Source: Turneriella parva DSM 21527 (GTDB lineage Bacteria > Spirochaetota > Leptospiria > Turneriellales > Turneriellaceae). Taken from it: a stretch of DNA of 64,000 bases. Under the pieces are notes generated by a model, which saw nothing but the letters and a program-made list of their open reading frames with translations, had not been told where the DNA came from and ran no database searches. The stretch spans positions 3,658,001-3,722,000 of the forward strand of contig NC_018020.1 in the NCBI RefSeq assembly GCF_000266885.1. The letters are read 5' to 3'. Below are positions 1 through 64,000 of the stretch, piece after piece (the stretch's first letter is position 1; each line of letters begins with the position of its first letter). Both the position numbers and the translations under genes were made by a program.

Positions 1-159
1 GAATTTACGATTGGTCACGCATGGCGAAAAAATGTATACGAAAGTGTTGCTTGCTCGTCGATTGAAGAGTATACAATACTCAGGTATATTGGGAAATGTT
101 TGAAACAGGCTGAAATGCCAAATACTATTTTTCCCATGGCTGAAGATCTGGCAAAGTAG
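1..159 (+). CDS. C-terminal end of an unidentified cassette gene (5' truncated by window)
   Basis: Frame 1 is open from the first base and closes at a TAG at 157-159, about 50 bases before the first attC site, which is where integron cassette genes normally end. The visible 52 residues include the stretch NVYESVACSSIEEYTILRYI and end in MAEDLAK. No family is recognised from this fragment. The hairpin at 171-184 follows directly. Confidence 0.55.
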   Translation, partial: EFTIGHAWRKNVYESVACSSIEEYTILRYIGKCLKQAEMPNTIFPMAEDLAK

Positions 160-170
160 ATTGGGCGCTC

Positions 171-184
171 GCGCATCCTTGCGC
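171..184. other. small hairpin with ATCCTT loop
   Basis: GCGC, loop ATCCTT, GCGC. The stem is only 4 bp, but the six-base loop is the same as in the longer hairpins at 7417, 9037 and 9752. It lies between the partial gene and its attC site. Confidence 0.45.
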
Positions 185-207
185 TCACTCACAGGTGCGA
201 CAACAGC

Positions 208-403
208 AGAGAACACGTTTTACCTGCTGCGCTCGCTGCGGTGCCGTAGCTCCTCGCGTGCTCGGCCACTCCGCGCCGAAGATGCCCTGCGCCCGCCGGC
301 CAGTGGGCCTGCATTGGCGGGCTCGGGCAGGCGCTTCGGGCACATTTTTGCTTGTGTCTAAGAAGCCACAAGCAAAAACGTCAAGGTAAAACCAACGTTG
401 TCG
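208..403 (+). repeat. attC site 0 (196 bp)
   Basis: The left core ends in AAC (212-214) and the right core starts with GTT (397-399). Inside are the paired arms GTTTTACC and GGTAAAAC, and a distal stem in which TTTTTGCTTG near 345 pairs with CAAGCAAAAA near 370. The body is nearly identical to attC sites 5 and 11. The recombination point should be between G397 and T398. Confidence 0.88.
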
Positions 404-414
404 GCCATTCATTT

Positions 415-1212
415 ATGAAATTAACTTTTCTAAAAGCACCAACCCTGTTAGCGTTAATGATTTCAACGCTAGCAGCAAAACCCATAAAACCTCAGGACAT
501 AATTATCGTCGAAATAACTTCGCAAGACGTTGGAGTAAGGTTGAAATCTGTAGAAGAGTATGATACAAATCGACTTGTTAGACACGCTTTTCGGACCGCC
601 TCAGCAGAGTTTCTAAGGCGGGCGCAAGGGAAATCGAAATTTATACTAATAGATATGTGGTATCCCGACTTACTCGAAATGCCAAGCGACGAGTCTTTAT
701 TGGCTGCCCTCAAACTGTCTCCCCGTATTACTTTCGCCTCTGGGGGGCCGCATAATCAAAGGTTTGAAAAATCGCTTTCACATTTTGCTGAAGCTATTCC
801 AGAAATGGGGCATATCCTGCTGAATGCGGAAGATCCGTCCGTGTTCTTTTTTTTTCCGACCCTATGCACTGAAGACTCAGATTGGCCTGCTAACAAACAT
901 CCCTGCCCGGTGAAATTTCAGCAAAAGCACATAGCATTATTGGCGGCGGAGAAGTACCTTGGGATTGAATTATCTTTTGAACCGGGCAGTATTTTTTGGG
1001 TGCCGAGAAACGAGTTTAAGAGGTTCCACCGCATAACCTATTCAAGCTTCAAGAAGAATCCCAAAGTCATTGATAATAAGTTAGTAATCTTGATAAGTAA
1101 ACCATTCCCACACACAGATATGTTTGATATTCCTGGACGCGGCAGAATATCGGGCTCCGAAATTTTAGCCATGATGATAGTATTTTACTCGCAAGATCTT
1201 TCTGCAAAATGA
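415..1212 (+). CDS. secreted CHASE2-like domain protein
   Basis: A 265-aa product beginning with a short basic N-terminus and a hydrophobic stretch (LLALMISTLA), consistent with a signal peptide. The body resembles a stand-alone CHASE2 extracytoplasmic sensor domain: an IDMWYPD strand, a central FPTLCTEDSDWP segment, a KFQQKHIALLAAEKYLG helix and a C-terminal PHTDMFDIPGRGRISGSEI motif like the end of CHASE2. No downstream signalling domain is attached, which is unusual for CHASE2. The ATG at 415 is chosen because it precedes the signal-like segment; it lies only 18 bases from the recombination point and has no clear ribosome-binding site. Sole gene of cassette A. The fold assignment is by eye. 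Confidence 0.6.
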   Translation: MKLTFLKAPTLLALMISTLAAKPIKPQDIIIVEITSQDVGVRLKSVEEYDTNRLVRHAFRTASAEFLRRAQGKSKFILIDMWYPDLLEMPSDESLLAALKLSPRITFASGGPHNQRFEKSLSHFAEAIPEMGHILLNAEDPSVFFFFPTLCTEDSDWPANKHPCPVKFQQKHIALLAAEKYLGIELSFEPGSIFWVPRNEFKRFHRITYSSFKKNPKVIDNKLVILISKPFPHTDMFDIPGRGRISGSEILAMMIVFYSQDLSAK

Positions 1213-1217
1213 ACGGC

Positions 1218-1411
1218 CGACAACAAATTTTACGCGCTGCGCCGCGACCACTTCGTTGGGTCGCGTGCTCGGGTCTCCGCGGCAAAGATCGCGGACGACG
1301 CGCACACCGGGAGGTGTGTTTTCGCGCGTCGCCGCGAGCCGCTCCGACCACATTTTGACTTGCTGTGAAGACACAGCAAGTCAAAACGTCAGCGTAAAAT
1401 CAACGTTAGAC
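1218..1411 (+). repeat. attC site 1 (194 bp)
   Basis: Left core AAC at 1222-1224, right core GTTAGAC at 1405-1411, which fits the GTTRRRY consensus exactly. This is the second sequence class of attC body (GCGCTGCGCCGCGACC in the left arm). The distal stem pairs CATTTTGACTTGCTG with CAGCAAGTCAAAACG. Confidence 0.88.
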
Positions 1412-1440
1412 GCCATTTTGTGATGTAAGAGATTTCATAC

Positions 1441-2058
1441 ATGAGTAGCAACATATTCAAAGACAGCAAAACACGAGATTTCTGGGTTTGGATCGATCCG
1501 ACCAACTTCATGACAAAGCATCAAGTCACGCTTGCTGGCAGTTTTACTTCCGCCGGCACAACTGATACTCAAGAAAACTTGATGTTCACCCCAAATCCGA
1601 ATTTCCGGGCTGCCATTAGCCCATTTCAAAGTGGGCTGACAATACGCTATATAGCCGAATATAATTTGGAAATCCACAGAAAGCATTCATTTATGAATTA
1701 CCCTTCGAGGCTCCAGGCGATTTTTCTATTCGACTCAGAAGCAGAGGCCAATAAATATCGAGAAAGACATATGGCCCACGTCGGCAATCGGCTATTGAAA
1801 AAGGTTAAGACTTATGCCGGCTACACCTTCTCAAGGCATGATTCAAGTTGGGTTGATTTTATGAGAATAGGGCATTCTATGGACTCCGACACTATTCGCA
1901 CAATTTCCGAATCATATTGGCGTGGCGATGCAACCGCGGCAAATAGCCTGAAATCAATGGGCCAAGATTGGTCACAAGACCCGATATACGAGATACTCTT
2001 TATTGGCAGAGTTGACTTTTATGATAAATCACTCCCTATCTCACAAAACGGCGTCTAA
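1441..2058 (+). CDS. cassette protein, DUF2441-like (tentative)
   Basis: A 205-aa soluble protein with no signal peptide or membrane segment. The middle (SRLQAIFLFDSEAEANKYRE, about residues 87-106) and the later WVDFMRIG and SYWRGD segments recall small DUF2441-type proteins, but I cannot confirm this. The gene starts at an ATG 34 bases into the cassette. Its TAA stop is supplied by the attC left core itself (GTCTAAC), so the coding region overlaps the recombination site. AT-richer than the core genome, as usual for cassette genes. Function unknown. Confidence 0.7.
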   Translation: MSSNIFKDSKTRDFWVWIDPTNFMTKHQVTLAGSFTSAGTTDTQENLMFTPNPNFRAAISPFQSGLTIRYIAEYNLEIHRKHSFMNYPSRLQAIFLFDSEAEANKYRERHMAHVGNRLLKKVKTYAGYTFSRHDSSWVDFMRIGHSMDSDTIRTISESYWRGDATAANSLKSMGQDWSQDPIYEILFIGRVDFYDKSLPISQNGV

Positions 2059-2276
2059 CAAAATTTACCCGCTGCGCTCGCTGCGGTGCCGTAGCTCCTC
2101 GCGTGCTCGGGTCTGCGCGGCAAGGATCGCGGACGGCGCGCAAGCGGGACGCTTGCTTTTGCGCGCCGCCGCGAGCCGCTCCGACCACATTGATGGTGCT
2201 TAATATGCGGCTTTTCAAATAAGGCCGGTTTTATTGTGTGGCACACCATCAACGTCGGGTAAATTCCGCGTTGGCT
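2053..2276 (+). repeat. attC site 2 (224 bp)
   Basis: Left core TCTAAC ends at 2059; right core GTTGGCT is at 2270-2276. One of the longer sites: its tip carries a long arm TTGATGGTG near 2190 pairing with CACCATCAA near 2245. The body shares the GCTGCGGTGCCGTAGCTCC block with sites 0 and 5. Confidence 0.85.
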
Positions 2277-2298
2277 GAAATAATTGCGCCTTTGTCCT

Positions 2299-2319
2299 GC
2301 GTCGCCTTCGTGGCGACGC
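2299..2319. other. hairpin upstream of cassette C gene
   Basis: Perfect 8-bp stem GCGTCGCC / GGCGACGC with a TTCGT loop, about 50 bases before the gene at 2373. There is no U-tract, so it is not a clear intrinsic terminator on the + strand; it could isolate the gene from upstream transcription. Confidence 0.55.
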
Positions 2320-2372
2320 GGCTACGATTTGAGATTTAAAGCCAATGCTAATCAAATTCATTTACATGATAG

Positions 2373-3044
2373 ATGGCAATCGAGAAAAATGAGAATTTAC
2401 AGAGGTTAAGACGATTTATGCAAATATCGCAATCAGAAAAAAACACACCTCAACTCACCATTACCATCAATGCGGTAATAGACGCCGTCTGGCACGCTCT
2501 TCGCCATAAAGAGAAACTAATGCAGTGGCATGGTTGGGCTACGCCCAGCCTTGAAGATGAGATAAATACGATTTATTTTACTGATGTGAAAGAAGAAACT
2601 GATGATGTTCAGAAGTATAAGCTTGTAGTGAACGGCGGTGATACTTTCATCCTTAAGTCTGACCAAGACGCCACAAACTTAACACTCGTAAGAGCTGGGC
2701 TTAGTGGTAACATTGAATGGGATGCATACTACGGTAATATTACAGAGGGTTGGGTCTCATTTATAGAGCAGCTGCGCTTTTTGCTTGAACATTCGCCAAA
2801 GATCCCTCGAAAAACAACTTTTAACAAGAAGAAGTTGGTTAGGGAAGAGATCATATCACAGTTGAATCTTTCGGACCTGACGGAAGGTACTAAATTCAAA
2901 GGGCAGCTCGAGGGTGAGATGCTTTCTGGAGAAGTATGGTTCAATACGCTAAACCAACTTGGTCTTGTAGTCAATGATTGGGGACCAGGTTTGTCAATTA
3001 TACAGTTCAGCGAGAATTGTTGCATTGATACCGAATTTAAGTAG
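2373..3044 (+). CDS. SRPBCC (START/AHSA1-like) domain protein
   Basis: 223 aa, cytosolic. After about 28 residues the sequence TITINAVIDAVWHAL followed by LMQWHGWATPSLEDEI is typical of the first strand and helices of the SRPBCC ligand-binding fold, and GWVSFIEQLRFLLEH matches the long C-terminal helix. A second segment (about 150-223) is a smaller domain of unknown type. These folds bind hydrophobic ligands; none can be inferred here. The start at 2373 is the first ATG; an alternative at 2418 would shorten the product by 15 residues. Sole gene of cassette C. Confidence 0.65.
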   Translation: MAIEKNENLQRLRRFMQISQSEKNTPQLTITINAVIDAVWHALRHKEKLMQWHGWATPSLEDEINTIYFTDVKEETDDVQKYKLVVNGGDTFILKSDQDATNLTLVRAGLSGNIEWDAYYGNITEGWVSFIEQLRFLLEHSPKIPRKTTFNKKKLVREEIISQLNLSDLTEGTKFKGQLEGEMLSGEVWFNTLNQLGLVVNDWGPGLSIIQFSENCCIDTEFK

Positions 3045-3127
3045 CAAAGGTTGGACCTTTTTGGATCCTCACGCTTGGTTTCTCGCCGCCCGGCCCTCCT
3101 ATACGGGGTCACAGGCGCAATTACTTC

Positions 3128-3344
3128 AGCCAACAAATTTTACGCGCTGCGCCGCGACCGCTCCGCTGGGTCGCGTGCTCGGGTCTTCGCGGCGAGAGAT
3201 CGCGGATGACGCGCACACCGGGAGGTGTGTTTTCGCGCCTCACCGCGAGCCGCTACGACCACATTTTTTGACGCGAATCGGCTTTACAGATTGAATAATT
3301 GACACAGGCGTCAAAAAACGTCAGCGTAAAATCCAACGTTTGGT
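3128..3344 (+). repeat. attC site 3 (217 bp)
   Basis: Left core GCCAAC ends at 3134, right core GTTTGGT begins at 3338. Class 2 body. The tip contains the stem TTTTTGACGC / GCGTCAAAAA enclosing GGCTTTACAGATTGAA, a loop segment also present in attC site 4 despite a different stem. Confidence 0.85.
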
Positions 3345-3360
3345 GCAATGCGCTAATTTT

Positions 3361-4020
3361 ATGCAAAACTATGAAACGCTGTACTATTTTGTAACGGGCC
3401 TATTGGCTCTATACTTTGCGAACAAAGTTCATGAAATGCTAAGGGGCAGTGACTTAAATCGATTAAGGCGGTCTTTATCGGCCACTAATTTCTCTATGCT
3501 TGCGGAATCCGCTGATTCGATTGAAATGTGTCTTGCATTTCCAGAAAGATTACGACCATTGATTAACTCTTCGTATGACTTTGGTCGTGGCGTGTCTGGC
3601 TTTCTTTCTGAGATGCCGTTAAATCGGCGCGAAGAATATTCCCGTATTGTCTTTGCGTTATACTCTCGTTTGCCAAACATTATCCCAAAGGATCCTTCCC
3701 TGATCCTGTCAAATTTCTATGACCTTGAAGCGAAGCCAAATTTACCAAGAAAGGTCCATAAGCTGCCTTTCCAAAAAACGCCATGGTTCATAGCCGGTAC
3801 CTCAGAAGAACTATTCAAAAAGATTTTCGTGCCAGAGCTGATAGGCTTGCTGGATGGGCTTGCTACTGGCAAAAAACATCCAATTTTTATCCTGCAGTTG
3901 GAGTTAGGTCGCTTCCTTTCCTTAATAATCATCAATGCCCCGGAAAAAGCATCCGAGTTTGCGCATGTAGTAGAACAATTTGTAAAAATCAAAACTTACA
4001 TCGAAGCGCACTGCACCTAA
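3361..4020 (+). CDS. membrane-anchored cassette protein of unknown function
   Basis: 219 aa. The N-terminus (TLYYFVTGLLALYFA, residues 5-19) is a single predicted membrane segment, followed by a basic loop and a mostly helical cytosolic region. A second apolar stretch, FLSLIIINAPE, lies near the C-terminus. No family recognised. The ATG at 3361 directly precedes the membrane segment and is preferred over an upstream in-frame GTT-proximal start. The TAA stop lies in the attC left core (ACCTAAC). Sole gene of cassette D. Confidence 0.65.
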   Translation: MQNYETLYYFVTGLLALYFANKVHEMLRGSDLNRLRRSLSATNFSMLAESADSIEMCLAFPERLRPLINSSYDFGRGVSGFLSEMPLNRREEYSRIVFALYSRLPNIIPKDPSLILSNFYDLEAKPNLPRKVHKLPFQKTPWFIAGTSEELFKKIFVPELIGLLDGLATGKKHPIFILQLELGRFLSLIIINAPEKASEFAHVVEQFVKIKTYIEAHCT

Positions 4021-4230
4021 CAAAATTTACCTGCTGCGCTCCCTGCGGTGCCGTGGCTCCTCGGGTGCTCGGCCCTACGCGCCCAGGATGCCCTGCGCCC
4101 GGCCAAGCGGGAGCTTGGTTTTGCCGGGCTCGGGCAGGCGCTCCGGGCACATTTGGTGACGCAAAATGGCTTTACAGATTGAAATAATGACACGAGCGTC
4201 ACCAAACGTCAGGTAAATTCCGCGTTGGGT
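4015..4230 (+). repeat. attC site 4 (216 bp)
   Basis: Left core ACCTAAC (4015-4021) fits RYYYAAC exactly and right core GTTGGGT (4224-4230) fits GTTRRRY exactly. The distal stem TTGGTGACGC / GCGTCACCAA encloses GGCTTTACAGATTGAA. The left part is the template for recognising the truncated attC site 12. Confidence 0.9.
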
Positions 4231-4263
4231 GCCATAACGAATGACATGAGCAGGAGTCGTAAG

Positions 4264-4845
4264 ATGTGTAGAATGTTAGTTTTGACCGTGTTGAAACTGT
4301 TTTTGTCAGTGCTCGTCTTAAGTTGTACAAAGCCTAGTTTACCGACAATATCTGAGGAAACGACCTGCGATAGATTGCAGAAAGCCACTGCAAGCTTGAA
4401 TTCGAGGCAAAGGAAAGACTATGAGTCAGCCGGGTTCATACAACCGTGGCGGGCTAATTTTGTCTTAGTTTCAGAGAAGTTCAGCATCAACTGCGATCTC
4501 CGATATCATTCCGGGCTCTTTTTAGCACATAAGATAAATGAAACTCAATTGTCGGATAACCTAAGGCAATTCGTTTCAAAACATCAATGTGCAATGTCCA
4601 ATATAGTCCTGGCAGCCACAAAGACAAATGTCTGGCGGGGGGCTGGTGAGCATGATATTTTTCTCACGATTTCCGATGAACTAATGCCTTGCTGGGCGGA
4701 AGTTGCGACTGATGAGATGCTTGTTGCAAATTCAGTGAATTTCAAGTTACTGCATCGACAGATGATACTGTCCCCTAGTAGCAGGCTGATTCCGATTTTG
4801 GAGAAAGAGTTGAACAACCCTCAGGGAAATCTTGTATCAGCCTGA
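4264..4845 (+). CDS. putative lipoprotein, probably truncated by an in-frame TGA
   Basis: 194 aa from the ATG at 4264, preceded by AGGAG at a good distance. The N-terminus MCRMLVLTVLKLFLSVLVLS followed by C is a lipoprotein signal peptide with lipobox (LVLSC). Several Cys residues follow (ETTCDRL, SINCDL, HQCAMS, MPCWAE), suggesting disulphides in an exported domain. The same reading frame continues past the TGA at 4843-4845 for another 62 codons to a TAG at 5032, almost at the attC site, so the ancestral gene was probably 257 aa. No family recognised. Sole gene of cassette E. Confidence 0.65.
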   Translation: MCRMLVLTVLKLFLSVLVLSCTKPSLPTISEETTCDRLQKATASLNSRQRKDYESAGFIQPWRANFVLVSEKFSINCDLRYHSGLFLAHKINETQLSDNLRQFVSKHQCAMSNIVLAATKTNVWRGAGEHDIFLTISDELMPCWAEVATDEMLVANSVNFKLLHRQMILSPSSRLIPILEKELNNPQGNLVSA

Positions 4846-5034
4846 GGGGCACACATTTTGCTGCACAATGCTGGCATAAATAGACCTTTCAAGCCTTTCG
4901 ACCATGTGAATCCGAAATTCTTCTTTAGACCTAAGGAAGAATATCTGGAAATCCATAGGCGACTAATTAGCAAACCAGGCCCAATTAGTCCCAACGAACT
5001 ATGGGCTCTTCTCAATGCTGGCGATCCGCTATAG
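4846..5034 (+). other. in-frame continuation of the cassette E gene beyond TGA
   Basis: 63 codons in the frame of the preceding gene, open until TAG at 5032-5034. The encoded stretch (PFDHVNPKFFFRPKEEYLEI, then SPNELWALLNAGDPL) is protein-like and ends 22 bases before the attC left core, the normal place for a cassette gene to stop. A TTG at 4858 could also start a separate 58-aa product. Most likely a nonsense mutation split one gene. Confidence 0.5.
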
Positions 5035-5055
5035 ACTCTGTAAATTCGTTACGGC

Positions 5056-5251
5056 ACCCAACACGTTTTACCTGCTGCGCTCGCTGCGGTGCCGTAGCTC
5101 CTCGCGTGCTCGGCCACTCCGCGCCGAAGATGCCCTGCGCCCGCCGGCCTGTGGGCCTGCATTGGCGGGCTCGGGCAGGCGCTCCGGGCACATTTTTGCT
5201 TGTGTCGAAGACGCCACAAGCAAAAACGTCAAGGTAAAACCAACGTTGTCT
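5056..5251 (+). repeat. attC site 5 (196 bp)
   Basis: Left core ACCCAAC (5056-5062), right core GTT at 5245-5247. Body almost identical to attC site 0, including the distal TTTTTGCTTGTG / CACAAGCAAAAA stem. Confidence 0.9.
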
Positions 5252-5275
5252 GACATTGTCGCGCTTCTCTTATCT

Positions 5276-5295
5276 CACCCGCATCCGTGCGGGTG
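5276..5295. other. hairpin with ATCCGT loop upstream of cassette F gene
   Basis: Perfect 7-bp stem CACCCGC / GCGGGTG with the six-base loop ATCCGT, one base different from the ATCCTT loop found elsewhere in the array. About 50 bases upstream of the gene start. Confidence 0.55.
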
Positions 5296-5345
5296 CGGCT
5301 AATCTGATTGACGACTTCATCGGGCACCGGAGTCTTTTCCCGCTT

Positions 5346-5891
5346 ATGAAAAAATTTTTACTTATCGCCCTGATCTGGAGCTCTTCTCCTTGCCTTTTTG
5401 GGGCAGAAAAAGTCCAATGCCAAACAGGCGCATATAGTAAAGATTCTGACCCTGCTGGTACGAATATTCGGGAATCTCCTAATGGCAAAATCCTGACCGC
5501 AATTCCCAGCGATACGGTTTTTTCAATCATTGGGTATAAAGACGGTTGGTTTGAAGTAACAGATTTTGAGTATTATGTTCATGATTCCCCCGATATAGCT
5601 TTTGCGAAACGCATGAAACATAAAATTTCTGGAGAAAAGGCAACCATACCTGGCTTGAAAGGTTGGATTCACCGAAAACATGTAGATGTTCATTTTGGTA
5701 TTAGCTCTCCAATTAGAGTCAGAAAAGTACCCGATGAAGAAAGCATATTGTCGTTTTTGCTGCGATATCCTAATCCAGAAGGCCCAGATGAAATCCTTGA
5801 ATGTTCAGGGAGATATTTGAAGATAAAGGTAAAGCATAGAACCGGTTGGATAGACCAGTTTTGCACTAATACCCTAAGTAACTGTGTTTAA
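5346..5891 (+). CDS. secreted SH3-like domain protein
   Basis: 181 aa. The ATG at 5346 opens a clear signal peptide (MKKFLLIALIWSSSPCLFGA). The mature part begins with the bacterial SH3 pattern: GTNIRESPNGKILTAIPSDT, then VFSIIGYKDGWFEVTDFEY, and a further GLKGWIHRKHVD motif; a second weaker repeat runs from SPIRVRKVPDEE to RTGWIDQFC. Bacterial SH3 domains usually bind cell-wall or protein ligands in the periplasm. An upstream in-frame start at 5256 would bury the signal peptide and is rejected. Hairpins lie on both sides (5276 and 5910). Sole gene of cassette F. Confidence 0.75.
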   Translation: MKKFLLIALIWSSSPCLFGAEKVQCQTGAYSKDSDPAGTNIRESPNGKILTAIPSDTVFSIIGYKDGWFEVTDFEYYVHDSPDIAFAKRMKHKISGEKATIPGLKGWIHRKHVDVHFGISSPIRVRKVPDEESILSFLLRYPNPEGPDEILECSGRYLKIKVKHRTGWIDQFCTNTLSNCV

Positions 5892-5909
5892 TAGTCTAAG
5901 ACAAAAAGA

Positions 5910-5937
5910 GTCACGCCGACCTCCATGCCGGCGTGAC
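5910..5937 (+). terminator. hairpin after cassette F gene
   Basis: GTCACGCCG / CGGCGTGAC, a 9-bp stem, 18 bases after the stop codon. It has no U-tract on the + strand, but ACAAAAAGAG on its 5' side gives TTTTT after the stem when read on the - strand, so it may end transcription arriving from either side. Confidence 0.55.
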
Positions 5938-5950
5938 GCGCGACAACGTC

Positions 5951-6173
5951 AGACAACAAAATTTACCCGCTGCGCGCGCGACCACTCCGTTGGGTCGCGT
6001 GCTCGGCCTCGGTCGCCAAGAGTCGTTGACGCCCGACAAACGGGACGTTTGTTTGGTCGGGCGCAACGAGGCGACCTTCGGCAAATCGATAGTGCATCAA
6101 GTCGCGGCTTTCGAATGAAGACCGCATCTATTGTGCGATGCACTATCGACTTCGGGTAAATTCCACGCTGCCC
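5951..6173 (+). repeat. attC site 6 (223 bp), right core mutated to GCT
   Basis: Left core GACAAC ends at 5957. The right core at 6167 reads GCTGCCC instead of GTTNNNY, although the matching left core of the same cassette (ending 6446) keeps AAC. The distal stem TCGATAGTGCATC / GATGCACTATCGA is long and nearly perfect. Confidence 0.8.
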
Positions 6174-6446
6174 GCCATGCCTATGCGTGGCCGAAGAATA
6201 GAAGAAGCACTGTGTGCAGTCGAGCTTGCGGCTTGCTATTTGGGTGAAGATTAGAGTTTGGCGACTGGCGCAAGCACGACTGCTCGGTAGGCGCTCCTGA
6301 TATCGAGGTTCGTGAGCGTCAGAAATCCTACTATTTGTTCGAATTCGGTATTGCGGCTTCGCAGGCCACGCATCGCGAGCTTGAAAGCAATTGGCCCCTG
6401 CCCGATCGAGGCTCTGTAGCGCTCGCTAGCCGGCACGGCGGGCAAC
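6167..6446. other. cassette G: no sense-strand gene
   Basis: A 279-bp cassette bounded by its own inverted repeat (GCTGCCCGCC-A-TGCC and GGCACGGCGGGCAAC). No + strand reading frame of any quality is present. A 64-codon - strand frame (6445 to 6251, TTG start in the cassette end, containing VGFLTLTNLDIRSAYRAVVL) fills two thirds of it and may be a reversed gene, but nothing else supports it. Confidence 0.5.
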
Positions 6447-6631
6447 AGATTTTACAAGCTGCGCCGCCATTCGCTACGCGAAAGGCGTGCTCGGTCTCGG
6501 CGACGAAGATGCGTCGACGCCCGCAGCTCAGTTGAGCTTTATTGGCGGGCGCGCCGCAGTCGCCTTCGACACAATTTGGGTTGCGCCGAAGACGGCACAC
6601 CCCAAATCGTCTAGTAAAATCTAACGTTAGG
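6440..6631 (+). repeat. attC site 7 (192 bp)
   Basis: Left core GGGCAAC (ending 6446), right core GTTAGGC (6625-6631), an exact GTTRRRY. Inner arms are ATTTTACAAGCTGCGC and GTCTAGTAAAATC. Distal stem: TTTGGGTTG near 6575 with CACCCCAAA near 6600. Confidence 0.85.
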
Positions 6632-6665
6632 CGCAATATCGCAAATTTTTTTAAGATTCCCTCAT

Positions 6666-6685
6666 CGCTGCCCTCCCTGGCAGCG
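6666..6685. other. hairpin upstream of AbrB/PIN module
   Basis: Perfect 7-bp stem CGCTGCC / GGCAGCG with the six-base loop CTCCCT, immediately upstream of the -35 box at 6690. Either an insulator against upstream transcription or an operator half-site pair. Confidence 0.5.
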
Positions 6686-6689
6686 AAAT

Positions 6690-6718
6690 TTGACAATTAT
6701 TTGCCGTTTTGTCATATA
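6690..6718 (+). promoter_or_regulatory. predicted promoter of the AbrB/PIN module
   Basis: TTGACA at 6690-6695, then a 17-base spacer and CATATA (6713-6718); TATACA at 6715 gives 19 bases. A ribosome-binding site (AAGAAGG) precedes the ATG at 6755. The cassette therefore carries its own promoter. Confidence 0.6.
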
Positions 6719-6754
6719 CAGTGTAACCTAGCAGGGTAAGAAGGTCTTACATTC

Positions 6755-7033
6755 ATGAAAAAGTACGAAATTACGAGCCTTTCTTCGAAGGGACAAATTG
6801 TTATCCCAACTCAAATCCGTAAGCGTCTAGCACTCGCCGTGGGCACAAAAATGGCCATTATGACTGATGGCAAAAACGTCCTTCTGCAGAAAATTGAACC
6901 ACCCAGAATTTCAAAGTTTAATGATCTTATTGCACGCAGCCAAGAAATTAGAAAGCAGAAGAAGTTAAAGAAAAGCGATATCCAGGCCGCCATCAAAGCA
7001 GCTCGTAAGAAGAAAGTTGCGAATAGTATTTGA
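6755..7033 (+). CDS. AbrB/MazE-family antitoxin
   Basis: 92 aa. The first 45 residues (ITSLSSKGQIVIPTQIRKRL, then VGTKMAIMTDGKNVLLQKIE) are the classic AbrB swapped-hairpin DNA-binding domain; the C-terminal half is Lys-rich and helical (KKLKKSDIQAAIKAARKKK), the usual toxin-binding tail. Expected to neutralise the PIN ribonuclease encoded next and to repress its own promoter. The toxin gene overlaps its last 17 bases. Forms cassette H. Confidence 0.85.
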   Translation: MKKYEITSLSSKGQIVIPTQIRKRLALAVGTKMAIMTDGKNVLLQKIEPPRISKFNDLIARSQEIRKQKKLKKSDIQAAIKAARKKKVANSI

Positions 7034-7418
7034 TACGAACCTGCTGATTTCGGCGATTTTCTATGGCGGCAAGCCATTGGAATTGCTGAACTTGGTCAAA
7101 AACGGAAAAATTGACGTAATTGTTACTCCTGATATCCTGTCTGAATACAAAAGGTCCTTATTCAATTTTTCTAAGGATGAGGCCATCGCGGCTGAATGGC
7201 ATTCATATTTCCGGGAGTTTGGAATCCTGGTCCAAGTTACGCGGAAATTCGATTTATGCAGGGACGCCGATGATAACAAATTTCTCAACGCGGCATATGC
7301 GGGAAAAGCTGATTTCATCGTTAGCGGTGATAAGGATTTGCGGGAAGTTCAGGGATTCCATATACCCGTAAGTACCGTGGCCGCTTTTCTAGCCACGGTT
7401 AAAGAAAAGAAAACATGA
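7017..7418 (+). CDS. PIN-domain toxin (VapC-like, COG1569 type)
   Basis: 133 aa, TTG start overlapping the antitoxin gene by 17 bases. Begins RIVFDTNLLISAIFYGG, the PIN motif with the first catalytic Asp (residue 5). Later acidic positions typical of PIN nucleases are in CRDADDNKFLNAA and FIVSGDKDL. Such toxins cleave RNA when the antitoxin is degraded. Translation is probably coupled to the antitoxin because there is no independent ribosome-binding site. A strong hairpin begins at the stop codon. Confidence 0.88.
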   Translation: MRIVFDTNLLISAIFYGGKPLELLNLVKNGKIDVIVTPDILSEYKRSLFNFSKDEAIAAEWHSYFREFGILVQVTRKFDLCRDADDNKFLNAAYAGKADFIVSGDKDLREVQGFHIPVSTVAAFLATVKEKKT

Positions 7419-7446
7419 GGCCATTGCCATCCTTGGCAATGGCCTC
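7417..7446. terminator. 12-bp hairpin with ATCCTT loop after the PIN toxin
   Basis: GAGGCCATTGCC, loop ATCCTT, GGCAATGGCCTC: a perfect stem starting inside the toxin stop codon. No U-tract follows, so it may act as a transcript-stabilising or pausing structure rather than a textbook terminator. Confidence 0.6.
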
Positions 7447-7463
7447 TATCGATGCGATACTGC

Positions 7464-7655
7464 GCCTAACAAATTTTACAAGCTGCGCCCGCGTTCGCTT
7501 CGCTGCCACGCGGTGCTCGGCCCTACGCGCCAAAGATGTCCTCGTCGCACAAACGTGACGTTTGTTTGGTGCTCCTCGGCCAGGCGCTTCGGGCACATTT
7601 TGCCTTGCAGCGAAGACGCTTCAAGGCAAAACGTCTTGTAAAATCCGCGTTCTAT
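7464..7655 (+). repeat. attC site 8 (192 bp)
   Basis: Left core GCCTAAC (7464-7470) fits RYYYAAC; right core GTT at 7649-7651. Distal stem TTTTGCCTTG near 7600 with CAAGGCAAAA near 7622. Inner arms TTTTACAAG / CTTGTAAAA. Confidence 0.88.
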
Positions 7656-8025
7656 GTCATTGCCTAGCGTCGCGAAGAGGTAGAAAAGCCGAAGAGCACC
7701 TCGTCATTGTAAGCTCCTTCCAGGCATCAACGCTGGTTGTGTAACGACTGCTATAGATGAAGATCGCGACGCTCCGCGATCGCTGCAAGAGTATTACCCA
7801 GGCGTATTCGCAAAACCCGCGAAGAGTTGTCGGCGCGATGGATCAGGTTTCGTCTTGCGCTACGTTCGCGAGCCCACGTTCATTCGTACGCGGCGGGAAT
7901 TACGGAAAGCTTGCGAACTCCGCTTTTCGCAGACCTCGCGCCGCTCGACAGGTAAAGTGCGGGTTTTGCGAACACGCCACGGCCCTACCCCCCCAAGCGA
8001 CCGCTTGACGGCAACGACATAGAAC
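7650..8025 (+). ncRNA. cassette I: gene-less, with nested inverted repeats (possible structured RNA)
   Basis: A 376-bp cassette without a convincing protein gene. It holds a perfect 14-bp inverted repeat (TTCGCAAAACCCGC at 7807-7820 and its complement at 7959-7972) enclosing a second 10-bp pair with one G-T wobble (GTTCGCGAGC at 7864-7873, GCTTGCGAAC at 7909-7918). Nested stems in an otherwise gene-less cassette suggest an RNA product or a regulatory element. A weak 83-codon frame (7757-8008) has no recognisable features. Confidence 0.4.
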
Positions 8026-8234
8026 AAATTTTACGCGCTGCGCCGCGACCACTCCGTTGGGTCGCGTGCTCGGCCCTGCGCGCCAAAGATGCATTCGTCG
8101 CACAAACGGGACGTTTGTTTGGTGCTCCTCAGGCAGGCGCTCCGGGCACATGCGCTTCGCGTAAAACGCAATGGGTGAAAAGGCAAAACACTTTACACCC
8201 GCAGGCGCACGTCAGCGTAAAATCAACGTTCTCT
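8019..8234 (+). repeat. attC site 9 (216 bp)
   Basis: Left core ATAGAAC ends 8025, right core GTT at 8228-8230. Class 2 body (GCGCTGCGCCGCGACC). The tip differs from the other sites, with TGCGCTTCGCGTAAAACGCA. Confidence 0.85.
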
Positions 8235-8259
8235 GCAATTCGGCGCAAGACACTTTTTC

Positions 8260-8292
8260 TTGACAACATATAGATTGTACAATATATTGTAC
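8260..8292 (+). promoter_or_regulatory. promoter with overlapping palindromic operator for YefM/YoeB-like pair
   Basis: TTGACA (8260-8265), 17-base spacer, TATATT (8283-8288). The -10 box sits inside a perfect 16-bp palindrome, GTACAATATATTGTAC (8277-8292). YefM-type antitoxins are known to bind TGTACA-based palindromes, so this is a fitting autoregulatory operator. The predicted transcription start coincides with the ATG at 8295. Confidence 0.75.
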
Positions 8293-8294
8293 TT

Positions 8295-8543
8295 ATGGAT
8301 GCGGTTTCTTACAGTGATCTGAGGAAGAACCTTAAGAAGTACATGGACGATGTCTACACAGGGCATTATCCCCTCATCATTACGAGAAAAAACGATGAAA
8401 ATGTTGTAATGATTTCGTTAGATGAGTTTAATTCGTTGCAAGAAACAAATTACCTTTTAGCCTCTGACGCCAATGTCAAACACTTGAAAAAGTCCATCGC
8501 GCAGCACCGAGCAGGTAAATTGAAGCAAGTAAAGATTCCTTGA
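8295..8543 (+). CDS. Phd/YefM-family antitoxin
   Basis: 82 aa. MDAVSYSDLRKNLKKYMDDV is the YefM/Phd N-terminal DNA-binding core, followed by PLIITRKNDENVVMISLDEF, the family signature. The C-terminal 30 residues are charged and form the toxin-binding segment. It should repress the palindromic promoter just upstream together with the toxin. The transcript is predicted to be leaderless. Stop overlaps the toxin start (TGATG). Confidence 0.92.
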   Translation: MDAVSYSDLRKNLKKYMDDVYTGHYPLIITRKNDENVVMISLDEFNSLQETNYLLASDANVKHLKKSIAQHRAGKLKQVKIP

Positions 8544-8800
8544 TGAATGTATTATTTACGGATGCCGGCTGGGAGGACTATGTTCACTGGCAGTCAGAAG
8601 ATCGAAAGACATTGAAAAAAATTAATGATTTAATCAGAGATATAAAACGCTCTCCATATGAGGGTATTGGGAAGCCTGAGCCCCTGAAACACCAATTACA
8701 AGGCTATTGGTCACGCAGAATTGACCCGGAGCATAGACTTGTATATCAGGTCGAAGGCAACAAGACACTTGTCATTATAGCCTGCCGCTATCACTACTAA
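8543..8800 (+). CDS. yoeB: YoeB-family toxin (RelE-like mRNA interferase)
   Basis: 85 aa from the ATG at 8543; a TTG one codon upstream is possible. The motifs are those of YoeB: TDAGWEDYVHWQSEDRKTLK at the N-terminus, KRSPYEGIGKPEPLK in the middle and SRRIDPEHRLVYQVE followed by IIACRYHY at the C-terminus. The Glu, Arg and terminal His-Tyr expected for ribosome-dependent mRNA cleavage are present. One-base overlap with the antitoxin gene implies coupled translation. Cassette J. Confidence 0.93.
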   Translation: MNVLFTDAGWEDYVHWQSEDRKTLKKINDLIRDIKRSPYEGIGKPEPLKHQLQGYWSRRIDPEHRLVYQVEGNKTLVIIACRYHY

Positions 8801-8812
8801 GCGCCGAACTGC

Positions 8813-9005
8813 AGACAACAAGTTTTACCTGCTGCGCGCGCGAGCACTTCGTTGGCTCGCGTGCTCGGCCGCTCCGCGCCAAAGATGCCCTCGTCGCACA
8901 AGCGGGACGCTTGTTTTGTGCTCCTCGGGCAGGCGCTCCGGGCACGTTTTGGCTTGCGGCGAAGACGCCACAAGCCAAAACGTCAAGGTAAAACCCGCGT
9001 TGTCT
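8813..9005 (+). repeat. attC site 10 (193 bp)
   Basis: Left core GACAAC ends 8819, right core GTT at 8999-9001. Inner arms GTTTTACC / GGTAAAAC; distal stem CGTTTTGGCTTG with CAAGCCAAAACG. Confidence 0.88.
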
Positions 9006-9036
9006 GAAATGATTTGCCAACAGATTCGCCCTGCTC

Positions 9037-9054
9037 CCCGTCATCCTTGACGGG
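9037..9054. other. hairpin with ATCCTT loop upstream of PIN toxin
   Basis: CCCGTC, loop ATCCTT, GACGGG, 48 bases before the TTG start at 9102. The loop is identical to those at 171, 7417 and 9752 while the stem sequence differs. Confidence 0.55.
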
Positions 9055-9101
9055 CCATTGCCGAAGCGAATTCAAGCAGGGTTACTCAAGGAATAAGCAA
9101 T

Positions 9102-9581
9102 TTGAAGCCAGTTAAGTTGTATTTAGAGACATCGGTTTGGAACTTTTACTATGCCGATGATGCTCCTGAAAAAAGGGATATAACCCGGCAGTTCTTTGAA
9201 AACTACGCCAGAAATCAGTATGAGTTGTTTATTTCTGATGAGGTATTGAGGGAAATCAGTCAGGCCAATCCGAATACGCAGCTTTTACTTCGCGAATTGA
9301 TACAAAAATATGAGCCACAGATTATCGATCTATCAGAAGAGGTTGAAATCCTAGCTCAAGCCTATCTGGAAGCCAAAATCCTCCCTCCCCGGTGCGAGGT
9401 TGACTGCAGGCATGCTGCCGTAGCCACCGTTTATGAGCTTGACGCGCTACTAAGTTGGAATATGAAACACTTGGCGAACTACAGGCGAATGCAAGCCATC
9501 AACGCTATTAATTTGTTGCGCGGTTATGGAAAGCATTTGGAACTGATGGTGCCAATGGCGGTGAGCGAAGATGAAAGTTGA
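9102..9581 (+). CDS. PIN-domain protein, probable toxin
   Basis: 159 aa from a TTG preceded by AAGGAATA. The N-terminus KLYLETSVWNFYYADDAP resembles the PIN group in which the first catalytic residue is in an LETS motif, with DEVLREISQ, EVDCRHAAVATVYELDALLSWN and KHLANYRR completing the acidic site (Asp in EVDCRHAA and Ser-Trp-Asn). Predicted RNase toxin. The small gene that overlaps its end is the likely antitoxin, giving a toxin-first order, the reverse of the usual VapBC arrangement. Cassette K. Confidence 0.8.
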   Translation: MKPVKLYLETSVWNFYYADDAPEKRDITRQFFENYARNQYELFISDEVLREISQANPNTQLLLRELIQKYEPQIIDLSEEVEILAQAYLEAKILPPRCEVDCRHAAVATVYELDALLSWNMKHLANYRRMQAINAINLLRGYGKHLELMVPMAVSEDES

Positions 9582-9750
9582 CAAGTCATTAGAAGAAGTC
9601 AGAGCCTGGAAGGATAAGATTTACGAAGCCGACAAGGGTCTGACAACTTCACAGTTGCTCGAAAAATTGAGATTGGAGACTGCAGACATTAAGGCCTCCC
9701 TCAAGCTTAAGCAATACAGACCAGAATTAGCAAGTGCAAAAGCTAAGTAG
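9571..9750 (+). CDS. small antitoxin candidate (59 aa)
   Basis: MKVDKSLEEVRAWKDKIYEA followed by DKGLTTSQLLEKLRLETADI and a Lys-rich tail. The gene starts 11 bases before the end of the PIN gene in another frame. Its size, position, high charge and helical character fit the short partner proteins seen beside this PIN type (VWKWKEE-like LEEVRAWKD pattern). No DNA-binding domain is visible, so autoregulation may be absent. An 11-bp hairpin follows its stop codon. Confidence 0.75.
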   Translation: MKVDKSLEEVRAWKDKIYEADKGLTTSQLLEKLRLETADIKASLKLKQYRPELASAKAK

Positions 9751-9751
9751 C

Positions 9752-9779
9752 CATTTTTCGGCATCCTTGCCGAAAAATG
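9752..9779. terminator. 11-bp hairpin with ATCCTT loop after cassette K genes
   Basis: CATTTTTCGGC, loop ATCCTT, GCCGAAAAATG, directly after the TAG stop. The A/T-rich outer stem can serve as a bidirectional terminator. Confidence 0.65.
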
Positions 9780-9805
9780 CGGCGTACAAAGTGGCAAATC
9801 ACTTC

Positions 9806-10001
9806 AGACAACAAGTTTTACCTGCTGCGCTCGCTGCGGTGCCGTAGCTCCTCGCGTGCTCGGCCACTCCGCGCCGAAGATGCCCTGCGCCCGCCGGCCA
9901 GTGGGCCTGCCTTGGCGGGCTCGGGCAGGCGCTTCGGGCACATTTTTGCTTGTGACTAAGAAGCCACAAGCAAAAACGTCAAGGTAAAACCAACGTTGTA
10001 T
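9806..10001 (+). repeat. attC site 11 (196 bp)
   Basis: Left core GACAAC ends 9812, right core GTT at 9995-9997. The body is nearly identical to attC sites 0 and 5. Confidence 0.9.
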
Positions 10002-10039
10002 GCAATTGCGCGATAAGTCGTAGTGATTTCACAAAAACA

Positions 10040-10064
10040 TTGACTCCCTATTGAATAGGGTCAA
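10040..10064 (+). promoter_or_regulatory. -35 box and near-palindromic operator of HigBA-like pair
   Basis: TTGACT (10040-10045) begins the imperfect palindrome TTGACTCCCTATT / GAATAGGGTCAA. Such a site overlapping the promoter is the expected target of the HTH antitoxin encoded downstream. The toxin TTG start is only 4 bases beyond the palindrome. Confidence 0.5.
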
Positions 10065-10067
10065 AAT

Positions 10068-10397
10068 TTGATTGTGTTCAGGGTTTTCATTGAGCTGCCT
10101 TCATTCTTGAAATCTTGGACGAAGATCGGCTTAAGTGAAGAAGATTTGTGGGAGCTGGAGGATTTTTTAGCAGAAAATCCTGAAAGTGGTGATACAGTTG
10201 CGGGAACCGGTGGTTTACGTAAGATTAGATGGGCCGCGAAAGGCAGAGGGAAACGAGGTGGCGCGCGAGTTTGTTACGTCGATTTTGTCCGGCGAGAGAA
10301 ACTTTATTCTATAGCGGCATACTCGAAAAATGAAAAGTCTGATATTTCTCCAGAGGAAAAGGCTCAGATAAAGAAGCTAATTGACCAACTTAAGTGA
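10068..10397 (+). CDS. RelE/HigB-family toxin
   Basis: 109 aa with a TTG start. The segment GTGGLRKIRWAAKGRGKRGGARVCYVDF (split across residues 45-70) followed by YSIAAYSKNEKSDISPEEKA is the signature of the HigB-like RelE toxins that are encoded before their antitoxin: the Arg/Lys cluster, the Tyr and the KNEKSDLS-like loop are all present. Predicted ribosome-dependent mRNA interferase. Ten bases separate it from the antitoxin. Cassette L. Confidence 0.9.
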   Translation: MIVFRVFIELPSFLKSWTKIGLSEEDLWELEDFLAENPESGDTVAGTGGLRKIRWAAKGRGKRGGARVCYVDFVRREKLYSIAAYSKNEKSDISPEEKAQIKKLIDQLK

Positions 10398-10407
10398 GGA
10401 TGCATAT

Positions 10408-10743
10408 ATGAAAACACGGACACAAACAAAAGTAGGCCAAAGCAGTATACAGGGGCTGAAGGAAGCTATTGCCTTTGAAAAAAGCGGTGCCTTAGCCGGT
10501 GCTCGCGTAAGACAAATCGCAATAAAGCCGCTTTCGCACTACAATAATCGTGAGATTAAGCGCATTAGAGAGAGTTTGAAATTGACGCAAAGATCTTTTG
10601 CCTTACTCATGGGTGTCTCTATCAAGACTGTAGAAGCCTGGGAAAATGGTAGAAATGAGCCCAATGGCACAGCTCAGCGAATGCTATATTTACTCAAAAC
10701 AGACACCAAATTGCCGGAAAAGTACGCGTTGATTGGTGCCTGA
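10408..10743 (+). CDS. HTH (XRE) antitoxin, HigA-like
   Basis: 111 aa from the ATG at 10408, which has GTGAGGA eight bases upstream; an in-frame TTG at 10381 lies inside the toxin gene and is rejected. The C-terminal half carries the helix-turn-helix IKRIRESLKLTQRSFALLMGVSIKTVEAWENGRNEPNG. The N-terminal half (GLKEAIAFEKSGALAGARV) is the usual toxin-contacting region. Expected to bind the operator at 10040. Last gene of the intact array. Confidence 0.9.
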   Translation: MKTRTQTKVGQSSIQGLKEAIAFEKSGALAGARVRQIAIKPLSHYNNREIKRIRESLKLTQRSFALLMGVSIKTVEAWENGRNEPNGTAQRMLYLLKTDTKLPEKYALIGA

Positions 10744-10756
10744 ATCGCGCAACTGC

Positions 10757-10878
10757 ATACAACAAAATTTACCTGCTGCGCTCCCTGCGGTGCCGTAGCT
10801 CCTCGGGTGCTCGGCCCTACGCGCCAGAGATGCCCTGCGCCCGGCCAAGCAGGAGCTTGGTTTTGCCGGGCTCGGGCA
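10757..10878 (+). repeat. attC site 12, truncated by an insertion sequence
   Basis: Left core ATACAAC ends 10763. The following 115 bases match the left half of attC site 4 (CTGCTGCGCTCCCTGCGG ... TTGCCGGGCTCGGGCA) and stop abruptly at the insertion-sequence end. The right half of the site is not found beyond the element, so the attC is irreversibly broken. Confidence 0.88.
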
Positions 10879-10905
10879 TGCAGTGACCCCCGAAAACCGG
10901 ACAGC

Positions 10906-11727
10906 TTAACCTGCTGCCATTAGGTTCCTGTATTCAACCGGCGAACGCATCTTCAAGCCTTTATGGGGCGCATGATGGTTGTAGTCATGCATCCAGTCTG
11001 AAATCTGCGGCATTACTTTCCACGCGGATTCAAGGCGATTTATGTAAACGTAATCGCGCTTGAATGTTTTCACAAATGCTTCGGCCATACCGTTGCTTTC
11101 AGGGCTATAGGCAGGCGTCGTGCAGACTTGAAAGCCGATGGAAGATGCAAAATGAACCGTTTCACGGCTCGTGAATTGTGGGCCATTATCACTGAGCAGT
11201 TGAATGGTGTGTGGGCATTCAGCCTTGCCAAAGCGCTCTTCGACTGCACCGAGCAGCATGTCGCGAATGTTCAGACCGTCGATGCCGACGGTGCTGCTAA
11301 AGTGATTGATGACTTGCCGATCGTGGCAATCCAGAACAAACGCCACCCAGACGTGAGTGCCATCCCAGGTAAGCACGCCAAATATATCCATGCACCAGCG
11401 CACGTCACTTTTCGCCGTGATGATTCTGCCATCATGCACAAGGGTGCGACGGCTTGCAACTTTTTGCAGCAGCAACTGGTGCACCTTCATCAATCGGTAG
11501 ACGCGCTTCTTATTCACGCGTGAAAAGCCTTGTTTTTCAAGGGTTTTGTTGAGCATTGCTGTCACGCGTCTATAACCGTATGTCGGTCTTTCGTCGCAGA
11601 TCCGTCGGATTTCCGGCAGTACTCGCTCATCTACCGTCAGGTCGGTCTTGCGCCCCCGTTGTGAGGATTTCAAACTTTCATAGAGGTTGGACCGTGAGAC
11701 ACGCAATACATCCGCTACATGGCTCAC
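10906..11727 (-). CDS. IS3-family transposase OrfB (DDE integrase core)
   Basis: 273 aa. HTH_21-like N-terminal region (PEIRRICDERPTYGYRRVTAMLN) then the DDE catalytic core: first Asp in WCMDIFGV, second in LLSDNGPQF, Glu in NGMAEAFVKTFKRDY, ending in HAPHKGLKMRSPVEYRN. It overlaps orfA by four bases, but the true product is probably the OrfAB fusion made by -1 frameshifting on the A8 run; the frame is open upstream of the ATG back to that run (TDLAQAIARHRGFRVSHVAD). Looks intact. Confidence 0.93.
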   Translation of the reverse strand: MSHVADVLRVSRSNLYESLKSSQRGRKTDLTVDERVLPEIRRICDERPTYGYRRVTAMLNKTLEKQGFSRVNKKRVYRLMKVHQLLLQKVASRRTLVHDGRIITAKSDVRWCMDIFGVLTWDGTHVWVAFVLDCHDRQVINHFSSTVGIDGLNIRDMLLGAVEERFGKAECPHTIQLLSDNGPQFTSRETVHFASSIGFQVCTTPAYSPESNGMAEAFVKTFKRDYVYINRLESAWKVMPQISDWMHDYNHHAPHKGLKMRSPVEYRNLMAAG

Positions 11728-12119
11728 TCGAAACCCTCGATGCCGCGCAATGGCTTGTGCGAGATCAGTTTTTTTTCGCGTCCAATACGCACGGCTTCCT
11801 TGAGGATTTCAACTTCTTCCGTCTTACGACCCAAAATGCTCTCCAGCCGACGGATGCGCTCTTGGAGCTGCCTGACCTGCGATACGGGCAATACTTCCTC
11901 TTCGCTGCCAACAGCCGTCAGAGCGCCAGCCTCTTTCAGCTTTTTCCATTTGAAAATCTGCGTCGCTGCGATTCCATGTTTTCGGGCCACATACGACATG
12001 CTCATACCGGGCTGTTCGGCCTCTACCAGAATCTCCAGTTTCTCCGCGACCGACCATCTGCGCCGCCGCTGGACGGTTGTGACTAACTCTACCTTAGCCT
12101 TAGTACTATCATTATTCAT
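11724..12119 (-). CDS. IS3-family OrfA (HTH, IS2-like)
   Basis: 131 aa. WSVAEKLEILVEAEQPGMSM and YVARKHGIAATQIFKWKKL form the helix-turn-helix that binds the element's ends; the C-terminal half (VRQLQERIRRLESILGRKTE) is a leucine-zipper-like coiled coil ending in EEVEILKEAVRIGREKK, all typical of IS2 OrfA. The A8 slippery run lies in the GREKK codons. Confidence 0.9.
   Translation of the reverse strand: MNNDSTKAKVELVTTVQRRRRWSVAEKLEILVEAEQPGMSMSYVARKHGIAATQIFKWKKLKEAGALTAVGSEEEVLPVSQVRQLQERIRRLESILGRKTEEVEILKEAVRIGREKKLISHKPLRGIEGFE
11769..11776 (-). promoter_or_regulatory. -1 programmed frameshift site (A8)
   Basis: On the - strand the codons read GAA AAA AAA CTG, giving the canonical A_AAA_AAA slippery heptamer used by IS3 elements to make OrfAB. 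After slipping, reading continues as TDLAQAIARHRGF into OrfB. Confidence 0.75.
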
Positions 12120-12175
12120 ATCACTACTCCTATGTCTTAGGAGCAGGATAAGGTGTCCGGTGATTTAGGGGGTCG

Positions 12176-12475
12176 CTACAATGTTGAATACTGCACAAAC
12201 AACTCCGGTGAACCTGAGAATTTCAAAAATTTGACCTTTAAGCCTCGAACATACTGTAAAGGGGCAGGAAAATCAAGCAATACCCTTCTTGCAAAAATCG
12301 TTTCTCCTGCTTCTTCTAATATCTTATGAGTCTTGTCCTTACGCAATTCCAGTACAACATGGCCTTTAAAGGCGTCTAAATCCTTAACCTCATCATTCAA
12401 TTTTAACCCGAATTGCTCATCATATATGCCCATTAGTAAGGACAGTCTGCATCCATATTTTTTCTTTTCCAGCAT
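12176..12475 (-). pseudogene. hypothetical gene cut at its 3' end by the IS3 element
   Basis: 99 codons from an ATG at 12475. The stop TAG is formed by the insertion-sequence terminus (TTG TAG CGACC), so the natural C-terminus is lost. The product is hydrophilic with mixed strands (GHVVLELRKDKTHKILEEAG, PLQYVRGLKVKFLKFSG). No family recognised. Codon content is AT-rich compared with the V-ATPase genes. Confidence 0.5.
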
Positions 12476-12599
12476 GTTATTTTTTGGCTCAGTATAGCCA
12501 TACGGAGAAAATCTTGCGAAGATGCAGATTGACAGAGAAACGGAAACGTATACGCAGAAAATCCGCCGATCGTATTCAGCAAAGAAATGAAGCTCAGCG

Positions 12600-13304
12600 G
12601 CCGAATCCTGTGCGGACTGTCGACCTCAAACGTTGGCTGTTTGCCATGAGGGGCCAGTCTATTGGTGGTACACATCGAAGGGCAGAAATGTGCACCTCTG
12701 ACAGTTCGTGATCAACACAGCCGTTACATTCTGTCAGATCAGATACTGGAAAAGGCCATATTTACATTATCAAAAAGCACTTTGAAGCGCTGTTCAAGAA
12801 ATACTGTCTACCGGAAAATATTCGCTCTGATGACGGCAGCCCGATTGCATCGGCGCACAAATTGCGCGGCTCACACAACTTTCTGCGTCGTGGATGTCAC
12901 TGGGTAGTTCACTGGATCGCACTGAACCATGTAGGCCTAATCAGAATGGCGCGCACGTGCGCATGCACGCTGATATTTATCGGGAAATCTTGGGCAGGTT
13001 GAAAGGCGATCTGAAAATGCACCAGAGAATTTTTGGGTGAATGGCCCGATGAATTCAATACTGAGCGTCCGTATGAATAATTATGCGTAGAGACGCCTAC
13101 AGAATTCGATGAATCTTCGCGGCGTCGATATATTGGAGGTGTCATATTCGGCTACCCACGGACTATCATTTGCGCATGGTCAACGATCGCGAGTTGCGCA
13201 CCACAAAGTGCTGCGCGTTTTCAAGAGCAATGCGCTGAACGACTACAAAGTCGGATTGCGTTACGCACCTGAGATGCAACTTGATCTATATTTATCAAGC
13301 TGAG
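12600..13304 (+). pseudogene. degraded IS481-like transposase remnant
   Basis: Fragments of an rve-type integrase core appear in order but in different frames: NPVRTVDLKRWLF (first Asp), CAPLTVRDQHSRYIL, FEALFKKYCLPENIRSDDGS (second Asp, with SPIASAHKL), HWVVHWIALNHVG, and near 13110 FDESSRRRYIGGVIFGYP. Several frameshifts and stops separate them, so nothing functional can be made. No ends were identified. Confidence 0.65.
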
Positions 13305-13312
13305 GGGGACAC

Positions 13313-13393
13313 ATTTTCAACTACATCGAAAGTTTCTATAATTCGGTATGGCTCCATTCTGCGATAAATTTGAGTGTCCGAAAGGCTGGCTGA
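13313..13393 (+). pseudogene. C-terminal fragment of an IS3-type OrfB
   Basis: One open frame reads IFNYIESFYNSVWLHSAINL, then SVRKAG and a stop. The YIE-FYN-HSAI pattern is the conserved end of IS3-family OrfB. Only these 26 codons remain. About 130 bases without features follow before the V-ATPase operon. Confidence 0.65.
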
Positions 13394-13527
13394 ATTTATA
13401 GCGAGCAGTTCTAACCGCCTCTAATATACGGGGGTAGGATCCGGTATGCATGTAGCAGACGTCCATGTATTAGAGAAGTAAAACTAAAAAACACTTGTCC
13501 ACAAAGCTCACGCGCCAATGCAGAACT

Positions 13528-14127
13528 ATGGAGAATACTCTGGAGCGTATAGTTGACCGGGTGTACCAGGAGGGCATAAGCCGAGCCCAGGACCGCGCGG
13601 CAGCGATTACCGCCGCAGCCGAAGCACAGGCAGCAGAAATTACGCGCAAAGCAAAAGACGAAGCGGCGCAGATTACTGCTGCTGCCAAAGACGAGGCGCT
13701 GCGATTGCTCAGAAGCGCCGATTCTGATTTGAAACTGACTGCCTCCCGGGCGCTGGGCAGCCTGCGCAACGAAATTTCGCAGCTGCTCGCTGCGCAGGCT
13801 GTCGCGTCACCGCTTTCTGCCGCTCTTTCCGATGTCCAGTTCATCAAGGATCTTTTTCTCAAGCTGGCCGAAAACCGTGATGGAACAGGACTTATGCTCA
13901 GCGTGCCGCAGGGCCAGCGCGATGAACTCGTGCGCGGGCTGTCGGGGCTGATGCAGGGCCGGTTGAAGGGGCTCGAAATACTTGCGGGATCGATGAAGGC
14001 AGGTTTTGTCGTCAGAGAAAGAGATGCTGGTTTTGAGCTTGATTTTACCGAGCCGGCGCTTCTCGAGTTCTTGCAGCCCCACATAAAACCCGCGATAGCT
14101 TCGCTTTTCAGATCGCAGAATGGCTGA
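13528..14127 (+). CDS. atpE: V-type ATP synthase subunit E
   Basis: 199 aa; first gene of the operon. The N-terminal half is the long Ala/Glu/Lys-rich coiled coil typical of the peripheral stalk (GISRAQDRAAAITAAAEAQA, then KAKDEAAQITAAAKDEALRL); the C-terminal half is a compact domain ending in PALLEFLQPHIKPAIASLF. The ATG at 13528 (MENTLERIVDRVYQEG) is chosen over an upstream start at 13495 because it fits the family's N-terminus. Overlaps the next gene by 8 bases. Links the catalytic head to the membrane sector. Confidence 0.88.
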   Translation: MENTLERIVDRVYQEGISRAQDRAAAITAAAEAQAAEITRKAKDEAAQITAAAKDEALRLLRSADSDLKLTASRALGSLRNEISQLLAAQAVASPLSAALSDVQFIKDLFLKLAENRDGTGLMLSVPQGQRDELVRGLSGLMQGRLKGLEILAGSMKAGFVVRERDAGFELDFTEPALLEFLQPHIKPAIASLFRSQNG

Positions 14128-14971
14128 GTCTAATTTCTATTTTCTCGTCAATGCGCTGCCCGACCCGACTGATCTGGAGGCCGGGGAGCTCGAAGCGGTG
14201 CGGCTGCTCATCGAAGACAACCTCAACCAAACTGAAACCCATGCTTTTCGGTATCTGCTTTACCGTAACGACAATAAGAACCTGCTGAAGCTGCTGCGCA
14301 AGCGCGATGGCATTTTACCCCGCACCGCCAGCCATTTTTATACTCCTGCTGTTTTTACTTTTGAAGATCTCGATGACATGCTCATCGATGTTTATGCTGG
14401 TGAGGTGATAGTACCGGAATATTTAGATCAGTTTTTGAACGAAGAAAAACATGCGGGCTGGACAGTGCGCGAACGCGAGAACCGGTTGCTGGAGCTTTAT
14501 TACGACGCGGGCATTTGCCATCCGCAGGAATTTATCCGCTCGATGTTTCTGTTCAAGCGTGATCTGAAAAATGTATTGCTCGCGCTCAACGCGCGTAGAC
14601 AGGGTTTCAAGATCACGCGTATCACTGTGGGCGATTACGATCTGCCCGTTGCGCTGGCGGCTTCGACGCAGGCGGATTTTGGGCTTGGCGGAGAGCACGA
14701 TTACCTCGGGCAGCTGGCGCACCTTCTCGCCGAAGGCAAATTGGTCGAACTCGAACAAACGATCGACGAGCTGCTGCTCACACACTGTGCTGCACTGGTG
14801 CGCGGTGAAATCTTCTCACTGAATTTCGTGCTCTATTATTTTCTCGATCTGAGCCTGAGGCATCGCTGGCGGGCTCTGACACCAGATCAGGGAGCGCGTG
14901 CACTCGGTGATCTTGTTGAAGACATCATCAGAACTGCAGGTGAACCAGCAGAGAGCGGAGTAATAAAATGA
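14120..14971 (+). CDS. DUF2764 family V-ATPase operon protein (C-subunit position)
   Basis: 283 aa. The start MAESNFYFLVNALPDPTDLE matches the YYFLxxSLP-type N-terminus of DUF2764 proteins, which in spirochaete V-ATPase operons occupy the place of subunit C (the central-stalk socket). Mostly helical, with NLLKLLRKRDG and LEQTIDELLLTHCA segments. Start overlaps the E gene and stop overlaps subunit A (ATGA), so it is translated as part of the complex. The role as subunit C equivalent is inference from position. Confidence 0.8.
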   Translation: MAESNFYFLVNALPDPTDLEAGELEAVRLLIEDNLNQTETHAFRYLLYRNDNKNLLKLLRKRDGILPRTASHFYTPAVFTFEDLDDMLIDVYAGEVIVPEYLDQFLNEEKHAGWTVRERENRLLELYYDAGICHPQEFIRSMFLFKRDLKNVLLALNARRQGFKITRITVGDYDLPVALAASTQADFGLGGEHDYLGQLAHLLAEGKLVELEQTIDELLLTHCAALVRGEIFSLNFVLYYFLDLSLRHRWRALTPDQGARALGDLVEDIIRTAGEPAESGVIK

Positions 14972-16749
14972 GCGGAGTATCTTCAACGCAGGGGAAAATT
15001 ACCGGTGTGTTGTCGAACCTCGTCAGCATCGAAGCGAACGGGCCTGTTGGGCAAAACGAAATTTGTTATATCGAACATGATCGAGTAAGGCTAATGGCCG
15101 AAGTGATTCGCGTTTCGGGAAACACCGCTCAGGCGCAGGTCTTTGAATCGACGCGTGGCATCAAGAGCGGCGATAGGGTAAGCTTCACCGGGCATATGCT
15201 TGAGATCTCACTTGGCCCCGGCATTCTCTCGCGTAAGTACGACGGCCTGCAGAACGATCTCGATAAATTAACCGGGCTGTTTCTTGAACGCGGCCAGCAG
15301 GTCGATCCGCTCGATACAGAAGTGCTGTTCGATTTTTCCCCGCTTGTAGCGGCTGGTGCCCAAGTTGAAGCCGGTGACTGGTTAGGCCAGGTCAACGAAG
15401 GCTGGATCAAGCACAAGATTATGGTACCGTTTGCGCTCGAGGGTGTACACACGGTAAAAAGTCTCGTCAGCGCCGGAAAATACCGCGTCGACGACGAGAT
15501 CGCAGAACTTACGAACTCCTCCGGTGAAACGGTAAAAGTTACCATGCGGCAAAAATGGCCGGTGAAACGCGCGATCACCAACTACACCGAAAAGATGCGC
15601 CCTTTCAAATTGCTCGAAACCGGTATTCGTGCGGTCGATACGCTGAACCCGATGCCCGAGGGCGGCAGCGGCTTTATTCCGGGGCCGTTTGGCTGCGGCA
15701 AAACGGTGTTGCAACACGCGATGAGCAAGAATGCCAATGCGGATCTCATCATCATCACGGCGTGCGGCGAACGCGCGAATGAGGTGGTCGAAATTTTTAA
15801 GGAGTTTCCCGAACTTGAAGATCCGCGTACCGGTCGCAAGCTGATGGAGCGCACGACGATTGTCTGCAATACCTCAAACATGCCGGTGGCAGCGCGCGAA
15901 GCGTCGGTCTATACCGGCATGACGATCGCCGAATATTACCGCGCAATGGGATTAAAAGTGCTGCTGCTCGCCGATTCGACTTCGCGCTGGGCGCAGGCAC
16001 TGCGCGAAATGTCGAACCGGCTTGAAGAGCTGCCGGGGCCCGATGCTTTTCCGATGGACCTTTCGGCGGTCATCTCGGCCTTTTATGCGCGCGCGGGTTT
16101 TATCAGACTGAAGGACGGCAATACCGGTTCGGTGACTTTTATCGGTACGGTTTCACCCGCTGGCGGTAATATGAACGAACCCGTGACCGAAAGTACCCGC
16201 AAGGCTGCACGCTGCTACTATGCGCTGGCGCAGAAACGGGCCGACTCAAAGCGCTACCCGGCGATTGACCCGCTCGATTCGTATTCCAAGTATCTCGATT
16301 ACCCTGAGTTTCGCGAGCAGCTGGCGGCCGACCTGCAGCCGGGTTGGGCCGAACTCGTCGAGCGCATGCGCGATTACCTCAGGCGCAGCGTTGAAGCGGC
16401 CGACCAGATTTCTATTCTGGGCGACGACAGCGTACCGGTGAGCTACCATGTTACACTCTGGAAAGGCGAGTTGCTGGATTTTGCGATTCTGCAGCAGGAC
16501 GCGTTTGATCCGATTGACCAGAATACCCCGATGGAACGGCAGAAGTACATGCTGGGCCTCGTCGCTGAAATTTGTACGCAGGATTTTGATTTTGCGCATT
16601 TTGAAGATGTCGGAGTGTTCTTTAAGAAACTGATAAATCTGATGAAACAGATGAACTACTCTCCGTTTAAGAATGCCGACTTTACGAAATACGAGGCTGA
16701 ACTCAAAAGCCTCGCTGCTGGCAAGAAGGCTGCCGCGGTAGTGTCATGA
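14968..16749 (+). CDS. atpA: V-type ATP synthase catalytic subunit A
   Basis: 593 aa, full length for the family. Walker A is GPFGCGKT at about residues 237-244, followed by ACGERANEVVEIF with the catalytic Glu region, VLLLADSTSRWAQALREMSNRLEELPG (Walker B and the signature after it) and PVTESTRKAARCYYAL. The N-terminal beta barrel (GKITGVLSNLVSIEANG) and the 90-residue non-homologous insert typical of V/A-type A subunits are present. It hydrolyses or synthesises ATP in the A3B3 head. ATGA overlaps at both ends. Confidence 0.97.
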   Translation: MSGVSSTQGKITGVLSNLVSIEANGPVGQNEICYIEHDRVRLMAEVIRVSGNTAQAQVFESTRGIKSGDRVSFTGHMLEISLGPGILSRKYDGLQNDLDKLTGLFLERGQQVDPLDTEVLFDFSPLVAAGAQVEAGDWLGQVNEGWIKHKIMVPFALEGVHTVKSLVSAGKYRVDDEIAELTNSSGETVKVTMRQKWPVKRAITNYTEKMRPFKLLETGIRAVDTLNPMPEGGSGFIPGPFGCGKTVLQHAMSKNANADLIIITACGERANEVVEIFKEFPELEDPRTGRKLMERTTIVCNTSNMPVAAREASVYTGMTIAEYYRAMGLKVLLLADSTSRWAQALREMSNRLEELPGPDAFPMDLSAVISAFYARAGFIRLKDGNTGSVTFIGTVSPAGGNMNEPVTESTRKAARCYYALAQKRADSKRYPAIDPLDSYSKYLDYPEFREQLAADLQPGWAELVERMRDYLRRSVEAADQISILGDDSVPVSYHVTLWKGELLDFAILQQDAFDPIDQNTPMERQKYMLGLVAEICTQDFDFAHFEDVGVFFKKLINLMKQMNYSPFKNADFTKYEAELKSLAAGKKAAAVVS

Positions 16750-18056
16750 AAAAAGTTTATACACGCCTTTCCAAAATCACGAAGGCGACAATCACGCTGC
16801 TGGCAGAAGGCGTCGGCAACGAAGAGATGGCGATAGTTGATGGCCGTCGCGCTCAGGTAGTGAAGATCAGCGGCAACGAAGTGACGCTGCAGGTTTTCTC
16901 TGGTACCGATGGCCTGGCGACAAACTCGCGTGTGCATTTTCTGGGTGTGCCGCCACAGCTCACCGTTGGGCCTGATCTTTCTGGGCGTTACCTCAATGCG
17001 TACGGTGAACCGATCGACGGTGGCCCGCCCCTGACGGGGCTTCTGGTTGAGACCGGTGGCCCCACCGTGAACCCCGTGCGGCGCCAGCAGCCGTCTGAAA
17101 TGATTGCCACCGGAATTGCGGGCATTGACCTGAATAACTCGCTCGTGGCCGGGCAGAAGATACCGTTCTTTGCCGACCCCGACCAGCCGTATAACCAGGT
17201 GATGGCGACCGTGGCGCTGCGCGCGGACGCCGACCGTATTATTTTGGGTGGCATTGGTCTTACCAATGACGACTACCTCTATTACCGCAATGTTTTTGCC
17301 AACGCCGGGGTTGAAAGCCGTATCACCGCATTTATCAACACCACCGATAATCCGCCGGTTGAACGCCTGCTGGTTCCCGATCTGTGCCTGTGCGCCGCCG
17401 AATATTTTGCCGTCGAAAACAAAGAGAAGGTACTGGTACTGCTCTCAGACATGACGCTTTTTGCCGATGCGCTTTCAATCGTGTCGAACAAGATGGACCA
17501 GATTCCCTCGAAAGATTCCATGCCCGGTTCGCTTTACAGCGATCTCGCGCGCATTTACGAGAAGGCGGCGCAGTTTCCCGACGGTGGCTCGATCACGATA
17601 GTCGCAGTGACCACCCTCAACGATGGTGATATTACGCATGCGATACCCGATAACACCGGCTACATCACCGAAGGGCAGCTGTTTCTGCGCCGTGACACGG
17701 GTGTCGGCAAGATCATTGTCGATCCGTTCCGTTCGCTCTCACGCCTCAAGCAGATCGTCATTGGCAAAAAAACGCGCGAAGACCATCCGCAGGTGATGAA
17801 TGCGCTCGTCAGGCTCTTCGCCGACGCGGCCAATGCGAAAACCAAGCAGGAAAACGGTTTTGATCTCACGCGCTACGACCTGCGGGCGCTCGACTTTGCG
17901 CGCGATTATTCGCGCGAGCTATTGGCCATCGACGTGAATATCAGCGTCGAAAAGATGCTCGATACCGGCTGGCGGCTTATGGCGACTTATTTTGAAAAGA
18001 CCGAGGTCGGTATCAAACAGGCGATTCTCGATAAGTACTGGAAAAGCGTGAAGTGA
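16746..18056 (+). CDS. atpB: V-type ATP synthase subunit B
   Basis: 436 aa. Starts MKKVYTRLSKITKATITLLA; the nucleotide-binding fold lacks a Walker A Lys, as expected for the non-catalytic subunit, but has KIPFFADPDQPYNQVMATVA, LLSDMTLFADALS, GSLYSDLARIYEKAAQFPDGGS and TLNDGDITHAIPDNTGYITEG characteristic of B. Forms the A3B3 ring with subunit A. Four bases separate it from subunit D. Confidence 0.97.
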   Translation: MKKVYTRLSKITKATITLLAEGVGNEEMAIVDGRRAQVVKISGNEVTLQVFSGTDGLATNSRVHFLGVPPQLTVGPDLSGRYLNAYGEPIDGGPPLTGLLVETGGPTVNPVRRQQPSEMIATGIAGIDLNNSLVAGQKIPFFADPDQPYNQVMATVALRADADRIILGGIGLTNDDYLYYRNVFANAGVESRITAFINTTDNPPVERLLVPDLCLCAAEYFAVENKEKVLVLLSDMTLFADALSIVSNKMDQIPSKDSMPGSLYSDLARIYEKAAQFPDGGSITIVAVTTLNDGDITHAIPDNTGYITEGQLFLRRDTGVGKIIVDPFRSLSRLKQIVIGKKTREDHPQVMNALVRLFADAANAKTKQENGFDLTRYDLRALDFARDYSRELLAIDVNISVEKMLDTGWRLMATYFEKTEVGIKQAILDKYWKSVK

Positions 18057-18060
18057 GGCG

Positions 18061-18651
18061 ATGAAGTACCAGCTTAACAAGCCTGCTCTGCAGAAGTTGC
18101 GGCGCGACCTTGCGATCAGGGTGCGCGCGCTGCCGATTCTTAAAGCAAAAGAAACTGCGCTGAGGCTCGAACTCATCAAAAGCCAGGCATCGCTCGCGGC
18201 CCTGCAAAAAGAGGCGGCAGAACTAGCCCGGCAGAACGAACACTTCATTAAACTCTGGGCCGAATATCCAGGTCTCTTGCGTATCGATGAAATTCAGCTT
18301 TCAGAGCGCAGTATCGCCGGCGTGCGGGTCAGTATCATCGGCGACATTAAATTCAACGTGATCAAGGCCGGACTTTTTCACCAGCGCGGCTGGGTTGTAA
18401 AGGGCACCGAGGTACTGCGTGAAATGGTGAGGCTGAGGCTTCAGATCAACCAGCAGCGCAAAAATACCGAAGTCTTGCAGCAGGCGCGCAAAAAAGCGAC
18501 GCAGAAGGTCAATCTGTACGAAAAGGTCCAGATTCCGCAATACACGAACGCGATCAGGCGCATTCGAAGTTTTCTCGACGACAAAGAAAATATCTCACGC
18601 GCGGCGCAGAAAATTGTCAAAGAGCGCGCGCGCCAGGCGGCCCTGTCGTGA
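18061..18651 (+). CDS. atpD: V-type ATP synthase subunit D
   Basis: 196 aa. Long N-terminal coiled coil (LNKPALQKLRRDLAIRVRAL, then KAKETALRLELIKSQASLAAL) and a second C-terminal coiled coil (QINQQRKNTEVLQQARKKA) with the IPQYTNAIRRIRSFLDDKE motif near the end: the central rotor shaft. GAGG lies just before the ATG. Overlaps the I gene by four bases. Confidence 0.95.
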   Translation: MKYQLNKPALQKLRRDLAIRVRALPILKAKETALRLELIKSQASLAALQKEAAELARQNEHFIKLWAEYPGLLRIDEIQLSERSIAGVRVSIIGDIKFNVIKAGLFHQRGWVVKGTEVLREMVRLRLQINQQRKNTEVLQQARKKATQKVNLYEKVQIPQYTNAIRRIRSFLDDKENISRAAQKIVKERARQAALS

Positions 18652-20558
18652 TCGCCAAAATGTACAGCCTTTCGCTGCTGCTTTTTTATACTGAAAAGAA
18701 GCGCATGCTGCGCGCGTTGCAGAATCTGGGAGTGGTAGATCTCAACCTCGTTAAGACAGAAACCGAGCGGATAAAACGCGCGGCGCAGAACGTCACTGGG
18801 CTGCGCAAAAGCCTCGCGCAGATTTTACAGGCGAAGCGTGAGCTGCCTCAGGGCTCGGTTTTGCCCGAAGTGGCGCTCCCCCATGAGTCGGCGGCCCAGC
18901 TGAATCTGATCACAGGATTGCTGCAGCAAAAAGAGCGATACGAAAAAGCGCTCGGTGAATTGGCTGAGCAGTATACGCGTTATGCACCGTGGGGTGAAAT
19001 ACCGGTCGATGGAATTGCGCTACTCGCGCAGCACGGCATCGGCGTGCACCTGTTCTCGGGTTCTGAAAAATTTTTCGATCGTTACGATTTCGGCGACCAG
19101 TGCGTAGAAGAAATTTCGCGCGGTGGCAATAGCGTGCGCTTTGCCTTGCTGACGCTGCACGCCGATGCGCCGGTAATTCCGTTCCAGAAGTTTGCTGTTC
19201 CGGGTACAAATCTTGAAGCGATGCGCCGCGAGCGGGAGTTTCTGGAGAAAAAGCTGCTCGAGACAAAGACGCGCCTGGCGGCGCTGGCCACCGGAGTTCA
19301 GTCGCTCATGCAGTCGGCCGCTCATCTTGAGACGCAGCGCAGTTTTGAAACAGCCAAACACAGCCTCGAAGCAGACAAAACCGGTACGGTATACCGCATC
19401 AGTGGATATTTTCCTGCTGCGAGACTACCCGCAGTCAAAAACTTTTTCGAAGAGAGAAAGCTTGCGTATGAAATCGGTGAACCTGCCGAGGGCGAAAATC
19501 CACCGGTCTTGCTAAGCAATGGCCGGTTCGCAAAAATATTCGAACCCATTACTGGTATTTTTTCGCTGCCCGATTACCGCGAACTCGACCCGACACCGCT
19601 CTTTGCACCGTTCTTCACCCTATTTTTCGGTTTCTGTATGGGCGATGTCGGCTACGGGCTGGTTTTACTCTCCATTTCGATAAGTCTATCACTGAAAAAG
19701 AGTCTGCGCAAAATCGGTTTGCTTGGCGTGATTCTCTCAGCGGCAACCATCGGCAGCGGCGTACTGATGAACTCGTTCTTCGGAGCGAATCTCTTTGTGC
19801 GCGATGGCCAGGGGCTCATTGCGGCAAAATCCGACCCGGCATTTTTTGCGGCCTATACCGTGCAGGGCAAAACGGTATTTCCGGCGATGACGCTTTCGTT
19901 GCTCATTGGCTGCCTGCAGATTTTTACAGCGTTCATGTTGCAATCCGTAAACGAGATTCTCGTGCTCGGCTGGCGTTACGGGGTTAAAGCGCTGGCGATG
20001 CTGATGATCAGCGGCCCCGCTTTCATTCTCGCTGCGCACACAAATTTCATGGGCCTCGGTTTCGACCGCAGCTTTGTTATCGGCCCGGTTGCGGTAGGCC
20101 GCTTTTTGACCTCAGTTCCCGAGCAGGTGGCGCAGGCGATTCTGACCGCGGGGGTTGTCTTGTTTTTTTTCTTCGGCAGCCCTGATCGCAAATTTTTTAC
20201 TCGTCCGCTCGCTGCGCTTTGGGACTTCTACGGTTTTTCTACCGGGCTTCTGGGAGATTTTCTCTCATACATACGCCTCTTTGCGCTGGCGCTCGCCGGT
20301 GGGCTGCTCGGCAATGCGTTTAACCAGATTGCATTTATGCTGCTGCCAAGAACTGCTGCAGGTGCTACCGACTATGCCTCGCCTTGGATCGTAGGCACAG
20401 TGCTGATACTCGTGGTTGGGCATACGCTCAATTTTGCACTCGGAGCGTTGGGCGCATTCGTGCACCCGTTGCGCCTGACATTCGTCGAATTTTATAAGAA
20501 CATCAATTTCAGGGGCGGCGGCAGACTATACAATCCGTTTCGCCGTGCCCAGGCGTGA
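18648..20558 (+). CDS. atpI: V-type ATP synthase subunit I
   Basis: 636 aa. The N-terminal 300 residues are the cytosolic coiled-coil arm (ALQNLGVVDLNLVKTETERI); the C-terminal half has about seven membrane helices beginning FAPFFTLFFGFCMGDVGYGL and including GDFLSYIRLFALALAGGLLG with the conserved Arg of the ion half-channel and TLNFALGALGAFVHPLRLTF. The GTG at 18648 overlaps the D stop; an ATG at 18660 (MYSLSLLL) is an equally good start. Stator subunit for ion translocation. Confidence 0.96.
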   Translation: MIAKMYSLSLLLFYTEKKRMLRALQNLGVVDLNLVKTETERIKRAAQNVTGLRKSLAQILQAKRELPQGSVLPEVALPHESAAQLNLITGLLQQKERYEKALGELAEQYTRYAPWGEIPVDGIALLAQHGIGVHLFSGSEKFFDRYDFGDQCVEEISRGGNSVRFALLTLHADAPVIPFQKFAVPGTNLEAMRREREFLEKKLLETKTRLAALATGVQSLMQSAAHLETQRSFETAKHSLEADKTGTVYRISGYFPAARLPAVKNFFEERKLAYEIGEPAEGENPPVLLSNGRFAKIFEPITGIFSLPDYRELDPTPLFAPFFTLFFGFCMGDVGYGLVLLSISISLSLKKSLRKIGLLGVILSAATIGSGVLMNSFFGANLFVRDGQGLIAAKSDPAFFAAYTVQGKTVFPAMTLSLLIGCLQIFTAFMLQSVNEILVLGWRYGVKALAMLMISGPAFILAAHTNFMGLGFDRSFVIGPVAVGRFLTSVPEQVAQAILTAGVVLFFFFGSPDRKFFTRPLAALWDFYGFSTGLLGDFLSYIRLFALALAGGLLGNAFNQIAFMLLPRTAAGATDYASPWIVGTVLILVVGHTLNFALGALGAFVHPLRLTFVEFYKNINFRGGGRLYNPFRRAQA

Positions 20559-20573
20559 CCTTAAGGAGAAAAA

Positions 20574-21017
20574 ATGGAAACAATTATCGCAACCACAGGG
20601 CTGGCACTCATGGTGGGTCTCTCGGGCATCGGTTCAGCCATCGGGCTTTCGATGGGGGGCTCGTCAGTGCTCGGCATGATCAAAAAGAAACCCGAAGCGT
20701 TCGGCAACGCACTCGTGCTGTCAGGTTTACCGGCGACGCAGGGGCTCTATGGTTTCGTCGCATTCATTCTCTATTCTGCCGATGTCAAAGCGGGGATCAC
20801 CATGTTTCATGCGGCGGTAGTTTTCGGTGCAGGCCTCGCGGTGGGGTTGGTATGTTTCATTTCGGCGATTCAGCAGGCGAATGTCTGCTCGAGCGGTATT
20901 CAGGCAATCGGCGGCGGCCATGATGCTTTCGGCAAGACGATGATTCTTGCCGCATTTCCCGAATTTTACGCCATTCTTTCGCTCGTTGCGGCGATCTTGA
21001 TGAAAGGCCTGCTATAG
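20574..21017 (+). CDS. atpK: V-type ATP synthase subunit K (proteolipid ring)
   Basis: 147 aa, four membrane helices in two hairpins: GLALMVGLSGIGSAIGLSMG, LPATQGLYGFVAFIL, GAGLAVGLVCFISAIQQ and MILAAFPEFYAILSLVAAIL. The ion-binding Glu is in FPEFYAIL (about residue 130). Gln in the second hairpin and Glu surroundings could fit Na+ or H+; the sequence does not decide. AAGGAG lies before the ATG. Last gene of the operon; no clear terminator was found after it. Confidence 0.96.
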   Translation: METIIATTGLALMVGLSGIGSAIGLSMGGSSVLGMIKKKPEAFGNALVLSGLPATQGLYGFVAFILYSADVKAGITMFHAAVVFGAGLAVGLVCFISAIQQANVCSSGIQAIGGGHDAFGKTMILAAFPEFYAILSLVAAILMKGLL

Positions 21018-21076
21018 CAACACGATTGCGCCGCAAAAGCTATTTACGCGCTATGCGCATGCCATAGGTGACACCG

Positions 21077-21967
21077 ATGTCGGGAGTGCTGCTCAGTCGA
21101 GACCCCGCACAGCTTGAAGTCAGTCTACGCGATTTACATCTACCCTTTCAGCCCCAGGTGCTTTCGGCGGTGCTCGGTCTGCGCGATGATACGCGCATGG
21201 ATTTCATTGAACTCGATCGGCTGATTCGGGCAGATCAGAATATCGCTTCGATCATTCTCAAGATGGCCAACTCGAGTTTTTACTCGCGCGGGCAAGAGAT
21301 TCGCACGTTGCCACAGGCCATTGGTATGATTGGTTTTCGCACTATCGTCTCGATTGTGGCCGCCGCTTCTGCCAAAAGTATCTTCATGAGCGGCAACTAT
21401 GCCCGCTTTCGCCGCTATGTCTGGCAGCATTCGCTTGTGACGTCTATCATCGCAAAGATCATCTGCGAACAGCTGCACTGGAAAAATCTGACCGAAGAGG
21501 TCTTCATCGGGGGGCTGCTGCACGATATCGGCAAAGTGATTCTCAATCACCTCGACCGCGAGAAGTATATTGAAGTATTCAACAAAACCTTTGAAACCTC
21601 AAAACCCTTCAGAGAGGCAGAAAGGGAACTCTTCGGAGTCGACAATGGTGTCGTGGGCCAGATGGTAATCAAAATCTGGAATCTGCCCACCGTTTATCGG
21701 GAGGTCGCGGTGTTTATTCACCGGCCCGCCGATGCGGCTCTTTCTCACCTGCCTGAGAAGGACCAGCAGATTATACGCATTGTCGGTCTCGCGAACCAGA
21801 TTGCCAAGGCCAATGAATTCGGATTCTTCGAAGCGAATTCTTCTGTAACAACCTCAGATTTTTTCGCGGCATTGGGCATTTTGCCCGGTTCGGCCCTGGA
21901 ATCGATAAACTGGAACGAGGCGATCGAGAAAGATCCGTACTATCAGGTCTTTTCGTTTATTGGCTGA
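21077..21967 (+). CDS. HDOD domain signalling protein
   Basis: 296 aa. LPFQPQVLSAVLGLRDDTRM, ASIILKMANSSFYSRG, LPQAIGMIGFRTIVSIVAA and FIGGLLHDIGKVILNHL are the HDOD pattern (HD-related fold, here with an intact LLHDIGK). These proteins regulate signalling, often with cyclases or c-di-GMP enzymes. The ATG at 21077 is preferred over a GTG at 21068. Three bases separate it from the cyclase gene, so the two are probably co-transcribed and functionally linked. Confidence 0.85.
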   Translation: MSGVLLSRDPAQLEVSLRDLHLPFQPQVLSAVLGLRDDTRMDFIELDRLIRADQNIASIILKMANSSFYSRGQEIRTLPQAIGMIGFRTIVSIVAAASAKSIFMSGNYARFRRYVWQHSLVTSIIAKIICEQLHWKNLTEEVFIGGLLHDIGKVILNHLDREKYIEVFNKTFETSKPFREAERELFGVDNGVVGQMVIKIWNLPTVYREVAVFIHRPADAALSHLPEKDQQIIRIVGLANQIAKANEFGFFEANSSVTTSDFFAALGILPGSALESINWNEAIEKDPYYQVFSFIG

Positions 21968-21969
21968 CG

Positions 21970-23715
21970 ATGGCAGAGCAAAACGCTACAGAAGCGGGAG
22001 AAATTCTCTTCGAGACAACCGCCTATGAATTGTATTCAGGGGTCAAGACCCAGATTAAAGAAGGCGTGCGCAAAGTCATCTTTGACCTCGGGCGCAGGCA
22101 GCTCGCAGGGCCGGTGATCTCCATAGTTCTCGAGCTCGCCGACAACGCGCTCAAGGCCCTTTACAAGCATGTCTTCTTTGAGTACGCGATCAAAGAAACA
22201 GGTCTCGGCGATATACCCTACGAACAGTGGAACTCGATCTTTCAAGATGAAATCGAAACGAACTATGCGCGCAATTTTGAGCGCGTCTGCCGCGAACAGG
22301 GCCTTGCGATCATTGTGCGGCTCAGCCGTCACGGTGAGTCGCTGCGGCTCGAGGTCATTAACGACGGCGCCCCGAAAAGCGAAGAATACGATTATTTGAA
22401 AAAACTGCTCAAAGACTCGGCGCATTCGCAGAGTATTTACCGTTACGTCGATGCCGAAGAGCAGACAGGCGATGGCAAGCCCGTCGAAACCCCGGGCCTT
22501 GGCTGGACCCTCATTTTTCTGACGCTCAAAGGCCTTGGACTATCGCCGCATAACTTTCAGTTTGTTGTCGGCAAGACGCGCACGACTGCCCGCGTTGATT
22601 TTCCGCTCGATGTCTTTCATGTGGGCGATGCGGGCAAGGTCAAAATACTAGAAGCGAGCGAAGCGAAAGATAAGCTCGTCGCACATATTTTTTCTGAACT
22701 GCATCTCGGCGTCGTCGTATTCAACGAAAAAGGCGATGTGCTCCAGGTCTCGCGTGACCTGCTCGACCAGCTCGGCATGCGCGAGAATAATGTTGAGGAT
22801 TTTCCACGTCTGCTCAAAGCGCGCTTTGCCGAAGACGTTTTTTCAGGGCCTTTTAGCGTGAATCTGGTGAACCATTTCGAGAACTACCGGCTCAAAGTCG
22901 CAACCATCGACGGCAAACGCGAACTGCTCTTCAATATCAGTGGTATTCTCAACCGCGAGCTCAAACAGGTTGAAACCTGCTGGCAGCTGATCAACCTGAC
23001 GCAAGACGCCGGCAACCTTTCTGAAGGCTCCATTTTCGAGAATGTACACCTGCAGAGTATCATCAGGCCATACATTCCCGGTATGATTCTCGAAAAAGCG
23101 CGAGACAGCCTCAGGCACGGTTTTCTGCACCTGCCCAACGAACACCGCGAACTTTCAATCTTCTTTCTCGACCTGATCGGTTTCACCACGACGAGCGAAA
23201 AACTCGATCCGGCAAAGGTGATCGATCTCTTGAACTTGTCGATGGGCATCGCCGTTAAATCGATTGAGGTACACCACGGTTATATCGACAAGTTTCTCGG
23301 CGACGGCATCATGGCGATTTTCATCGATCCGCTTGAAGCGGTGATTGCCGGCTTTGAAATTCAGAAGAACTTTGGCGGCCTCAACGAATACCGCAAAATC
23401 AGCGGTGAAGAACCGATCGAAATGCGCATCGGCATCAACACGGGAATGGTCATTCTGGGCAGCGTCGGCACGCGCAAACGTATGGACTGGACGGCACTCG
23501 GCGATGTCGTTAACACCGCCTCGCGGATAGAAAAATCCGGTGAGGCGGGCAGCGTGCTCGTGAGCCAGGCGACCTACGAAAAGGTCAAAGACCATGTTAC
23601 CGTGCGCAGGTCATTCAGCCAGAAGGTGAAAGGCAAAGAGCAGCAGATCATGCTGCATTTTCTGCAAAGCGTCAGCTACCTGCGCGGCGGCGAGAAGAAA
23701 CTTATCGAACTCTAA
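21970..23715 (+). CDS. class III adenylate/guanylate cyclase with N-terminal HATPase-like domain
   Basis: 581 aa. Residues about 25-200 contain a GHKL-ATPase-like N-box (ISIVLELADNALKALYKHVF) and a GLGWTLIFLTLKGLGLSPH segment. The middle is a PAS-like region (VVVFNEKGDVLQVSRDLLDQ). The C-terminal 190 residues are a class III cyclase: FFLDLIGFTTTSEKLDP with the first metal Asp, DKFLGDGIMAIFIDP with the second, RIGINTGMVILGSVG and WTALGDVVNTASRIEKSG with the transition-state Asn/Arg. Substrate specificity was not resolved. Cytosolic, no membrane segments. The - strand radical SAM gene overlaps its end by 4 bases. Confidence 0.88.
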   Translation: MAEQNATEAGEILFETTAYELYSGVKTQIKEGVRKVIFDLGRRQLAGPVISIVLELADNALKALYKHVFFEYAIKETGLGDIPYEQWNSIFQDEIETNYARNFERVCREQGLAIIVRLSRHGESLRLEVINDGAPKSEEYDYLKKLLKDSAHSQSIYRYVDAEEQTGDGKPVETPGLGWTLIFLTLKGLGLSPHNFQFVVGKTRTTARVDFPLDVFHVGDAGKVKILEASEAKDKLVAHIFSELHLGVVVFNEKGDVLQVSRDLLDQLGMRENNVEDFPRLLKARFAEDVFSGPFSVNLVNHFENYRLKVATIDGKRELLFNISGILNRELKQVETCWQLINLTQDAGNLSEGSIFENVHLQSIIRPYIPGMILEKARDSLRHGFLHLPNEHRELSIFFLDLIGFTTTSEKLDPAKVIDLLNLSMGIAVKSIEVHHGYIDKFLGDGIMAIFIDPLEAVIAGFEIQKNFGGLNEYRKISGEEPIEMRIGINTGMVILGSVGTRKRMDWTALGDVVNTASRIEKSGEAGSVLVSQATYEKVKDHVTVRRSFSQKVKGKEQQIMLHFLQSVSYLRGGEKKLIEL

Positions 23716-24509
23716 CGCGCCGGCGCCCGCACGAGCAAATACTCTTTGCTGAGCGTGCCGTCTGCAAAAAGATTGATGCTGCTGCTCGCGGTTTCGTCGA
23801 AGTTCCACCAGGTGACCTCGAGCCCGTCGATTTCATAGACCGGGTTTTTGCGGTAGTAACGCACGGGCACTCTGTCTGGCAGAATTTTCCACTGCCTCAA
23901 ATCGCCGAACAGGCGACGTAACACGACCCGCTTAACCCCCAGCGCAGACAGCTGTTTGAGAAATAGATCCACCTCATCGACATTGTGCTCATTTATAATG
24001 GAGCTTACTTTAACGGGGATCTCAGAAGCCTCGATGATGCGCCTCAGATCGGGTACCTTTGGCACACCCATCATGCGCGCGTAGGTCTGCGGATTCAATG
24101 TGGGCAGCGAAATACAGGCCCGGTCGTAGCGGTTGAAGATTTTGATCTTCTTCAGCGACAAAGCTCCATTGGTGTGAATCGAAATTTTTGCCTGCGGCAG
24201 ATCGGCACGTACAAGATCGATCAACTGTGCTTCGTACCGGTACAGGTGAGGGTCCGTGGTCGTGCCCGTGAAAACAACCTCGCCGATCTGCAGCCGCTTA
24301 ACTTCAGCGACAAATGCCTGCCAACCCAGCGGTGGAAAAATACTGAGATTGCTGGCATTTAGGTTCTCTGCGACTTCTTTGCCGATACAGAACGGGCAAA
24401 AACGGTTGCACGGGCCGGCGAACAGAATGTTGGCGAAGTCGGCGGTGTCCAAGATTTTTTTGCGAAAACTGCGTCGCACATACTCCAAGAACCAGCATTT
24501 CCTGATCAT
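23712..24509 (-). CDS. radical SAM protein
   Basis: 265 aa. The iron-sulphur motif is FAGPCNRFCPFCIGK (CxxxCxxC, residues about 33-40), followed by LQIGEVVFTGTTTDPHLYRYE, a SAM-binding region, and AKISIHTNGALSLKKIKIFN. The family cannot be narrowed further; it lacks a SPASM-type extra cluster. The start ATG at 24509 lies only a few bases from the beginning of the first transposase homology, so the gene's natural promoter may have been displaced by that insertion. Confidence 0.82.
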   Translation of the reverse strand: MIRKCWFLEYVRRSFRKKILDTADFANILFAGPCNRFCPFCIGKEVAENLNASNLSIFPPLGWQAFVAEVKRLQIGEVVFTGTTTDPHLYRYEAQLIDLVRADLPQAKISIHTNGALSLKKIKIFNRYDRACISLPTLNPQTYARMMGVPKVPDLRRIIEASEIPVKVSSIINEHNVDEVDLFLKQLSALGVKRVVLRRLFGDLRQWKILPDRVPVRYYRKNPVYEIDGLEVTWWNFDETASSSINLFADGTLSKEYLLVRAPAR

Positions 24510-24716
24510 TCTGCTAGTCTACAATCTTACTACACAAACTACACTTATCAGATCCTTCTCAAGCTATACCCCAAGTATTGCCCCGACCACAACAGCCTGC
24601 TGACCAAGGAAATCTCAACCCGAAGCTATACGGTTCGTTGCTCACACTCATACTGCAAGTACCAACAATCCCGGCTCAGTCACACACCCTTACACCACTT
24701 CAGACTTCCAGTCTGG

Positions 24717-26468
24717 ATGTTCGGGTGGGCCCTGCACGAATCCCAGGAACGCTACCCGCAAGTCCTGTCAGCCACCGAAATCCAACGTCGACTCGGTATC
24801 GCCAAGAACTCCGCACTCCTGCTCAAACGTAGACTACAGCTCCTGGCCTCCGATCAAATGAAAAAGATCAAAACCCTGATGCACGAAGAGCTAACGAAAA
24901 AGTTCATAGAGACAAAGTTACCACACCCATCCGAAGACAAACACGTTGACACGATCCTGCAATCCCGTCCCGTACCACAAGCCGACTCCGTCGTCCTGTA
25001 CTCAGCTTCTCAGCGTGCAAACCAGGGGCGTAAACGATTCAAACACACCGGACAGACCGCTTCGATCTACCTGTCTGACAAACTCGGCGGAGCACAGCGC
25101 GGCCCACTCGTCCACACCCTGTCCTGGAAAGGTGGCCCTGTGATCTACGACTCAATCCCCAACAACCAAGCTCAAACACTACGGCGTTTATTGGATAAAT
25201 ACATCCCCAAGGATGTCCCTGTCTTCACGGATGAAGGCTACAAGTTCTACTTCCGAATCAACAAGAACCACCGCATGGTGAACCACAACAGAAAGTCATC
25301 CGATCCCCGTTACCGCTGGGCACGCAACCGCTGGTCAATCAACGGAGTTCACAACCAGGTCGCCGAAGGCAACCACCGCAACCTGAAGTACAACTTCATC
25401 GCAGGCTACTCTTACATCACACCCAAATACTCTCAACTCTACTTAAACGAATACGCCTTCTGGAAGAACCTGAAATACTACGGCTGGTCAAAGCTCACAG
25501 TCCTCCGACCCGAAGACCAAACTACAGCAACTACAAAAACCACATCACTTTCAAACCACCAACCTGTGAACGAAGTTCCAACTACATCAACTACGCGAAC
25601 TACATCAAGTTCTGATACCGAATCACGTTCCGATGCTCAATCGAACTTCGATTCCACCCTGTCCCGATCATCAAAAGCTCATGCCTCCGCCAAAAAAAAG
25701 TGTATTGAATTATTAAGCGAGTCTTGTATCAACCCTGTGTCAAGGGTGCGTCCTGACATGGAAGAGGTCACCGGTTCCGCTTCGGAACGATCTTCCGGTT
25801 CAATCGTATTTCGCAAAAAATCCGGCGATACCGTACAGGGGTCGGGTGAAACTACCAAGTCCGGTCCCATCCCCCCAAGTCACGATTTGGGTAAGGTGAG
25901 CCGGATATATCCCAGGGAAAATTGGCTCCGAACCAGCATCTCGGCGCACACGTACACACCACCAACCCTCGAAGAACGGAAACGCAATGAATTGTCCAGC
26001 GACAACGATGATCTCATCACCCAAATCAAACAGCTCGTCTCGCGCCCTGAACACGCAGACCTGAAACATGCCGTCGAAGACTACATCCTGTTTCAATCCC
26101 GGAAGAAGAAACACGAGTCTGCGTCGCAGCAGCTTTACGAATTCCACGCGAATCAAATCTGGGAGTTCCTCGGCGACAACGAATGGAGTGATCTCGATTC
26201 AATTCTCGACTCCCTGCAAATCTCTAGGGCCAAGGCCTACCGGATCATTCGCACCTGGGCGGTTGCCGGGATCGCAGATGTCGTTGATCGCAGTCACCCT
26301 GACGGATTTAACTTTAAGCTGCTATACGATTTCAGGAAGCGTATCCCGATTCTCCCCCCAGTCCGATACGTTCTCGACAGGGAAGAGTTCGTCAGCTTCG
26401 AATCCCGCTATAGCCAATCCGTCCAGAAGCAGTACGTCGAACGCAAGTCAAATGCGAAGTATCAATGA
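24717..26468 (+). CDS. IS1595-like transposase with C-terminal winged-helix domain, copy 1
   Basis: 583 aa from the first usable start codon. The reading frame is open further upstream and encodes the Cys/His zinc-ribbon region of the family (YCPDHN, then RCSHSYCKYQQS), but no ATG, GTG or TTG is present there; in copy 3 the equivalent codon is TTG, here CTT. The catalytic core has PQADSVVLYSASQRANQGRK (first Asp), FTDEGYKFYFRINKNHRMVN (second Asp) and HNQVAEGNHRNLKY (acidic third residue). After an about 200-residue linker comes a conserved 110-residue tail (WEFLGDNEWSDLDSILDSL, AKAYRIIRTWAVAG) that looks like a winged helix. May be N-terminally defective. Confidence 0.65.
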   Translation: MFGWALHESQERYPQVLSATEIQRRLGIAKNSALLLKRRLQLLASDQMKKIKTLMHEELTKKFIETKLPHPSEDKHVDTILQSRPVPQADSVVLYSASQRANQGRKRFKHTGQTASIYLSDKLGGAQRGPLVHTLSWKGGPVIYDSIPNNQAQTLRRLLDKYIPKDVPVFTDEGYKFYFRINKNHRMVNHNRKSSDPRYRWARNRWSINGVHNQVAEGNHRNLKYNFIAGYSYITPKYSQLYLNEYAFWKNLKYYGWSKLTVLRPEDQTTATTKTTSLSNHQPVNEVPTTSTTRTTSSSDTESRSDAQSNFDSTLSRSSKAHASAKKKCIELLSESCINPVSRVRPDMEEVTGSASERSSGSIVFRKKSGDTVQGSGETTKSGPIPPSHDLGKVSRIYPRENWLRTSISAHTYTPPTLEERKRNELSSDNDDLITQIKQLVSRPEHADLKHAVEDYILFQSRKKKHESASQQLYEFHANQIWEFLGDNEWSDLDSILDSLQISRAKAYRIIRTWAVAGIADVVDRSHPDGFNFKLLYDFRKRIPILPPVRYVLDREEFVSFESRYSQSVQKQYVERKSNAKYQ

Positions 26469-26664
26469 AATTCCCTTCGTTTACGTACAATCTATCCTGG
26501 GTTCATTTTTTAATTCTGGTTTTGGTTTAGCCTTCCGCAAAGTATATACCTGTGCTGGTGGAGAGTTAGTTGTATTGCTCAGTCAGCACAAGGTGAACAG
26601 GCTGCGGTAATCTTCAGGGATGAGTTTGCCGCACACAGCATGTTCCTTTCACCATTCATCCCCC

Positions 26665-26711
26665 GGCGTGGCCTATCGGATTCCTTTGTACGATAAGCCA
26701 CGCCACTTTTT
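26665..26711 (+). terminator. intrinsic terminator after transposase copy 1
   Basis: GGCGTGGCCTATCG pairs with CGATAAGCCACGCC (14 bp, one mismatch), followed by ACTTTTT. It separates the transposase from the HNH gene, which must have its own promoter. Confidence 0.8.
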
Positions 26712-26757
26712 CTATTCGCAGAAAATCTCCTCTTGGGTTGCCGGTTAAGAATTTTGC

Positions 26758-27069
26758 ATGTTTTATTCTCTCATGGGCTCTGGAGATTCTTATAAGTTTA
26801 CAGCCAAGGACTTCTATACACTTTTGGACAAGCAGCAGTATCGTTGCAGGCTGTCAGGGCGAGAACTCACCCCTGAAAACACTGACGGTGAGCACATTTT
26901 GCCGCTGGAGCTTGGAGGCCAACACCAGCCTGAAAACATTTGCCTTGTCGTGAGGGATGTAGCGCGGCTGAAACGCCACCTGACCGAACAAGCTGTCGTT
27001 GAGCTCTGCTACGATATACTGAAAAACAGAGGCCTTGAATTTGACTTTAATGTATCCAAAGTTTCTTGA
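26758..27069 (+). CDS. small HNH endonuclease, copy 1
   Basis: 103 aa. YKFTAKDFYTLLDKQQYRCR introduces the fold, then LSGRELTPENTDGEHILPLE with the catalytic Asp-x-Glu-His and GGQHQPENICLVVRDVARLK with the metal-binding Asn: a compact HNH domain with nothing else attached. 65 percent or more identical by eye to the gene at 62203, which lies in the same context. The next gene overlaps its end by about 20 bases in the +1 frame. Likely a nicking or homing-type DNase linked to the mobile element. Confidence 0.85.
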   Translation: MFYSLMGSGDSYKFTAKDFYTLLDKQQYRCRLSGRELTPENTDGEHILPLELGGQHQPENICLVVRDVARLKRHLTEQAVVELCYDILKNRGLEFDFNVSKVS

Positions 27070-27655
27070 AACCAGAGCTTGGGTAATCTGCAATAACTTC
27101 AATCAGAGAAGTACCCGCTTTCTCGGCGCCCCTCAAAGAAGCAAATCACGCAACATCATTCATCGCCAGGCCTGGAACCAGACATCACGCAGAATCTACC
27201 GTTACTTTTTCTATCGAACCAATGAGGCATCCGGGCAACCAAAATCATCAGGTGTTCCGTCTCCTTGGGCTCTTCGCATCCAAGGTCTTATACGCGAGCT
27301 GCGGCGTCGAGGCAGTGATGGTCGTCAACTCTGGCAACGCCGCATTTTCCAAATCCTCGAAGTATGGTCGTACAATCCACGACCGCGGCAACCGGCAGCA
27401 AATGCGGCTTGGCAAATCTGTTCCGGTATTCTCACCGCGGCCAACCATTGGCGAAGACGAAGCCGTAATGTGCTTAAGGGAATCCCAACGTGGACAAATG
27501 TCTTATGGCGTGTAGCTTGGCTGAACCGACGCACTGCAATTTCCAAGGACAGGCCAGACTGGCAGGTCAGGTATCGAATCATTGTATCCACAAGTTTCCG
27601 GAACCGTGCTCTGGGATGGAATCGAACCTATCACCGAATCTTGCAAGTTTTATAG
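27050..27655 (+). CDS. Arg/Trp-rich basic protein, copy 1
   Basis: 201 aa from the ATG at 27050; a TTG at 27035 is also possible. Extremely basic and Trp-rich: RRIYRYFFYRTNEASG, WALRIQGLIRELRRRGSDGR, LWQRRIFQILEVWS, WTNVLWRVAWLNRR. No known domain. The same residues are conserved in the copy at 62492, showing selection on this frame. The composition suggests nucleic-acid (perhaps RNA) binding. It always follows the HNH gene in the +1 frame with an overlap, so the two may be co-translated or fused by frameshifting. Confidence 0.75.
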   Translation: MYPKFLETRAWVICNNFNQRSTRFLGAPQRSKSRNIIHRQAWNQTSRRIYRYFFYRTNEASGQPKSSGVPSPWALRIQGLIRELRRRGSDGRQLWQRRIFQILEVWSYNPRPRQPAANAAWQICSGILTAANHWRRRSRNVLKGIPTWTNVLWRVAWLNRRTAISKDRPDWQVRYRIIVSTSFRNRALGWNRTYHRILQVL

Positions 27656-27656
27656 C

Positions 27657-27896
27657 CTACCGTTTTTGCTTCGCAACCTTTCTATCCCAACGGAGTTCCC
27701 TCAACCGTTGGATGAATAAAACACTAAAACCGATGATAATGATCATGTTAATGATGATTAACTTCAACACCTCGCCGAAGACGGCGAGGGAATGATAAAG
27801 GGTGTGGACCGGCAACTCCCCCATACCGACGAGGTAAGATCGCACCGCCTCAGTGGCTACCGCGCAGCGGGTAGACCCTAAAACGATCACAACCAC
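27657..27896 (-). CDS. possible single-membrane-segment protein
   Basis: 79 aa with a GTG start. Contains one strong hydrophobic helix, LKLIIINMIIIIGFSVLFI, followed by a basic tail (RLRELRWDRKVAKQKR), a plausible small membrane protein. The frame ends two bases after the Arg/Trp-rich gene on the other strand. No ribosome-binding site or homologue is recognised, and it overlaps a hairpin-rich region, so it may be chance. Confidence 0.3.
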   Translation of the reverse strand: MVVIVLGSTRCAVATEAVRSYLVGMGELPVHTLYHSLAVFGEVLKLIIINMIIIIGFSVLFIQRLRELRWDRKVAKQKR

Positions 27897-27899
27897 CGA

Positions 27900-28260
27900 C
27901 CGCTCCGACTGAAGTCTTCGGACTGAAAGTCCTCGCAGTCACCCCTGTCCGGCTCGCTCCAGCACAGAGTCGACATCGAGTCGCGAAGCGACCTCGACTA
28001 CATAGGGTCAAAGGACCCACCCCCACAAGGGGTCTACCAACAGCTGCACTGAAATTCTGCCACGGTCGGGCACATGCCCTGCCAACGCTCTTCGAGACTG
28101 CGGGCGCCCGGCACAGCCGGAGTCACGTCCAAGTGGCAGATTTCTAAACCCACGACCGGAGTCGCATACAGCGAGGGCCTCAAATCCTCGCAACGGCAAA
28201 AGAGTGATTAATTCACTGCGCTGTCTCTTCGGACAATCCGAATGAAGCCCCGGTTCCAAG
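27900..28260. ncRNA. hairpin-dense non-coding region, possible structured RNA
   Basis: At least ten short hairpins follow each other, e.g. GGACT/AGTCC (27920), GTCGC/GCGAC (27980), GGGTC/GACCC (28005), CCCC/GGGG (28021), GGGC/GCCC (28068), CCGGC/GCCGG (28108), GCGAGG/CCTCGC (28171) and TTCGGA/TCCGAA (28228). A longer pair, GAAATTCTGCCAC (28051) with GTGGCAGATTTC (28133), encloses three of them, giving a multibranch fold. No good reading frame. Direction unknown; it follows the HNH and Arg/Trp-rich genes. Confidence 0.45.
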
Positions 28261-28450
28261 GCAGAGCTATATAACCGTAGAACCTGTCAGAGCGGCAAAA
28301 AGGCAAATCTTCCCGACTGCAATATCATGTTTGTTAGCGTCACCTGACATTCTCCTGGTATGCACTTTGCTCAATGTTCTTCGTAAGCTGGGATAAAATT
28401 TCCTGCTCAACTACCATTTAACAACATTCCTTGACCTTTAGAGAAAATCG

Positions 28451-28630
28451 ATGAAGAAATTCGCGAAAAAAAATTTGAACACCTATACACATATCTCAAG
28501 TAATCGGCAAACTCCCTCCGACATGTACCCAATCGTCATTTTACTTGCTGTCTTGACCCTGTTTGCCAAGCCTGAACCAGAAATTGAATTAAACGCGATT
28601 GTTCTATACGGTTGTTTGAGACCAACCTGA
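28451..28630 (+). CDS. possible small secreted peptide
   Basis: 59 codons from ATG 28451, or 35 from ATG 28523. The shorter version reads MYPIVILLAVLTLFAKPEPE, a signal-peptide-like segment with a cleavage-type end. No strong ribosome-binding site. Its end overlaps the left arm of the inverted repeat at 28614. Low support. Confidence 0.3.
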   Translation: MKKFAKKNLNTYTHISSNRQTPSDMYPIVILLAVLTLFAKPEPEIELNAIVLYGCLRPT

Positions 28631-28729
28631 ATAAGCGCAGCGTGACCGGCCGAGAGGCCTCCATTACTTGTATGGGGGTCTTTTTGCGTATTTGACTTCG
28701 GTCACGCTACGCCTGAAGGCCGTCTCAAC
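28614..28729. repeat. imperfect inverted repeat around a terminator
   Basis: GTTTGAGAC ... GCGCAGCGTGACCG on the left matches, with gaps, CGGTCACGCTACGC ... GTCTCAAC on the right. Inside, GGCCTCCAT / ATGGGGGTC followed by TTTTT (28656-28685) is a good intrinsic terminator on the + strand. The outer arms could be the remnant of element ends. Confidence 0.5.
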
Positions 28730-28917
28730 CCTATGGGTAGTGGGGGCCACTCGGCTCAATTCCTCTTCCCGACAGTCCCGTTCACTTCAAGTAAGCACCG
28801 AAATTCACCGCGACTGCTGATGACACTGAAGTAATTTCGACGACCATGAACAGTCATCGGGGACTTTTAGAGATCAGAGTGCTTTGAACTTTGGTGTGTC
28901 AGACTTTGGAGGAATCG

Positions 28918-29310
28918 ATGAAACAAATTCTAATGATCTTATGCGGATGCGTGCTCCTGCCGCTTTTCGCAACAAATAAAGGGTATGAGGTAATTACCGA
29001 CAGGAAGACAAAATCTTGGGTGGAGCAAAAAGTCCGCAGCAACCCCAAAAAGTACCTGCAACAAAGCTACCAATGCGAAAAAAAGAGCAAGCTGGTTTTT
29101 CAAACAATCGGCCTCATGACTTTTGATTGCGTCATTGATGGCAATCGCGGTATCACAAAAGAAATCAAGCAGTACGATTATCAAGTGAAATGCGAGAATG
29201 GCCCGCGCAACGAATACTCCGCCAACTACGATGGCCAAGGGAGTGGTTCGTTCCTTGTCGATCCAAAAGGTCGCATCGGCTTCAGTAACGGGGAGCTCTG
29301 CCGGCCATGA
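28918..29310 (+). CDS. secreted protein of unknown function
   Basis: 130 aa from ATG 28918, preceded by GGAGGAATCG (an excellent ribosome-binding site). The first 20 residues (MKQILMILCGCVLLPLFATN) are a signal peptide; a Cys in LCGC could alternatively be a lipid-attachment site. The mature part has two paired Cys regions (QCEKKSK, FDCVIDG, VKCENG, ELCRP), suggesting disulphides. Next gene overlaps by four bases, indicating an operon. No family recognised. Confidence 0.7.
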   Translation: MKQILMILCGCVLLPLFATNKGYEVITDRKTKSWVEQKVRSNPKKYLQQSYQCEKKSKLVFQTIGLMTFDCVIDGNRGITKEIKQYDYQVKCENGPRNEYSANYDGQGSGSFLVDPKGRIGFSNGELCRP

Positions 29311-30017
29311 GAACATACCAAGTCGTGTCGCTTAAATGGTTCTATTTGATTTTCGTATCCGTCTCGATCCAGACAGCAATAACCGCTGCCACGAAGAATG
29401 ATTACAGGCAGAAATGGGAAATAGCCGTTCGAGCAGAAATGAAGCCTAACGCAATTTCATTTATCAATGCGGTTAAGGGAAGGAAGTACAAATGGGTAGA
29501 GGCCGAGATAAAAAAAGGGACGAATCCCAACCAAATGTTTTATGGAGTATTCTCTGATGCGCAAAGCATCATCTTTCCCATTGAGGAGTCAATCCGAAAT
29601 GGTGACATCAGAATGTTTGATATTCTTGCCCCAGTTTCAGATTACGATTGCGCTTTAATCACAATGTATGAACCTGAAAAAGGCATAGATCGGGACTATA
29701 TGCGAAATGTCGTCGGCTCGCTTTTATGGGAAAGCTACCACCGCGAAACATCCCGCAGTCTATTGCGGCACGCATTGGAGCAGTACCCCAGAATTAGAAG
29801 AGGATTGGACGAAGGTGGACACGGCATGGGGTTAAACGTAAACCAATCTCCGCGAGAAAAATGGACAGGGTTAACCACAGAGGCTTGCTCAACGAATGAC
29901 ACAAAAGATTGCGCAAAATTTAAGGCTGTTTTAGATATCATAAATGAATTTGCCCCGCAGGGTGCAGCACAGTCGCCCGCAAATTCAGATATGTCACCAT
30001 CTGAGCCGCAACCTTAA
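29307..30017 (+). CDS. exported protein of unknown function
   Basis: 236 aa. The N-terminus (LKWFYLIFVSVSIQTAITAAT) is a signal peptide or anchor. The segment AISFINAVKGRKYKWVEAEI followed by KKGTNPNQMFYGV recalls an ankyrin-like start (helix, then KKGANPN) but only one repeat is visible. Ends with a Pro/Ser-rich tail. Co-translated with the preceding exported protein (ATGA overlap). Confidence 0.6.
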   Translation: MRTYQVVSLKWFYLIFVSVSIQTAITAATKNDYRQKWEIAVRAEMKPNAISFINAVKGRKYKWVEAEIKKGTNPNQMFYGVFSDAQSIIFPIEESIRNGDIRMFDILAPVSDYDCALITMYEPEKGIDRDYMRNVVGSLLWESYHRETSRSLLRHALEQYPRIRRGLDEGGHGMGLNVNQSPREKWTGLTTEACSTNDTKDCAKFKAVLDIINEFAPQGAAQSPANSDMSPSEPQP

Positions 30018-30071
30018 CTCATATGCGAGCCGACTTCCTGGTCATAACCGGTAATCGGTGGAGGCTTTGAT

Positions 30072-30869
30072 ATGTCCGAAATCTTCGGTGTCAAGCGCCT
30101 CAAAACCATAGATGATTGGATTGAGGTAGTAACCAGACGACACTATAAGCAGGGCCATAGCGCATACGAGTGCGCACACCGCTGGAAAAATGTTGGATCA
30201 AGATTTCCCGAGCCGATAGCTTCGATCTGCCGCAAGTCGCGTCTTCAAGTGCTCGAAGGGATGGAGATCAAGCAACTCTATGCCGAATTTCCTGTTTGGC
30301 TCGATACACATTCAACCCCGAGCAAGAACGATCTGATGATATTCGCAGAGGGGCCAGGCAACCGCAAGGTTGTTGTGGCAGTAGAAGCGAAATGCGATGA
30401 GAGCTTCGCTCAGCCCGTGGATACTTGGATCCGAACAGCGGACAAGCCCGTGCCGAGGCGCCAGCGAAAACTATTCAAAGGCGCCTATGGGCCCGTGGAG
30501 CGCAAGATCCGCCGGTTGAAATTTCTGAATGCCATTCTCTCTACGGACATCGGCGCGGAGAGCACGGTGAGATACCAACTGCTCCATCGGACTGCCTCAG
30601 CGGTCTTGACTGCTCGCCAGACATACGCCGAAGCTGCGGTTGTGCTCATACAGGCCTTTACGGAATCGGAGGGAAACTTCCGGGATTTTCAGGACTTCTG
30701 CAAGCTGCTTGGCTTCCCGAAAATTATCAAGAACACCGTTATTGGACCATACTTTACCGCTGCTTCACCAGAAGTCCCCTTGTTCTTGATCTATTTTCAG
30801 GATCGTCGTCAGGGTACTCGGCCTCACGATTCGTTATTTCCAGAATCTTCGACCACTCAAGCCGCCTGA
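30072..30869 (+). CDS. DUF6946-like protein with PD-(D/E)XK-type motif
   Basis: 265 aa, cytosolic. STPSKNDLMIFAEG, followed by KVVVAVEAKCDESF, gives the D ... ExK spacing of a PD-(D/E)XK nuclease fold around residues 88-110. The rest (RIRRLKFLNAILS, VLIQAFTESEGNFRDFQDFC) resembles DUF6946-type proteins. It could be a nuclease for DNA processing or defence. GGTGGAGG precedes the ATG. Sits just upstream of the phage-like recombination genes. Confidence 0.6.
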   Translation: MSEIFGVKRLKTIDDWIEVVTRRHYKQGHSAYECAHRWKNVGSRFPEPIASICRKSRLQVLEGMEIKQLYAEFPVWLDTHSTPSKNDLMIFAEGPGNRKVVVAVEAKCDESFAQPVDTWIRTADKPVPRRQRKLFKGAYGPVERKIRRLKFLNAILSTDIGAESTVRYQLLHRTASAVLTARQTYAEAAVVLIQAFTESEGNFRDFQDFCKLLGFPKIIKNTVIGPYFTAASPEVPLFLIYFQDRRQGTRPHDSLFPESSTTQAA

Positions 30870-30935
30870 GGACTTCTCTGGTTTAGCAGACAGGAATTTT
30901 CCTGTAGCTGCAAAGCAAACGAAAAGGAGAATCTT

Positions 30936-31709
30936 ATGGAAACAGATGTTAAAGAAATGCTGCGAAAGTTATCGGCGCCTTTCCCTGAATCAGCGGTGAA
31001 ATGGAGGGCGGCACTTTGCGGCCTGAGCGGCAAAGGTGAACCTTTCGCCCTGGTCGTGCCGTACGTTGACGCCAGAGCAATTCAGGATCGCCTCGATCAA
31101 GTGATCGGCGCTGAAAACTGGATGGCAGAATACAGGCAAGGCCCCGGGAATGGTACGATGTGCAAACTGAGCTTGCGCATCAACGGAGGTTGGGTGAGCA
31201 AAGAAGATGGTGCAGACCAGAGCGAAATCGAGCCCATTAAGGGTGGGATAAGCAACTCGTTCAGAAGGGCTGCCGTAGTTTTCGGTGTGGGAAGGTACCT
31301 GTATGCGCTTAATCAGTCTTACGGTATCGTCGCCGAGAATGGTCAGTACAAAGGTTCCGCGAAAAATAAGGCCACCGGCCAATGGGTGAACTTTCGGTGG
31401 AATCCACCCAAGCTCCCGGCCTTTGCGGTGCCAGAGTCAAATCTGAAGGTTTTGAACGGCGACAAGGCGGTAGCTGCTGCATCAGCGCCAGTCAGGCCTG
31501 TATCAAGGACCGCACAGCCGTCGGTTTCAACCAAGAAGGCTGAGATCACCATGGCGGATGTACCAGAGAGCCTACGCGACCTGTTTGCGGAGCTGCAAAT
31601 CACCGACGCGAAAGCCCTTGATCTGCTGAAGCGCAAGTCGTACAACTTTGCCGAAGTTGAGCGAATCCTGCAGGATATCCGCGTCGAATCCGTCGCTGCC
31701 GGAGCTTAA
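30936..31709 (+). CDS. Rad52/Rad22-family single-strand annealing protein
   Basis: 257 aa. LVVPYVDARAIQDRLDQVIG and ENWMAEYRQGPGNGTMCKLS, then GISNSFRRAAVVFGVGRYLY, is the Rad52 core found in bacteriophage annealing proteins. The last 50 residues form a separate helical tail joined by an Ala/Pro/Ser-rich linker, probably for partner contact. AAGGAG precedes the ATG. Promotes strand annealing during phage- or element-type recombination. Followed two bases later by the Gp157 gene. Confidence 0.85.
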   Translation: METDVKEMLRKLSAPFPESAVKWRAALCGLSGKGEPFALVVPYVDARAIQDRLDQVIGAENWMAEYRQGPGNGTMCKLSLRINGGWVSKEDGADQSEIEPIKGGISNSFRRAAVVFGVGRYLYALNQSYGIVAENGQYKGSAKNKATGQWVNFRWNPPKLPAFAVPESNLKVLNGDKAVAAASAPVRPVSRTAQPSVSTKKAEITMADVPESLRDLFAELQITDAKALDLLKRKSYNFAEVERILQDIRVESVAAGA

Positions 31710-31711
31710 AT

Positions 31712-32386
31712 ATGGCTGCTGGAGCCAAGGCCTTCGCGGCAAGTGATCAGGAATCCAGCAAGGTAACTCCTGCCAACTTTGGCAGGTTTACTTTATATGA
31801 AATCGAATCATCGGTCAGAAGCGCCGTAGAAATGCTTGAGCTCGTGATCGATGACAACGGCGAAGTGGTCGATGAAGAACTTGAGACCAGGATTTTCAAG
31901 AGGTTGAATGAATTGAACCTTGCAAAAGAGTTAAAGGCCACGAACGTTGCTGTCTACATCAAGAGCTTGTGGGGTCAGGTCTTATTGCTGGAACAGGAGA
32001 GAAGCAAGCTCGCACGCCGAGAAAAATCGCTCACCCGAAAAGCTGAATGGTTGACGAGGTACCTGGTCTCTTACCTGCAAGTCGATCCTTCCAAACCAGG
32101 TGTGCTTGTGTCCGGTCTGCGAGCAAACATTGGCTGGCGCCGATCTGACAACATCGAGGTCAGCGATGCGCGTCGGTTACCCCTGCAGTATCAACGCGGC
32201 GTGGTGGTTGAAGTCAGTGAAGAGGAACATGCCAAGTATGGCGATGTATTGCGTTCTCTCACAGGTTTCCGAACTGATCCAAGAAAGGACATCCTCAAGA
32301 AACGGATAAAGGCCGGAATCGCGAAGGGCAAGAAGTACACACACATTGCGAGACTTATTGAAAAGTACACGATCCAGATAACGTAA
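31712..32386 (+). CDS. Siphovirus Gp157 family protein
   Basis: 224 aa. FTLYEIESSVRSAVEMLELV, then the helical QVLLLEQERSKLARREKSLTR and KAEWLTRYLVSYLQVDPSKP, match Gp157, a phage protein of recombination or early gene clusters. The following GVLVSGLRANIGWRRSDNIE is its usual C-terminal strand region. Proposed roles include phage resistance or nuclease modulation; function here is inferred only from neighbours. A terminator follows. Confidence 0.75.
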   Translation: MAAGAKAFAASDQESSKVTPANFGRFTLYEIESSVRSAVEMLELVIDDNGEVVDEELETRIFKRLNELNLAKELKATNVAVYIKSLWGQVLLLEQERSKLARREKSLTRKAEWLTRYLVSYLQVDPSKPGVLVSGLRANIGWRRSDNIEVSDARRLPLQYQRGVVVEVSEEEHAKYGDVLRSLTGFRTDPRKDILKKRIKAGIAKGKKYTHIARLIEKYTIQIT

Positions 32387-32401
32387 GGTCAGAAAATCTG
32401 T

Positions 32402-32437
32402 CCCTGCGACCGGCCAATCGGCGCAGGGTTTTGTTTT
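32402..32437 (+). terminator. intrinsic terminator after the Rad52/Gp157 pair
   Basis: CCCTGCG / CGCAGGG, 7-bp stem with a 13-base loop, followed by TTTTGTTTT. The sigma-factor gene starts 10 bases later and so needs read-through or its own promoter. Confidence 0.8.
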
Positions 32438-32446
32438 ATAGAGCAG

Positions 32447-33187
32447 ATGACAGCAACTGCTCCCAGATCAAAAGGCCTTGGGCAACAATCGCCGTTAATC
32501 GAAGCTCTGTCTGTCGCAGCGTTTAACGGTTGCGAGAAAAGCCAAGACACGCTCATCATCCAAAGCCTCGGGATTCTGAATCAGATACTCAAAGGCTACC
32601 GCATCAGCGGAGAAATCTACCATGACTGCAGAAGTGAAGCCACAATCGCAGTGATCAAGGCGGTCAGGACATTCAATCCCCACCGCGGGTTCTCTCTCTC
32701 AAGTTTCATATCCTGGCACATCCACGCTGCCATTAAAAAGGCATTGAGAGAGAACAAGCTCATCTCAATCCCGAAGAATAAATGGTACGAAATGAAGGCT
32801 GAGGAAAAATCAGCCGGCAGCCCCAGTACTACAAAGACTACACTTTCTACGGCGGTATTACCGCACACGAGTCTCTTCTCTGAGATTCAGTACGAGCCCG
32901 ACAGGATTTCGGCCAGTTCACGCTCAGCAGGCCCCGCTGCCTTGGCAGAGCGGAGTTATCTTGAGGCTGTCATTTGCGAAGGTTTGGATCAACTTTCGAA
33001 CTTTGAAAAACAAGTAATTTCCGGAAGATTCGGAATTAACCAAGAAAAACCTGTGAGTTCGCGCGAAATGGCTCTGAAGCTGAACTGCAGTCGTTCCGTC
33101 GTTCTCAAGGCCGAGCAGACAGCCAAGAGGTCGCTGCGCCATTTTTTTGAAGCAAAAGGTATGCGTTCGTTCATACAAGGAGAGTAA
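32447..33187 (+). CDS. sigma-70-like RNA polymerase sigma factor
   Basis: 246 aa. Region 2 is at about residues 45-105 (EATIAVIKAVRTFNPHRGFS followed by LSSFISWHIHAAIKKALREN, the -10 recognition helix and core-binding part). Region 4 is at about 170-240 (LSNFEKQVISGRFGINQEKP, SSREMALKLNCSRSVVLKAE, a helix-turn-helix). The linker is short, with no region 1. Probably directs transcription of the mobile element's own genes. AT the 3' end AAGGAGAG leads directly into the DUF932 gene. Confidence 0.85.
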   Translation: MTATAPRSKGLGQQSPLIEALSVAAFNGCEKSQDTLIIQSLGILNQILKGYRISGEIYHDCRSEATIAVIKAVRTFNPHRGFSLSSFISWHIHAAIKKALRENKLISIPKNKWYEMKAEEKSAGSPSTTKTTLSTAVLPHTSLFSEIQYEPDRISASSRSAGPAALAERSYLEAVICEGLDQLSNFEKQVISGRFGINQEKPVSSREMALKLNCSRSVVLKAEQTAKRSLRHFFEAKGMRSFIQGE

Positions 33188-33189
33188 CG

Positions 33190-33951
33190 ATGTTTGATCT
33201 GGAAAATTGCGCAATACCCGCGGTGCTTGCTCAAGCCCCCGCGGAGGGCGTTTCGGAGCGATATACGTTCATACCAACAACGCGGCTGATTGACGACCTG
33301 CGCACTATGGATTGGTTTCCTGTCGGTGCAAAAGGTAGCAAACGCGCACAGGATACTTCTGCCAGACATATGGTTCGTTTTCGTTCCAGAGAACATCTGG
33401 AATCACCCGTACATTCTGTTTGCCCGGAACTGGTCGTAGTTAACGCACACGACGGTCTCTGCTCATTCAATTTAAAAGCGGGATTGTTCAGGTTGGTTTG
33501 CTCGAACGGAATGATCGTTTCTGAATCAGTCTTCGCTTCGATCAAAATAAGGCACATCAACTACTCGTACGATGCTGTTCGAGATGCTGTGTTCCAATAC
33601 GCAGCACAAATGCCACAGATTACCCAAAAGGTGCATGAACTGCAGGCAATCGACCTGGATGAAACGCTCCAGTTGACTTTTGCCCGGCAGGCTGTAGCCC
33701 TGCGCTTCGAAGAACGGGCAAACGCAACGAACCTCGTAGACCTTCACGCGCTTTTGAGGCCGACCCGCTCTGCTGATAATGGCCAGGATGTGTGGTCGGT
33801 GCTCAACATACTTCAAGAGAAGCTCATTAACGGCAAGTTTGTGATTGGCGAAAAAAAGCGTCAGGCGCGTGCGATCCAAAATGTTCAAAGGACGATCAGT
33901 TTGAACGAGCGGCTTTTTGACCTCGCCGAATCCATCGGGAAGCTGGCGTGA
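33190..33951 (+). CDS. DUF932 family protein
   Basis: 253 aa. YTFIPTTRLIDDLRTMDWFP, then HMVRFRSREHLESPVHSVCP and FNLKAGLFRLVCSNGMIVSE are the DUF932 signature of plasmid- and phage-encoded proteins. Function is unknown in general; these genes often sit beside replication or defence genes. Starts 2 bases after the sigma-factor stop with its own AAGGAGAG. Overlaps the next gene by four bases. Confidence 0.85.
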   Translation: MFDLENCAIPAVLAQAPAEGVSERYTFIPTTRLIDDLRTMDWFPVGAKGSKRAQDTSARHMVRFRSREHLESPVHSVCPELVVVNAHDGLCSFNLKAGLFRLVCSNGMIVSESVFASIKIRHINYSYDAVRDAVFQYAAQMPQITQKVHELQAIDLDETLQLTFARQAVALRFEERANATNLVDLHALLRPTRSADNGQDVWSVLNILQEKLINGKFVIGEKKRQARAIQNVQRTISLNERLFDLAESIGKLA

Positions 33952-34334
33952 AGCGGGTTGCACGAACACCGATTCTGCCTGGCATTAAGGCACTGCCTGC
34001 AAAATACCGAGTACTCGATATCAACTACAATACGGTAGAGGTCATGAGGCCCGACTTTTTCGTTGTTTTCTTTGATCGCAAGAAAGACCCATGCTCTGTC
34101 CTGTTGAACAAAGTACGGCTCGCGTTACCGCCGGAGACGGTGATTCGGATTGTGGGAACGATCAGGGGGTACCAAGCCTCGATTACCTATGCGAAGAAAT
34201 ATCAGAAGAGTGCCCTGACCAAACAAAAGCAGCAGCTCAGACAATTTATCCAGTGCATGAATCATGCCCTGGAGCTCGGCTTTGACGCACACAAGGTGCT
34301 GGTAATTGAATCAAAATCCATCAAGGCTGCCTGA
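33948..34334 (+). CDS. small basic protein of unknown function
   Basis: 128 aa, GTG start overlapping DUF932 (GTGA). Mixed strand/helix protein: YRVLDINYNTVEVMRPDFFV, LPPETVIRIVGTIRGYQASI, and a Lys/Gln-rich helix KKYQKSALTKQKQQLRQFIQ. No family recognised. Same operon as the genes on either side. Confidence 0.6.
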   Translation: MKRVARTPILPGIKALPAKYRVLDINYNTVEVMRPDFFVVFFDRKKDPCSVLLNKVRLALPPETVIRIVGTIRGYQASITYAKKYQKSALTKQKQQLRQFIQCMNHALELGFDAHKVLVIESKSIKAA

Positions 34335-34337
34335 ATA

Positions 34338-36524
34338 ATGCGCAGGCCATACGGACAATCACTGTGCGGAGTCTCTCCCCGATTGCTTAGGCATCGCAAC
34401 GATTACCTGTTCATTTTGCAGCATCTTCAAGAAAACGAGGAAATGCTGAGACGCGCCCTTGGTTTCGTTGCGTCCATCGCTTCTGAAGAAGAAGTTCTCC
34501 AGCTCTGCCAGAATCTCCATTTTTCGCAAACAGCACTTGCCGAGATTAAAGCCGATGGTCTGACAGACAGATTGGAACTTTTCGATAGGCTGGCCTATCT
34601 TTCATCCCGGATCAGCGATTCCAAAGACTACACGAAATTGAAGTTGGCAAAGAAGCTGATCTGTCACTTGCTGCAAAACCAAGCAGCGGGACTCCAATGG
34701 AAAAGTAATGCGTTTCTAGAATACCTGCGAGAAAATCTGTCTCTGAATGAGACCGAGTTGCAGCTGCTCTGGGTGCTTTATCTGCGGCAATCCGGCTCTG
34801 AACTCGACTTTCTCAATATGGGTATTTCTGACCTGGCGGATGAACTTTATGTTCTCGAAACCTGTTTTGGCATGTCGGCTCAGGATACCGGCGAAGTCCT
34901 GCTGAGAGATTCGATTCTGAGCAAGACCGGTCTCGTTGAGCCTGTTGGCGATACCGTCAAACTCCCAGCCAGAGTCCTAATGGCGATTGCAGGTAACATA
35001 TCCATTGCCGCTTTTCAGGCTGAACATTTCAGGCCAGACGCTGCGTCTGTTTACTCTCTCGATTCGTTTGACCTCGACCGGATCGACGTCGAAATCATTC
35101 TCGCCCTTTTGAAAGGCGCGGGTCCCGCAAACATCCTGCTCTACGGCAAGCCTGGCTGCGGCAAGACGGAAGCGGCTCGCAGCCTCATACAAGCCGCAGG
35201 TCTGGATATTCTGCACGTGCCAGTGCATTCTACGGGCGGAAGGCATTCGCGTTTGACGCGATTGCGCTACGCGGATCATTTTTCACAAGGAAGTGTCTTG
35301 ATCGTCGATGAGGCGGAGCTGATCCTCAACAATGCGGTCAAGTTCATAGCATTTGAGAGCGATTCAACTCCAGCAAAGTCAGTGCTCAATACCTATTTGG
35401 ATTCATCACGAAGCAAAACTATCTGGATTCTAAACGACACGAACCATCTTCATGAATCGACGATGAGGCGATTCCATTTCAAGCTCCACTTTGATAAGCT
35501 TTCGCGAAAACAGCGCAGCCACGCGCTCGAGATGATCGTGAAAAAACATGGTATAGAGACTCTGGTGTCTCCCGATACTTCTAGCCGCTTATTGTCCGAA
35601 GAACACCTGAGTCCGGGCGTACTAAATCAAGTGGCCCATGCGTTGGTGCAGACGACCAAGAACACACCGGCCATTGACCCCTCCGTAATCATTGATCGCC
35701 TGTTGTTATCAAACCGCCGTGTCGACGCAACGCAGGATGAAGAGGCCCATGTTCACGACGCCTACAGTCTTGATGCTCTGAATCTCTCGATTTCGGCAGA
35801 TCGCATCATCCAGTCCCTGAAGAGTTTTCTCGCTTTGCCCAAAAAGCCTCGGAACGGGCTCAATCTACTCTTTCATGGACTACCCGGTACCGGGAAGACA
35901 GAGCTTGCGCGATACCTCTCGCATTGCCTCAATCGGGATCTCATCATCAAGCGTGGGAGTGATCTTCTTGGCATGTATGTCGGCAGCACAGAGCAATCTA
36001 TTGCTGCTGCGTTCAAACAGGCTCAACAGAGCGAGGCTATACTGCTCATTGACGAGGCAGACACATTCTTTCGGTCCCGTGTCGATGCCCGACAGGCCTA
36101 TGAGATTTCCCATACAAATGAATTTCTCAACCAAATGGAGAATCACAACGCGATTCTCATCTGCTGCACCAACCTGATCGACAGCTTTGACCCCGCTGCA
36201 CTGCGCCGGTTTGCGATGAAGGTCGAATTCAAGCTCTTGCGCTCCGACCAGCGCTTGCTTCTATTTCAGGAGTATTTTCGATCGCTGATTCCAGATATGC
36301 CTGACGTCGCACCGCTCGCTCAGGCGCTTGCCGATTTGGAAAATCTCACTCCCGGTGATTTTAGGAACGTTGAGCGCCGGATCGCGATTTGGCGTGGAAA
36401 CGTGACCTGGCAGCATCTGGTGAATGAGCTCCGATCGGAGAACCAGAGTAAAAGGCGAGGGTCTATACGGAGCATCGGATTTCGGCAGTACAGGCCTGAT
36501 CCCCCACAACGCTATTCAGCCTGA
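34338..36524 (+). CDS. double AAA+ ATPase
   Basis: 728 aa. A helical N-terminal region (about 1-250) precedes two AAA+ modules. First: Walker A GKPGCGKT near residue 270 and Walker B VLIVDEAE near 321, with the sensor in WILNDTNHLHESTMRRFHFK. Second: Walker A GLPGTGKT near 513, Walker B AILLIDEADTFFRSR near 568 and sensor ILICCTNLIDSFDPAALRRF. The second module resembles Cdc48/FtsH-type ATPases. Probably a remodelling ATPase of the mobile element; the substrate is unknown. Last large gene of this operon. Confidence 0.8.
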   Translation: MRRPYGQSLCGVSPRLLRHRNDYLFILQHLQENEEMLRRALGFVASIASEEEVLQLCQNLHFSQTALAEIKADGLTDRLELFDRLAYLSSRISDSKDYTKLKLAKKLICHLLQNQAAGLQWKSNAFLEYLRENLSLNETELQLLWVLYLRQSGSELDFLNMGISDLADELYVLETCFGMSAQDTGEVLLRDSILSKTGLVEPVGDTVKLPARVLMAIAGNISIAAFQAEHFRPDAASVYSLDSFDLDRIDVEIILALLKGAGPANILLYGKPGCGKTEAARSLIQAAGLDILHVPVHSTGGRHSRLTRLRYADHFSQGSVLIVDEAELILNNAVKFIAFESDSTPAKSVLNTYLDSSRSKTIWILNDTNHLHESTMRRFHFKLHFDKLSRKQRSHALEMIVKKHGIETLVSPDTSSRLLSEEHLSPGVLNQVAHALVQTTKNTPAIDPSVIIDRLLLSNRRVDATQDEEAHVHDAYSLDALNLSISADRIIQSLKSFLALPKKPRNGLNLLFHGLPGTGKTELARYLSHCLNRDLIIKRGSDLLGMYVGSTEQSIAAAFKQAQQSEAILLIDEADTFFRSRVDARQAYEISHTNEFLNQMENHNAILICCTNLIDSFDPAALRRFAMKVEFKLLRSDQRLLLFQEYFRSLIPDMPDVAPLAQALADLENLTPGDFRNVERRIAIWRGNVTWQHLVNELRSENQSKRRGSIRSIGFRQYRPDPPQRYSA

Positions 36525-36538
36525 TTGAAAGTCAAGCT

Positions 36539-36697
36539 ATGGAGCCAATGGAAATCGCAGTCTTGATCGCCATAATAACCTGCTTGGGTCTGGTCAGTCT
36601 GTTTCTGCTGAGGCGCAGATCGAACGGCGAAATGTATATCAAGCGCCAGCACCAGATTCAATCATTCCCGCCAGATCATCTCAAGCACCGCCGCTGA
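36539..36697 (+). CDS. short single-membrane-segment protein (52 aa)
   Basis: MEPMEIAVLIAIITCLGLVS, continuing LFLLRRRSNG, is a membrane helix followed by a basic cytosolic tail (YIKRQHQIQSFPPDHLKHRR). Starts 14 bases after the AAA+ gene. The topology is convincing but the gene is short and unrecognised. It could be an accessory of the operon. Confidence 0.5.
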   Translation: MEPMEIAVLIAIITCLGLVSLFLLRRRSNGEMYIKRQHQIQSFPPDHLKHRR

Positions 36698-36877
36698 TCG
36701 CAGACCGCTGGCTTGTCACCTATGAGCCCACGTGACCTACAGTGAAACCCATATGCTTTCCGCGGAATTTTCAAAATTTTCGCATATACACACTTCCCTG
36801 AAAGCGGGCTGGCCCAAGTCCCAGCCAAAACCTTCTGCCCTAAACTGACGAGCATCTTCTTCAGAGCACAAAACTTC

Positions 36878-37963
36878 TCACGGATGTTCGTACACCTTCG
36901 GAAGCTGCCCATGCAGTTTGGTGCTCTTGTACCAGTCCATTACATACCGGTGCGGCTTGCACATTTCAATGTATTTTTCTACCAGGAACACAAATGTTGC
37001 GGACGCTCCATCCCAATCCTTTAGAGATCCTGCGGGAAAAAGATGCCAGCCAAGTTCTCGAAGCGACCACGGGCCTTTGGCCATGTTGCGCCGCATGGAC
37101 GTGGTAATCCAATTCGACTTCTTGTCGGCTCCACCGCGCGCCAGAGGAGTCTGATGATCCAGGCTGGGCATGAGGTCCCAGTAGATTTCATGGCACCTTT
37201 CAAAATGTCCATGCGCATCATATGGGAACTGCTGTGGCAACAGTATATTGAGCAACCGCAAGAATCCAGGATGATACAGTCGGTCGCCAGAATATCGGTC
37301 AATAAAACCATCCCTGAAAAAAATATTTAACATCTCCCTCTGAGTATACGTGCGCTTTAACCTCGTGTTCGGCTTAAATGGAAAATATTCAGCTGCTGTA
37401 GCTGCCGCCTTGGCAAGGTCTCCAGAAATTAGATCATGCATCAATTTTTCCATTGGCGCTGAATTTGCCAATATCTCTTTCCGGTTCGGACGCTGCCATT
37501 CAATTGCCCCGCGGGAAGCCAGGTCATCCATGATTTCCAGGGCCCTTTGGGCCTTTAGCGGATCGGTGCCATGCGCATCGCTGCTTAATCGGGATATTTG
37601 ATCACGCAACAATTCTGCCAATAACTCCACAACTTTATCAGGTAAGACGTAGCCAGGCTCGATTCCTGTCTGCTCTACACGGAAATCTTTTTGCATCACA
37701 GGCAAGGTGCATGAATGGCATGGACAGTGTAAAGCATGTGTACGCTCCGTACCTGTAAAGTATGTGAGACTCCATTCAGCGGAGAGGGGAAAATAAAGAG
37801 ACAGAATGGCCCTTATGGGAAGCGCAGTCAGGTAATCGAAAAGTTGCTGTAGAATCCCTGTTCGATTCAAAACTGGCTCCAACTTCGACCATGACGCTCG
37901 GCCTAAGCAAGCAGTGCCAAGAGAGTCGCATGCGTCCCAGAAGGTATAAGTCGAATCATGCAT
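36878..37963 (-). CDS. HNH endonuclease-like protein
   Basis: 361 aa from ATG 37963. The C-terminal third carries the HNH pattern: FIDRYSGDRLYHPGFLRLLN, LMPSLDHQTPLARGG (central Asp-His) and DKKSNWITTSMRRNMAKG (Asn and following Asn). The N-terminal two thirds has a Cys/His cluster (HALHCPCHSCTLPV) that may bind zinc, and a helical part. The start codon overlaps, on the opposite strand, the start of the gene to the right. Likely a defence or restriction nuclease given the island. Confidence 0.75.
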   Translation of the reverse strand: MHDSTYTFWDACDSLGTACLGRASWSKLEPVLNRTGILQQLFDYLTALPIRAILSLYFPLSAEWSLTYFTGTERTHALHCPCHSCTLPVMQKDFRVEQTGIEPGYVLPDKVVELLAELLRDQISRLSSDAHGTDPLKAQRALEIMDDLASRGAIEWQRPNRKEILANSAPMEKLMHDLISGDLAKAAATAAEYFPFKPNTRLKRTYTQREMLNIFFRDGFIDRYSGDRLYHPGFLRLLNILLPQQFPYDAHGHFERCHEIYWDLMPSLDHQTPLARGGADKKSNWITTSMRRNMAKGPWSLRELGWHLFPAGSLKDWDGASATFVFLVEKYIEMCKPHRYVMDWYKSTKLHGQLPKVYEHP

Positions 37964-38638
37964 GAGCAAAAACTATATCCCATAGTCGCGAGGTGGTTAA
38001 AAACCACTCACAAATGTTTCAAAGTCGGAGTCAATACCGGTCTGTCCTTTAGTAGAATTGACGTCATCGGCGTTCGTGATACCGGAGGAGATTTGTCTGG
38101 AGAAATCGAAACCATTTCAGTTGAGGTAAAAAGAGGGACAGAACCTTTTGCCACGGCAAGTGGCCAGGCCTTTGGTTATAATGTTTACGCCAATAGGGTA
38201 TATTTAGCAGATTATCGTCGGAATGGATTCTCCAGGGACGAGCTGGATATTGCGGGACACTTGGGAATAGGATTGATTCAAATCAAGAATCGTGCCTGCT
38301 TAGAGGTACTCTCCAGCCCCCGTTATATGCCCATACCCCGATTGAATCTGCTGCTTCTGGAAAAATTGTGCTTGGGAAAATGTACTTTCTGCAATTCTAT
38401 GTTTGAAATCGGAAAAGGGAAGATGAATCTTTGGTCGAAGATGATTCGGGAGAATCTCCCAAAAGCCATTACAGAAAAGAAGGGGCTAACTTTTTGGAAT
38501 CGGGAATTGGCCAAGCGCAAGGCGTTATTGGGTGTGAGATCGGGTCATGACGAAATCACGTATGAACGTCGCTTCATATGCCCAGATTGCATCACAAATT
38601 TCTTTGCCAGATTTGACATAACCAAGAATAGAAAATAA
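37958..38638 (+). CDS. PD-(D/E)XK-like nuclease with zinc-finger tail
   Basis: 226 aa. The first 100 residues, MHEQKLYPIVARWLKTTHKC, SFSRIDVIGVRD and TISVEVKRGTEPF, give the D ... ExK arrangement of a restriction-endonuclease-like fold. The C-terminal part has two CxxC pairs, CTFCNSM and CPDCITNF, suggesting a zinc-binding DNA-reading domain. Begins at an ATG within the palindrome ATGCAT that also holds the start of the opposite HNH gene. About 176 bases without features follow, apart from a TATAAT at 38755. Confidence 0.6.
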   Translation: MHEQKLYPIVARWLKTTHKCFKVGVNTGLSFSRIDVIGVRDTGGDLSGEIETISVEVKRGTEPFATASGQAFGYNVYANRVYLADYRRNGFSRDELDIAGHLGIGLIQIKNRACLEVLSSPRYMPIPRLNLLLLEKLCLGKCTFCNSMFEIGKGKMNLWSKMIRENLPKAITEKKGLTFWNRELAKRKALLGVRSGHDEITYERRFICPDCITNFFARFDITKNRK

Positions 38639-38814
38639 AGCACCAAATGCCTTGCGTCACCAAGATCTGCTCTATTCACCTCTAGAAGGCACCAGAGCAG
38701 TGCTATTTGTATCCGCAATCGTTCTTGTCAAACTGCACAAGTGGCCGTAGTCCGTATAATTTGACTAGTTGGAGGGCATCCAGAAACTAGGCATTGTAAA
38801 CACGCGAGTCGTCT

Positions 38815-40002
38815 ATGAACATAACTCTATGGATCGTAATACCAATCTGGATCAGCTCCATCGTTCTGATCTTTAGGCCATTCATTATCCTGCCAAACAA
38901 GAAAGTGCTTCTGGCTATCACCCTCTTGGTTCTTCCATCAGCCAAAATAGCCTATGACTTCTTAGCAGGTAACGAACGAAATGTCACCAAGCTCGTAATT
39001 GATTGCCTTTTCGTTCAATTACCGACAATTCTGTTTTCATTTTGGACAAACTTTGACAAGATCATAGGAGCGACAGAAAATAGCGTTTCTGAATTATTGG
39101 CACTGGTAAAGAAAGATAAAAAACTCTATCGGAAGAAGTATGAAACATTAGCCGGCGTTGTCTCCAGATTCTTCAATGACGGCAAATTTAACACTCGTCG
39201 ACTCATGGAGAAATTCAACATTCACATTTCCGATTATTTCGTGCTGATAAAGAGTTCAGAGAATCTCGATGTGCTCTACGAATATCGAAAGAAAAAATTG
39301 ATTAAAGGCAAGTTGAGCAAATTCCCTTTAGGGAAAATTATAGCAGATATACCCGGCAGTCTTCATCCCTTTGGCAATATGGACATATATTTTATCCCGT
39401 ACGCGACAATACAAGCGGAACATGGCAAAGATTACAAGAAATTTATTGATGAAGCCCTTATTCCCAGAATTCAGCCAGCAAGGGATGCTTTTCTGGATGA
39501 AATTGCCAAAAAATCAAGACTTAATCAAGCCCAGGTTGATCGATTGCGGCGAGCAGCTTTTACATTGATGGGCTTCCCGTTAGTCAACGAACGAATTTTC
39601 TTGAAGACCATTAACAATGCCGTCTCTGAAGACCTGCTACTATTGGCAAAAACCGACCCATCAGTTCTTGAGAGATACACTAGCGATATTGAAAACAACA
39701 TCAAATCGTCTGATCTTTTCGACGCACTCGAATGGCGCACAATAGTGAAGATTGACGACCAATTGGCTGAGGACTTAGAGGCTGTTTCAGCAGCGATTTC
39801 AAAGGATTTGCGCAAGCTGGGGGTCTCCTCAATGGTTAGTCTCTTGAAGGTTGAACCCGCCAAGTTTATGCAGATTATTTATGCACACACAACCAATCGC
39901 AAACGTTGGTCGAAGAAGAAAACGCTGGCGTTCGCCAAAAAAGTGCTGAAATCTCTGGCGACCATGGTCGAGTCCCTACGTGCTGCAAATGTTAAAATTT
40001 AG
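38815..40002 (+). CDS. membrane-anchored protein of unknown function
   Basis: 395 aa. The N-terminal 85 residues hold three hydrophobic helices (TLWIVIPIWISSIVLIF, VLLAITLLVLPSAKIAY, IDCLFVQLPTILFSFW); the remaining 300 residues are a soluble, Lys-rich helical region (LRKLGVSSMVSLLKVEPAKF). No family recognised. The TIR gene downstream is on the same strand 138 bases away, so the pair could be a membrane sensor and its effector. AT-rich like the other defence genes here. Confidence 0.6.
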   Translation: MNITLWIVIPIWISSIVLIFRPFIILPNKKVLLAITLLVLPSAKIAYDFLAGNERNVTKLVIDCLFVQLPTILFSFWTNFDKIIGATENSVSELLALVKKDKKLYRKKYETLAGVVSRFFNDGKFNTRRLMEKFNIHISDYFVLIKSSENLDVLYEYRKKKLIKGKLSKFPLGKIIADIPGSLHPFGNMDIYFIPYATIQAEHGKDYKKFIDEALIPRIQPARDAFLDEIAKKSRLNQAQVDRLRRAAFTLMGFPLVNERIFLKTINNAVSEDLLLLAKTDPSVLERYTSDIENNIKSSDLFDALEWRTIVKIDDQLAEDLEAVSAAISKDLRKLGVSSMVSLLKVEPAKFMQIIYAHTTNRKRWSKKKTLAFAKKVLKSLATMVESLRAANVKI

Positions 40003-40140
40003 CACCTGCCATCTCCCGCAGCAAGATTTTCTTGGAGCGTAGTCAAGCTCACTTAACATATCAAAAATTCTTTACTGAATGGATAAATACATGCACAGTC
40101 GCCCTGCAGTCAATAAGATTCAGTTGGAGGACAGAGCATC

Positions 40141-40725
40141 ATGGGTATTTTTAAGGCATCCGAATTAAGGTCACTTGCAGAGAACTCCACTCTCCTGAAA
40201 TCTCGCGTGAACAAGAGCCAAGCAGCGGGGCAAATTTTGTTCGCCGAAGCAAAGAATGCAGTGAAGCCGGCAGACATCTTCTTGTCTCATAGTTCCTTAG
40301 ATGCAACATACATTTATGGATTAAAGCTGAAATTCGAATCTTATGGCTATGGCGTTTACATCGACTGGATAGATGATGCGCAGCTGGACAGGCGCAATGT
40401 CACATTGGCTACGGCGAATACAATTAAGGAAAGAATGCGAAGTGCAAAATGTCTTTTCTTTGCCGTAAGTAGTAATGCGTCCAATTCCAAATGGATGCCA
40501 TGGGAACTGGGTTTCATGGATGGCTTGAGAGGTAGGGCTGCAATTTGCCCCATTGAGTTGAGCAATATGACCTCTAACGATTTTAAGGGACAAGAATATC
40601 TCGGTGTTTATCCCTATATCACAGAGGAAGGCATAAAAGATCAGAACCGCAAAACGCTCTGGGTAAATAGAAATCCAAAAACCTATGTACGATTCTCCGA
40701 GTGGCTTCAAGGGAACTCAGTCTGA
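40141..40725 (+). CDS. TIR domain protein
   Basis: 194 aa. After about 40 residues the TIR fold starts with DIFLSHSSLDATYIYGLKLK, continues FESYGYGVYIDWIDDAQLDR and CLFFAVSSNASNSKWMPWEL; the Glu in MPWELGFMDG is the likely NADase catalytic residue. GGAGGACAG precedes the ATG. Bacterial TIR proteins usually degrade NAD+ or make signalling nucleotides on phage infection. It has no second domain, so the sensor must be a separate protein, perhaps the membrane protein upstream. Confidence 0.85.
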   Translation: MGIFKASELRSLAENSTLLKSRVNKSQAAGQILFAEAKNAVKPADIFLSHSSLDATYIYGLKLKFESYGYGVYIDWIDDAQLDRRNVTLATANTIKERMRSAKCLFFAVSSNASNSKWMPWELGFMDGLRGRAAICPIELSNMTSNDFKGQEYLGVYPYITEEGIKDQNRKTLWVNRNPKTYVRFSEWLQGNSV

Positions 40726-40778
40726 TTAGTGCCAACCGAGATATGGTGCGCATCTGCGTGGCCGATCTATCGCTGAGT

Positions 40779-41216
40779 TCAGAAGTTCATAGCCGGAATC
40801 AGGGAGAGGATGGCAAAGAATCCAATCGTAAGGGCCAGCACGAGATAGAACGGGAAGATGGTTATCGAAAACAGAACTCCACAATAGCTCACTTCATCAA
40901 ACAGGTGGCCTGTTTTCATTGAAAAATCAATCTGCTTCTCTTTCTTTACCCGAACTTCGTCGTAGAGTTTTCGATAAAGTCGTTCCTGCCTAAGGTAAAA
41001 CGTATCCAGAAACCAGAAAAGCGTGATAGGAATCGCTGCGTACAAGCCAAAAGTGATTAGCTTCTCTTTCAGTGACAACACCAAGATACCAGTGGTTAAT
41101 CCGGTGGACCAGGTCTTTATCGCAAATGAATTGCTTCCCATACGCGTTATGATGTTGGAAATCAATTCCAAGTGCTTCCGTTTGTTATCCATTGGATTGT
41201 CCTTTGATTTTCCCAT
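40779..41216 (-). CDS. membrane protein paired with ThsB-like TIR gene
   Basis: 145 aa. MDNKRKHLELISNIITRMGS precedes two membrane hairpins (TGILVLSLKEKLITFGLYAA with IPITLFWFLDTFYLRQERLY, and YCGVLFSITIFPFYLVLALT with GFFAILSL). This organisation is familiar as a small membrane protein encoded beside TIR genes of the type found at 41243. Possible role as membrane effector or sensor opened by the TIR product. Gap to the upstream TIR gene is 26 bases, so the two share an operon. Confidence 0.72.
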   Translation of the reverse strand: MGKSKDNPMDNKRKHLELISNIITRMGSNSFAIKTWSTGLTTGILVLSLKEKLITFGLYAAIPITLFWFLDTFYLRQERLYRKLYDEVRVKKEKQIDFSMKTGHLFDEVSYCGVLFSITIFPFYLVLALTIGFFAILSLIPAMNF

Positions 41217-41242
41217 ATTCGTTTAGACCTGCGCAACCGTTG

Positions 41243-41740
41243 CTAAAATCTGTTTCGGACGGCAATCGCTTCTTCGATCCAAGATGCCAGATTGCTTTTT
41301 ATGTGAGAATATACCCAGGTACTGTCTGTATATGGGGGATCATAAACCGGAACTATCCCACCCAAATTTAACCTTCCAAAATTAATAGATACATGCGCGA
41401 AGGGATTCTGTCCTTTGTAATCCTGCCTTTGGCCCGAGTCTTTGAGATTGTGTATGTGTATGCCCAAGAGTCCCTTGCCTTCGGACCAAGATTTCTCAAT
41501 TTCGTAGCTTATCCAGCGGCGACCTGCGGTTTCCCGTCCGATCAATACAATCGTCACAGATTTGCCAAACAGCTGGCCATCAATCCATCGTTGTATCGCT
41601 GAATCGCCACCACGCTTCACTGTTTCCCAGTCATTGTCATTTACCGGTTGATTGCCTTCAATAACACCCATCTGGCGAACTTGTGCCGCCCTCCAGCTAT
41701 CCCCACCAAAGTGAAAACTGTAGAACGCGCTTCGTGCCAT
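41243..41740 (-). CDS. ThsB-like TIR domain protein (MTH538/DUF1863 type)
   Basis: 165 aa. RSAFYSFHFGGDSWRAAQVR, then GGDSAIQRWIDGQLFGKSVT and IVLIGRETAGRRWISYEIEK are the ThsB/DUF1863 pattern, with the Glu of SYEIEKSW as candidate catalytic residue. Thoeris ThsB proteins make a cyclic ADP-ribose-type signal for ThsA; no ThsA is in the window. The product may instead signal to the membrane protein encoded immediately downstream. Part of the long - strand defence operon. Confidence 0.85.
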   Translation of the reverse strand: MARSAFYSFHFGGDSWRAAQVRQMGVIEGNQPVNDNDWETVKRGGDSAIQRWIDGQLFGKSVTIVLIGRETAGRRWISYEIEKSWSEGKGLLGIHIHNLKDSGQRQDYKGQNPFAHVSINFGRLNLGGIVPVYDPPYTDSTWVYSHIKSNLASWIEEAIAVRNRF

Positions 41741-41821
41741 AGCGTTTACGGTAGGCTCTGAGACTTATCCCTCGTCAAGAAATTACAGAGGTCATCTGGC
41801 ATCTCGAAGTGGAGCACCTAA

Positions 41822-42307
41822 TCAATCTTCTTCGTCTTCATCCTCGTCTTCTTCAAGAAATCGCTCCAGGGCATCATCGATCTCGCTGCGGATTCGCTCA
41901 AACGTTGATTGAATGTTATTCCCACTGAATGGCTCATAAACGATGCCAGCGATGTTAGAGAACTCTTCAACGGAGTCCTGCCGCAAAACCAAGACATTCT
42001 CTCGCCCGAACTTGCCTTGAAAGAAACCAATTTCATGGACGACATTTTGCCGTGCCCTGATAGTACCGTCTGCTTGCTCGTCTTCGGCAGTCATCACGAT
42101 AATAGCATAGTGGCACTCATCCGTTTCTTCTTCGAGCTTTTCGATGACAGTCCTGCCGCGGTTCACTTGGTCTTTCAGTATTACAACATCAATTTCAAGC
42201 TGCGTTCGCACGAACCGTTCCACTTCGTTCCATAAGGGGCTTCGTCCGTGTGACACGAAAACCTTAAACTCTTCTTCAAACTCGTCATCATTATCATCTT
42301 CCAACAT
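41822..42307 (-). CDS. CAP12/Pycsar-type TIR-like protein with acidic ends
   Basis: 161 aa. FKVFVSHGRSPLWNEVERFV, VVILKDQVNRGRTVIEKLEE and NVVHEIGFFQGKFGRENVLV are the predicted nucleotide-binding TIR-like fold (PF10137) known as the effector in CBASS and Pycsar systems. The first 15 residues (LEDDNDDEFEEE) and the last 12 (EEDEDEDEED) are extremely acidic, which is unusual. No cyclase partner is present nearby; its ligand may come from one of the adjacent TIR enzymes. Confidence 0.82.
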   Translation of the reverse strand: MLEDDNDDEFEEEFKVFVSHGRSPLWNEVERFVRTQLEIDVVILKDQVNRGRTVIEKLEEETDECHYAIIVMTAEDEQADGTIRARQNVVHEIGFFQGKFGRENVLVLRQDSVEEFSNIAGIVYEPFSGNNIQSTFERIRSEIDDALERFLEEDEDEDEED

Positions 42308-42337
42308 TTCGTTCTCCTAATTGAACTTTGCGTTATC

Positions 42338-43138
42338 TTATGAGTAAAGTCTATTGTCATTGCGAGGCGGGCTTTGATCATACAAAACATCCAAAGTATC
42401 AGCACCTGTCTGACTTCGACAGGCCTCTGCCCATTTAATCAAATCACCCAAATCCAAAGTATTCAAGTGCGATAGGTCTACATGATGTGCAATCTGTAAA
42501 TCGGATTTCTCCAAGCTCTCATAATGTTTTTCGCCAAATCTATTGAAACGACGTTCTCGGGTCTTCTTCTTGGGACGCAGCATTTGACTTATCGCCAACT
42601 CATGGTATATCCAAGGCGACAAAGTTTTTCCGACATCCTTGACTGCTTGCTCGATTGTTAGCGAGGAAGGCGTGTTCAAGAAAAACAAGCACTCGCAATT
42701 ATCGATCATTCTTGTGAGGGCCGTCGCAAGCATCATGTGAACGTGGCTTGTGGAATAATTACGTTGCGTATAGTCATAAGTTTTGGTTACCGAGTTGTAG
42801 CAAAAGGCTTTGTCGATTCTTGCTTGCAAAACGCTCGCGTGGCCCCATACGCAAGAGTCAATAAAACTACTCAGGCCAAACGCAACGTGCAACCAACCGG
42901 CAAAGGATACTGCAAGGTCTTTGTCCTTATGGGCATGTGATATGAAAACATCAGCTTTTACTTGAGGAAACCAATCGGCTTGCATCTTGGAAGCATTAAG
43001 CACACCATTGATATCAAGATAGGCATCTAAGGTCGACTCGATACGATCTTGCATAAGCGCGTGACGCGCCAGCCCCTGAAGGTATTCATTCGTCTCGAAA
43101 GGATCTTCGTCAAAAGATATTTTGAACCCTCTGTACAT
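42338..43138 (-). CDS. large TIR domain protein
   Basis: 266 aa. An N-terminal 70-residue region precedes ADVFISHAHKDKDLAVSFAG, the TIR start, then FGLSSFIDSCVWG and, after an insert containing YNSVTKTYDYTQRN, CECLFFLNTPSSL and SPWIYHELAISQML, where the Glu of YHEL is the candidate catalytic residue. A 70-residue C-terminal tail follows. Its start codon is only 9 bases from the end of the helicase gene, showing that the TIR genes are attached to the methyltransferase-helicase operon. Confidence 0.83.
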   Translation of the reverse strand: MYRGFKISFDEDPFETNEYLQGLARHALMQDRIESTLDAYLDINGVLNASKMQADWFPQVKADVFISHAHKDKDLAVSFAGWLHVAFGLSSFIDSCVWGHASVLQARIDKAFCYNSVTKTYDYTQRNYSTSHVHMMLATALTRMIDNCECLFFLNTPSSLTIEQAVKDVGKTLSPWIYHELAISQMLRPKKKTRERRFNRFGEKHYESLEKSDLQIAHHVDLSHLNTLDLGDLIKWAEACRSQTGADTLDVLYDQSPPRNDNRLYS

Positions 43139-43147
43139 ACACCTTTT

Positions 43148-45907
43148 CTACCGCCACCCACTCCCAAGCAACTCCAACCTTTCCACCTTATTCAACACCT
43201 CCGAACATTCCTCCCACTTCGGACCCGTGATATTTGCGTTGGTATTATACCGAATATCAAACGGATGCTTCTGCACGACTGCGTTGATGCGATTCTGCGC
43301 TTCTTCGATGCGCCCCAGGGCGGTGTGCACCCAAACATCTTCGAGGGTGTCGGGAATTTGCCCGAACAGGTCGTGGATGTCGTTGAGGCGAGCGGACAGG
43401 CGGGCATGGACAGCGTCTTCGACAGATTTGAGGTAGCGCATGTTGTAAACATATACCTTCTCAAAGCGCTGGCCAATGCGCTGAATCCGTCCCTTGCGTT
43501 GTTCGAGGCGCGTCGGGTTCCAGGGTAAGTCGAGATTGATGAGCGAGCCGAGAATCTGCAGGTTTAAGCCTTCGCTGGCTGCGTCGGTGCCAACGATGAG
43601 TTTGATCTCACCGGCCTTGACCATGCGCTTGATTTTCTCGCGTTCGATACGGGTCTTGCGCCCGTCTTGATAGATGGCAGATTTTTGTGAACCGGCATAG
43701 AGGCCGATGGTGAGGTCATGGTAATGTGCCGAGAGGCGGCTGGCGACATATTCCGCGGTATCGTAATATTGGCTGAAGAGTATACAGCCGCGATCGAGCC
43801 AAGGCCCCGTATCGGTGGCACCGTGGTCGAGCAGATGAATCACGCGGTTATATTTTGGGTCGGCGTCGAGTCGATCTGCCAGGGCATTCACAATGCGGGT
43901 CAGCATTTCGTTTTCTTCTGGGGTATTTTTCGAGGAGCCCTGTTCTGGAATTACATCTTCAAACTCGGTGCTGTCTTCCTCTTCCATGTCAAATTCTTCG
44001 TTGCGCGCTTCACCGAGCAGCTTGCGGGCGGTGTTGAGGCCTGCAACCATCGAACTACCAATGCGGCGCAGAAGAAGGGTCTGTAAGAAGCCCGCACTGC
44101 GTGTACGCTTTGCCAGCAGCCGGCAATACTCGACCGCCGCATCGTATGCGTCTTGCAGATAACCGGGGAGCTCGAGCGCTTCAATGTCATCTTCGCCGAA
44201 AAGCTTCACCTCGACCTTCTGCAGATAGGGCTTATTCGTCTCAGGATCGATCGTTTCTTCTAAATAACTACGCTTTCTACGGATTATATTACGGATGAAA
44301 GGATTGTGGTACCTGAAGTACGAAGCCTTGAGATTGCGCACCTTGCTTTTGGTCGGTGCGTCCATGTCAGCCTGGGCTTCGAGATCAGCGACAGCCACAG
44401 CGTCTTCCATGTTCAGCGTGTTGCGAATCGACCGAAATGGCAGTACACCCGTTTCGTCTTTTTCATCGGCCGGGGGCAAAGGATTACGAATCCAGTTCCA
44501 AAACTCGACATCGTCGAGGCGCTCAGCCGATTGATTCAGCATCTCGAGCGCCTGCGATGGTTGGCGCCACGGGCTGTATTCATTGCCCAGAACATGCGGT
44601 TTTCCGATCGACAAGGCGCTCAGGAGATCCCAGGCTTCGATAGGGTGCAGCTGAACCGGGGTGGCGGTTGCCAGAAGCAGCGTCTTTGTCTTTGTTGCGA
44701 TCTGCTGAATGAAATCCAGCAAGTTGTTCACCTCGGGGCGCGACTCGTTTTCCGGATTCGAGCCCATCGACTTGCGGCGGGCGCGGTGCGCTTCGTCGAT
44801 AATGACGCATTCGTAATTCCCTTTCAGGATAGTCGAATAGGCATTACCGCGTCGGGAAATCAGTCCTTGCGAAATGATGCCGATACGCCGGGGACAATGC
44901 TGTATGTATTGCCCTCCCTTTTCGTGTTCCACGCCGTTTTCGTCTACCCATGAGCTGCCTGTCCAATAGGCGGAGGGAACTTCGAGTAGATTCCAGAATT
45001 CCTCTTGCCACTGTTGCATCAGAGTCTTGGGTACAATGATGAGCACTGGATATTTGCCATGGAGAGCAATCAGTTGCGCGGCCATGGCGAGCTGCAGAGT
45101 TTTGCCGAGACCGACCTGATCCGCGAGAATGAGGCGGGCACCGTCATAGCGTTTGTGCTCTTCAAAGGCTCGCTGAACAAAATATTTCTGATGGTTCCAT
45201 AAACCGTTCTGGTGGCGATAGACAGGGCTTTCGATTATCGGAGCGGCAGGGTTGGGATTTCCATGCCATTCGGGAATCGAGAAGACCTTGCGCTTGGCAG
45301 TCCGCTGAATGTCTTTGATAATTTCTTCGGTCAGGGTCAAAGCGTGCGCATCACCCCACAAACTATCAAACTCGTTTTGAACCCAGGTTACTGCTTCTGG
45401 GGCATTGTCTTCCCAAACCAGCTCGTAATTCAACTGCCACGCAGTAATGGATTCATTCGCGCTGCCCATAAAGGCAGTCTTGCTGCCATCGTGAAACGTG
45501 ATCACTCCGGCTTTGCCGTGAATGAGCCCAAAGCGATCGTCGGGCAGAATACGCACTTCCATTCTGCCTGTGTTCAGCAAGTGGTACAGCCGTTCGAGAA
45601 CCGAGCCTGAGATTGGCTTTTCAGGCAGCTCAAACTCACACCATTCATTCCACAGTGCCTGCTTGAAGGCGGGCATCGATGGCTCCCGGCTCGCCGCATA
45701 GAGATTGAACGTGATCTTTGAATTGGCGACAACACGCACTTTGCCGATGGCCGCAATTTCTTCACCGGCCACCTGTATGATCGACGGGCTGAAAAAGCCC
45801 GCGATGCGATCGTACGCCTTGGCGCGTGACAGCTTTTCTGCCAGAAAGCTCTGGCCGAGGCTTTCACCGCCGTGCCTGATGAGCCTTGAAGAATAGCGCG
45901 AAATCAT
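43148..45907 (-). CDS. SNF2-family helicase with N-terminal PLD nuclease domain
   Basis: 919 aa. Residues about 1-190 form a phospholipase D-like domain with a single HxK motif (LIHGKAGVITF, near 130, followed by MGSANES). The SNF2 motor follows: Walker A ADQVGLGKT near 265, DEAH box VIIDEAHRARR near 370, LLLATATPV, and the C-terminal motif GTDAASEGLNLQ with EQRKGRIQRIGQ near 805. Combines DNA translocation and possible cleavage. Gap of 3 bases from the methyltransferase gene. Confidence 0.92.
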   Translation of the reverse strand: MISRYSSRLIRHGGESLGQSFLAEKLSRAKAYDRIAGFFSPSIIQVAGEEIAAIGKVRVVANSKITFNLYAASREPSMPAFKQALWNEWCEFELPEKPISGSVLERLYHLLNTGRMEVRILPDDRFGLIHGKAGVITFHDGSKTAFMGSANESITAWQLNYELVWEDNAPEAVTWVQNEFDSLWGDAHALTLTEEIIKDIQRTAKRKVFSIPEWHGNPNPAAPIIESPVYRHQNGLWNHQKYFVQRAFEEHKRYDGARLILADQVGLGKTLQLAMAAQLIALHGKYPVLIIVPKTLMQQWQEEFWNLLEVPSAYWTGSSWVDENGVEHEKGGQYIQHCPRRIGIISQGLISRRGNAYSTILKGNYECVIIDEAHRARRKSMGSNPENESRPEVNNLLDFIQQIATKTKTLLLATATPVQLHPIEAWDLLSALSIGKPHVLGNEYSPWRQPSQALEMLNQSAERLDDVEFWNWIRNPLPPADEKDETGVLPFRSIRNTLNMEDAVAVADLEAQADMDAPTKSKVRNLKASYFRYHNPFIRNIIRRKRSYLEETIDPETNKPYLQKVEVKLFGEDDIEALELPGYLQDAYDAAVEYCRLLAKRTRSAGFLQTLLLRRIGSSMVAGLNTARKLLGEARNEEFDMEEEDSTEFEDVIPEQGSSKNTPEENEMLTRIVNALADRLDADPKYNRVIHLLDHGATDTGPWLDRGCILFSQYYDTAEYVASRLSAHYHDLTIGLYAGSQKSAIYQDGRKTRIEREKIKRMVKAGEIKLIVGTDAASEGLNLQILGSLINLDLPWNPTRLEQRKGRIQRIGQRFEKVYVYNMRYLKSVEDAVHARLSARLNDIHDLFGQIPDTLEDVWVHTALGRIEEAQNRINAVVQKHPFDIRYNTNANITGPKWEECSEVLNKVERLELLGSGWR

Positions 45908-45910
45908 GGG

Positions 45911-48900
45911 TTAACCGGCGTCGTTTGCCAGCACCCCTGCCAATAGTGCCGCCATTTTGAACTCTGCGCTGCGATGACGAACGCTGTGCTCAAATCGCGC
46001 CAGGTATTCGAGCAGTTTGATAATGTTCTGCCGCCTCGACCAGAAATCAGGCAGTTCGCTGCGCAGATAGTTGCGCCCCGTTTCAGGGCTTTCGTCGGTC
46101 ACGGCAACGTGAATGGCGTAGAGCAAGTGGCGGAGCGTAGAAGCGGCGAAACCATCACCCGACATCTGGGCTGACGCGAATTCTGCTGCGGTCTTGACCC
46201 GCGTTTCATTGGCTTTGACGCTGCCGAGAAGTTCGGTGTAGTCGCGAATGCCGTAGTTCTTGGCGAGCTCCTGAAAGGCACCGGCCTTGTTTTCACCTTT
46301 CGATTCGAAGTCGAGGCCGCGCAGGTAATAGCGTTCCTCGGGTGAAATGGATTTCCAGAGCAGAATATCAAATGCTTCGGGAATGCGGATAGCCGCTGCC
46401 ACGTTGCGGGCGTTCTCGATGATGCTTTCGAGAGGGCTCTTGGCATCTTTTGCTGAACGCGAGAGTTCGCGCTCTACGTTGAGGTCTTCGATCTGGCGGT
46501 AGCCAGTGATGATTCTGAGAGCAGCGGCATAGGCGGCGAGCTGGTAGTCGGTGTCAGAGAAGTTGGGTTCTTCTTTGTCTTCTATTCGTTCCATCGATTC
46601 GACTTGGGCTTTTACTTCTTGTTCAATGCGCGGCACCATTTCGTCGAGAAATGCAACTTCAGTGGATGTATTCTTGCGAAGGATAAGTAACACTGTGCCC
46701 TGTACATAGTTACCTTCTTTCAATGCGGACGTGGTCTCCGTTGCGATAGTCCAGGCAGAAGTCACCTGCAAGCCTGACGCCCAGAGTATAACCGCTAAGT
46801 CAGCCCAGACACCCGCATCTTGGTGCGTGAACATGACAACTTGCAGTCCATTGGCCGACATATGCTTAGCAAGGTTAGTGTATGCTTTTACCATAGAGCG
46901 ACGGAAATCTTCACTGTTGCCCTTGATTGCTAAGTCGCGTCGCGAATCGACCACCCAGTCAGGAAAGACCTTCGTGAGTTTTCTTTCATACCAAGTCAGA
47001 AAGAACTCGGATAGCTCATGATAGTTGACGGCATCGGCATACGGTGGGTCCGTGAGCCACAGGTCGTTCGTTGTCCTTAACTCGATTGAATCGGTTGTCG
47101 CAACTTCAGAATGATTTTTGATTTGATTGAACTGGGTGTTTTGCTCGTTGATTACATTTCCAAGTATAGACAAATATCCCAGCAACCCTCGACATCCAAA
47201 GTTGTATTTTGTATTTAGGGCCTGATTAGTGAAAACTTGATCTGTTGTTTCTACGCCATATGATGGCACCCAACTAACCAATCGAGAATTCCTGTTTCCC
47301 GAAGTTGCAATCACTAATAGAAAGTAGATGTAAGGCAGTCTCTGACATCCATCGGATTCTTGCAAAAATGCCCCATTCGCAAGCAGTTGCCTTGGATTAT
47401 ACAAGTGATGCCAATGTGACCATCCACGATTCCTTATCGGTTCGTCGGTCTTCTCGCCAGGTTCGATCTTGCGAGATGGAATATGGCCGACCTTCTGCCA
47501 GTCAGAAAACCTTGCCTGAAGCAAAGACAAAACCTTCGCCTCGCGCTGTAAATCCGCATGATCGGGAGCAGTATAGTACCGGTACTCTTTTGAAACTGAC
47601 TTCTTGATTAATTCTTGACACAGCTCACGGAAATGGTCGTTGTCGTCCTCAAGGGGGAGCGTTCCGGACGATGGTGCAGGGTCCGCAAGGGCATTGTCAC
47701 GCCCCCTTCGTATATACATAGTATTAAGGCTCAGCTCTTTTTTACCCGTACGGGTTTCTGTCAGATAGAAAATGGCGCCATTGATACGCTTTTCGAAAAT
47801 CAAAACTTCCAGACCGCGCTTGTTCTTTTCTGGCGATACCGAAACCTTGTCATAGTTTTCCAGCACATAGGGAATCAGCTCAAACGCCTCGTCCGTAACC
47901 GCGATCTGCCCGCGCTTTTCCTCATGGTCGGAGTCGCCATGGTCTTTGATGACCTTGCGTATGGCGTAGTTGTCTACTGAATAAGAATACCCGCTGAAAT
48001 CGATGCCGGTTGCTTTTTTCAGATTCTTGACCTGCGCTTCGCTGATTTCATCCAATATCAATTTGTGTTCTTCATTATCCCGTTGCAGGCGGGCAAGCTT
48101 CACCAGCGTACGCACGCGCTCGTGTGCGGGCGGCACCACCCAGCGAATGCAGTAGAGCCGTTCCTGAAAGACATCGTCTGGGCGCGGTACGACATCCTCA
48201 TTTTCCCAAAGCCTCAGCCCGCCCTGGTTCTCGCGGCGAATGATCGACATCGGTATCGGGTTCGGGTTTTTCGGATGAACGACATAGTTACTTTTAACAG
48301 TGCCTTCTTTCGCTGCTTTCATTTCCGCAGCCGAGGCATCCATTTTGATTTGAATGTCGTAGCGCTTTTTCTTTTCATCGGGTACGAGTATCGCAACGGT
48401 CTTAGTCTTTTCGCCGATGATCCATGACGGCGCCAGCGGTACCATCCAACCTGTCTCCGGGTCTTTGACTTCGACACAGTACAAGTAAGCATCGGCGCGA
48501 TGGCCCTTGACGTTGTGCTCAATGCCCCATTCACAGATCTGCTGATCGACGGCATCATAGACTTCTTGCTGTGCTTTCTTGACTTGTTCGGCAACCTCAG
48601 GCCCACCACCAACAATGTGGATTGCAGCCCAGGTTAAAAGGGCAGCGACCGGGTTTAGGTCAGAGGCATAGACGTCACAGCCGAGGCGTGCCGCTTCAAA
48701 CGGAATGCTACCGCCACCACAGAAGGCGTCACCGACTTTGGGGTTGTGGCCGAAACGACGTTGACCGAGTTCATGAATCAGCTCTTGCAGATTCCGTGCT
48801 TTCGTACCCAGATGAGCATTGATTTCTTTGAATGCTGCGGCGGATGGCCCTGCGATCTGCTCGGGCCTGACACAGTAATTCAGCTTCTCGTCATAGTACA

Positions 48901-49414
48901 GAGCGCTGAAAGCAATGCGCTCCAATGCACCTTTCACATGGTCGCCCGTTTCTTTCGAGAATTTAGCCCAACTGACACGTTCACCATCGACGTTGAAGTA
49001 ATCCTGCCAAACCTTGGCCTGGTCTTTGCGGTCTGCTTCGAACATCGGCAACGTCAGGCCGTGATCGACTTTTTGCAGCGCCTTCAAAACTCGTACATGA
49101 TGTTCTTCGTCGGTGAGTATTTCGTATATCGTCTTAGCCGGAAGTTTTCCTTCTTTTGCAAGGTAGCGCAGCCACAGACCTTCTTCGTCCATGGTCATAA
49201 TCTTGAGGAAAATCTCGCGGTCTTTCTCGGGGTTGTCACTCGCAGGCATCAGCAACCCGACGATGGTAGCACGCACCAGAACCAAAGGTTTGCGCCCCCA
49301 CCATTTGCCGAGGCCCGTGAGCGTCTGGCTGTAGTTGGCCATGCGCTCCTTGTAAGATTCTTTGGAAACTTTGGAGACAGGAAACTGCGTTTCTATGAAG
49401 GTTTTATCGGTCAT
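45911..49414 (-). CDS. DUF1156 adenine-specific DNA methyltransferase-like protein
   Basis: 1167 aa from ATG 49414 (MTDKTFIETQFPVSKVSKES), a better start than 49552, which would overlap DUF3780. N-terminal DUF1156 (GLGKWWGRKPLVLVRATIVG) precedes the SAM-binding FCGGGS near residue 230 with DVYASDLNPVAALL, and the catalytic DPPY (LWLTDPPYADAVNYHELSEF) near 790. The long insertion between them is usual in this group. DUF1156 proteins occur in defence islands with DUF499, DUF3780 and a helicase; modification of host DNA is the presumed role. Confidence 0.9.
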   Translation of the reverse strand: MTDKTFIETQFPVSKVSKESYKERMANYSQTLTGLGKWWGRKPLVLVRATIVGLLMPASDNPEKDREIFLKIMTMDEEGLWLRYLAKEGKLPAKTIYEILTDEEHHVRVLKALQKVDHGLTLPMFEADRKDQAKVWQDYFNVDGERVSWAKFSKETGDHVKGALERIAFSALYYDEKLNYCVRPEQIAGPSAAAFKEINAHLGTKARNLQELIHELGQRRFGHNPKVGDAFCGGGSIPFEAARLGCDVYASDLNPVAALLTWAAIHIVGGGPEVAEQVKKAQQEVYDAVDQQICEWGIEHNVKGHRADAYLYCVEVKDPETGWMVPLAPSWIIGEKTKTVAILVPDEKKKRYDIQIKMDASAAEMKAAKEGTVKSNYVVHPKNPNPIPMSIIRRENQGGLRLWENEDVVPRPDDVFQERLYCIRWVVPPAHERVRTLVKLARLQRDNEEHKLILDEISEAQVKNLKKATGIDFSGYSYSVDNYAIRKVIKDHGDSDHEEKRGQIAVTDEAFELIPYVLENYDKVSVSPEKNKRGLEVLIFEKRINGAIFYLTETRTGKKELSLNTMYIRRGRDNALADPAPSSGTLPLEDDNDHFRELCQELIKKSVSKEYRYYTAPDHADLQREAKVLSLLQARFSDWQKVGHIPSRKIEPGEKTDEPIRNRGWSHWHHLYNPRQLLANGAFLQESDGCQRLPYIYFLLVIATSGNRNSRLVSWVPSYGVETTDQVFTNQALNTKYNFGCRGLLGYLSILGNVINEQNTQFNQIKNHSEVATTDSIELRTTNDLWLTDPPYADAVNYHELSEFFLTWYERKLTKVFPDWVVDSRRDLAIKGNSEDFRRSMVKAYTNLAKHMSANGLQVVMFTHQDAGVWADLAVILWASGLQVTSAWTIATETTSALKEGNYVQGTVLLILRKNTSTEVAFLDEMVPRIEQEVKAQVESMERIEDKEEPNFSDTDYQLAAYAAALRIITGYRQIEDLNVERELSRSAKDAKSPLESIIENARNVAAAIRIPEAFDILLWKSISPEERYYLRGLDFESKGENKAGAFQELAKNYGIRDYTELLGSVKANETRVKTAAEFASAQMSGDGFAASTLRHLLYAIHVAVTDESPETGRNYLRSELPDFWSRRQNIIKLLEYLARFEHSVRHRSAEFKMAALLAGVLANDAG

Positions 49415-49443
49415 CGTATCTTGTGTGTATGAGAAACGACGGT

Positions 49444-49989
49444 TTATTCCGTCGGGTTCTCGGTGAGGGCAAAGCGTACGGCCTTGCGCCAGCCGCGGTT
49501 GCGTCCTGAAACCGCCTGACCGGTAGCTGCGTTGGTCATCGTAAACAGCCACCAGCGCTCTTCAGGTTTGAGGCCTTGCCAGTTCTTGATTGCCGTGGGT
49601 ATCTGGCCGGGGTCGGCATCTTCGATAGCCCAGCAGAGCAATAAGAGCTCTTTGCCAAATAGGCGAGGTAACACGTTAAAACCGGCCTTGAACTTCGAGC
49701 TTTTCAGACCAGCGCGTAGCAGGCGTTGATTGAATTCAAATCGAATCGGTTCTTCGATCATCTTCCACTTTTCGTATGGCAGAATGACTTTGAGTGCCTT
49801 ATCCTGAACACCGACAGAATACTCAATACGCCGTCTCTCGGGTGACTCAAAATATTCGAAGTGTTCGCTGATATACACATGCGGGCCTTTCTTGTCTCCG
49901 AGATTCACCACAAAATGGTGCGCGGTCTCCTCGGGATGTAAGCCGAAACTCAGGTCATCGTGTGCAGCGGCCGCAGATTTCTTTTTCAT
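49444..49989 (-). CDS. DUF3780 family protein
   Basis: 181 aa. SFGLHPEETAHHFVVNLGDK, then HVYISEHFEYFESPERRRIE and LLLCWAIEDADPGQIPTAIK with NWQGLKPEERWWLFTMTNAA are the DUF3780 pattern. No catalytic motif. It is found only with the DUF499/DUF1156 system and may be a specificity or assembly factor. Start overlaps the DUF499 stop (ATGA), and 29 bases separate it from the methyltransferase. Confidence 0.88.
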   Translation of the reverse strand: MKKKSAAAAHDDLSFGLHPEETAHHFVVNLGDKKGPHVYISEHFEYFESPERRRIEYSVGVQDKALKVILPYEKWKMIEEPIRFEFNQRLLRAGLKSSKFKAGFNVLPRLFGKELLLLCWAIEDADPGQIPTAIKNWQGLKPEERWWLFTMTNAATGQAVSGRNRGWRKAVRFALTENPTE

Positions 49990-52900
49990 TGTCTCACCTC
50001 GTGCGGTTCATAGCCCGGTAGATTCATTTCGCCAGCAAAGTGTTGAATGTCTCCACCCTGACGGTAGTGCATTTCACCGATCATAAGCCTGATACGGTAC
50101 TCTGCCTGATTCTCCTCAATGAATGGCTTGCGCAGGTTGTCGATCAACTCACTCAGCTTTGTCGCGTCAAAGCGAATAATCTGCCCACCCGTTGAGTAAC
50201 TCACGAATGTGTCAGCATGAGAAATGGCTTCGATGGCGACTTCAACCTGGCTGACAGATATCTGGTAGCGCCGCATCGATTCAATCAGTTGGTAGCATTT
50301 GTCTGTGCCGTCGAACTTATGCCTGCGAATGACGATGGCAGCCTTGCTCTCGTCGATTCGGGCACCTTTGCTCGCAGTAGGGTCAGCTTCGAATGAAAGT
50401 ATTTGAGACTCAATGCCTTCTTTCGTGGCGATGGCCATAACCGTGCACTTCTTTTTGACTTCGAAGACTCCAGTGTATTCCCCACCGAGTTCACGTGGTG
50501 CCGAACCATCGGTCGTATAACGAATATCAGCATCGGGGATTGCCCGCAGAGTAACGAACACCTTGCCGTCTCGCGGCGTTGTATCGTATTTGAGCGCGAT
50601 GGTGTTTTTCCAGATGCGCACAGGCCCTTGCGGGTGTTTGCCCGTTGAATCAACGCACAGGAATCGCACCTCCATGCGCGCAGTTTCAAAGTTTCCGTGG
50701 TCGTGTATCAATTCAGAGGCCGTCGTCGGGTCTGCTCCATAATCTACATAGACTTTGTCGCCATGTTGCGGTTCGACCCTCAATTTCACCGCGCCCGTTT
50801 CTTCGTCGCGCAGCACCTGGTTGATGATAACATCCGTTTTGGCTGCTTCAAAAGGACCAGTCTGAACGAACTTCCCGTTCTCGCGCCAGATTTTCTCGCG
50901 AACGAGTTTTGTTTTGAGTCGGTCTAAAGCATCGAGGCGATGCCATTGCCAAATCGGCTCACGAGCGGCACGCTTCTTGATCTCCGCCCATTCCATTTCC
51001 CGGGGTTCGTCTGCGGCTTTGCCAAACAAACGCTTTTCACATTTCTTGCGGAACGTGTCGCTTTCGGTGTCTGTCGTGAATTTCTGCTTGGCTTCGAGGG
51101 TTGCCTTGATCTGCTGTTCGCCGTTATAGTTGTTCGAGCTGAACTGCATGAAGAACTCTGCGTCCATCAGGCGATCGGCGCTCGGGTAATAGAGCTTCGT
51201 GAATGTTTCTCGCACGGCACTCCTGAAGCTGCTCGAGTAATGATCTCGCAGATCCAAGGCTTCGACATACTGTGGATCTTTTGCTGATATTTTATCTAAC
51301 TCAAGCTCTTTGATTACATGGTCAATGGCTTTGACTTCTTTGGCCGTGTACAAGACCGAATCCATTGCAGCACGCTCGCCAGTGAGAAAAAGAACCCGGT
51401 TCTTGTAGATTTGATTCTGATAAAAAGAAAGCAGGTCTGGATGTAGGCCCGCACCTTTGTCGTTTGGTTGGTATACTGCCAGCAGAACCGAATCCACATC
51501 CAGGCTCAATACGTCGGGAGTTTCGAGAATGGACAGTTTTTGATACACATCTTTATCAACAGGCTTGAATAGTGCTTCGAGTTCGCTGCGTACTTGCTTT
51601 ATCGCCTGATCGGGATTGTACGTAGAAACCAACGAATTGATTTTTGCAACAATATTCTGAACGTTCTTGAAGAGATAATTGCCCTGGCGGTCGAGGTGCA
51701 AATACCAACAGGTGGTTTTTAAAGCCGGCAGAACCTTGGTCTTGAGATCCCGAAGGTCTCGCCCTGGCTTGACCAAATAATACACAAGGTCTGATTGGTT
51801 GAGGCCCAGCACAGCATTCTGTACAGCAGCAAGCGACGATAACATGATCGTCTTGGTAGCTGATTGGTGAATGTCTGTCCTGAATTGTTGGTCGAGCTTT
51901 TCAGCTTCGGAACTCCCCTGAGACGCAATATCGTGGCTGATCGCATTCTTGAGAGTGCCGTTGATCTTGTTTATCTCCGTCACCGTATCTGAATCGTTCA
52001 GGTCAAAGGTATCGGGCGAGAGTAAATACACGCTTTCGTTTTTGCGGGATTCGCTATAGAGTGAGCGAACCTGTGTCCGCAACATGCGAATAAGACCGCG
52101 GGTCTGTTGAAAACCCGGATTCTCCTTGAACCGCGCGTAAAGGTCACGCACCGCCGGGTGAAAAGGGTATGATTGTTTGATATGACTGACAAGTTCTTCA
52201 GGAGAACTGTTGGTGATGTCCATCTGCTTGGCCGTCAGCAGTTCGGCTCCATACGCCTGAGCAACGGGAGAAACATCCGACTCCGAGGGCAACTTCTCAA
52301 ACAGCTTGCTCTTCAGAATGTGATAAATCTCGTCGGAGTTTTGCCGTACCGGTTCAAGCTCCATCGCCGTGCGGTTGAGTTCATGGTCGAGATTCTTCAG
52401 CGGTCCGCTGGCGAGGGCAGCAGAACCACTCTCGTACGTAGCCTTAAGGTCAGACACCACGATCAAAACATTACTGAGTTCTTCTTTATTCGCGGCAACG
52501 ACAAGGTTCGAGAGAGCGCTCGTGGTCACGACAGCCAGATTCGAATCTCCCACCGATACTGATGTCGCGTACTCCAGATATGGCGGAAGCTCATCGAGCA
52601 AGATAAGCAACGGTTCGCCCTTGAGTAGATTTACCCAACTGGTCTCGCCAGGTGCTTTCAGTACCCCGCGATAGTAATCCGCGAAGTCATCGAGCTTGCC
52701 GATCTGCTGTGCAATGCTTCCCCAAATTCCGTATTCACTGTCGCTTTCCCGGCCGCTGAACGATGCGACCCTGATTGCCGTTTTGACATTCGTCTTCAGG
52801 CCGATCTTTTTGCGTAAATCAGGATTCATGGCCAAGAGGGCCAATGCAATCATGTTGTGCGTTTTACCCCCACCCATTGCCTGGGTCAGCTTAACCACGC

Positions 52901-53138
52901 TTATGTTCGATTTTCCCTCAAAGCGCTCGAACGCGGTATCGAGCAAAGTTTTCATCCCGTCCGTGACGAAGTTCTCTGTGAAGAATTCCTCTGCATCGAT
53001 CTTGCCTTGCGCCAAATCAGTCAGGTTGAGCGCATAGTCCTTGAATCGCGTTTCAAAGAGACTCTTTCTGGGTGAGCAGAGCTGCTGAACTGTCTTGAGA
53101 GATGGGGTTACTGCGGTTTTCGGCATTGTCGACGACAT
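49986..53138 (-). CDS. DUF499 family ATPase
   Basis: 1050 aa from ATG 53138 (MSSTMPKTAVTPSLKTVQQL), chosen because AGGAG lies 8 bases upstream; a GTG or ATG farther up would add up to 32 residues. Walker A QAMGGGKTHNM near residue 88, then a Walker B-like PLLILLDELPPYLEYATSVS near 200. Middle and C-terminal regions resemble STAND- or BREX PglY-like ATPases, with a chitobiase-like TTDGSAP segment near 940. First gene of the eight-gene - strand operon. Likely the sensing or regulatory motor. Confidence 0.88.
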   Translation of the reverse strand: MSSTMPKTAVTPSLKTVQQLCSPRKSLFETRFKDYALNLTDLAQGKIDAEEFFTENFVTDGMKTLLDTAFERFEGKSNISVVKLTQAMGGGKTHNMIALALLAMNPDLRKKIGLKTNVKTAIRVASFSGRESDSEYGIWGSIAQQIGKLDDFADYYRGVLKAPGETSWVNLLKGEPLLILLDELPPYLEYATSVSVGDSNLAVVTTSALSNLVVAANKEELSNVLIVVSDLKATYESGSAALASGPLKNLDHELNRTAMELEPVRQNSDEIYHILKSKLFEKLPSESDVSPVAQAYGAELLTAKQMDITNSSPEELVSHIKQSYPFHPAVRDLYARFKENPGFQQTRGLIRMLRTQVRSLYSESRKNESVYLLSPDTFDLNDSDTVTEINKINGTLKNAISHDIASQGSSEAEKLDQQFRTDIHQSATKTIMLSSLAAVQNAVLGLNQSDLVYYLVKPGRDLRDLKTKVLPALKTTCWYLHLDRQGNYLFKNVQNIVAKINSLVSTYNPDQAIKQVRSELEALFKPVDKDVYQKLSILETPDVLSLDVDSVLLAVYQPNDKGAGLHPDLLSFYQNQIYKNRVLFLTGERAAMDSVLYTAKEVKAIDHVIKELELDKISAKDPQYVEALDLRDHYSSSFRSAVRETFTKLYYPSADRLMDAEFFMQFSSNNYNGEQQIKATLEAKQKFTTDTESDTFRKKCEKRLFGKAADEPREMEWAEIKKRAAREPIWQWHRLDALDRLKTKLVREKIWRENGKFVQTGPFEAAKTDVIINQVLRDEETGAVKLRVEPQHGDKVYVDYGADPTTASELIHDHGNFETARMEVRFLCVDSTGKHPQGPVRIWKNTIALKYDTTPRDGKVFVTLRAIPDADIRYTTDGSAPRELGGEYTGVFEVKKKCTVMAIATKEGIESQILSFEADPTASKGARIDESKAAIVIRRHKFDGTDKCYQLIESMRRYQISVSQVEVAIEAISHADTFVSYSTGGQIIRFDATKLSELIDNLRKPFIEENQAEYRIRLMIGEMHYRQGGDIQHFAGEMNLPGYEPHEVRQ

Positions 53139-55565
53139 CTGTTGGACTCCTGGGAGGCTATTTGGCATACCTGAGACCGAGGGAGGCCTGTCAATTAAGT
53201 GGTTTAGCTTAATCTTCCCCTCAACGACGCTCATAGCCGAATGTTAAAGCAGCGTCCTTGTCATTACGATTTGAAATAACAAAGGCGTTGCTTGCTTATC
53301 TCAGGTTGCTATGAGAAATGACCGCAAAATGAGCAAGATTGACCAGAAAGCAAATTACACGATCGCCGAAATTGCTCGGTGGCCGACTGACGGAAATATC
53401 TCACTGCCCACTGTACAGCGCGGGTTCGTGTGGAAACCAGCACAGATTGAGAATCTTTGGGACTCATTGCTGCGCGGATATCCTGTGGGCGCTTTTGTGC
53501 TCTCGACCTACGGGAAAGACAATAAACTAGAAATGCTCGATGGACAGCAACGCGCCACAGCTATTTGCCTGGGTCTGGGGCAGAGTACTTTCCGATCTTC
53601 AGAAGAAAAGTTCAAGATATTTATCGACCTGATTCCACCTACAGGTGACGACAGTCGGAAATACCGCTTTCGTGTCATAACACGTTCACATCCATGGGGG
53701 TACCAGCGGGGAGACAATGCTAAAACCCTATCGGCAGACCGCATCAGAAAGGCCATGCTTGAATATGGAGTGGATGACTATCTTGCGGCAGGTTCATTGG
53801 ATGACTTTTACCCAGCCGATGCAGATCTACCAATACCTTTTAGTTTCTTCATAGATGCCAATGGATCTGTTCAGAGTTCAGAAACCATTATCGCCCAGGT
53901 TCGTATGTGGAAACACTGGTCAAAGATAGAAGCCAAGTGGAATGCGCAGGGGAAGCCTAAAACTGCAGCGTCTATTCTGCCAGATCGAATTGCGGCCATA
54001 CGAGAATCCTGCTTGCTCATGTTAGATAAAGATCATGGTCAAAAAATCCCGGCTCTATACCTTGATTTTGAAAGAATCAGAACTGTGGCTGCCGCTGACG
54101 AGGATGCCTTAGAGACCAGCGCACTTTCGGACCAAGAACAGGAAGAGCAGGAAGAATCAAACGATGAGATTGAAAACCTTTTCGTAAGGCTCAATGCAGG
54201 CGGGACACCTTTGCAGGGTGAAGAATTAAATTATTCCATTTTGAAGGCACACATTCCTCGGCCCCTTCAAGATGCTATCGAAAAGTCGTGCGTGGGCTTG
54301 GTAAGCCCTGCTCGATTCGTTACGATTGCTTACAGACTTTATCAGCAGGCAAACAAAGCAACTGGACGCGACGCAATATCGCTAAAGATCAAGCCGAAAC
54401 AATTCCAGAAGGCTATGCTCGAGGACAAGTATGGCAAGGAGAAAGGAGAGGCCGGAATTTCGAAATTTGAACTCTTCTTGCGAACGATAGTCGAAGAGAA
54501 GGCCTATGAAGGAAAAACCTTTCTCCAGTACGTTCGACATTTACTGAGCTACTCACGGAAAAGTCTGCCATTTGGTTTTCCGCATCTAGTTGTGACCAGT
54601 TTCGGTGAGTCTGCTCCAGAAGTACTGTTTATCTTCATGTATAGACTGCTGATCCATAAGGACACAATCAAATCTGGAAGTGATTTGCATCGGCGGACGC
54701 TTGGCCTGTTAACTTTACTCTCATGGTTGGGCAAAGGCCAGAAACAACGAAATCACGCAAAGGTACTCCGCAACATTTGGCCCTGCGCGGCCACTCTGCC
54801 GACTGAAAAGTTTTGGTCGGCTATTACTGTTGCCAGGGCGCGCCTGCAGAATATACTCATGAGATTTCCGTCACTCAATGAAAAGGCAGCAAAGGAAATG
54901 CTGCAGATTCTTAGGAACCCACCTCAGGCAAGAACCTCTGTATGGAATCGCCTGCAAGAAGCAGACAATGACTGCCATGATTTTTTCTATGAGATTCTGC
55001 GCAATAAAATGGTTCTCTTGTATGCCCAAAGGGAGTTTCTCGCCAATTTTTTCCGGGAAGCGCATTTCCAGTTGGATGACACGAGTGTCCCGTTTGACTG
55101 GGATCACATCTCTCCGTTATCGTATGTACATAATAAGCACAATATCGCTGAACCACTGCGCAGTTTCTACGCCACCAATGGTAATTTCCGAGCATGGCCT
55201 TACTCGCTGAATAGAATGGATCAAAACGTACCGCCGTCGTATAAACTTGATCCGCTATCAAATAATAGTATTGCAAAAAATGATTTGGCAGCCGCTTCTA
55301 AACCCTGGGAGGATTTCGTCTTGAAGCACAAACACATGATTTCGGATATTCAAGAATTATCTCCGCGACTGTTAGAGTGGAGTTTCTGCGGAAAACAATG
55401 GTTAAGCCTCGATGACTGGGATTTAAAGACCAACTGGAGACCGACGTATGCGGCGATTATTGAGAGGAATATTGGCATTTGCAGAGAATGGTACGATCAG
55501 CTCAAGATTGAAGCCTTGATCCCAAAATCCGAACCATTCTCAGTAGAGACCGTGTTGGATTTAAA

Positions 55566-56700
55566 TGTAATAGTTTTTACTTTATCTGACACTCTCTTAA
55601 CAAAAAGGAGTGTTTATGACGACAGAACAGAAAATTATCAAGAACAAGGTTGGTCTGCTGAAACTGGCAGAGCAGCTGGGCAGCGTATCGAAAGCTTGCA
55701 AGGTTTTCGGTTACTCAAGAGACAGTTTCTACCGGTTTAAGGAGCTTTACGACAAGGGTGGCGAGCTCGCATTGCAGGAGATCAGCCGCAGGAAGCCTTT
55801 GCTGAAAAATCGTGTAGCTCCAGAGGTCGAGGAAGCGGTACGGGAAATTGCATTTCAATACCCCGCGTACGGTCAGGTTCGGGCGTCCAACGAGTTGCGC
55901 AAGATAGGTATCATCATCTCCCCTTTTGGCGTGCGCGGCGTTTGGCTGCGCCATGATCTTGCGACGTTTAAAAAACGGCTGAAATACCTTGAAGCGCGAA
56001 TGGCTCAGGAAAAGGGGATCTTTACCGAGGCACAATTGGTTGCGCTCGAACGCGCAAAAGATGAGAAGGAAAGTCACGGTGAAATTGAAACGGAGCACCC
56101 TGGTTATTTGGGGTCACAAGACACGTTTTACGTGGGAAATATGAAGGGTGTGGGTAAAATTTATCAGCAGACCTTCATCGACACGTATTCGAAAGTCGCT
56201 TTTGCGAAACTCTATGATCGCAAGAATTCTCTGGTTTCAGCCGATATGCTTAACGACAGAGTCATCCCGTTTTTTGACGAGCATGAGATTCCGCTGTTGC
56301 GCGTTCTGACCGATCGTGGCAGCGAGTACTGTGGCAACCGGGAAGAGCACGATTATCAGCTGTATCTGGCCTTGGAGAATATCGACCACACAAAAACCAA
56401 GGCCAAGAGCCCGCAGACGAACGGCATTTGTGAGCGCTTTCACCGGACTATATTGAATGAGTTTTACAATGTTGCATTCAGAAAGAAGGTTTACACTTCT
56501 TTGGAGCAATTGCAGGCAGACCTTGATGAGTGGATTTACGATTACAACACGCAGCGCACTCATCAGGGGAAATATTGCTTCGGCAAAACGCCTCTGGCAA
56601 CATTCAAAGACTCGCTCAGTATAGCGAAAGACAAAATGCTGGATTTGAAATTACAGACAGCATGAAAATGGGTGTGTCAGGTCAAGTTCAGACTTTTACA
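55566..56700 (+). mobile_element. IS481-family insertion sequence
   Basis: 1135 bp beginning TGTAATAG and ending TTTTACA; terminal repeats are TGTAATAG ... TCTGACACTC and, complemented from the right, TGTAAAAG ... CCTGACACACCC. A perfect 7-bp direct duplication ATTTAAA flanks it (55559-55565 and 56701-56707). Encodes one transposase. Intact ends and duplication point to a recent insertion. Confidence 0.95.
55616..56665 (+). CDS. IS481-family transposase
   Basis: 349 aa from ATG 55616, preceded by AAAAGGAG. N-terminal helix-turn-helix (EQLGSVSKACKVFGYSRDSF), a second HTH region around YPAYGQVRASNELRKIGIII, then the DDE core: first Asp in TFIDTYSKVAFAKLYDRKNS, second in LRVLTDRGSEYCGN, Glu in QTNGICERFHRTILNEFYN, and the end motif YDYNTQRTHQGKYCFGKTPL. 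Intact and probably active. Confidence 0.95.
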   Translation: MTTEQKIIKNKVGLLKLAEQLGSVSKACKVFGYSRDSFYRFKELYDKGGELALQEISRRKPLLKNRVAPEVEEAVREIAFQYPAYGQVRASNELRKIGIIISPFGVRGVWLRHDLATFKKRLKYLEARMAQEKGIFTEAQLVALERAKDEKESHGEIETEHPGYLGSQDTFYVGNMKGVGKIYQQTFIDTYSKVAFAKLYDRKNSLVSADMLNDRVIPFFDEHEIPLLRVLTDRGSEYCGNREEHDYQLYLALENIDHTKTKAKSPQTNGICERFHRTILNEFYNVAFRKKVYTSLEQLQADLDEWIYDYNTQRTHQGKYCFGKTPLATFKDSLSIAKDKMLDLKLQTA

Positions 56701-57293
56701 ATTTAAAGCATTGGGCAGATGGTACAGCCAAGAATCATCCTGCATCCAACCTCTACACCCCTAATGACAGTGCATTCTTTGTTTCAAACCTCAGTGTAAT
56801 TCCAGGTTATGATGTCAGGTTCTTCGTCATTTGGCCTCACGGGAATGAAACTTTTCTAGAGGAAGACAGCATAGAATTCGGCTTTATTGAGGTGAACCAG
56901 AAAGGCTTTATGAAGCGCATCAAAATACCTGATTCGTCGCGCTCAATGTATCAAACCGATTTACCAACTTGGATTTGGAGCAATTTCACTCTCGTCTCAA
57001 CAGAACGAGACTCTATTTTGGGCTTAATCTCAGATATTTCCGATTGGATTGCTAAATGTCCGAACAGGGAACTACAAGTCAGCCTTCCGATGCTTCAGGG
57101 CCTAGTCGCCGCGCCTTTCAGGTCGAAAGGCAGAGCCACGGCGAGCAAAGTCTGAAAGTTGCGGCTTGATAAAAAATCAGCCTTTAGCCCGGCTATCTGC
57201 TCTTTTTCCATGGGGCATGCTTATATTGCACGCATGCGCTTCAATGCACGGCCCCGGACGTTCGCACCTGTTCGTGAGTCTTTACCGGAAACT

Positions 57294-59114
57294 ATGGTCC
57301 CAAAGGGCATAACTGTATACCCGAATCCCCAAAGCACACCCATAGAGGGTGTTCCAGCCGACAACCAATCTTACTTCGCCAATTACACATTTCAGATATT
57401 GCTAAGCCTGTACCCAAAATTCTGCCCGACTCACAATCAGCCCCTGACCAAGTCCATATCGACCAGAGTATATGCGATTCGCTGCTCACACCCTGAATGC
57501 CAGTACCAGCAATCCCGATTCAGCCATACCCCGTTACACCACTTCAAGCTTCCAATCTGGATGTTCGGCTGGGCCCTGCACGAATCCATTGCCCGATATC
57601 CCCAAGTCCTGTCCGCTACCGAAATGGAGCGCCGACTCGGCATCTCCAAGAACTCCGCTCTGCTGCTAAAACGTCGACTCCAGTTATTCGCCTCCGACCA
57701 GATGGAGAAGATCAAAACCCTGATGCAGGCAGAGCTAACCGAAAAGTTCCCCGAAACCAAACTCCCACCCACAGCCGGGGATCAACACGTCTCGACCGTA
57801 ATCGGCGACCGAGCAGTTCCCCAGGCCGATTCCTGTGTCCTGTACTCCGCCTCTCAGCGTGCCAACCAGGGACGCAAGCGGCACAAGCACACGGGGCAAA
57901 CAGCTTCGATCTACCTCTCCGACAAACTGGGCGGAGCACAACGCGGGACTCTCGTCCACACCCTGTCATGGAAGAACGGCCCGGTCATCTACGACTCAAT
58001 CCCCAACAACCAAGCTCAGACACTCCGACCACTCCTGGACAAATATATCCCGAAAAACGTGCCTTTATTCACTGATGAAGGTTACAAGTTTTACTTCCGA
58101 ATCAACCAAAACCATCGGATGGTGAACCACAACCGAAAGTCATCCGACCCCAGATACAAATGGGCAAAGAACCGCTGGAGCATCAACGGCATCCACAACC
58201 AGGTCGCCGAAGGAAACCACCGCAACCTGAAATACCACTTCACCGCCGGGTACTCGTACATCCGACCGGAGTTCTCTCAACTCTACTTAAATGAATACGC
58301 ATTCTGGAAATCCCTGAAATACTACGGATGGTCAAAGCTCATCGATCCCCGGCTAAAGTCCCACCTGCCAAAAGACCTCGAAGCTCAAAGCCCCTCGACC
58401 AGGGCCACAGGTTCAAGCACTAAGCCCGGAACTAAAAGTTCCCCCCTGTCTACACTTACTACAGATTTCCCTATCCAACTTCAGTATCCCAAACCCATGA
58501 AGAAGTATGTTCGAAGAACATCTACCGCGAGCAGAAAGCAAAAACCATCCAGCACGGAGTTATCCGCCAACAACCAAACAGGAAATATTCCAAAAAAGGT
58601 TGAATTATTCCAATTCGGGTGTATTAACCCTGTGTCAGGGGTGCGTCCCGACAAGAACGCGATCAAAGATCGCTCAGTGTCCCCGAATCCTGCATTTCGC
58701 ACAAATTTCTCCGAAACCGCGGGGGTGTCGGATTGTGCTGTCGATGCGAGCGAGGCTCCTCCAAGTCTAAGTTTGGGGAAGGTGAGGAGAAAATTTTGCG
58801 AAACGGACGGATCCGAATCCACAAAGTCAGCCTATAAGGGCTATTCCCTCTGCCAACCAATCTTACCACGCGAACTATGCGTATCAGGTATTGCTACTCC
58901 TGTACCCCAAGTTCTGCCCGACCCACAATCAGCCCCTGACAAAGTCCATTTCCACCAGGGCATACTCTATTCGTTGTTCACACCCAGACTGTCAGCACCA
59001 GCAATCACGCTTCAGCCACACCCCCCTGCACCATTTCAAACTCCCCATCTGGATGTTTGGCTGGGCCCTGCACGAATCCATTGCGCGATATCCCCAAGTT
59101 TTGTCCGCTTCTGA
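57294..59114 (+). pseudogene. IS1595-like transposase, copy 2 (3' truncated, joined to copy 3)
   Basis: From ATG 57294 (MVPKGITVYPNPQS) the frame includes the Cys/His zinc-ribbon region (FCPTHN, RCSHPECQYQQS), the catalytic core (QADSCVLYSASQRANQGRKR, FTDEGYKFYFRINQNHRMVN, HNQVAEGNHRNLKY) and the linker up to LGKVRRKF near 58795. There the homology stops: the C-terminal winged-helix tail is absent, and codons after about 58800 are an out-of-frame reading of copy 3. Earlier possible starts (57159 on) read into flanking DNA. Catalytic residues are intact but the protein is tailless. Confidence 0.7.
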
Positions 59115-61008
59115 AATAGAGCGCCGGCTCGGTATCTCAAAGAACTCCGCCCTGCTCCTAAAACGCAGGCTTCAACTATTCGCCTCCGACCAGATGGAGA
59201 AAGTTAAATCTCTGATGCAAAGAGAGCTAACCGAAAAGTTTCCTGACTCCGCCTCCGGCGAAACCAAACTACCACCCACCGCAGGCGATCAACACGTCTC
59301 TACCGTTCTCGGCGACCGACCTGTTCCCCAAGCCGACTCTTGTGTCCTGTACTCAGCCTCCCAACGCGCAAACCAGGGACGTAAGCGGCACAAGCACACC
59401 GGTCAGACAGCATCCATCTACCTTGCAAACAAACTCGGCGGAAAACAAGTCGGGACACTCGTCCACACCCTGTCCTGGAAAGGCGGTCCTATCATATACG
59501 ACTCAATCCCCAACAACCAGGCTCAAACACTCCGACCCTTATTAGACAAGTATATACCAAAGAACGTGCCCCTGTTCACCGACGAAGGCTACAAGTTCTA
59601 CTACCGAATCAATCGAAACCACCGGATGGTGAATCACAACAGAAAGTCCGCAGACCCCCGTTACAAATGGGCACGTAATCGTTGGTCAATCAACGGGATC
59701 CACAACCAGGTCGCCGAAGGCAACCACCGAAACCTGAAGTACCACTTCACCGCAGGTTACTCATACATCCGACCAGAGTTCAGTCAGCTGTACCTGAACG
59801 AATACGCCTTCTGGAAGAGCTTAAAGTATTACGGCTGGAGTAAGCTCATAGACCAGAGATTAAGAGACCACTTAGAAAACAGCCAGACTCAAAGGTCGGC
59901 ACAAGAACAGGTAGAGCAAAGCTCCCGCAGCGCAACCGGAACCAAAGGTTCCTGCGGTTCTACCGCAACTACACTTACTTCAGATTTCCCTGTCCAGCTT
60001 CAGTACCCCAGACCCATGAAGCCATACGTTCGAAGAACACCCAACGCTAAACGCAAAGATAACACAGCCAGGAACGAAGCTCGAATTCCACAGGAGTCGA
60101 CCCAAGAATATTCACCCCAGAAGACAAAAACTCAAAACTTTGTTGACAACTTCAAAAATCCCGAATCGTCTATAGATTCCCGACGAGCGTTAAATCTTCC
60201 TTCTTCCAATGCGATAGCATCCCAAGATGCAATCGCATTCCCCTCAAGAGAACAAAACAAATACGTTCTCTCTTCCCCGATTGCAGTTTCTGCAAACCTG
60301 TCTTCAGGATCTTCTCTTTCTAAGGTCACTGGTTCGAATCCTGCATTTCGCATTATCGAAAGTGAGCAAGTCCCAACATCGGCAACCGGATCTGACAGCT
60401 TCGCTGTCAGCCCGGACCCGACAAGTTTGGGGTTTGTGAGCTTGAGATATCCCCTGAAGAATTGGCTACAAGTGCGCCTGCAATCCCTGCAATACAAACC
60501 GCCTACACTCGAAGAAAGAAAATCTTGGGGCACCCAGGGGGAGGAAGGCTTATCCGCCGGCGAGCTCTCCACCCTCCTGTCTCCCCAACAACTCACCGAT
60601 CACGAAACCGCGAAGCGAGATTACGAATCATTCCTAGACCGACAGACAAAATCAGACAAGGCTTCGCAGAAGCTCTACGAGTATTACGCCGCCCGCCTAT
60701 GGGAGTTCCTCGACGAAGGCGAATGGAGCGATCTTGACTCCGTGATCGACACAGCCAACATCCCGCGTGCCAAGGCCTACCGGATCATCCGGCTTTGGGC
60801 CCTGCGCGGATTCGCCTCCGTCGTCGATCGCAGCCACCCTGACGGGTACAACTTCAAATTTATCTACGATTTGAAGAGGACTTTCCCATTCCTGCCCAAC
60901 ATCCGGTACGTCCTGCGCCGCTCCGAGTTCGCCAACTTCCACGCCCTGTACGAACAAAAAGTCCAGCGCCACTACGTTCAGCGCAAATCCAAGGAGAAGT
61001 ACCAATGA
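58891..61008 (+). CDS. IS1595-like transposase with C-terminal winged-helix domain, copy 3
   Basis: 705 aa from a TTG (LLLYPKFCPTHNQPLTKSIS); homology to copy 2 continues about 28 codons farther upstream without a start codon. Zinc-ribbon Cys/His (FCPTHN, RCSHPDCQHQQS), core with PQADSCVLYSASQRANQGRK, FTDEGYKFYYRINRNHRMVN and IHNQVAEGNHRNLKYH, then a 230-residue low-complexity linker and the conserved tail YYAARLWEFLDEGEWSDLDS, NIPRAKAYRIIRLWALRGFA. The most complete of the three copies. Typical IS1595 transposases are about 300 aa, so the linker and tail roughly double the length. Confidence 0.75.
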   Translation: MLLLYPKFCPTHNQPLTKSISTRAYSIRCSHPDCQHQQSRFSHTPLHHFKLPIWMFGWALHESIARYPQVLSASEIERRLGISKNSALLLKRRLQLFASDQMEKVKSLMQRELTEKFPDSASGETKLPPTAGDQHVSTVLGDRPVPQADSCVLYSASQRANQGRKRHKHTGQTASIYLANKLGGKQVGTLVHTLSWKGGPIIYDSIPNNQAQTLRPLLDKYIPKNVPLFTDEGYKFYYRINRNHRMVNHNRKSADPRYKWARNRWSINGIHNQVAEGNHRNLKYHFTAGYSYIRPEFSQLYLNEYAFWKSLKYYGWSKLIDQRLRDHLENSQTQRSAQEQVEQSSRSATGTKGSCGSTATTLTSDFPVQLQYPRPMKPYVRRTPNAKRKDNTARNEARIPQESTQEYSPQKTKTQNFVDNFKNPESSIDSRRALNLPSSNAIASQDAIAFPSREQNKYVLSSPIAVSANLSSGSSLSKVTGSNPAFRIIESEQVPTSATGSDSFAVSPDPTSLGFVSLRYPLKNWLQVRLQSLQYKPPTLEERKSWGTQGEEGLSAGELSTLLSPQQLTDHETAKRDYESFLDRQTKSDKASQKLYEYYAARLWEFLDEGEWSDLDSVIDTANIPRAKAYRIIRLWALRGFASVVDRSHPDGYNFKFIYDLKRTFPFLPNIRYVLRRSEFANFHALYEQKVQRHYVQRKSKEKYQ

Positions 61009-61229
61009 CCCCGGAGCCCTGCCGCCGCTCGTTTTCATTCTTCTTCCTCTCCGGACACATTGGACGCATTTTTTCATGCTTTTCAGGTTCCATCGTCAGG
61101 CAGGTGATATCTGAAATCCCCGCTAACGATGCTCTCTTGCCAGCCGTATCAGCTCCCAAAGTTAACCGTATCTCACTCAGACCCGGAATCCTTGAACAAA
61201 AAGCCATCCAACTGGATGCAGGAGATTAA
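61005..61229 (+). CDS. small protein co-translated with transposase copy 3
   Basis: 74 aa; ATG overlaps the transposase stop (ATGA) and the TAA stop abuts the next ATG (TAAATG). The sequence (RRSFSFFFLSGHIGRIFSCF, then IPANDALLPAVSAPKVNRIS) has a Phe-rich segment but no recognised domain. Gene packing argues for a real gene; it is absent after copy 1. Confidence 0.5.
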   Translation: MTPEPCRRSFSFFFLSGHIGRIFSCFSGSIVRQVISEIPANDALLPAVSAPKVNRISLRPGILEQKAIQLDAGD

Positions 61230-62105
61230 ATGAATACACAAGTCCAAGAGAAGTCTCAAGTCAAAAATCGACCAGCGACAACAGTCGAATTCGAACGTTG
61301 GTACATGCGGAGCGATACCCCGTTTCAAAACGGCACCCTTGAGTTCAAAACACGCCAGTTTTCAACGAGCCCGGGACATTTGCCCCTGTCCGGCAATTAT
61401 CGAGAAAACTCTCGGGGGCTTTACGAAAACCTGGAATTTCTTGAATTCCTTCACTCAACCATTACCCAAGTGGAGCCCGACGGTGCTCACGTCTCCGATC
61501 CCGATGACTGTCTGCGAGCCCTGCAACGTGCCCTTGGCGGTGCACTATTTCTCCCCAACCCATACCCAGCAGTCATTAGCATCGCCGGCAATACCCCAAG
61601 GTTCTTGCTCATGGAGGTCTTGAAGCGTTCACTCGGCGACCGGGTGGTTCATCTCAGCTCCCAAGATCTCGATCAAATCACAAGTCTGACTCGGAACGGG
61701 CTCTGGCGTTTAACGAATGCACGCTTGCTGCTCATTGATATTCCCCGGCGCGTGACGGATCAAGAAAAAGAAATACTGATCAGCCTGCTTTATCGGACAT
61801 CCGTTTCTACCGGCATGCAGTACGATCCCTTTATGCGTCCATTTTCAGCCATACCAGTACTCTTCACCCCCGACGAGACCTGTTCAGACCCGACAGGTAT
61901 TTCCGACGACCAAACCTCAGTCCAGACATTCATGCTCCGCGATGAAGGCCGCACGAGTCTCTGCCTGCATCAACACTTAAACGCGGCTATCGCACAGGAT
62001 CAAATCGATCTATTCCTGTGCTGGCTGCTCGACGGTGCCTACCTGGAAGATGAGTTCCGGAAAGAACCCGAAAACAGGCTACTCTCAATCCCAGAACTCA
62101 GCTGA
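61230..62105 (+). CDS. protein resembling a degenerate D5-type primase/helicase C-terminus
   Basis: 291 aa with GGAGAT before the ATG. The central part, PAVISIAGNTPRFLLMEVLK followed by RSLGDRVVHLSSQDLDQITS and WRLTNARLLLIDIPRRVTDQ, follows the layout of superfamily 3 (D5-like) helicases of phages and plasmids (P-loop, LLEVLKxLLG, then Walker B), but the P-loop Gly-Lys-Ser/Thr is replaced by GNTPRF, so ATP binding is doubtful. N- and C-terminal parts unrecognised. Followed by a terminator. Not present in the copy 1 neighbourhood. Confidence 0.45.
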   Translation: MNTQVQEKSQVKNRPATTVEFERWYMRSDTPFQNGTLEFKTRQFSTSPGHLPLSGNYRENSRGLYENLEFLEFLHSTITQVEPDGAHVSDPDDCLRALQRALGGALFLPNPYPAVISIAGNTPRFLLMEVLKRSLGDRVVHLSSQDLDQITSLTRNGLWRLTNARLLLIDIPRRVTDQEKEILISLLYRTSVSTGMQYDPFMRPFSAIPVLFTPDETCSDPTGISDDQTSVQTFMLRDEGRTSLCLHQHLNAAIAQDQIDLFLCWLLDGAYLEDEFRKEPENRLLSIPELS

Positions 62106-62114
62106 TCATCATCG

Positions 62115-62140
62115 GGGCGGCCTCGCGCCGCCCTTCTTTT
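62115..62140 (+). terminator. intrinsic terminator
   Basis: GGGCGGC / GCCGCCC stem with a CTCGC loop followed by TTCTTTT, ten bases after the stop codon at 62105. As after copy 1, a terminator isolates the HNH gene from the transposase transcript. Confidence 0.85.
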
Positions 62141-62202
62141 GCCAAGCTCCCGGTTCTTTCATTTACCAGAAAATTCTCTCACCCGCACCGGCATCATTTT
62201 TC

Positions 62203-62520
62203 ATGTTAATGTTTCATTTCACTATGGAATCAAAACCAACATATAAATTCACCGCCAAGGATTTCTATTCTCTCCTTGAAAGACAGAACTACCGCTGCGC
62301 CCTGTCCGGCCGCGAGCTTACGCCTGAAAACACAGACGCCGAACATATCTTGCCTCTCGACTCAGGGGGGTCCCACACTCCTCAGAATATTTATCTCATT
62401 GTGCGTGATGCCGCTCGTCTCAAACGCCATCTGACCGAAGCGCAGGTCATCGATCTTTGCTTCGACATCCTTAAAACAAGAGGGCCAGCCTTTGGCATCA
62501 CAGTCACGAAAGTTTCCTGA
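62203..62520 (+). CDS. small HNH endonuclease, copy 2
   Basis: 105 aa from ATG 62203, or 99 from ATG 62224. An upstream in-frame start at 62035 would run through the terminator and is rejected. YKFTAKDFYSLLERQNYRCA, LSGRELTPENTDAEHILPLD and GGSHTPQNIYLIVRDAARLK carry the HNH residues. Closely similar to the gene at 26758, including the final TKVS, whose codons also encode the start of the next protein in the +1 frame. Confidence 0.85.
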   Translation: MLMFHFTMESKPTYKFTAKDFYSLLERQNYRCALSGRELTPENTDAEHILPLDSGGSHTPQNIYLIVRDAARLKRHLTEAQVIDLCFDILKTRGPAFGITVTKVS

Positions 62521-63133
62521 GACCCGCGCCTGGGGCATCTGCAATAACTTTAACCAGCGCATTATCCGAGTTCAGGCCGTGCGGCGAAAGCGGGCGAGGC
62601 AAGAGCCCGTGCGCCAATTCACGACATGGAATCTAACCAGCCGCCGCCTGTATCGATACTTCTTTTACAAAATCCATGAAGTCCCACCCTCCACTCGAAT
62701 ACGCGCAAAGCGTTCACCCTGGACACTCCGGATTCAAGGACTAATCCGCGAGCTGCGCCGCCGAAATGGTGATTATCGTCGCCGTTGGCAACGTCGGATA
62801 TTTCAAGTTCTGGAGCTTTGGTCTCGCTCTGCAAAGACCCTAAGACAAAAAAGAGACGACGCATGGCAAACCCGTATGCAAATCCTTATCTCGGCAAACT
62901 ACTGGCTTCGGCGCCAAGGCACAAAGCCAGCTGGCCCGCAAACCTGGACAAACGTACTTTGGAGGGCGGCGCATCTGAAGCAGCGTAAATCAGAGAAAGC
63001 ACCTGAATCCGCATGGCAAGTCAGGCTTCGCATCATCGCAGCAACGCGGTTTCGTACTCGCACCCAGGGCTGGAATCGCACACATAATCGAATTGTGCAG
63101 AGCTTTAATTCAAATCTCAAGCGCGCAAAATAA
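62492..63133 (+). CDS. Arg/Trp-rich basic protein, copy 2
   Basis: 213 aa from a TTG overlapping the HNH gene by 29 bases in the +1 frame, the same relation as at 27050. Homology with the other copy begins at KFPETRAWGICNNFNQRIIR and covers RRLYRYFFYKIHEVP, WTLRIQGLIRELRRRNGDYR, RWQRRIFQVLELWSRS, WTNVLWRAAHLKQRK and RTQGWNRTHNRI. More basic than the first copy. Conservation at the protein level in two diverged copies supports a real gene. Unknown family. Confidence 0.78.
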   Translation: MASQSRKFPETRAWGICNNFNQRIIRVQAVRRKRARQEPVRQFTTWNLTSRRLYRYFFYKIHEVPPSTRIRAKRSPWTLRIQGLIRELRRRNGDYRRRWQRRIFQVLELWSRSAKTLRQKRDDAWQTRMQILISANYWLRRQGTKPAGPQTWTNVLWRAAHLKQRKSEKAPESAWQVRLRIIAATRFRTRTQGWNRTHNRIVQSFNSNLKRAK

Positions 63134-63199
63134 TTTTTGACATTTTGGGCCTCGCTAGTTATTTTTGCCTTACTTCAGCGGAGAATTAGATACTCTGCT

Positions 63200-63326
63200 G
63201 CCTTTGCTTGGGCCTCAGCCCATCCATGGGTACCTGATGACGCTTGAAAAAGCGTGTTGAGCCTGCTGTTGTTGAGTCCCGAGGCGCCACTAATGCCACA
63301 CTCAACACCAGGCTCCCGGGAGCCTC
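63200..63326. ncRNA. structured non-coding region with competing stems
   Basis: GGGC/GCCC (63210-63221), ACGCTT/AAGCGT (63240-63255), GAGCCTG (63259) with CAGGCTC (63309) enclosing GTTGAG/CTCAAC, and the 16-bp palindrome AGGCTCCCGGGAGCCT (63310-63325). The CAGGCTC strand can pair either upstream or downstream, so two folds exclude each other, as in an attenuator leading into the gene at 63327. Confidence 0.45.
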
Positions 63327-63770
63327 ATGGAGTCAGCAAATTCAGTTCACGAAAAGCATCATCTTCGGGATTTTAAGGCACTTCACCTTCGGGCAAAGCA
63401 ACTGCGACGGAAAGGATATTCAAAAACAGAGATTGCGAAAGTTCTGGCTGTTAGCCGGATAACGATCTGCCGGTGGCTCCCGCCACGGGGTACACACCGC
63501 CGCAGAACTGCACCGCGCTCCAAAGGTAGGCCTCCAATCATTACGCATGACCTGTTAATCTATCTGGAGCAGATGCGTCAGAATGATCCAGACACCATTA
63601 GAGAAACGTGGGACGAGATACCGGCTGACTGGGTAATCAGTACTGTAAAGCGATACTGTCACAAGAAAATCAGTCGTGAATCCGTTAGAAGAATTCGGTT
63701 ACATTTCCAACATAGAAATCCAGAGAAGAGTGCATCTGCATTCTCCGAGCTCCGGGAAAGTCCGATGTAA
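63327..63770 (+). CDS. helix-turn-helix protein (IS630-type N-terminal domain)
   Basis: 147 aa. LRAKQLRRKGYSKTEIAKVL followed by AVSRITICRWLPPRG is the HTH_23/IS630-like first DNA-binding domain, and GRPPIITHDLLIYLEQMRQN with STVKRYCHKKISRESVRRIR matches the second half of the same double HTH. The DDE catalytic domain that follows in IS630 transposases is absent, so this is either a stand-alone regulator or a truncated transposase. The structured region just upstream may regulate it. Confidence 0.65.
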   Translation: MESANSVHEKHHLRDFKALHLRAKQLRRKGYSKTEIAKVLAVSRITICRWLPPRGTHRRRTAPRSKGRPPIITHDLLIYLEQMRQNDPDTIRETWDEIPADWVISTVKRYCHKKISRESVRRIRLHFQHRNPEKSASAFSELRESPM

Positions 63771-63935
63771 CAATTTTTGTGCAAAACTCGCCAAATCTCT
63801 TCGGGCTGTAGAGGCTACATAGAGGAAACTGGCCGGGTTGGAGCACTTTTTTTAGTCATCGATTCTGCACCGCAGAAACATTGCTTTCATGCTTGGAACG
63901 CGATAGAGCGACCAGATGCATAAAGGAGAATAAGA

Positions 63936-64000
63936 ATGAAAAGTGATGATAGAGTTGAAAATATCCCGCTGCGTATAGATCGTGAACCCAACACCAATGA
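63936..64000 (+). CDS. start of an unidentified gene (cut by window end)
   Basis: ATG at 63936 with AAAGGAGAATAAGA upstream, a strong ribosome-binding site very like that of the Rad52 gene at 30936. The visible residues are MKSDDRVENIPLRIDREPNT, then N. Too short to classify. The 165 bases before it contain no other feature that I can see. Confidence 0.55.
   Translation, partial: MKSDDRVENIPLRIDREPNTN

Follow-up and report, generated by a model that had tools for sequence, protein, structure and literature searches.

The 64,000-nucleotide window from Turneriella parva DSM 21527 contains the distal end of an integron-like array of cassettes, 213 kb long and with approximately 213 attC-like sites, which have R and L boxes and fold as hairpins. 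The features described here lie on the plus strand of the window. The first is the attC-like site ending a preceding, partly cut cassette (208–396), with the R'' sequence GCAGAGAAC and L''/L' arms like those of the other sites. The last is an attC-like site shortened by a transposase gene (10764–10880), which constitutes the right end of the array. Twelve complete cassettes lie between them. In the cassette at 397–1224, the start reads GTTGTCGGCC-A-TTCATTT and the complement of the end reads GTTGTCGGCC-G-TTCATTT. Written in the same manner, with the two bases of position 11 as A/G, the corresponding sequences are GTTAGACGCC-A/G-TTTTGTGA at 1405–2059, GTTGGCTGAA-A/G-TAATTGCGCCT at 2270–3134, GTTGGGTGCC-A/G-TAACGAAT at 4224–5062, GTTGTCTGAC-A/G-TTGTCGCGC at 5245–5957, and GTTGTCTGAA-A/G-TGATTTGCCA at 8999–9812. 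The cassette at 6626–7470 (GTTAGGCGCA-A/G-TATCGCA) carries MazE-like and PIN-domain genes, and the last complete cassette at 9995–10763 (GTTGTATGCA-A/G-TTGCGCGAT) carries RelE-like and HTH genes. The cassette at 7649–8025 (GTTCTATGTC-A/G-TTGCC), approximately 375 bp long, has about 30 copies in the array. The remaining three, namely 3338–4021, the Phd/YefM and YoeB-like cassette at 8228–8819, and the 280-bp cassette at 6167–6446 with about 50 array copies, also have A/G at position 11, together with one inner difference each: T/A at position 4, C/G at position 4, and C/T at position 2, respectively. These are the only inner differences in the window, as the sequence-only reading had described. 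An Rfam search of the window at the gathering threshold gives no match.

At one end of the array, a gene (genome positions 3455169–3456266, minus strand), approximately 170 bp from the first cassette, encodes a tyrosine recombinase of 366 aa, which we infer to move the cassettes. A search of the T. parva genome for a canonical IntI finds none. Aligned with VchIntIA (2a3v), the recombinase matches in two blocks and has 24 residues where 2a3v has 65, so that the IntI-specific insertion (I2) of approximately 40 residues is absent. The G-L-R box and the HxxRH motif are 141 residues apart in every canonical IntI found and 97–108 apart in every I2-less relative; the catalytic residues Arg, Lys, His-Arg, His, and Tyr have been retained. 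The integron integrase model of NCBIfam (TIGR02249) scores 190.1 bits in two stretches, under its cut-off of 265, and the best NCBIfam match is the XerA-like NF040815, at threshold (220.3 against a cut-off of 220). Furthermore, canonical IntI form a single clade in the recombinase tree (SH-aLRT 99), the I2-less array group lies across a branch (93), and the T. parva enzyme is placed outside the Xer clade used. The I2-less recombinases also possess an N-terminal extension, mostly of about 70–200 residues. When the extension is tested against Pfam, HARP exceeds its cut-off only in the relative L152, is weak in L144 and L159, and gives no match in T. parva. According to a published account, cassettes cannot be captured without the I2 helix, whose acquisition made an integron integrase out of a Xer-like enzyme (PMC7790495); integrase surveys pick enzymes by I2 (PMC2426708).

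The array sequence was analysed in 20-kb pieces, and the whole-array statistics are drawn from 110 distinct cassettes. Each start matches the complement of its own end at 85–100% per position over positions 1–10 and 12–18, with own-pair identities of 0.96, 0.99, 0.97, 0.95, 0.96, 0.95, and 0.87 at positions 12–18. Under shuffled pairing, the identity is 0.76 at position 12, which is mostly T, and 0.27–0.30 at positions 13–18, where the maximum of 500 shuffles is 0.43. The own-pair identity at positions 13–18 is far above the shuffled values; therefore, the repeat is specific to the cassette, and the cassette-own inverted repeat claimed from the window is borne out. Its claimed length of 17–23 bp is roughly correct, the window giving a slightly wider 15–23 bp. 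The complementarity ends sharply at position 18. In ordinary cassettes, self-pairing extending to 9–11 nt is already known (PMC2727003); the new elements are the own-end pairing beyond base 11 and the invariant mismatch. Some cassettes with the same repeat differ in length and content.

Position 11 is situated outside the 7-bp boxes. The pattern of A in the start over G in the end complement is present in 12/12 complete cassettes of the window and in 107/110 distinct cassettes of the whole array. The three strict exceptions (genome positions 3491381, 3511647, and 3656439) carry a single additional base at position 10/11; once a 1-nt gap is allowed, they too read A/G. Counted by column, A occupies 109/110 starts and G occupies 108/110 ends. 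Since both columns are near-invariant, shuffling cannot test position 11, which consists of two fixed bases, not covariation; unlike the repeat, position 11 itself is not cassette-specific. A covariation comparison among homologous cassettes is dominated by one repeated cassette and is mostly uninformative. A general taste for bottom-strand wobbles along the stem was considered and rejected, other mismatches at positions 1–18 being few and unbiased.

The A/G rule applies to 47/47 cassettes in other Leptospiria genomes and to 42/42 in Bacteroidota, where the repeat is 14 bp, and is also observed in Firmicutes and other MAGs. A perfect L stem of 7 bp is too strict a requirement when attC-like sites are sought in other genomes. 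In all these groups, the A/G arrays are always located beside one clade of I2-less tyrosine recombinases; not all I2-less relatives are seen beside an array, owing to short contigs or other roles. Sometimes, base 11 is accompanied by a neighbouring T at base 10 or by a bulged T. The canonical integrons behave differently: A/G is found in 0/70 Spirochaetota cassettes, with complementarity ending at position 8, and in 2/37 gammaproteobacterial cassettes, with complementarity ending at 11–12, and three class 1 cassettes in L212 have 9–13 bases paired and A/G in none. These controls rule out A/G as a general property of attC sites. Simultaneously, the L'' extrahelical base is present in 0/92 T. 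parva and 1/25 Bacteroidota sites, compared with 33/37 canonical spirochaete and 21/32 canonical gammaproteobacterial sites. The key fact beyond the sequence-only reading is that the A/G rule goes together with an I2-less recombinase and with sites without the L'' extrahelical base.

These arrays resemble the chromosomal integrons with canonical IntI (Vibrio, Xanthomonas, Treponema) and the class 1 mobile integrons in their tandem cassettes and R''-L''...L'-R' hairpin sites. They also share the R boxes GTTNNNY/RNNNAAC, the GTT junction, a tyrosine recombinase at one array end, and the complementarity of each start to its own end. However, canonical integrons have I2 in the recombinase, the L'' extrahelical base in attC, and no fixed A/G at 11, and their own-end pairing is the shorter one given above. 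Compared with XerC, XerD, and XerA, the array recombinases likewise have a catalytic domain without I2, but form a separate clade with an N-terminal extension, and their sites are numerous hairpins within cassette arrays rather than a single chromosomal dif. With canonical integrase profiles alone, the T. parva array would be expected to score as a CALIN (a cluster of attC lacking integron integrase). Very improbably, it is a cluster of canonical attC sites, decayed or orphaned, with its IntI lost and the adjoining recombinase unrelated. Such an origin would fit the lack of canonical IntI in the genome, and attC clusters without integrase are common (PMC9024848). Nevertheless, across several phyla and many genomes, recombinases of the same clade consistently adjoin such arrays, most Bacteroidota arrays begin within about 150 bp of the recombinase gene, and the common site signature lacks the canonical L'' bulge.

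The near-perfect own-end pairing over a fixed length, and its presence in cassettes of different length and content, would also be expected if the terminal repeats were an unselected relic of cassette making by hairpin-primed copying or quasi-palindrome correction. Copying or correction would, however, erase the mismatch at position 11 too, and an identical A/G recurs in unrelated cassettes of different phyla, making this origin highly unlikely.

Only in the excised circle can the repeat pair and so lengthen the R stem outward; position 11 is then A-C when the top strand folds and G-T when the bottom strand folds, as had been predicted. In folds of isolated strands, the bottom strand of the circle is stabler than the top in 109/110 cassettes, by a mean of 6.2 kcal/mol, which is suggestive only as a hint of bottom-strand recombination. 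Position 11 supplies approximately 1.2 kcal/mol of this mean, a small share; therefore, strand choice could depend on other asymmetries, such as the spacer of 2 versus 4 nt. The circle hairpin is on average 14 kcal/mol stabler than the array hairpin. This gain and the favoured bottom strand are what would be seen if the repeat merely stabilised the folded circle and base 11 had no function of its own. This is quite unlikely: in the fold computation, both strands would gain 2–4 kcal/mol in stability from A:T or G:C at 11, so the mismatch is retained at a cost in every cassette where pure stability pressure would remove it, and the pairing halts sharply at 18 in T. parva or 14 in Bacteroidota, without fading.

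Modestly favoured is an integron-like system whose landmark for strand and arm would be a wobble or bulge in the outer R arm, in place of the L'' extrahelical base. The array would be served by a tyrosine recombinase of the clade without I2, and the outer R arm would be the landmark, with base 11 A on the R' side and G in the complement on the R'' side. Folding would leave a T-G wobble at 11 in the bottom strand, at times next to a T-T pair or a single bulged base, and an A-C mismatch in the top strand. The recombinase may read this distortion approximately 10 bp from the crossover point, thereby distinguishing the hairpins of the bottom and top strands, or the arms R' and R'', a job performed in canonical integrons by the L'' extrahelical bases and I2. 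In addition, the cassette-specific pairing to base 14 or 18 would make the circle hairpin the best-folded substrate, favouring insertion over excision. That the choice of strand or arm depends on base 11 is an inference.

Xer/dif arms are approximately 11 bp long. The motif TTNNNYGNNAT (bases 2–12) matches the length of such a binding arm and resembles the XerD arm of dif. Base 11 could accordingly be a sequence-specific contact in double-stranded DNA, A-T at 11–12 of an 11-bp R' arm being required, G in R'' preventing binding or cutting, and the hairpin mismatch arising as a by-product. Near-invariance of both columns is expected of a contact, and A at 11 is also frequent in canonical gammaproteobacterial starts (25/37), where it is usually paired; the A at 11 may therefore be a plain binding-site base. 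This alternative is rather unlikely, leaving unexplained the cassette-specific pairing of bases 12–18, the indels after which A/G stays aligned with the outer segment, and the neighbouring T, whether at base 10 or bulged.

With R-arm recognition as the preferred reading, the association suggests a second, hitherto overlooked route by which gene cassettes are moved as folded single-stranded DNA. There is an even prospect of a second integron lineage without I2, spanning Leptospiria (Spirochaetota), Bacteroidota, Firmicutes, and probably Patescibacteria, whose recombination of folded single-stranded cassette sites relies on an R-arm mismatch or bulge instead of L'' extrahelical bases. If so, I2 would be one of two solutions, not a requirement of cassette capture, and integrons would be under-counted in Bacteroidota and Leptospiria; Treponema has been called the sole spirochaete clade with integrons (PMC3607928). 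An I2-less enzyme, sites without the bases that I2 reads, and another invariant asymmetry would together provide natural enzymes for tests of how the strand is chosen and how integrons arose.

The two cassettes with about 50 and 30 copies recur in identical form after differing attC ends, with the junction exactly at GTT. The T. parva cassettes have apparently been dispersed as units, and the array is apparently mobile.

The attC-like sites in the window (3658001–3722000 of a 4.38-Mb contig) run on leftward for 213 kb, up to a recombinase gene (3455169–3456266, minus strand) at the far end of the array. This cassette array (T. parva genome, G000:C1:3456.7k–3668.9k, 20-kb pieces L009–L020; window 1–10880) holds ~213 sites over 213 kb and is, to our knowledge, one of the largest. 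The sites were located by L-box motifs and delimit 212 inter-site cassettes; the two ends match in 208, by a loose test of bases 1–10 that is blind to bases 11 onward, and 110 of these are distinct. A transposase gene with rve and HTH_21 domains (window about 10880–11727) cuts into the last site, and the array stops there. Toxin–antitoxin family matches occur among the cassette genes (MazE/PIN, window 6755–7415; Phd-YefM/YoeB, 8295–8797; RelE/HTH, 10068–10740), as such genes do in known large integrons. No integron credited to Leptospiria was found in the open-access literature searched.

Each start was compared with the complement of the same cassette's end. Across the 110 distinct cassettes, agreement is 85–100% at bases 1–10, nil at base 11 and 87–99% at bases 12–18, dropping to 53% at base 19 and 31% at base 21. 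Shuffled pairings agree in 27–30% at bases 13–18, so the repeat is specific to its cassette, as the sequence-only reading had held. At base 11, A in the start stands against G in the end complement in 107/110 cassettes, and the other three, with a one-base insertion, retain A/G once the gap is placed; the A/G difference claimed for every cassette thus extends array-wide. Scored position by position, base 11 is conserved but does not covary, since both letters are fixed, forming a constant landmark pair.

When the circle junctions are folded, base 11 forms T–G on the bottom strand and A–C on the top, in line with the strand asymmetry proposed earlier, and the bottom strand is predicted, as an isolated strand, to be the more stable in 109 of the 110, by a mean of 6.2 kcal/mol. 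Base 11 accounts for ~1.2 of the 6.2 kcal/mol, and a normal pair there would stabilise both strands by 2–4 kcal/mol. Within the array, the R' of a site belongs to the next cassette; relative to this integrated form of the site, the circle hairpin is predicted to gain 14 kcal/mol in stability. This predicted difference suggests a ratchet, in which circles would be better substrates than integrated sites.

The A/G pair recurs in related arrays, base 11 being kept free in the search of other genomes. A scripted count gives A/G in 46/47 cassettes of other Leptospiria, and the odd case (genome G026, GTTATGCGTCATCC / GTTATGCGTTCGTCC) reads by eye as A/G with a bulged T. Chained Bacteroidota arrays adjoining recombinase relatives yield 48 pairs, comprising 41 A/G, one G/A from an array read from the opposite strand, and six that do not align and appear to be chance matches; hence, 42/42 believable cassettes are A/G. 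Their pairing stops at base 14, and the G is often preceded by an extra T, or by T at base 10. HGW-Firmicutes-8 (four cassettes, all also A/T at base 10), UBA5388 and locus L134 provide further examples. In canonical Spirochaetota IntI integrons, located with TIGR02249 as controls, pairing ends at base 8 (agreement of 83% there, falling to 17% at base 9), and none of 70 distinct cassettes has A/G at base 11. In canonical gammaproteobacterial integrons (37 cassettes), pairing fades at bases 11–12, and A/A is commonest at base 11 (20/37; A/G, 2/37); three class 1 resistance cassettes have 9–13 paired bases, none with A/G. Self-pairing extended to 9–11 nt is already known (PMC2727003). Among the gammaproteobacterial starts (L224–L243), A likewise predominates at base 11 (25/37), mostly opposite T; together with the pairing end at 11–12, this is a hint that canonical and I2-less kinds share an R arm of 11 bp.

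Profiles of XerA-like, XerD and integron-integrase proteins hit the protein beside the array, TIGR02249 staying below its cut-off. Aligned to VchIntIA (2a3v), this protein has 24 residues versus 65 in the stretch containing the IntI-specific domain (I2). Every canonical IntI has 141 residues between two conserved motifs, against 97–108 in the I2-less group, which keeps the catalytic residues; a quick, unrooted tree separates canonical IntI, Xer and this group. The predicted fold of a relative, L152, is a tyrosine recombinase, with 2a3v and the archaeal Xer 4a8e as best PDB matches. At its N-terminus, L152 carries a domain that narrowly passes the Pfam cut-off for HARP, which serves SMARCAL1 as its annealing domain and is known to bind and anneal forked DNA. 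HARP-like domains joined to tyrosine recombinases also occur in L144, L159 and, judged by eye only, L040, L152 alone passing the Pfam cut-off; the T. parva recombinase has an N-terminal extension of another type. Gene and array are arranged in two ways: in Bacteroidota and some others (L132, L135, L143, L146, L147, L152, L170) the array lies beyond the 3' end of the recombinase gene, but in T. parva and HGW-Firmicutes-8 (L148) it starts on the gene's 5' side and runs divergently.

I2 reads the L'' extrahelical bases (PMC7790495). An unpaired L'' base, mostly C on the top strand (G on the bottom), is present in 33/37 spirochaete and 21/32 gammaproteobacterial canonical sites, whereas it occurs in 0/92 distinct T. 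parva sites and is missing from 24/25 Bacteroidota sites; the sites lacking it have a perfect L stem or unequal spacers (2 vs 4; 3 vs 6). I2 and its target bases are therefore absent together, and the arrays of these I2-less recombinases carry a fixed asymmetry on the R'' arm instead. Two defining features of canonical integrons were tested and neither was found; the T. parva array is not a canonical integron by membership, and is integron-like by its working parts. The recombinase would bind the R and L arms of the folded bottom strand and, instead of I2 docking L'' bases, would recognise the T–G wobble (or a T bulge plus T–G) on the R arm, ~10 bp from the crossover, where the top-strand hairpin has A–C. 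Such recognition would set the strand and the R'-versus-R'' polarity, and the outer paired segment may hold an N-terminal domain or keep the wobble within a helix. Of this scheme, the pattern, its association with I2-less recombinases and the missing bulge are shown, and the binding, the choice of strand and the part played by the N-terminal domain are inferred. The open-access literature searched yielded no description of integron-like arrays with an I2-less recombinase, of integrons in Turneriella or of a base-11 rule; one may exist in subscription papers or preprints.

Two cassettes with no obvious long gene, of 280 bp (window 6167–6446) and about 375 bp (window 7649–8025), recur ~50 and ~30 times, respectively, across L009–L019 behind differing attC ends, with the junction exactly at GTT every time. 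This shows that cassettes were dispersed as units in the past; the repeats do not identify the responsible enzyme. In addition, one terminal repeat, the GTTGTCTGAAATAATTGTGCCT family (11 members, L009–L019), is common to cassettes differing in length and content, as if gene bodies had been exchanged between fixed ends, and a second genome from this genus (G006, loci L052 and L093) carries a nearly identical repeat.
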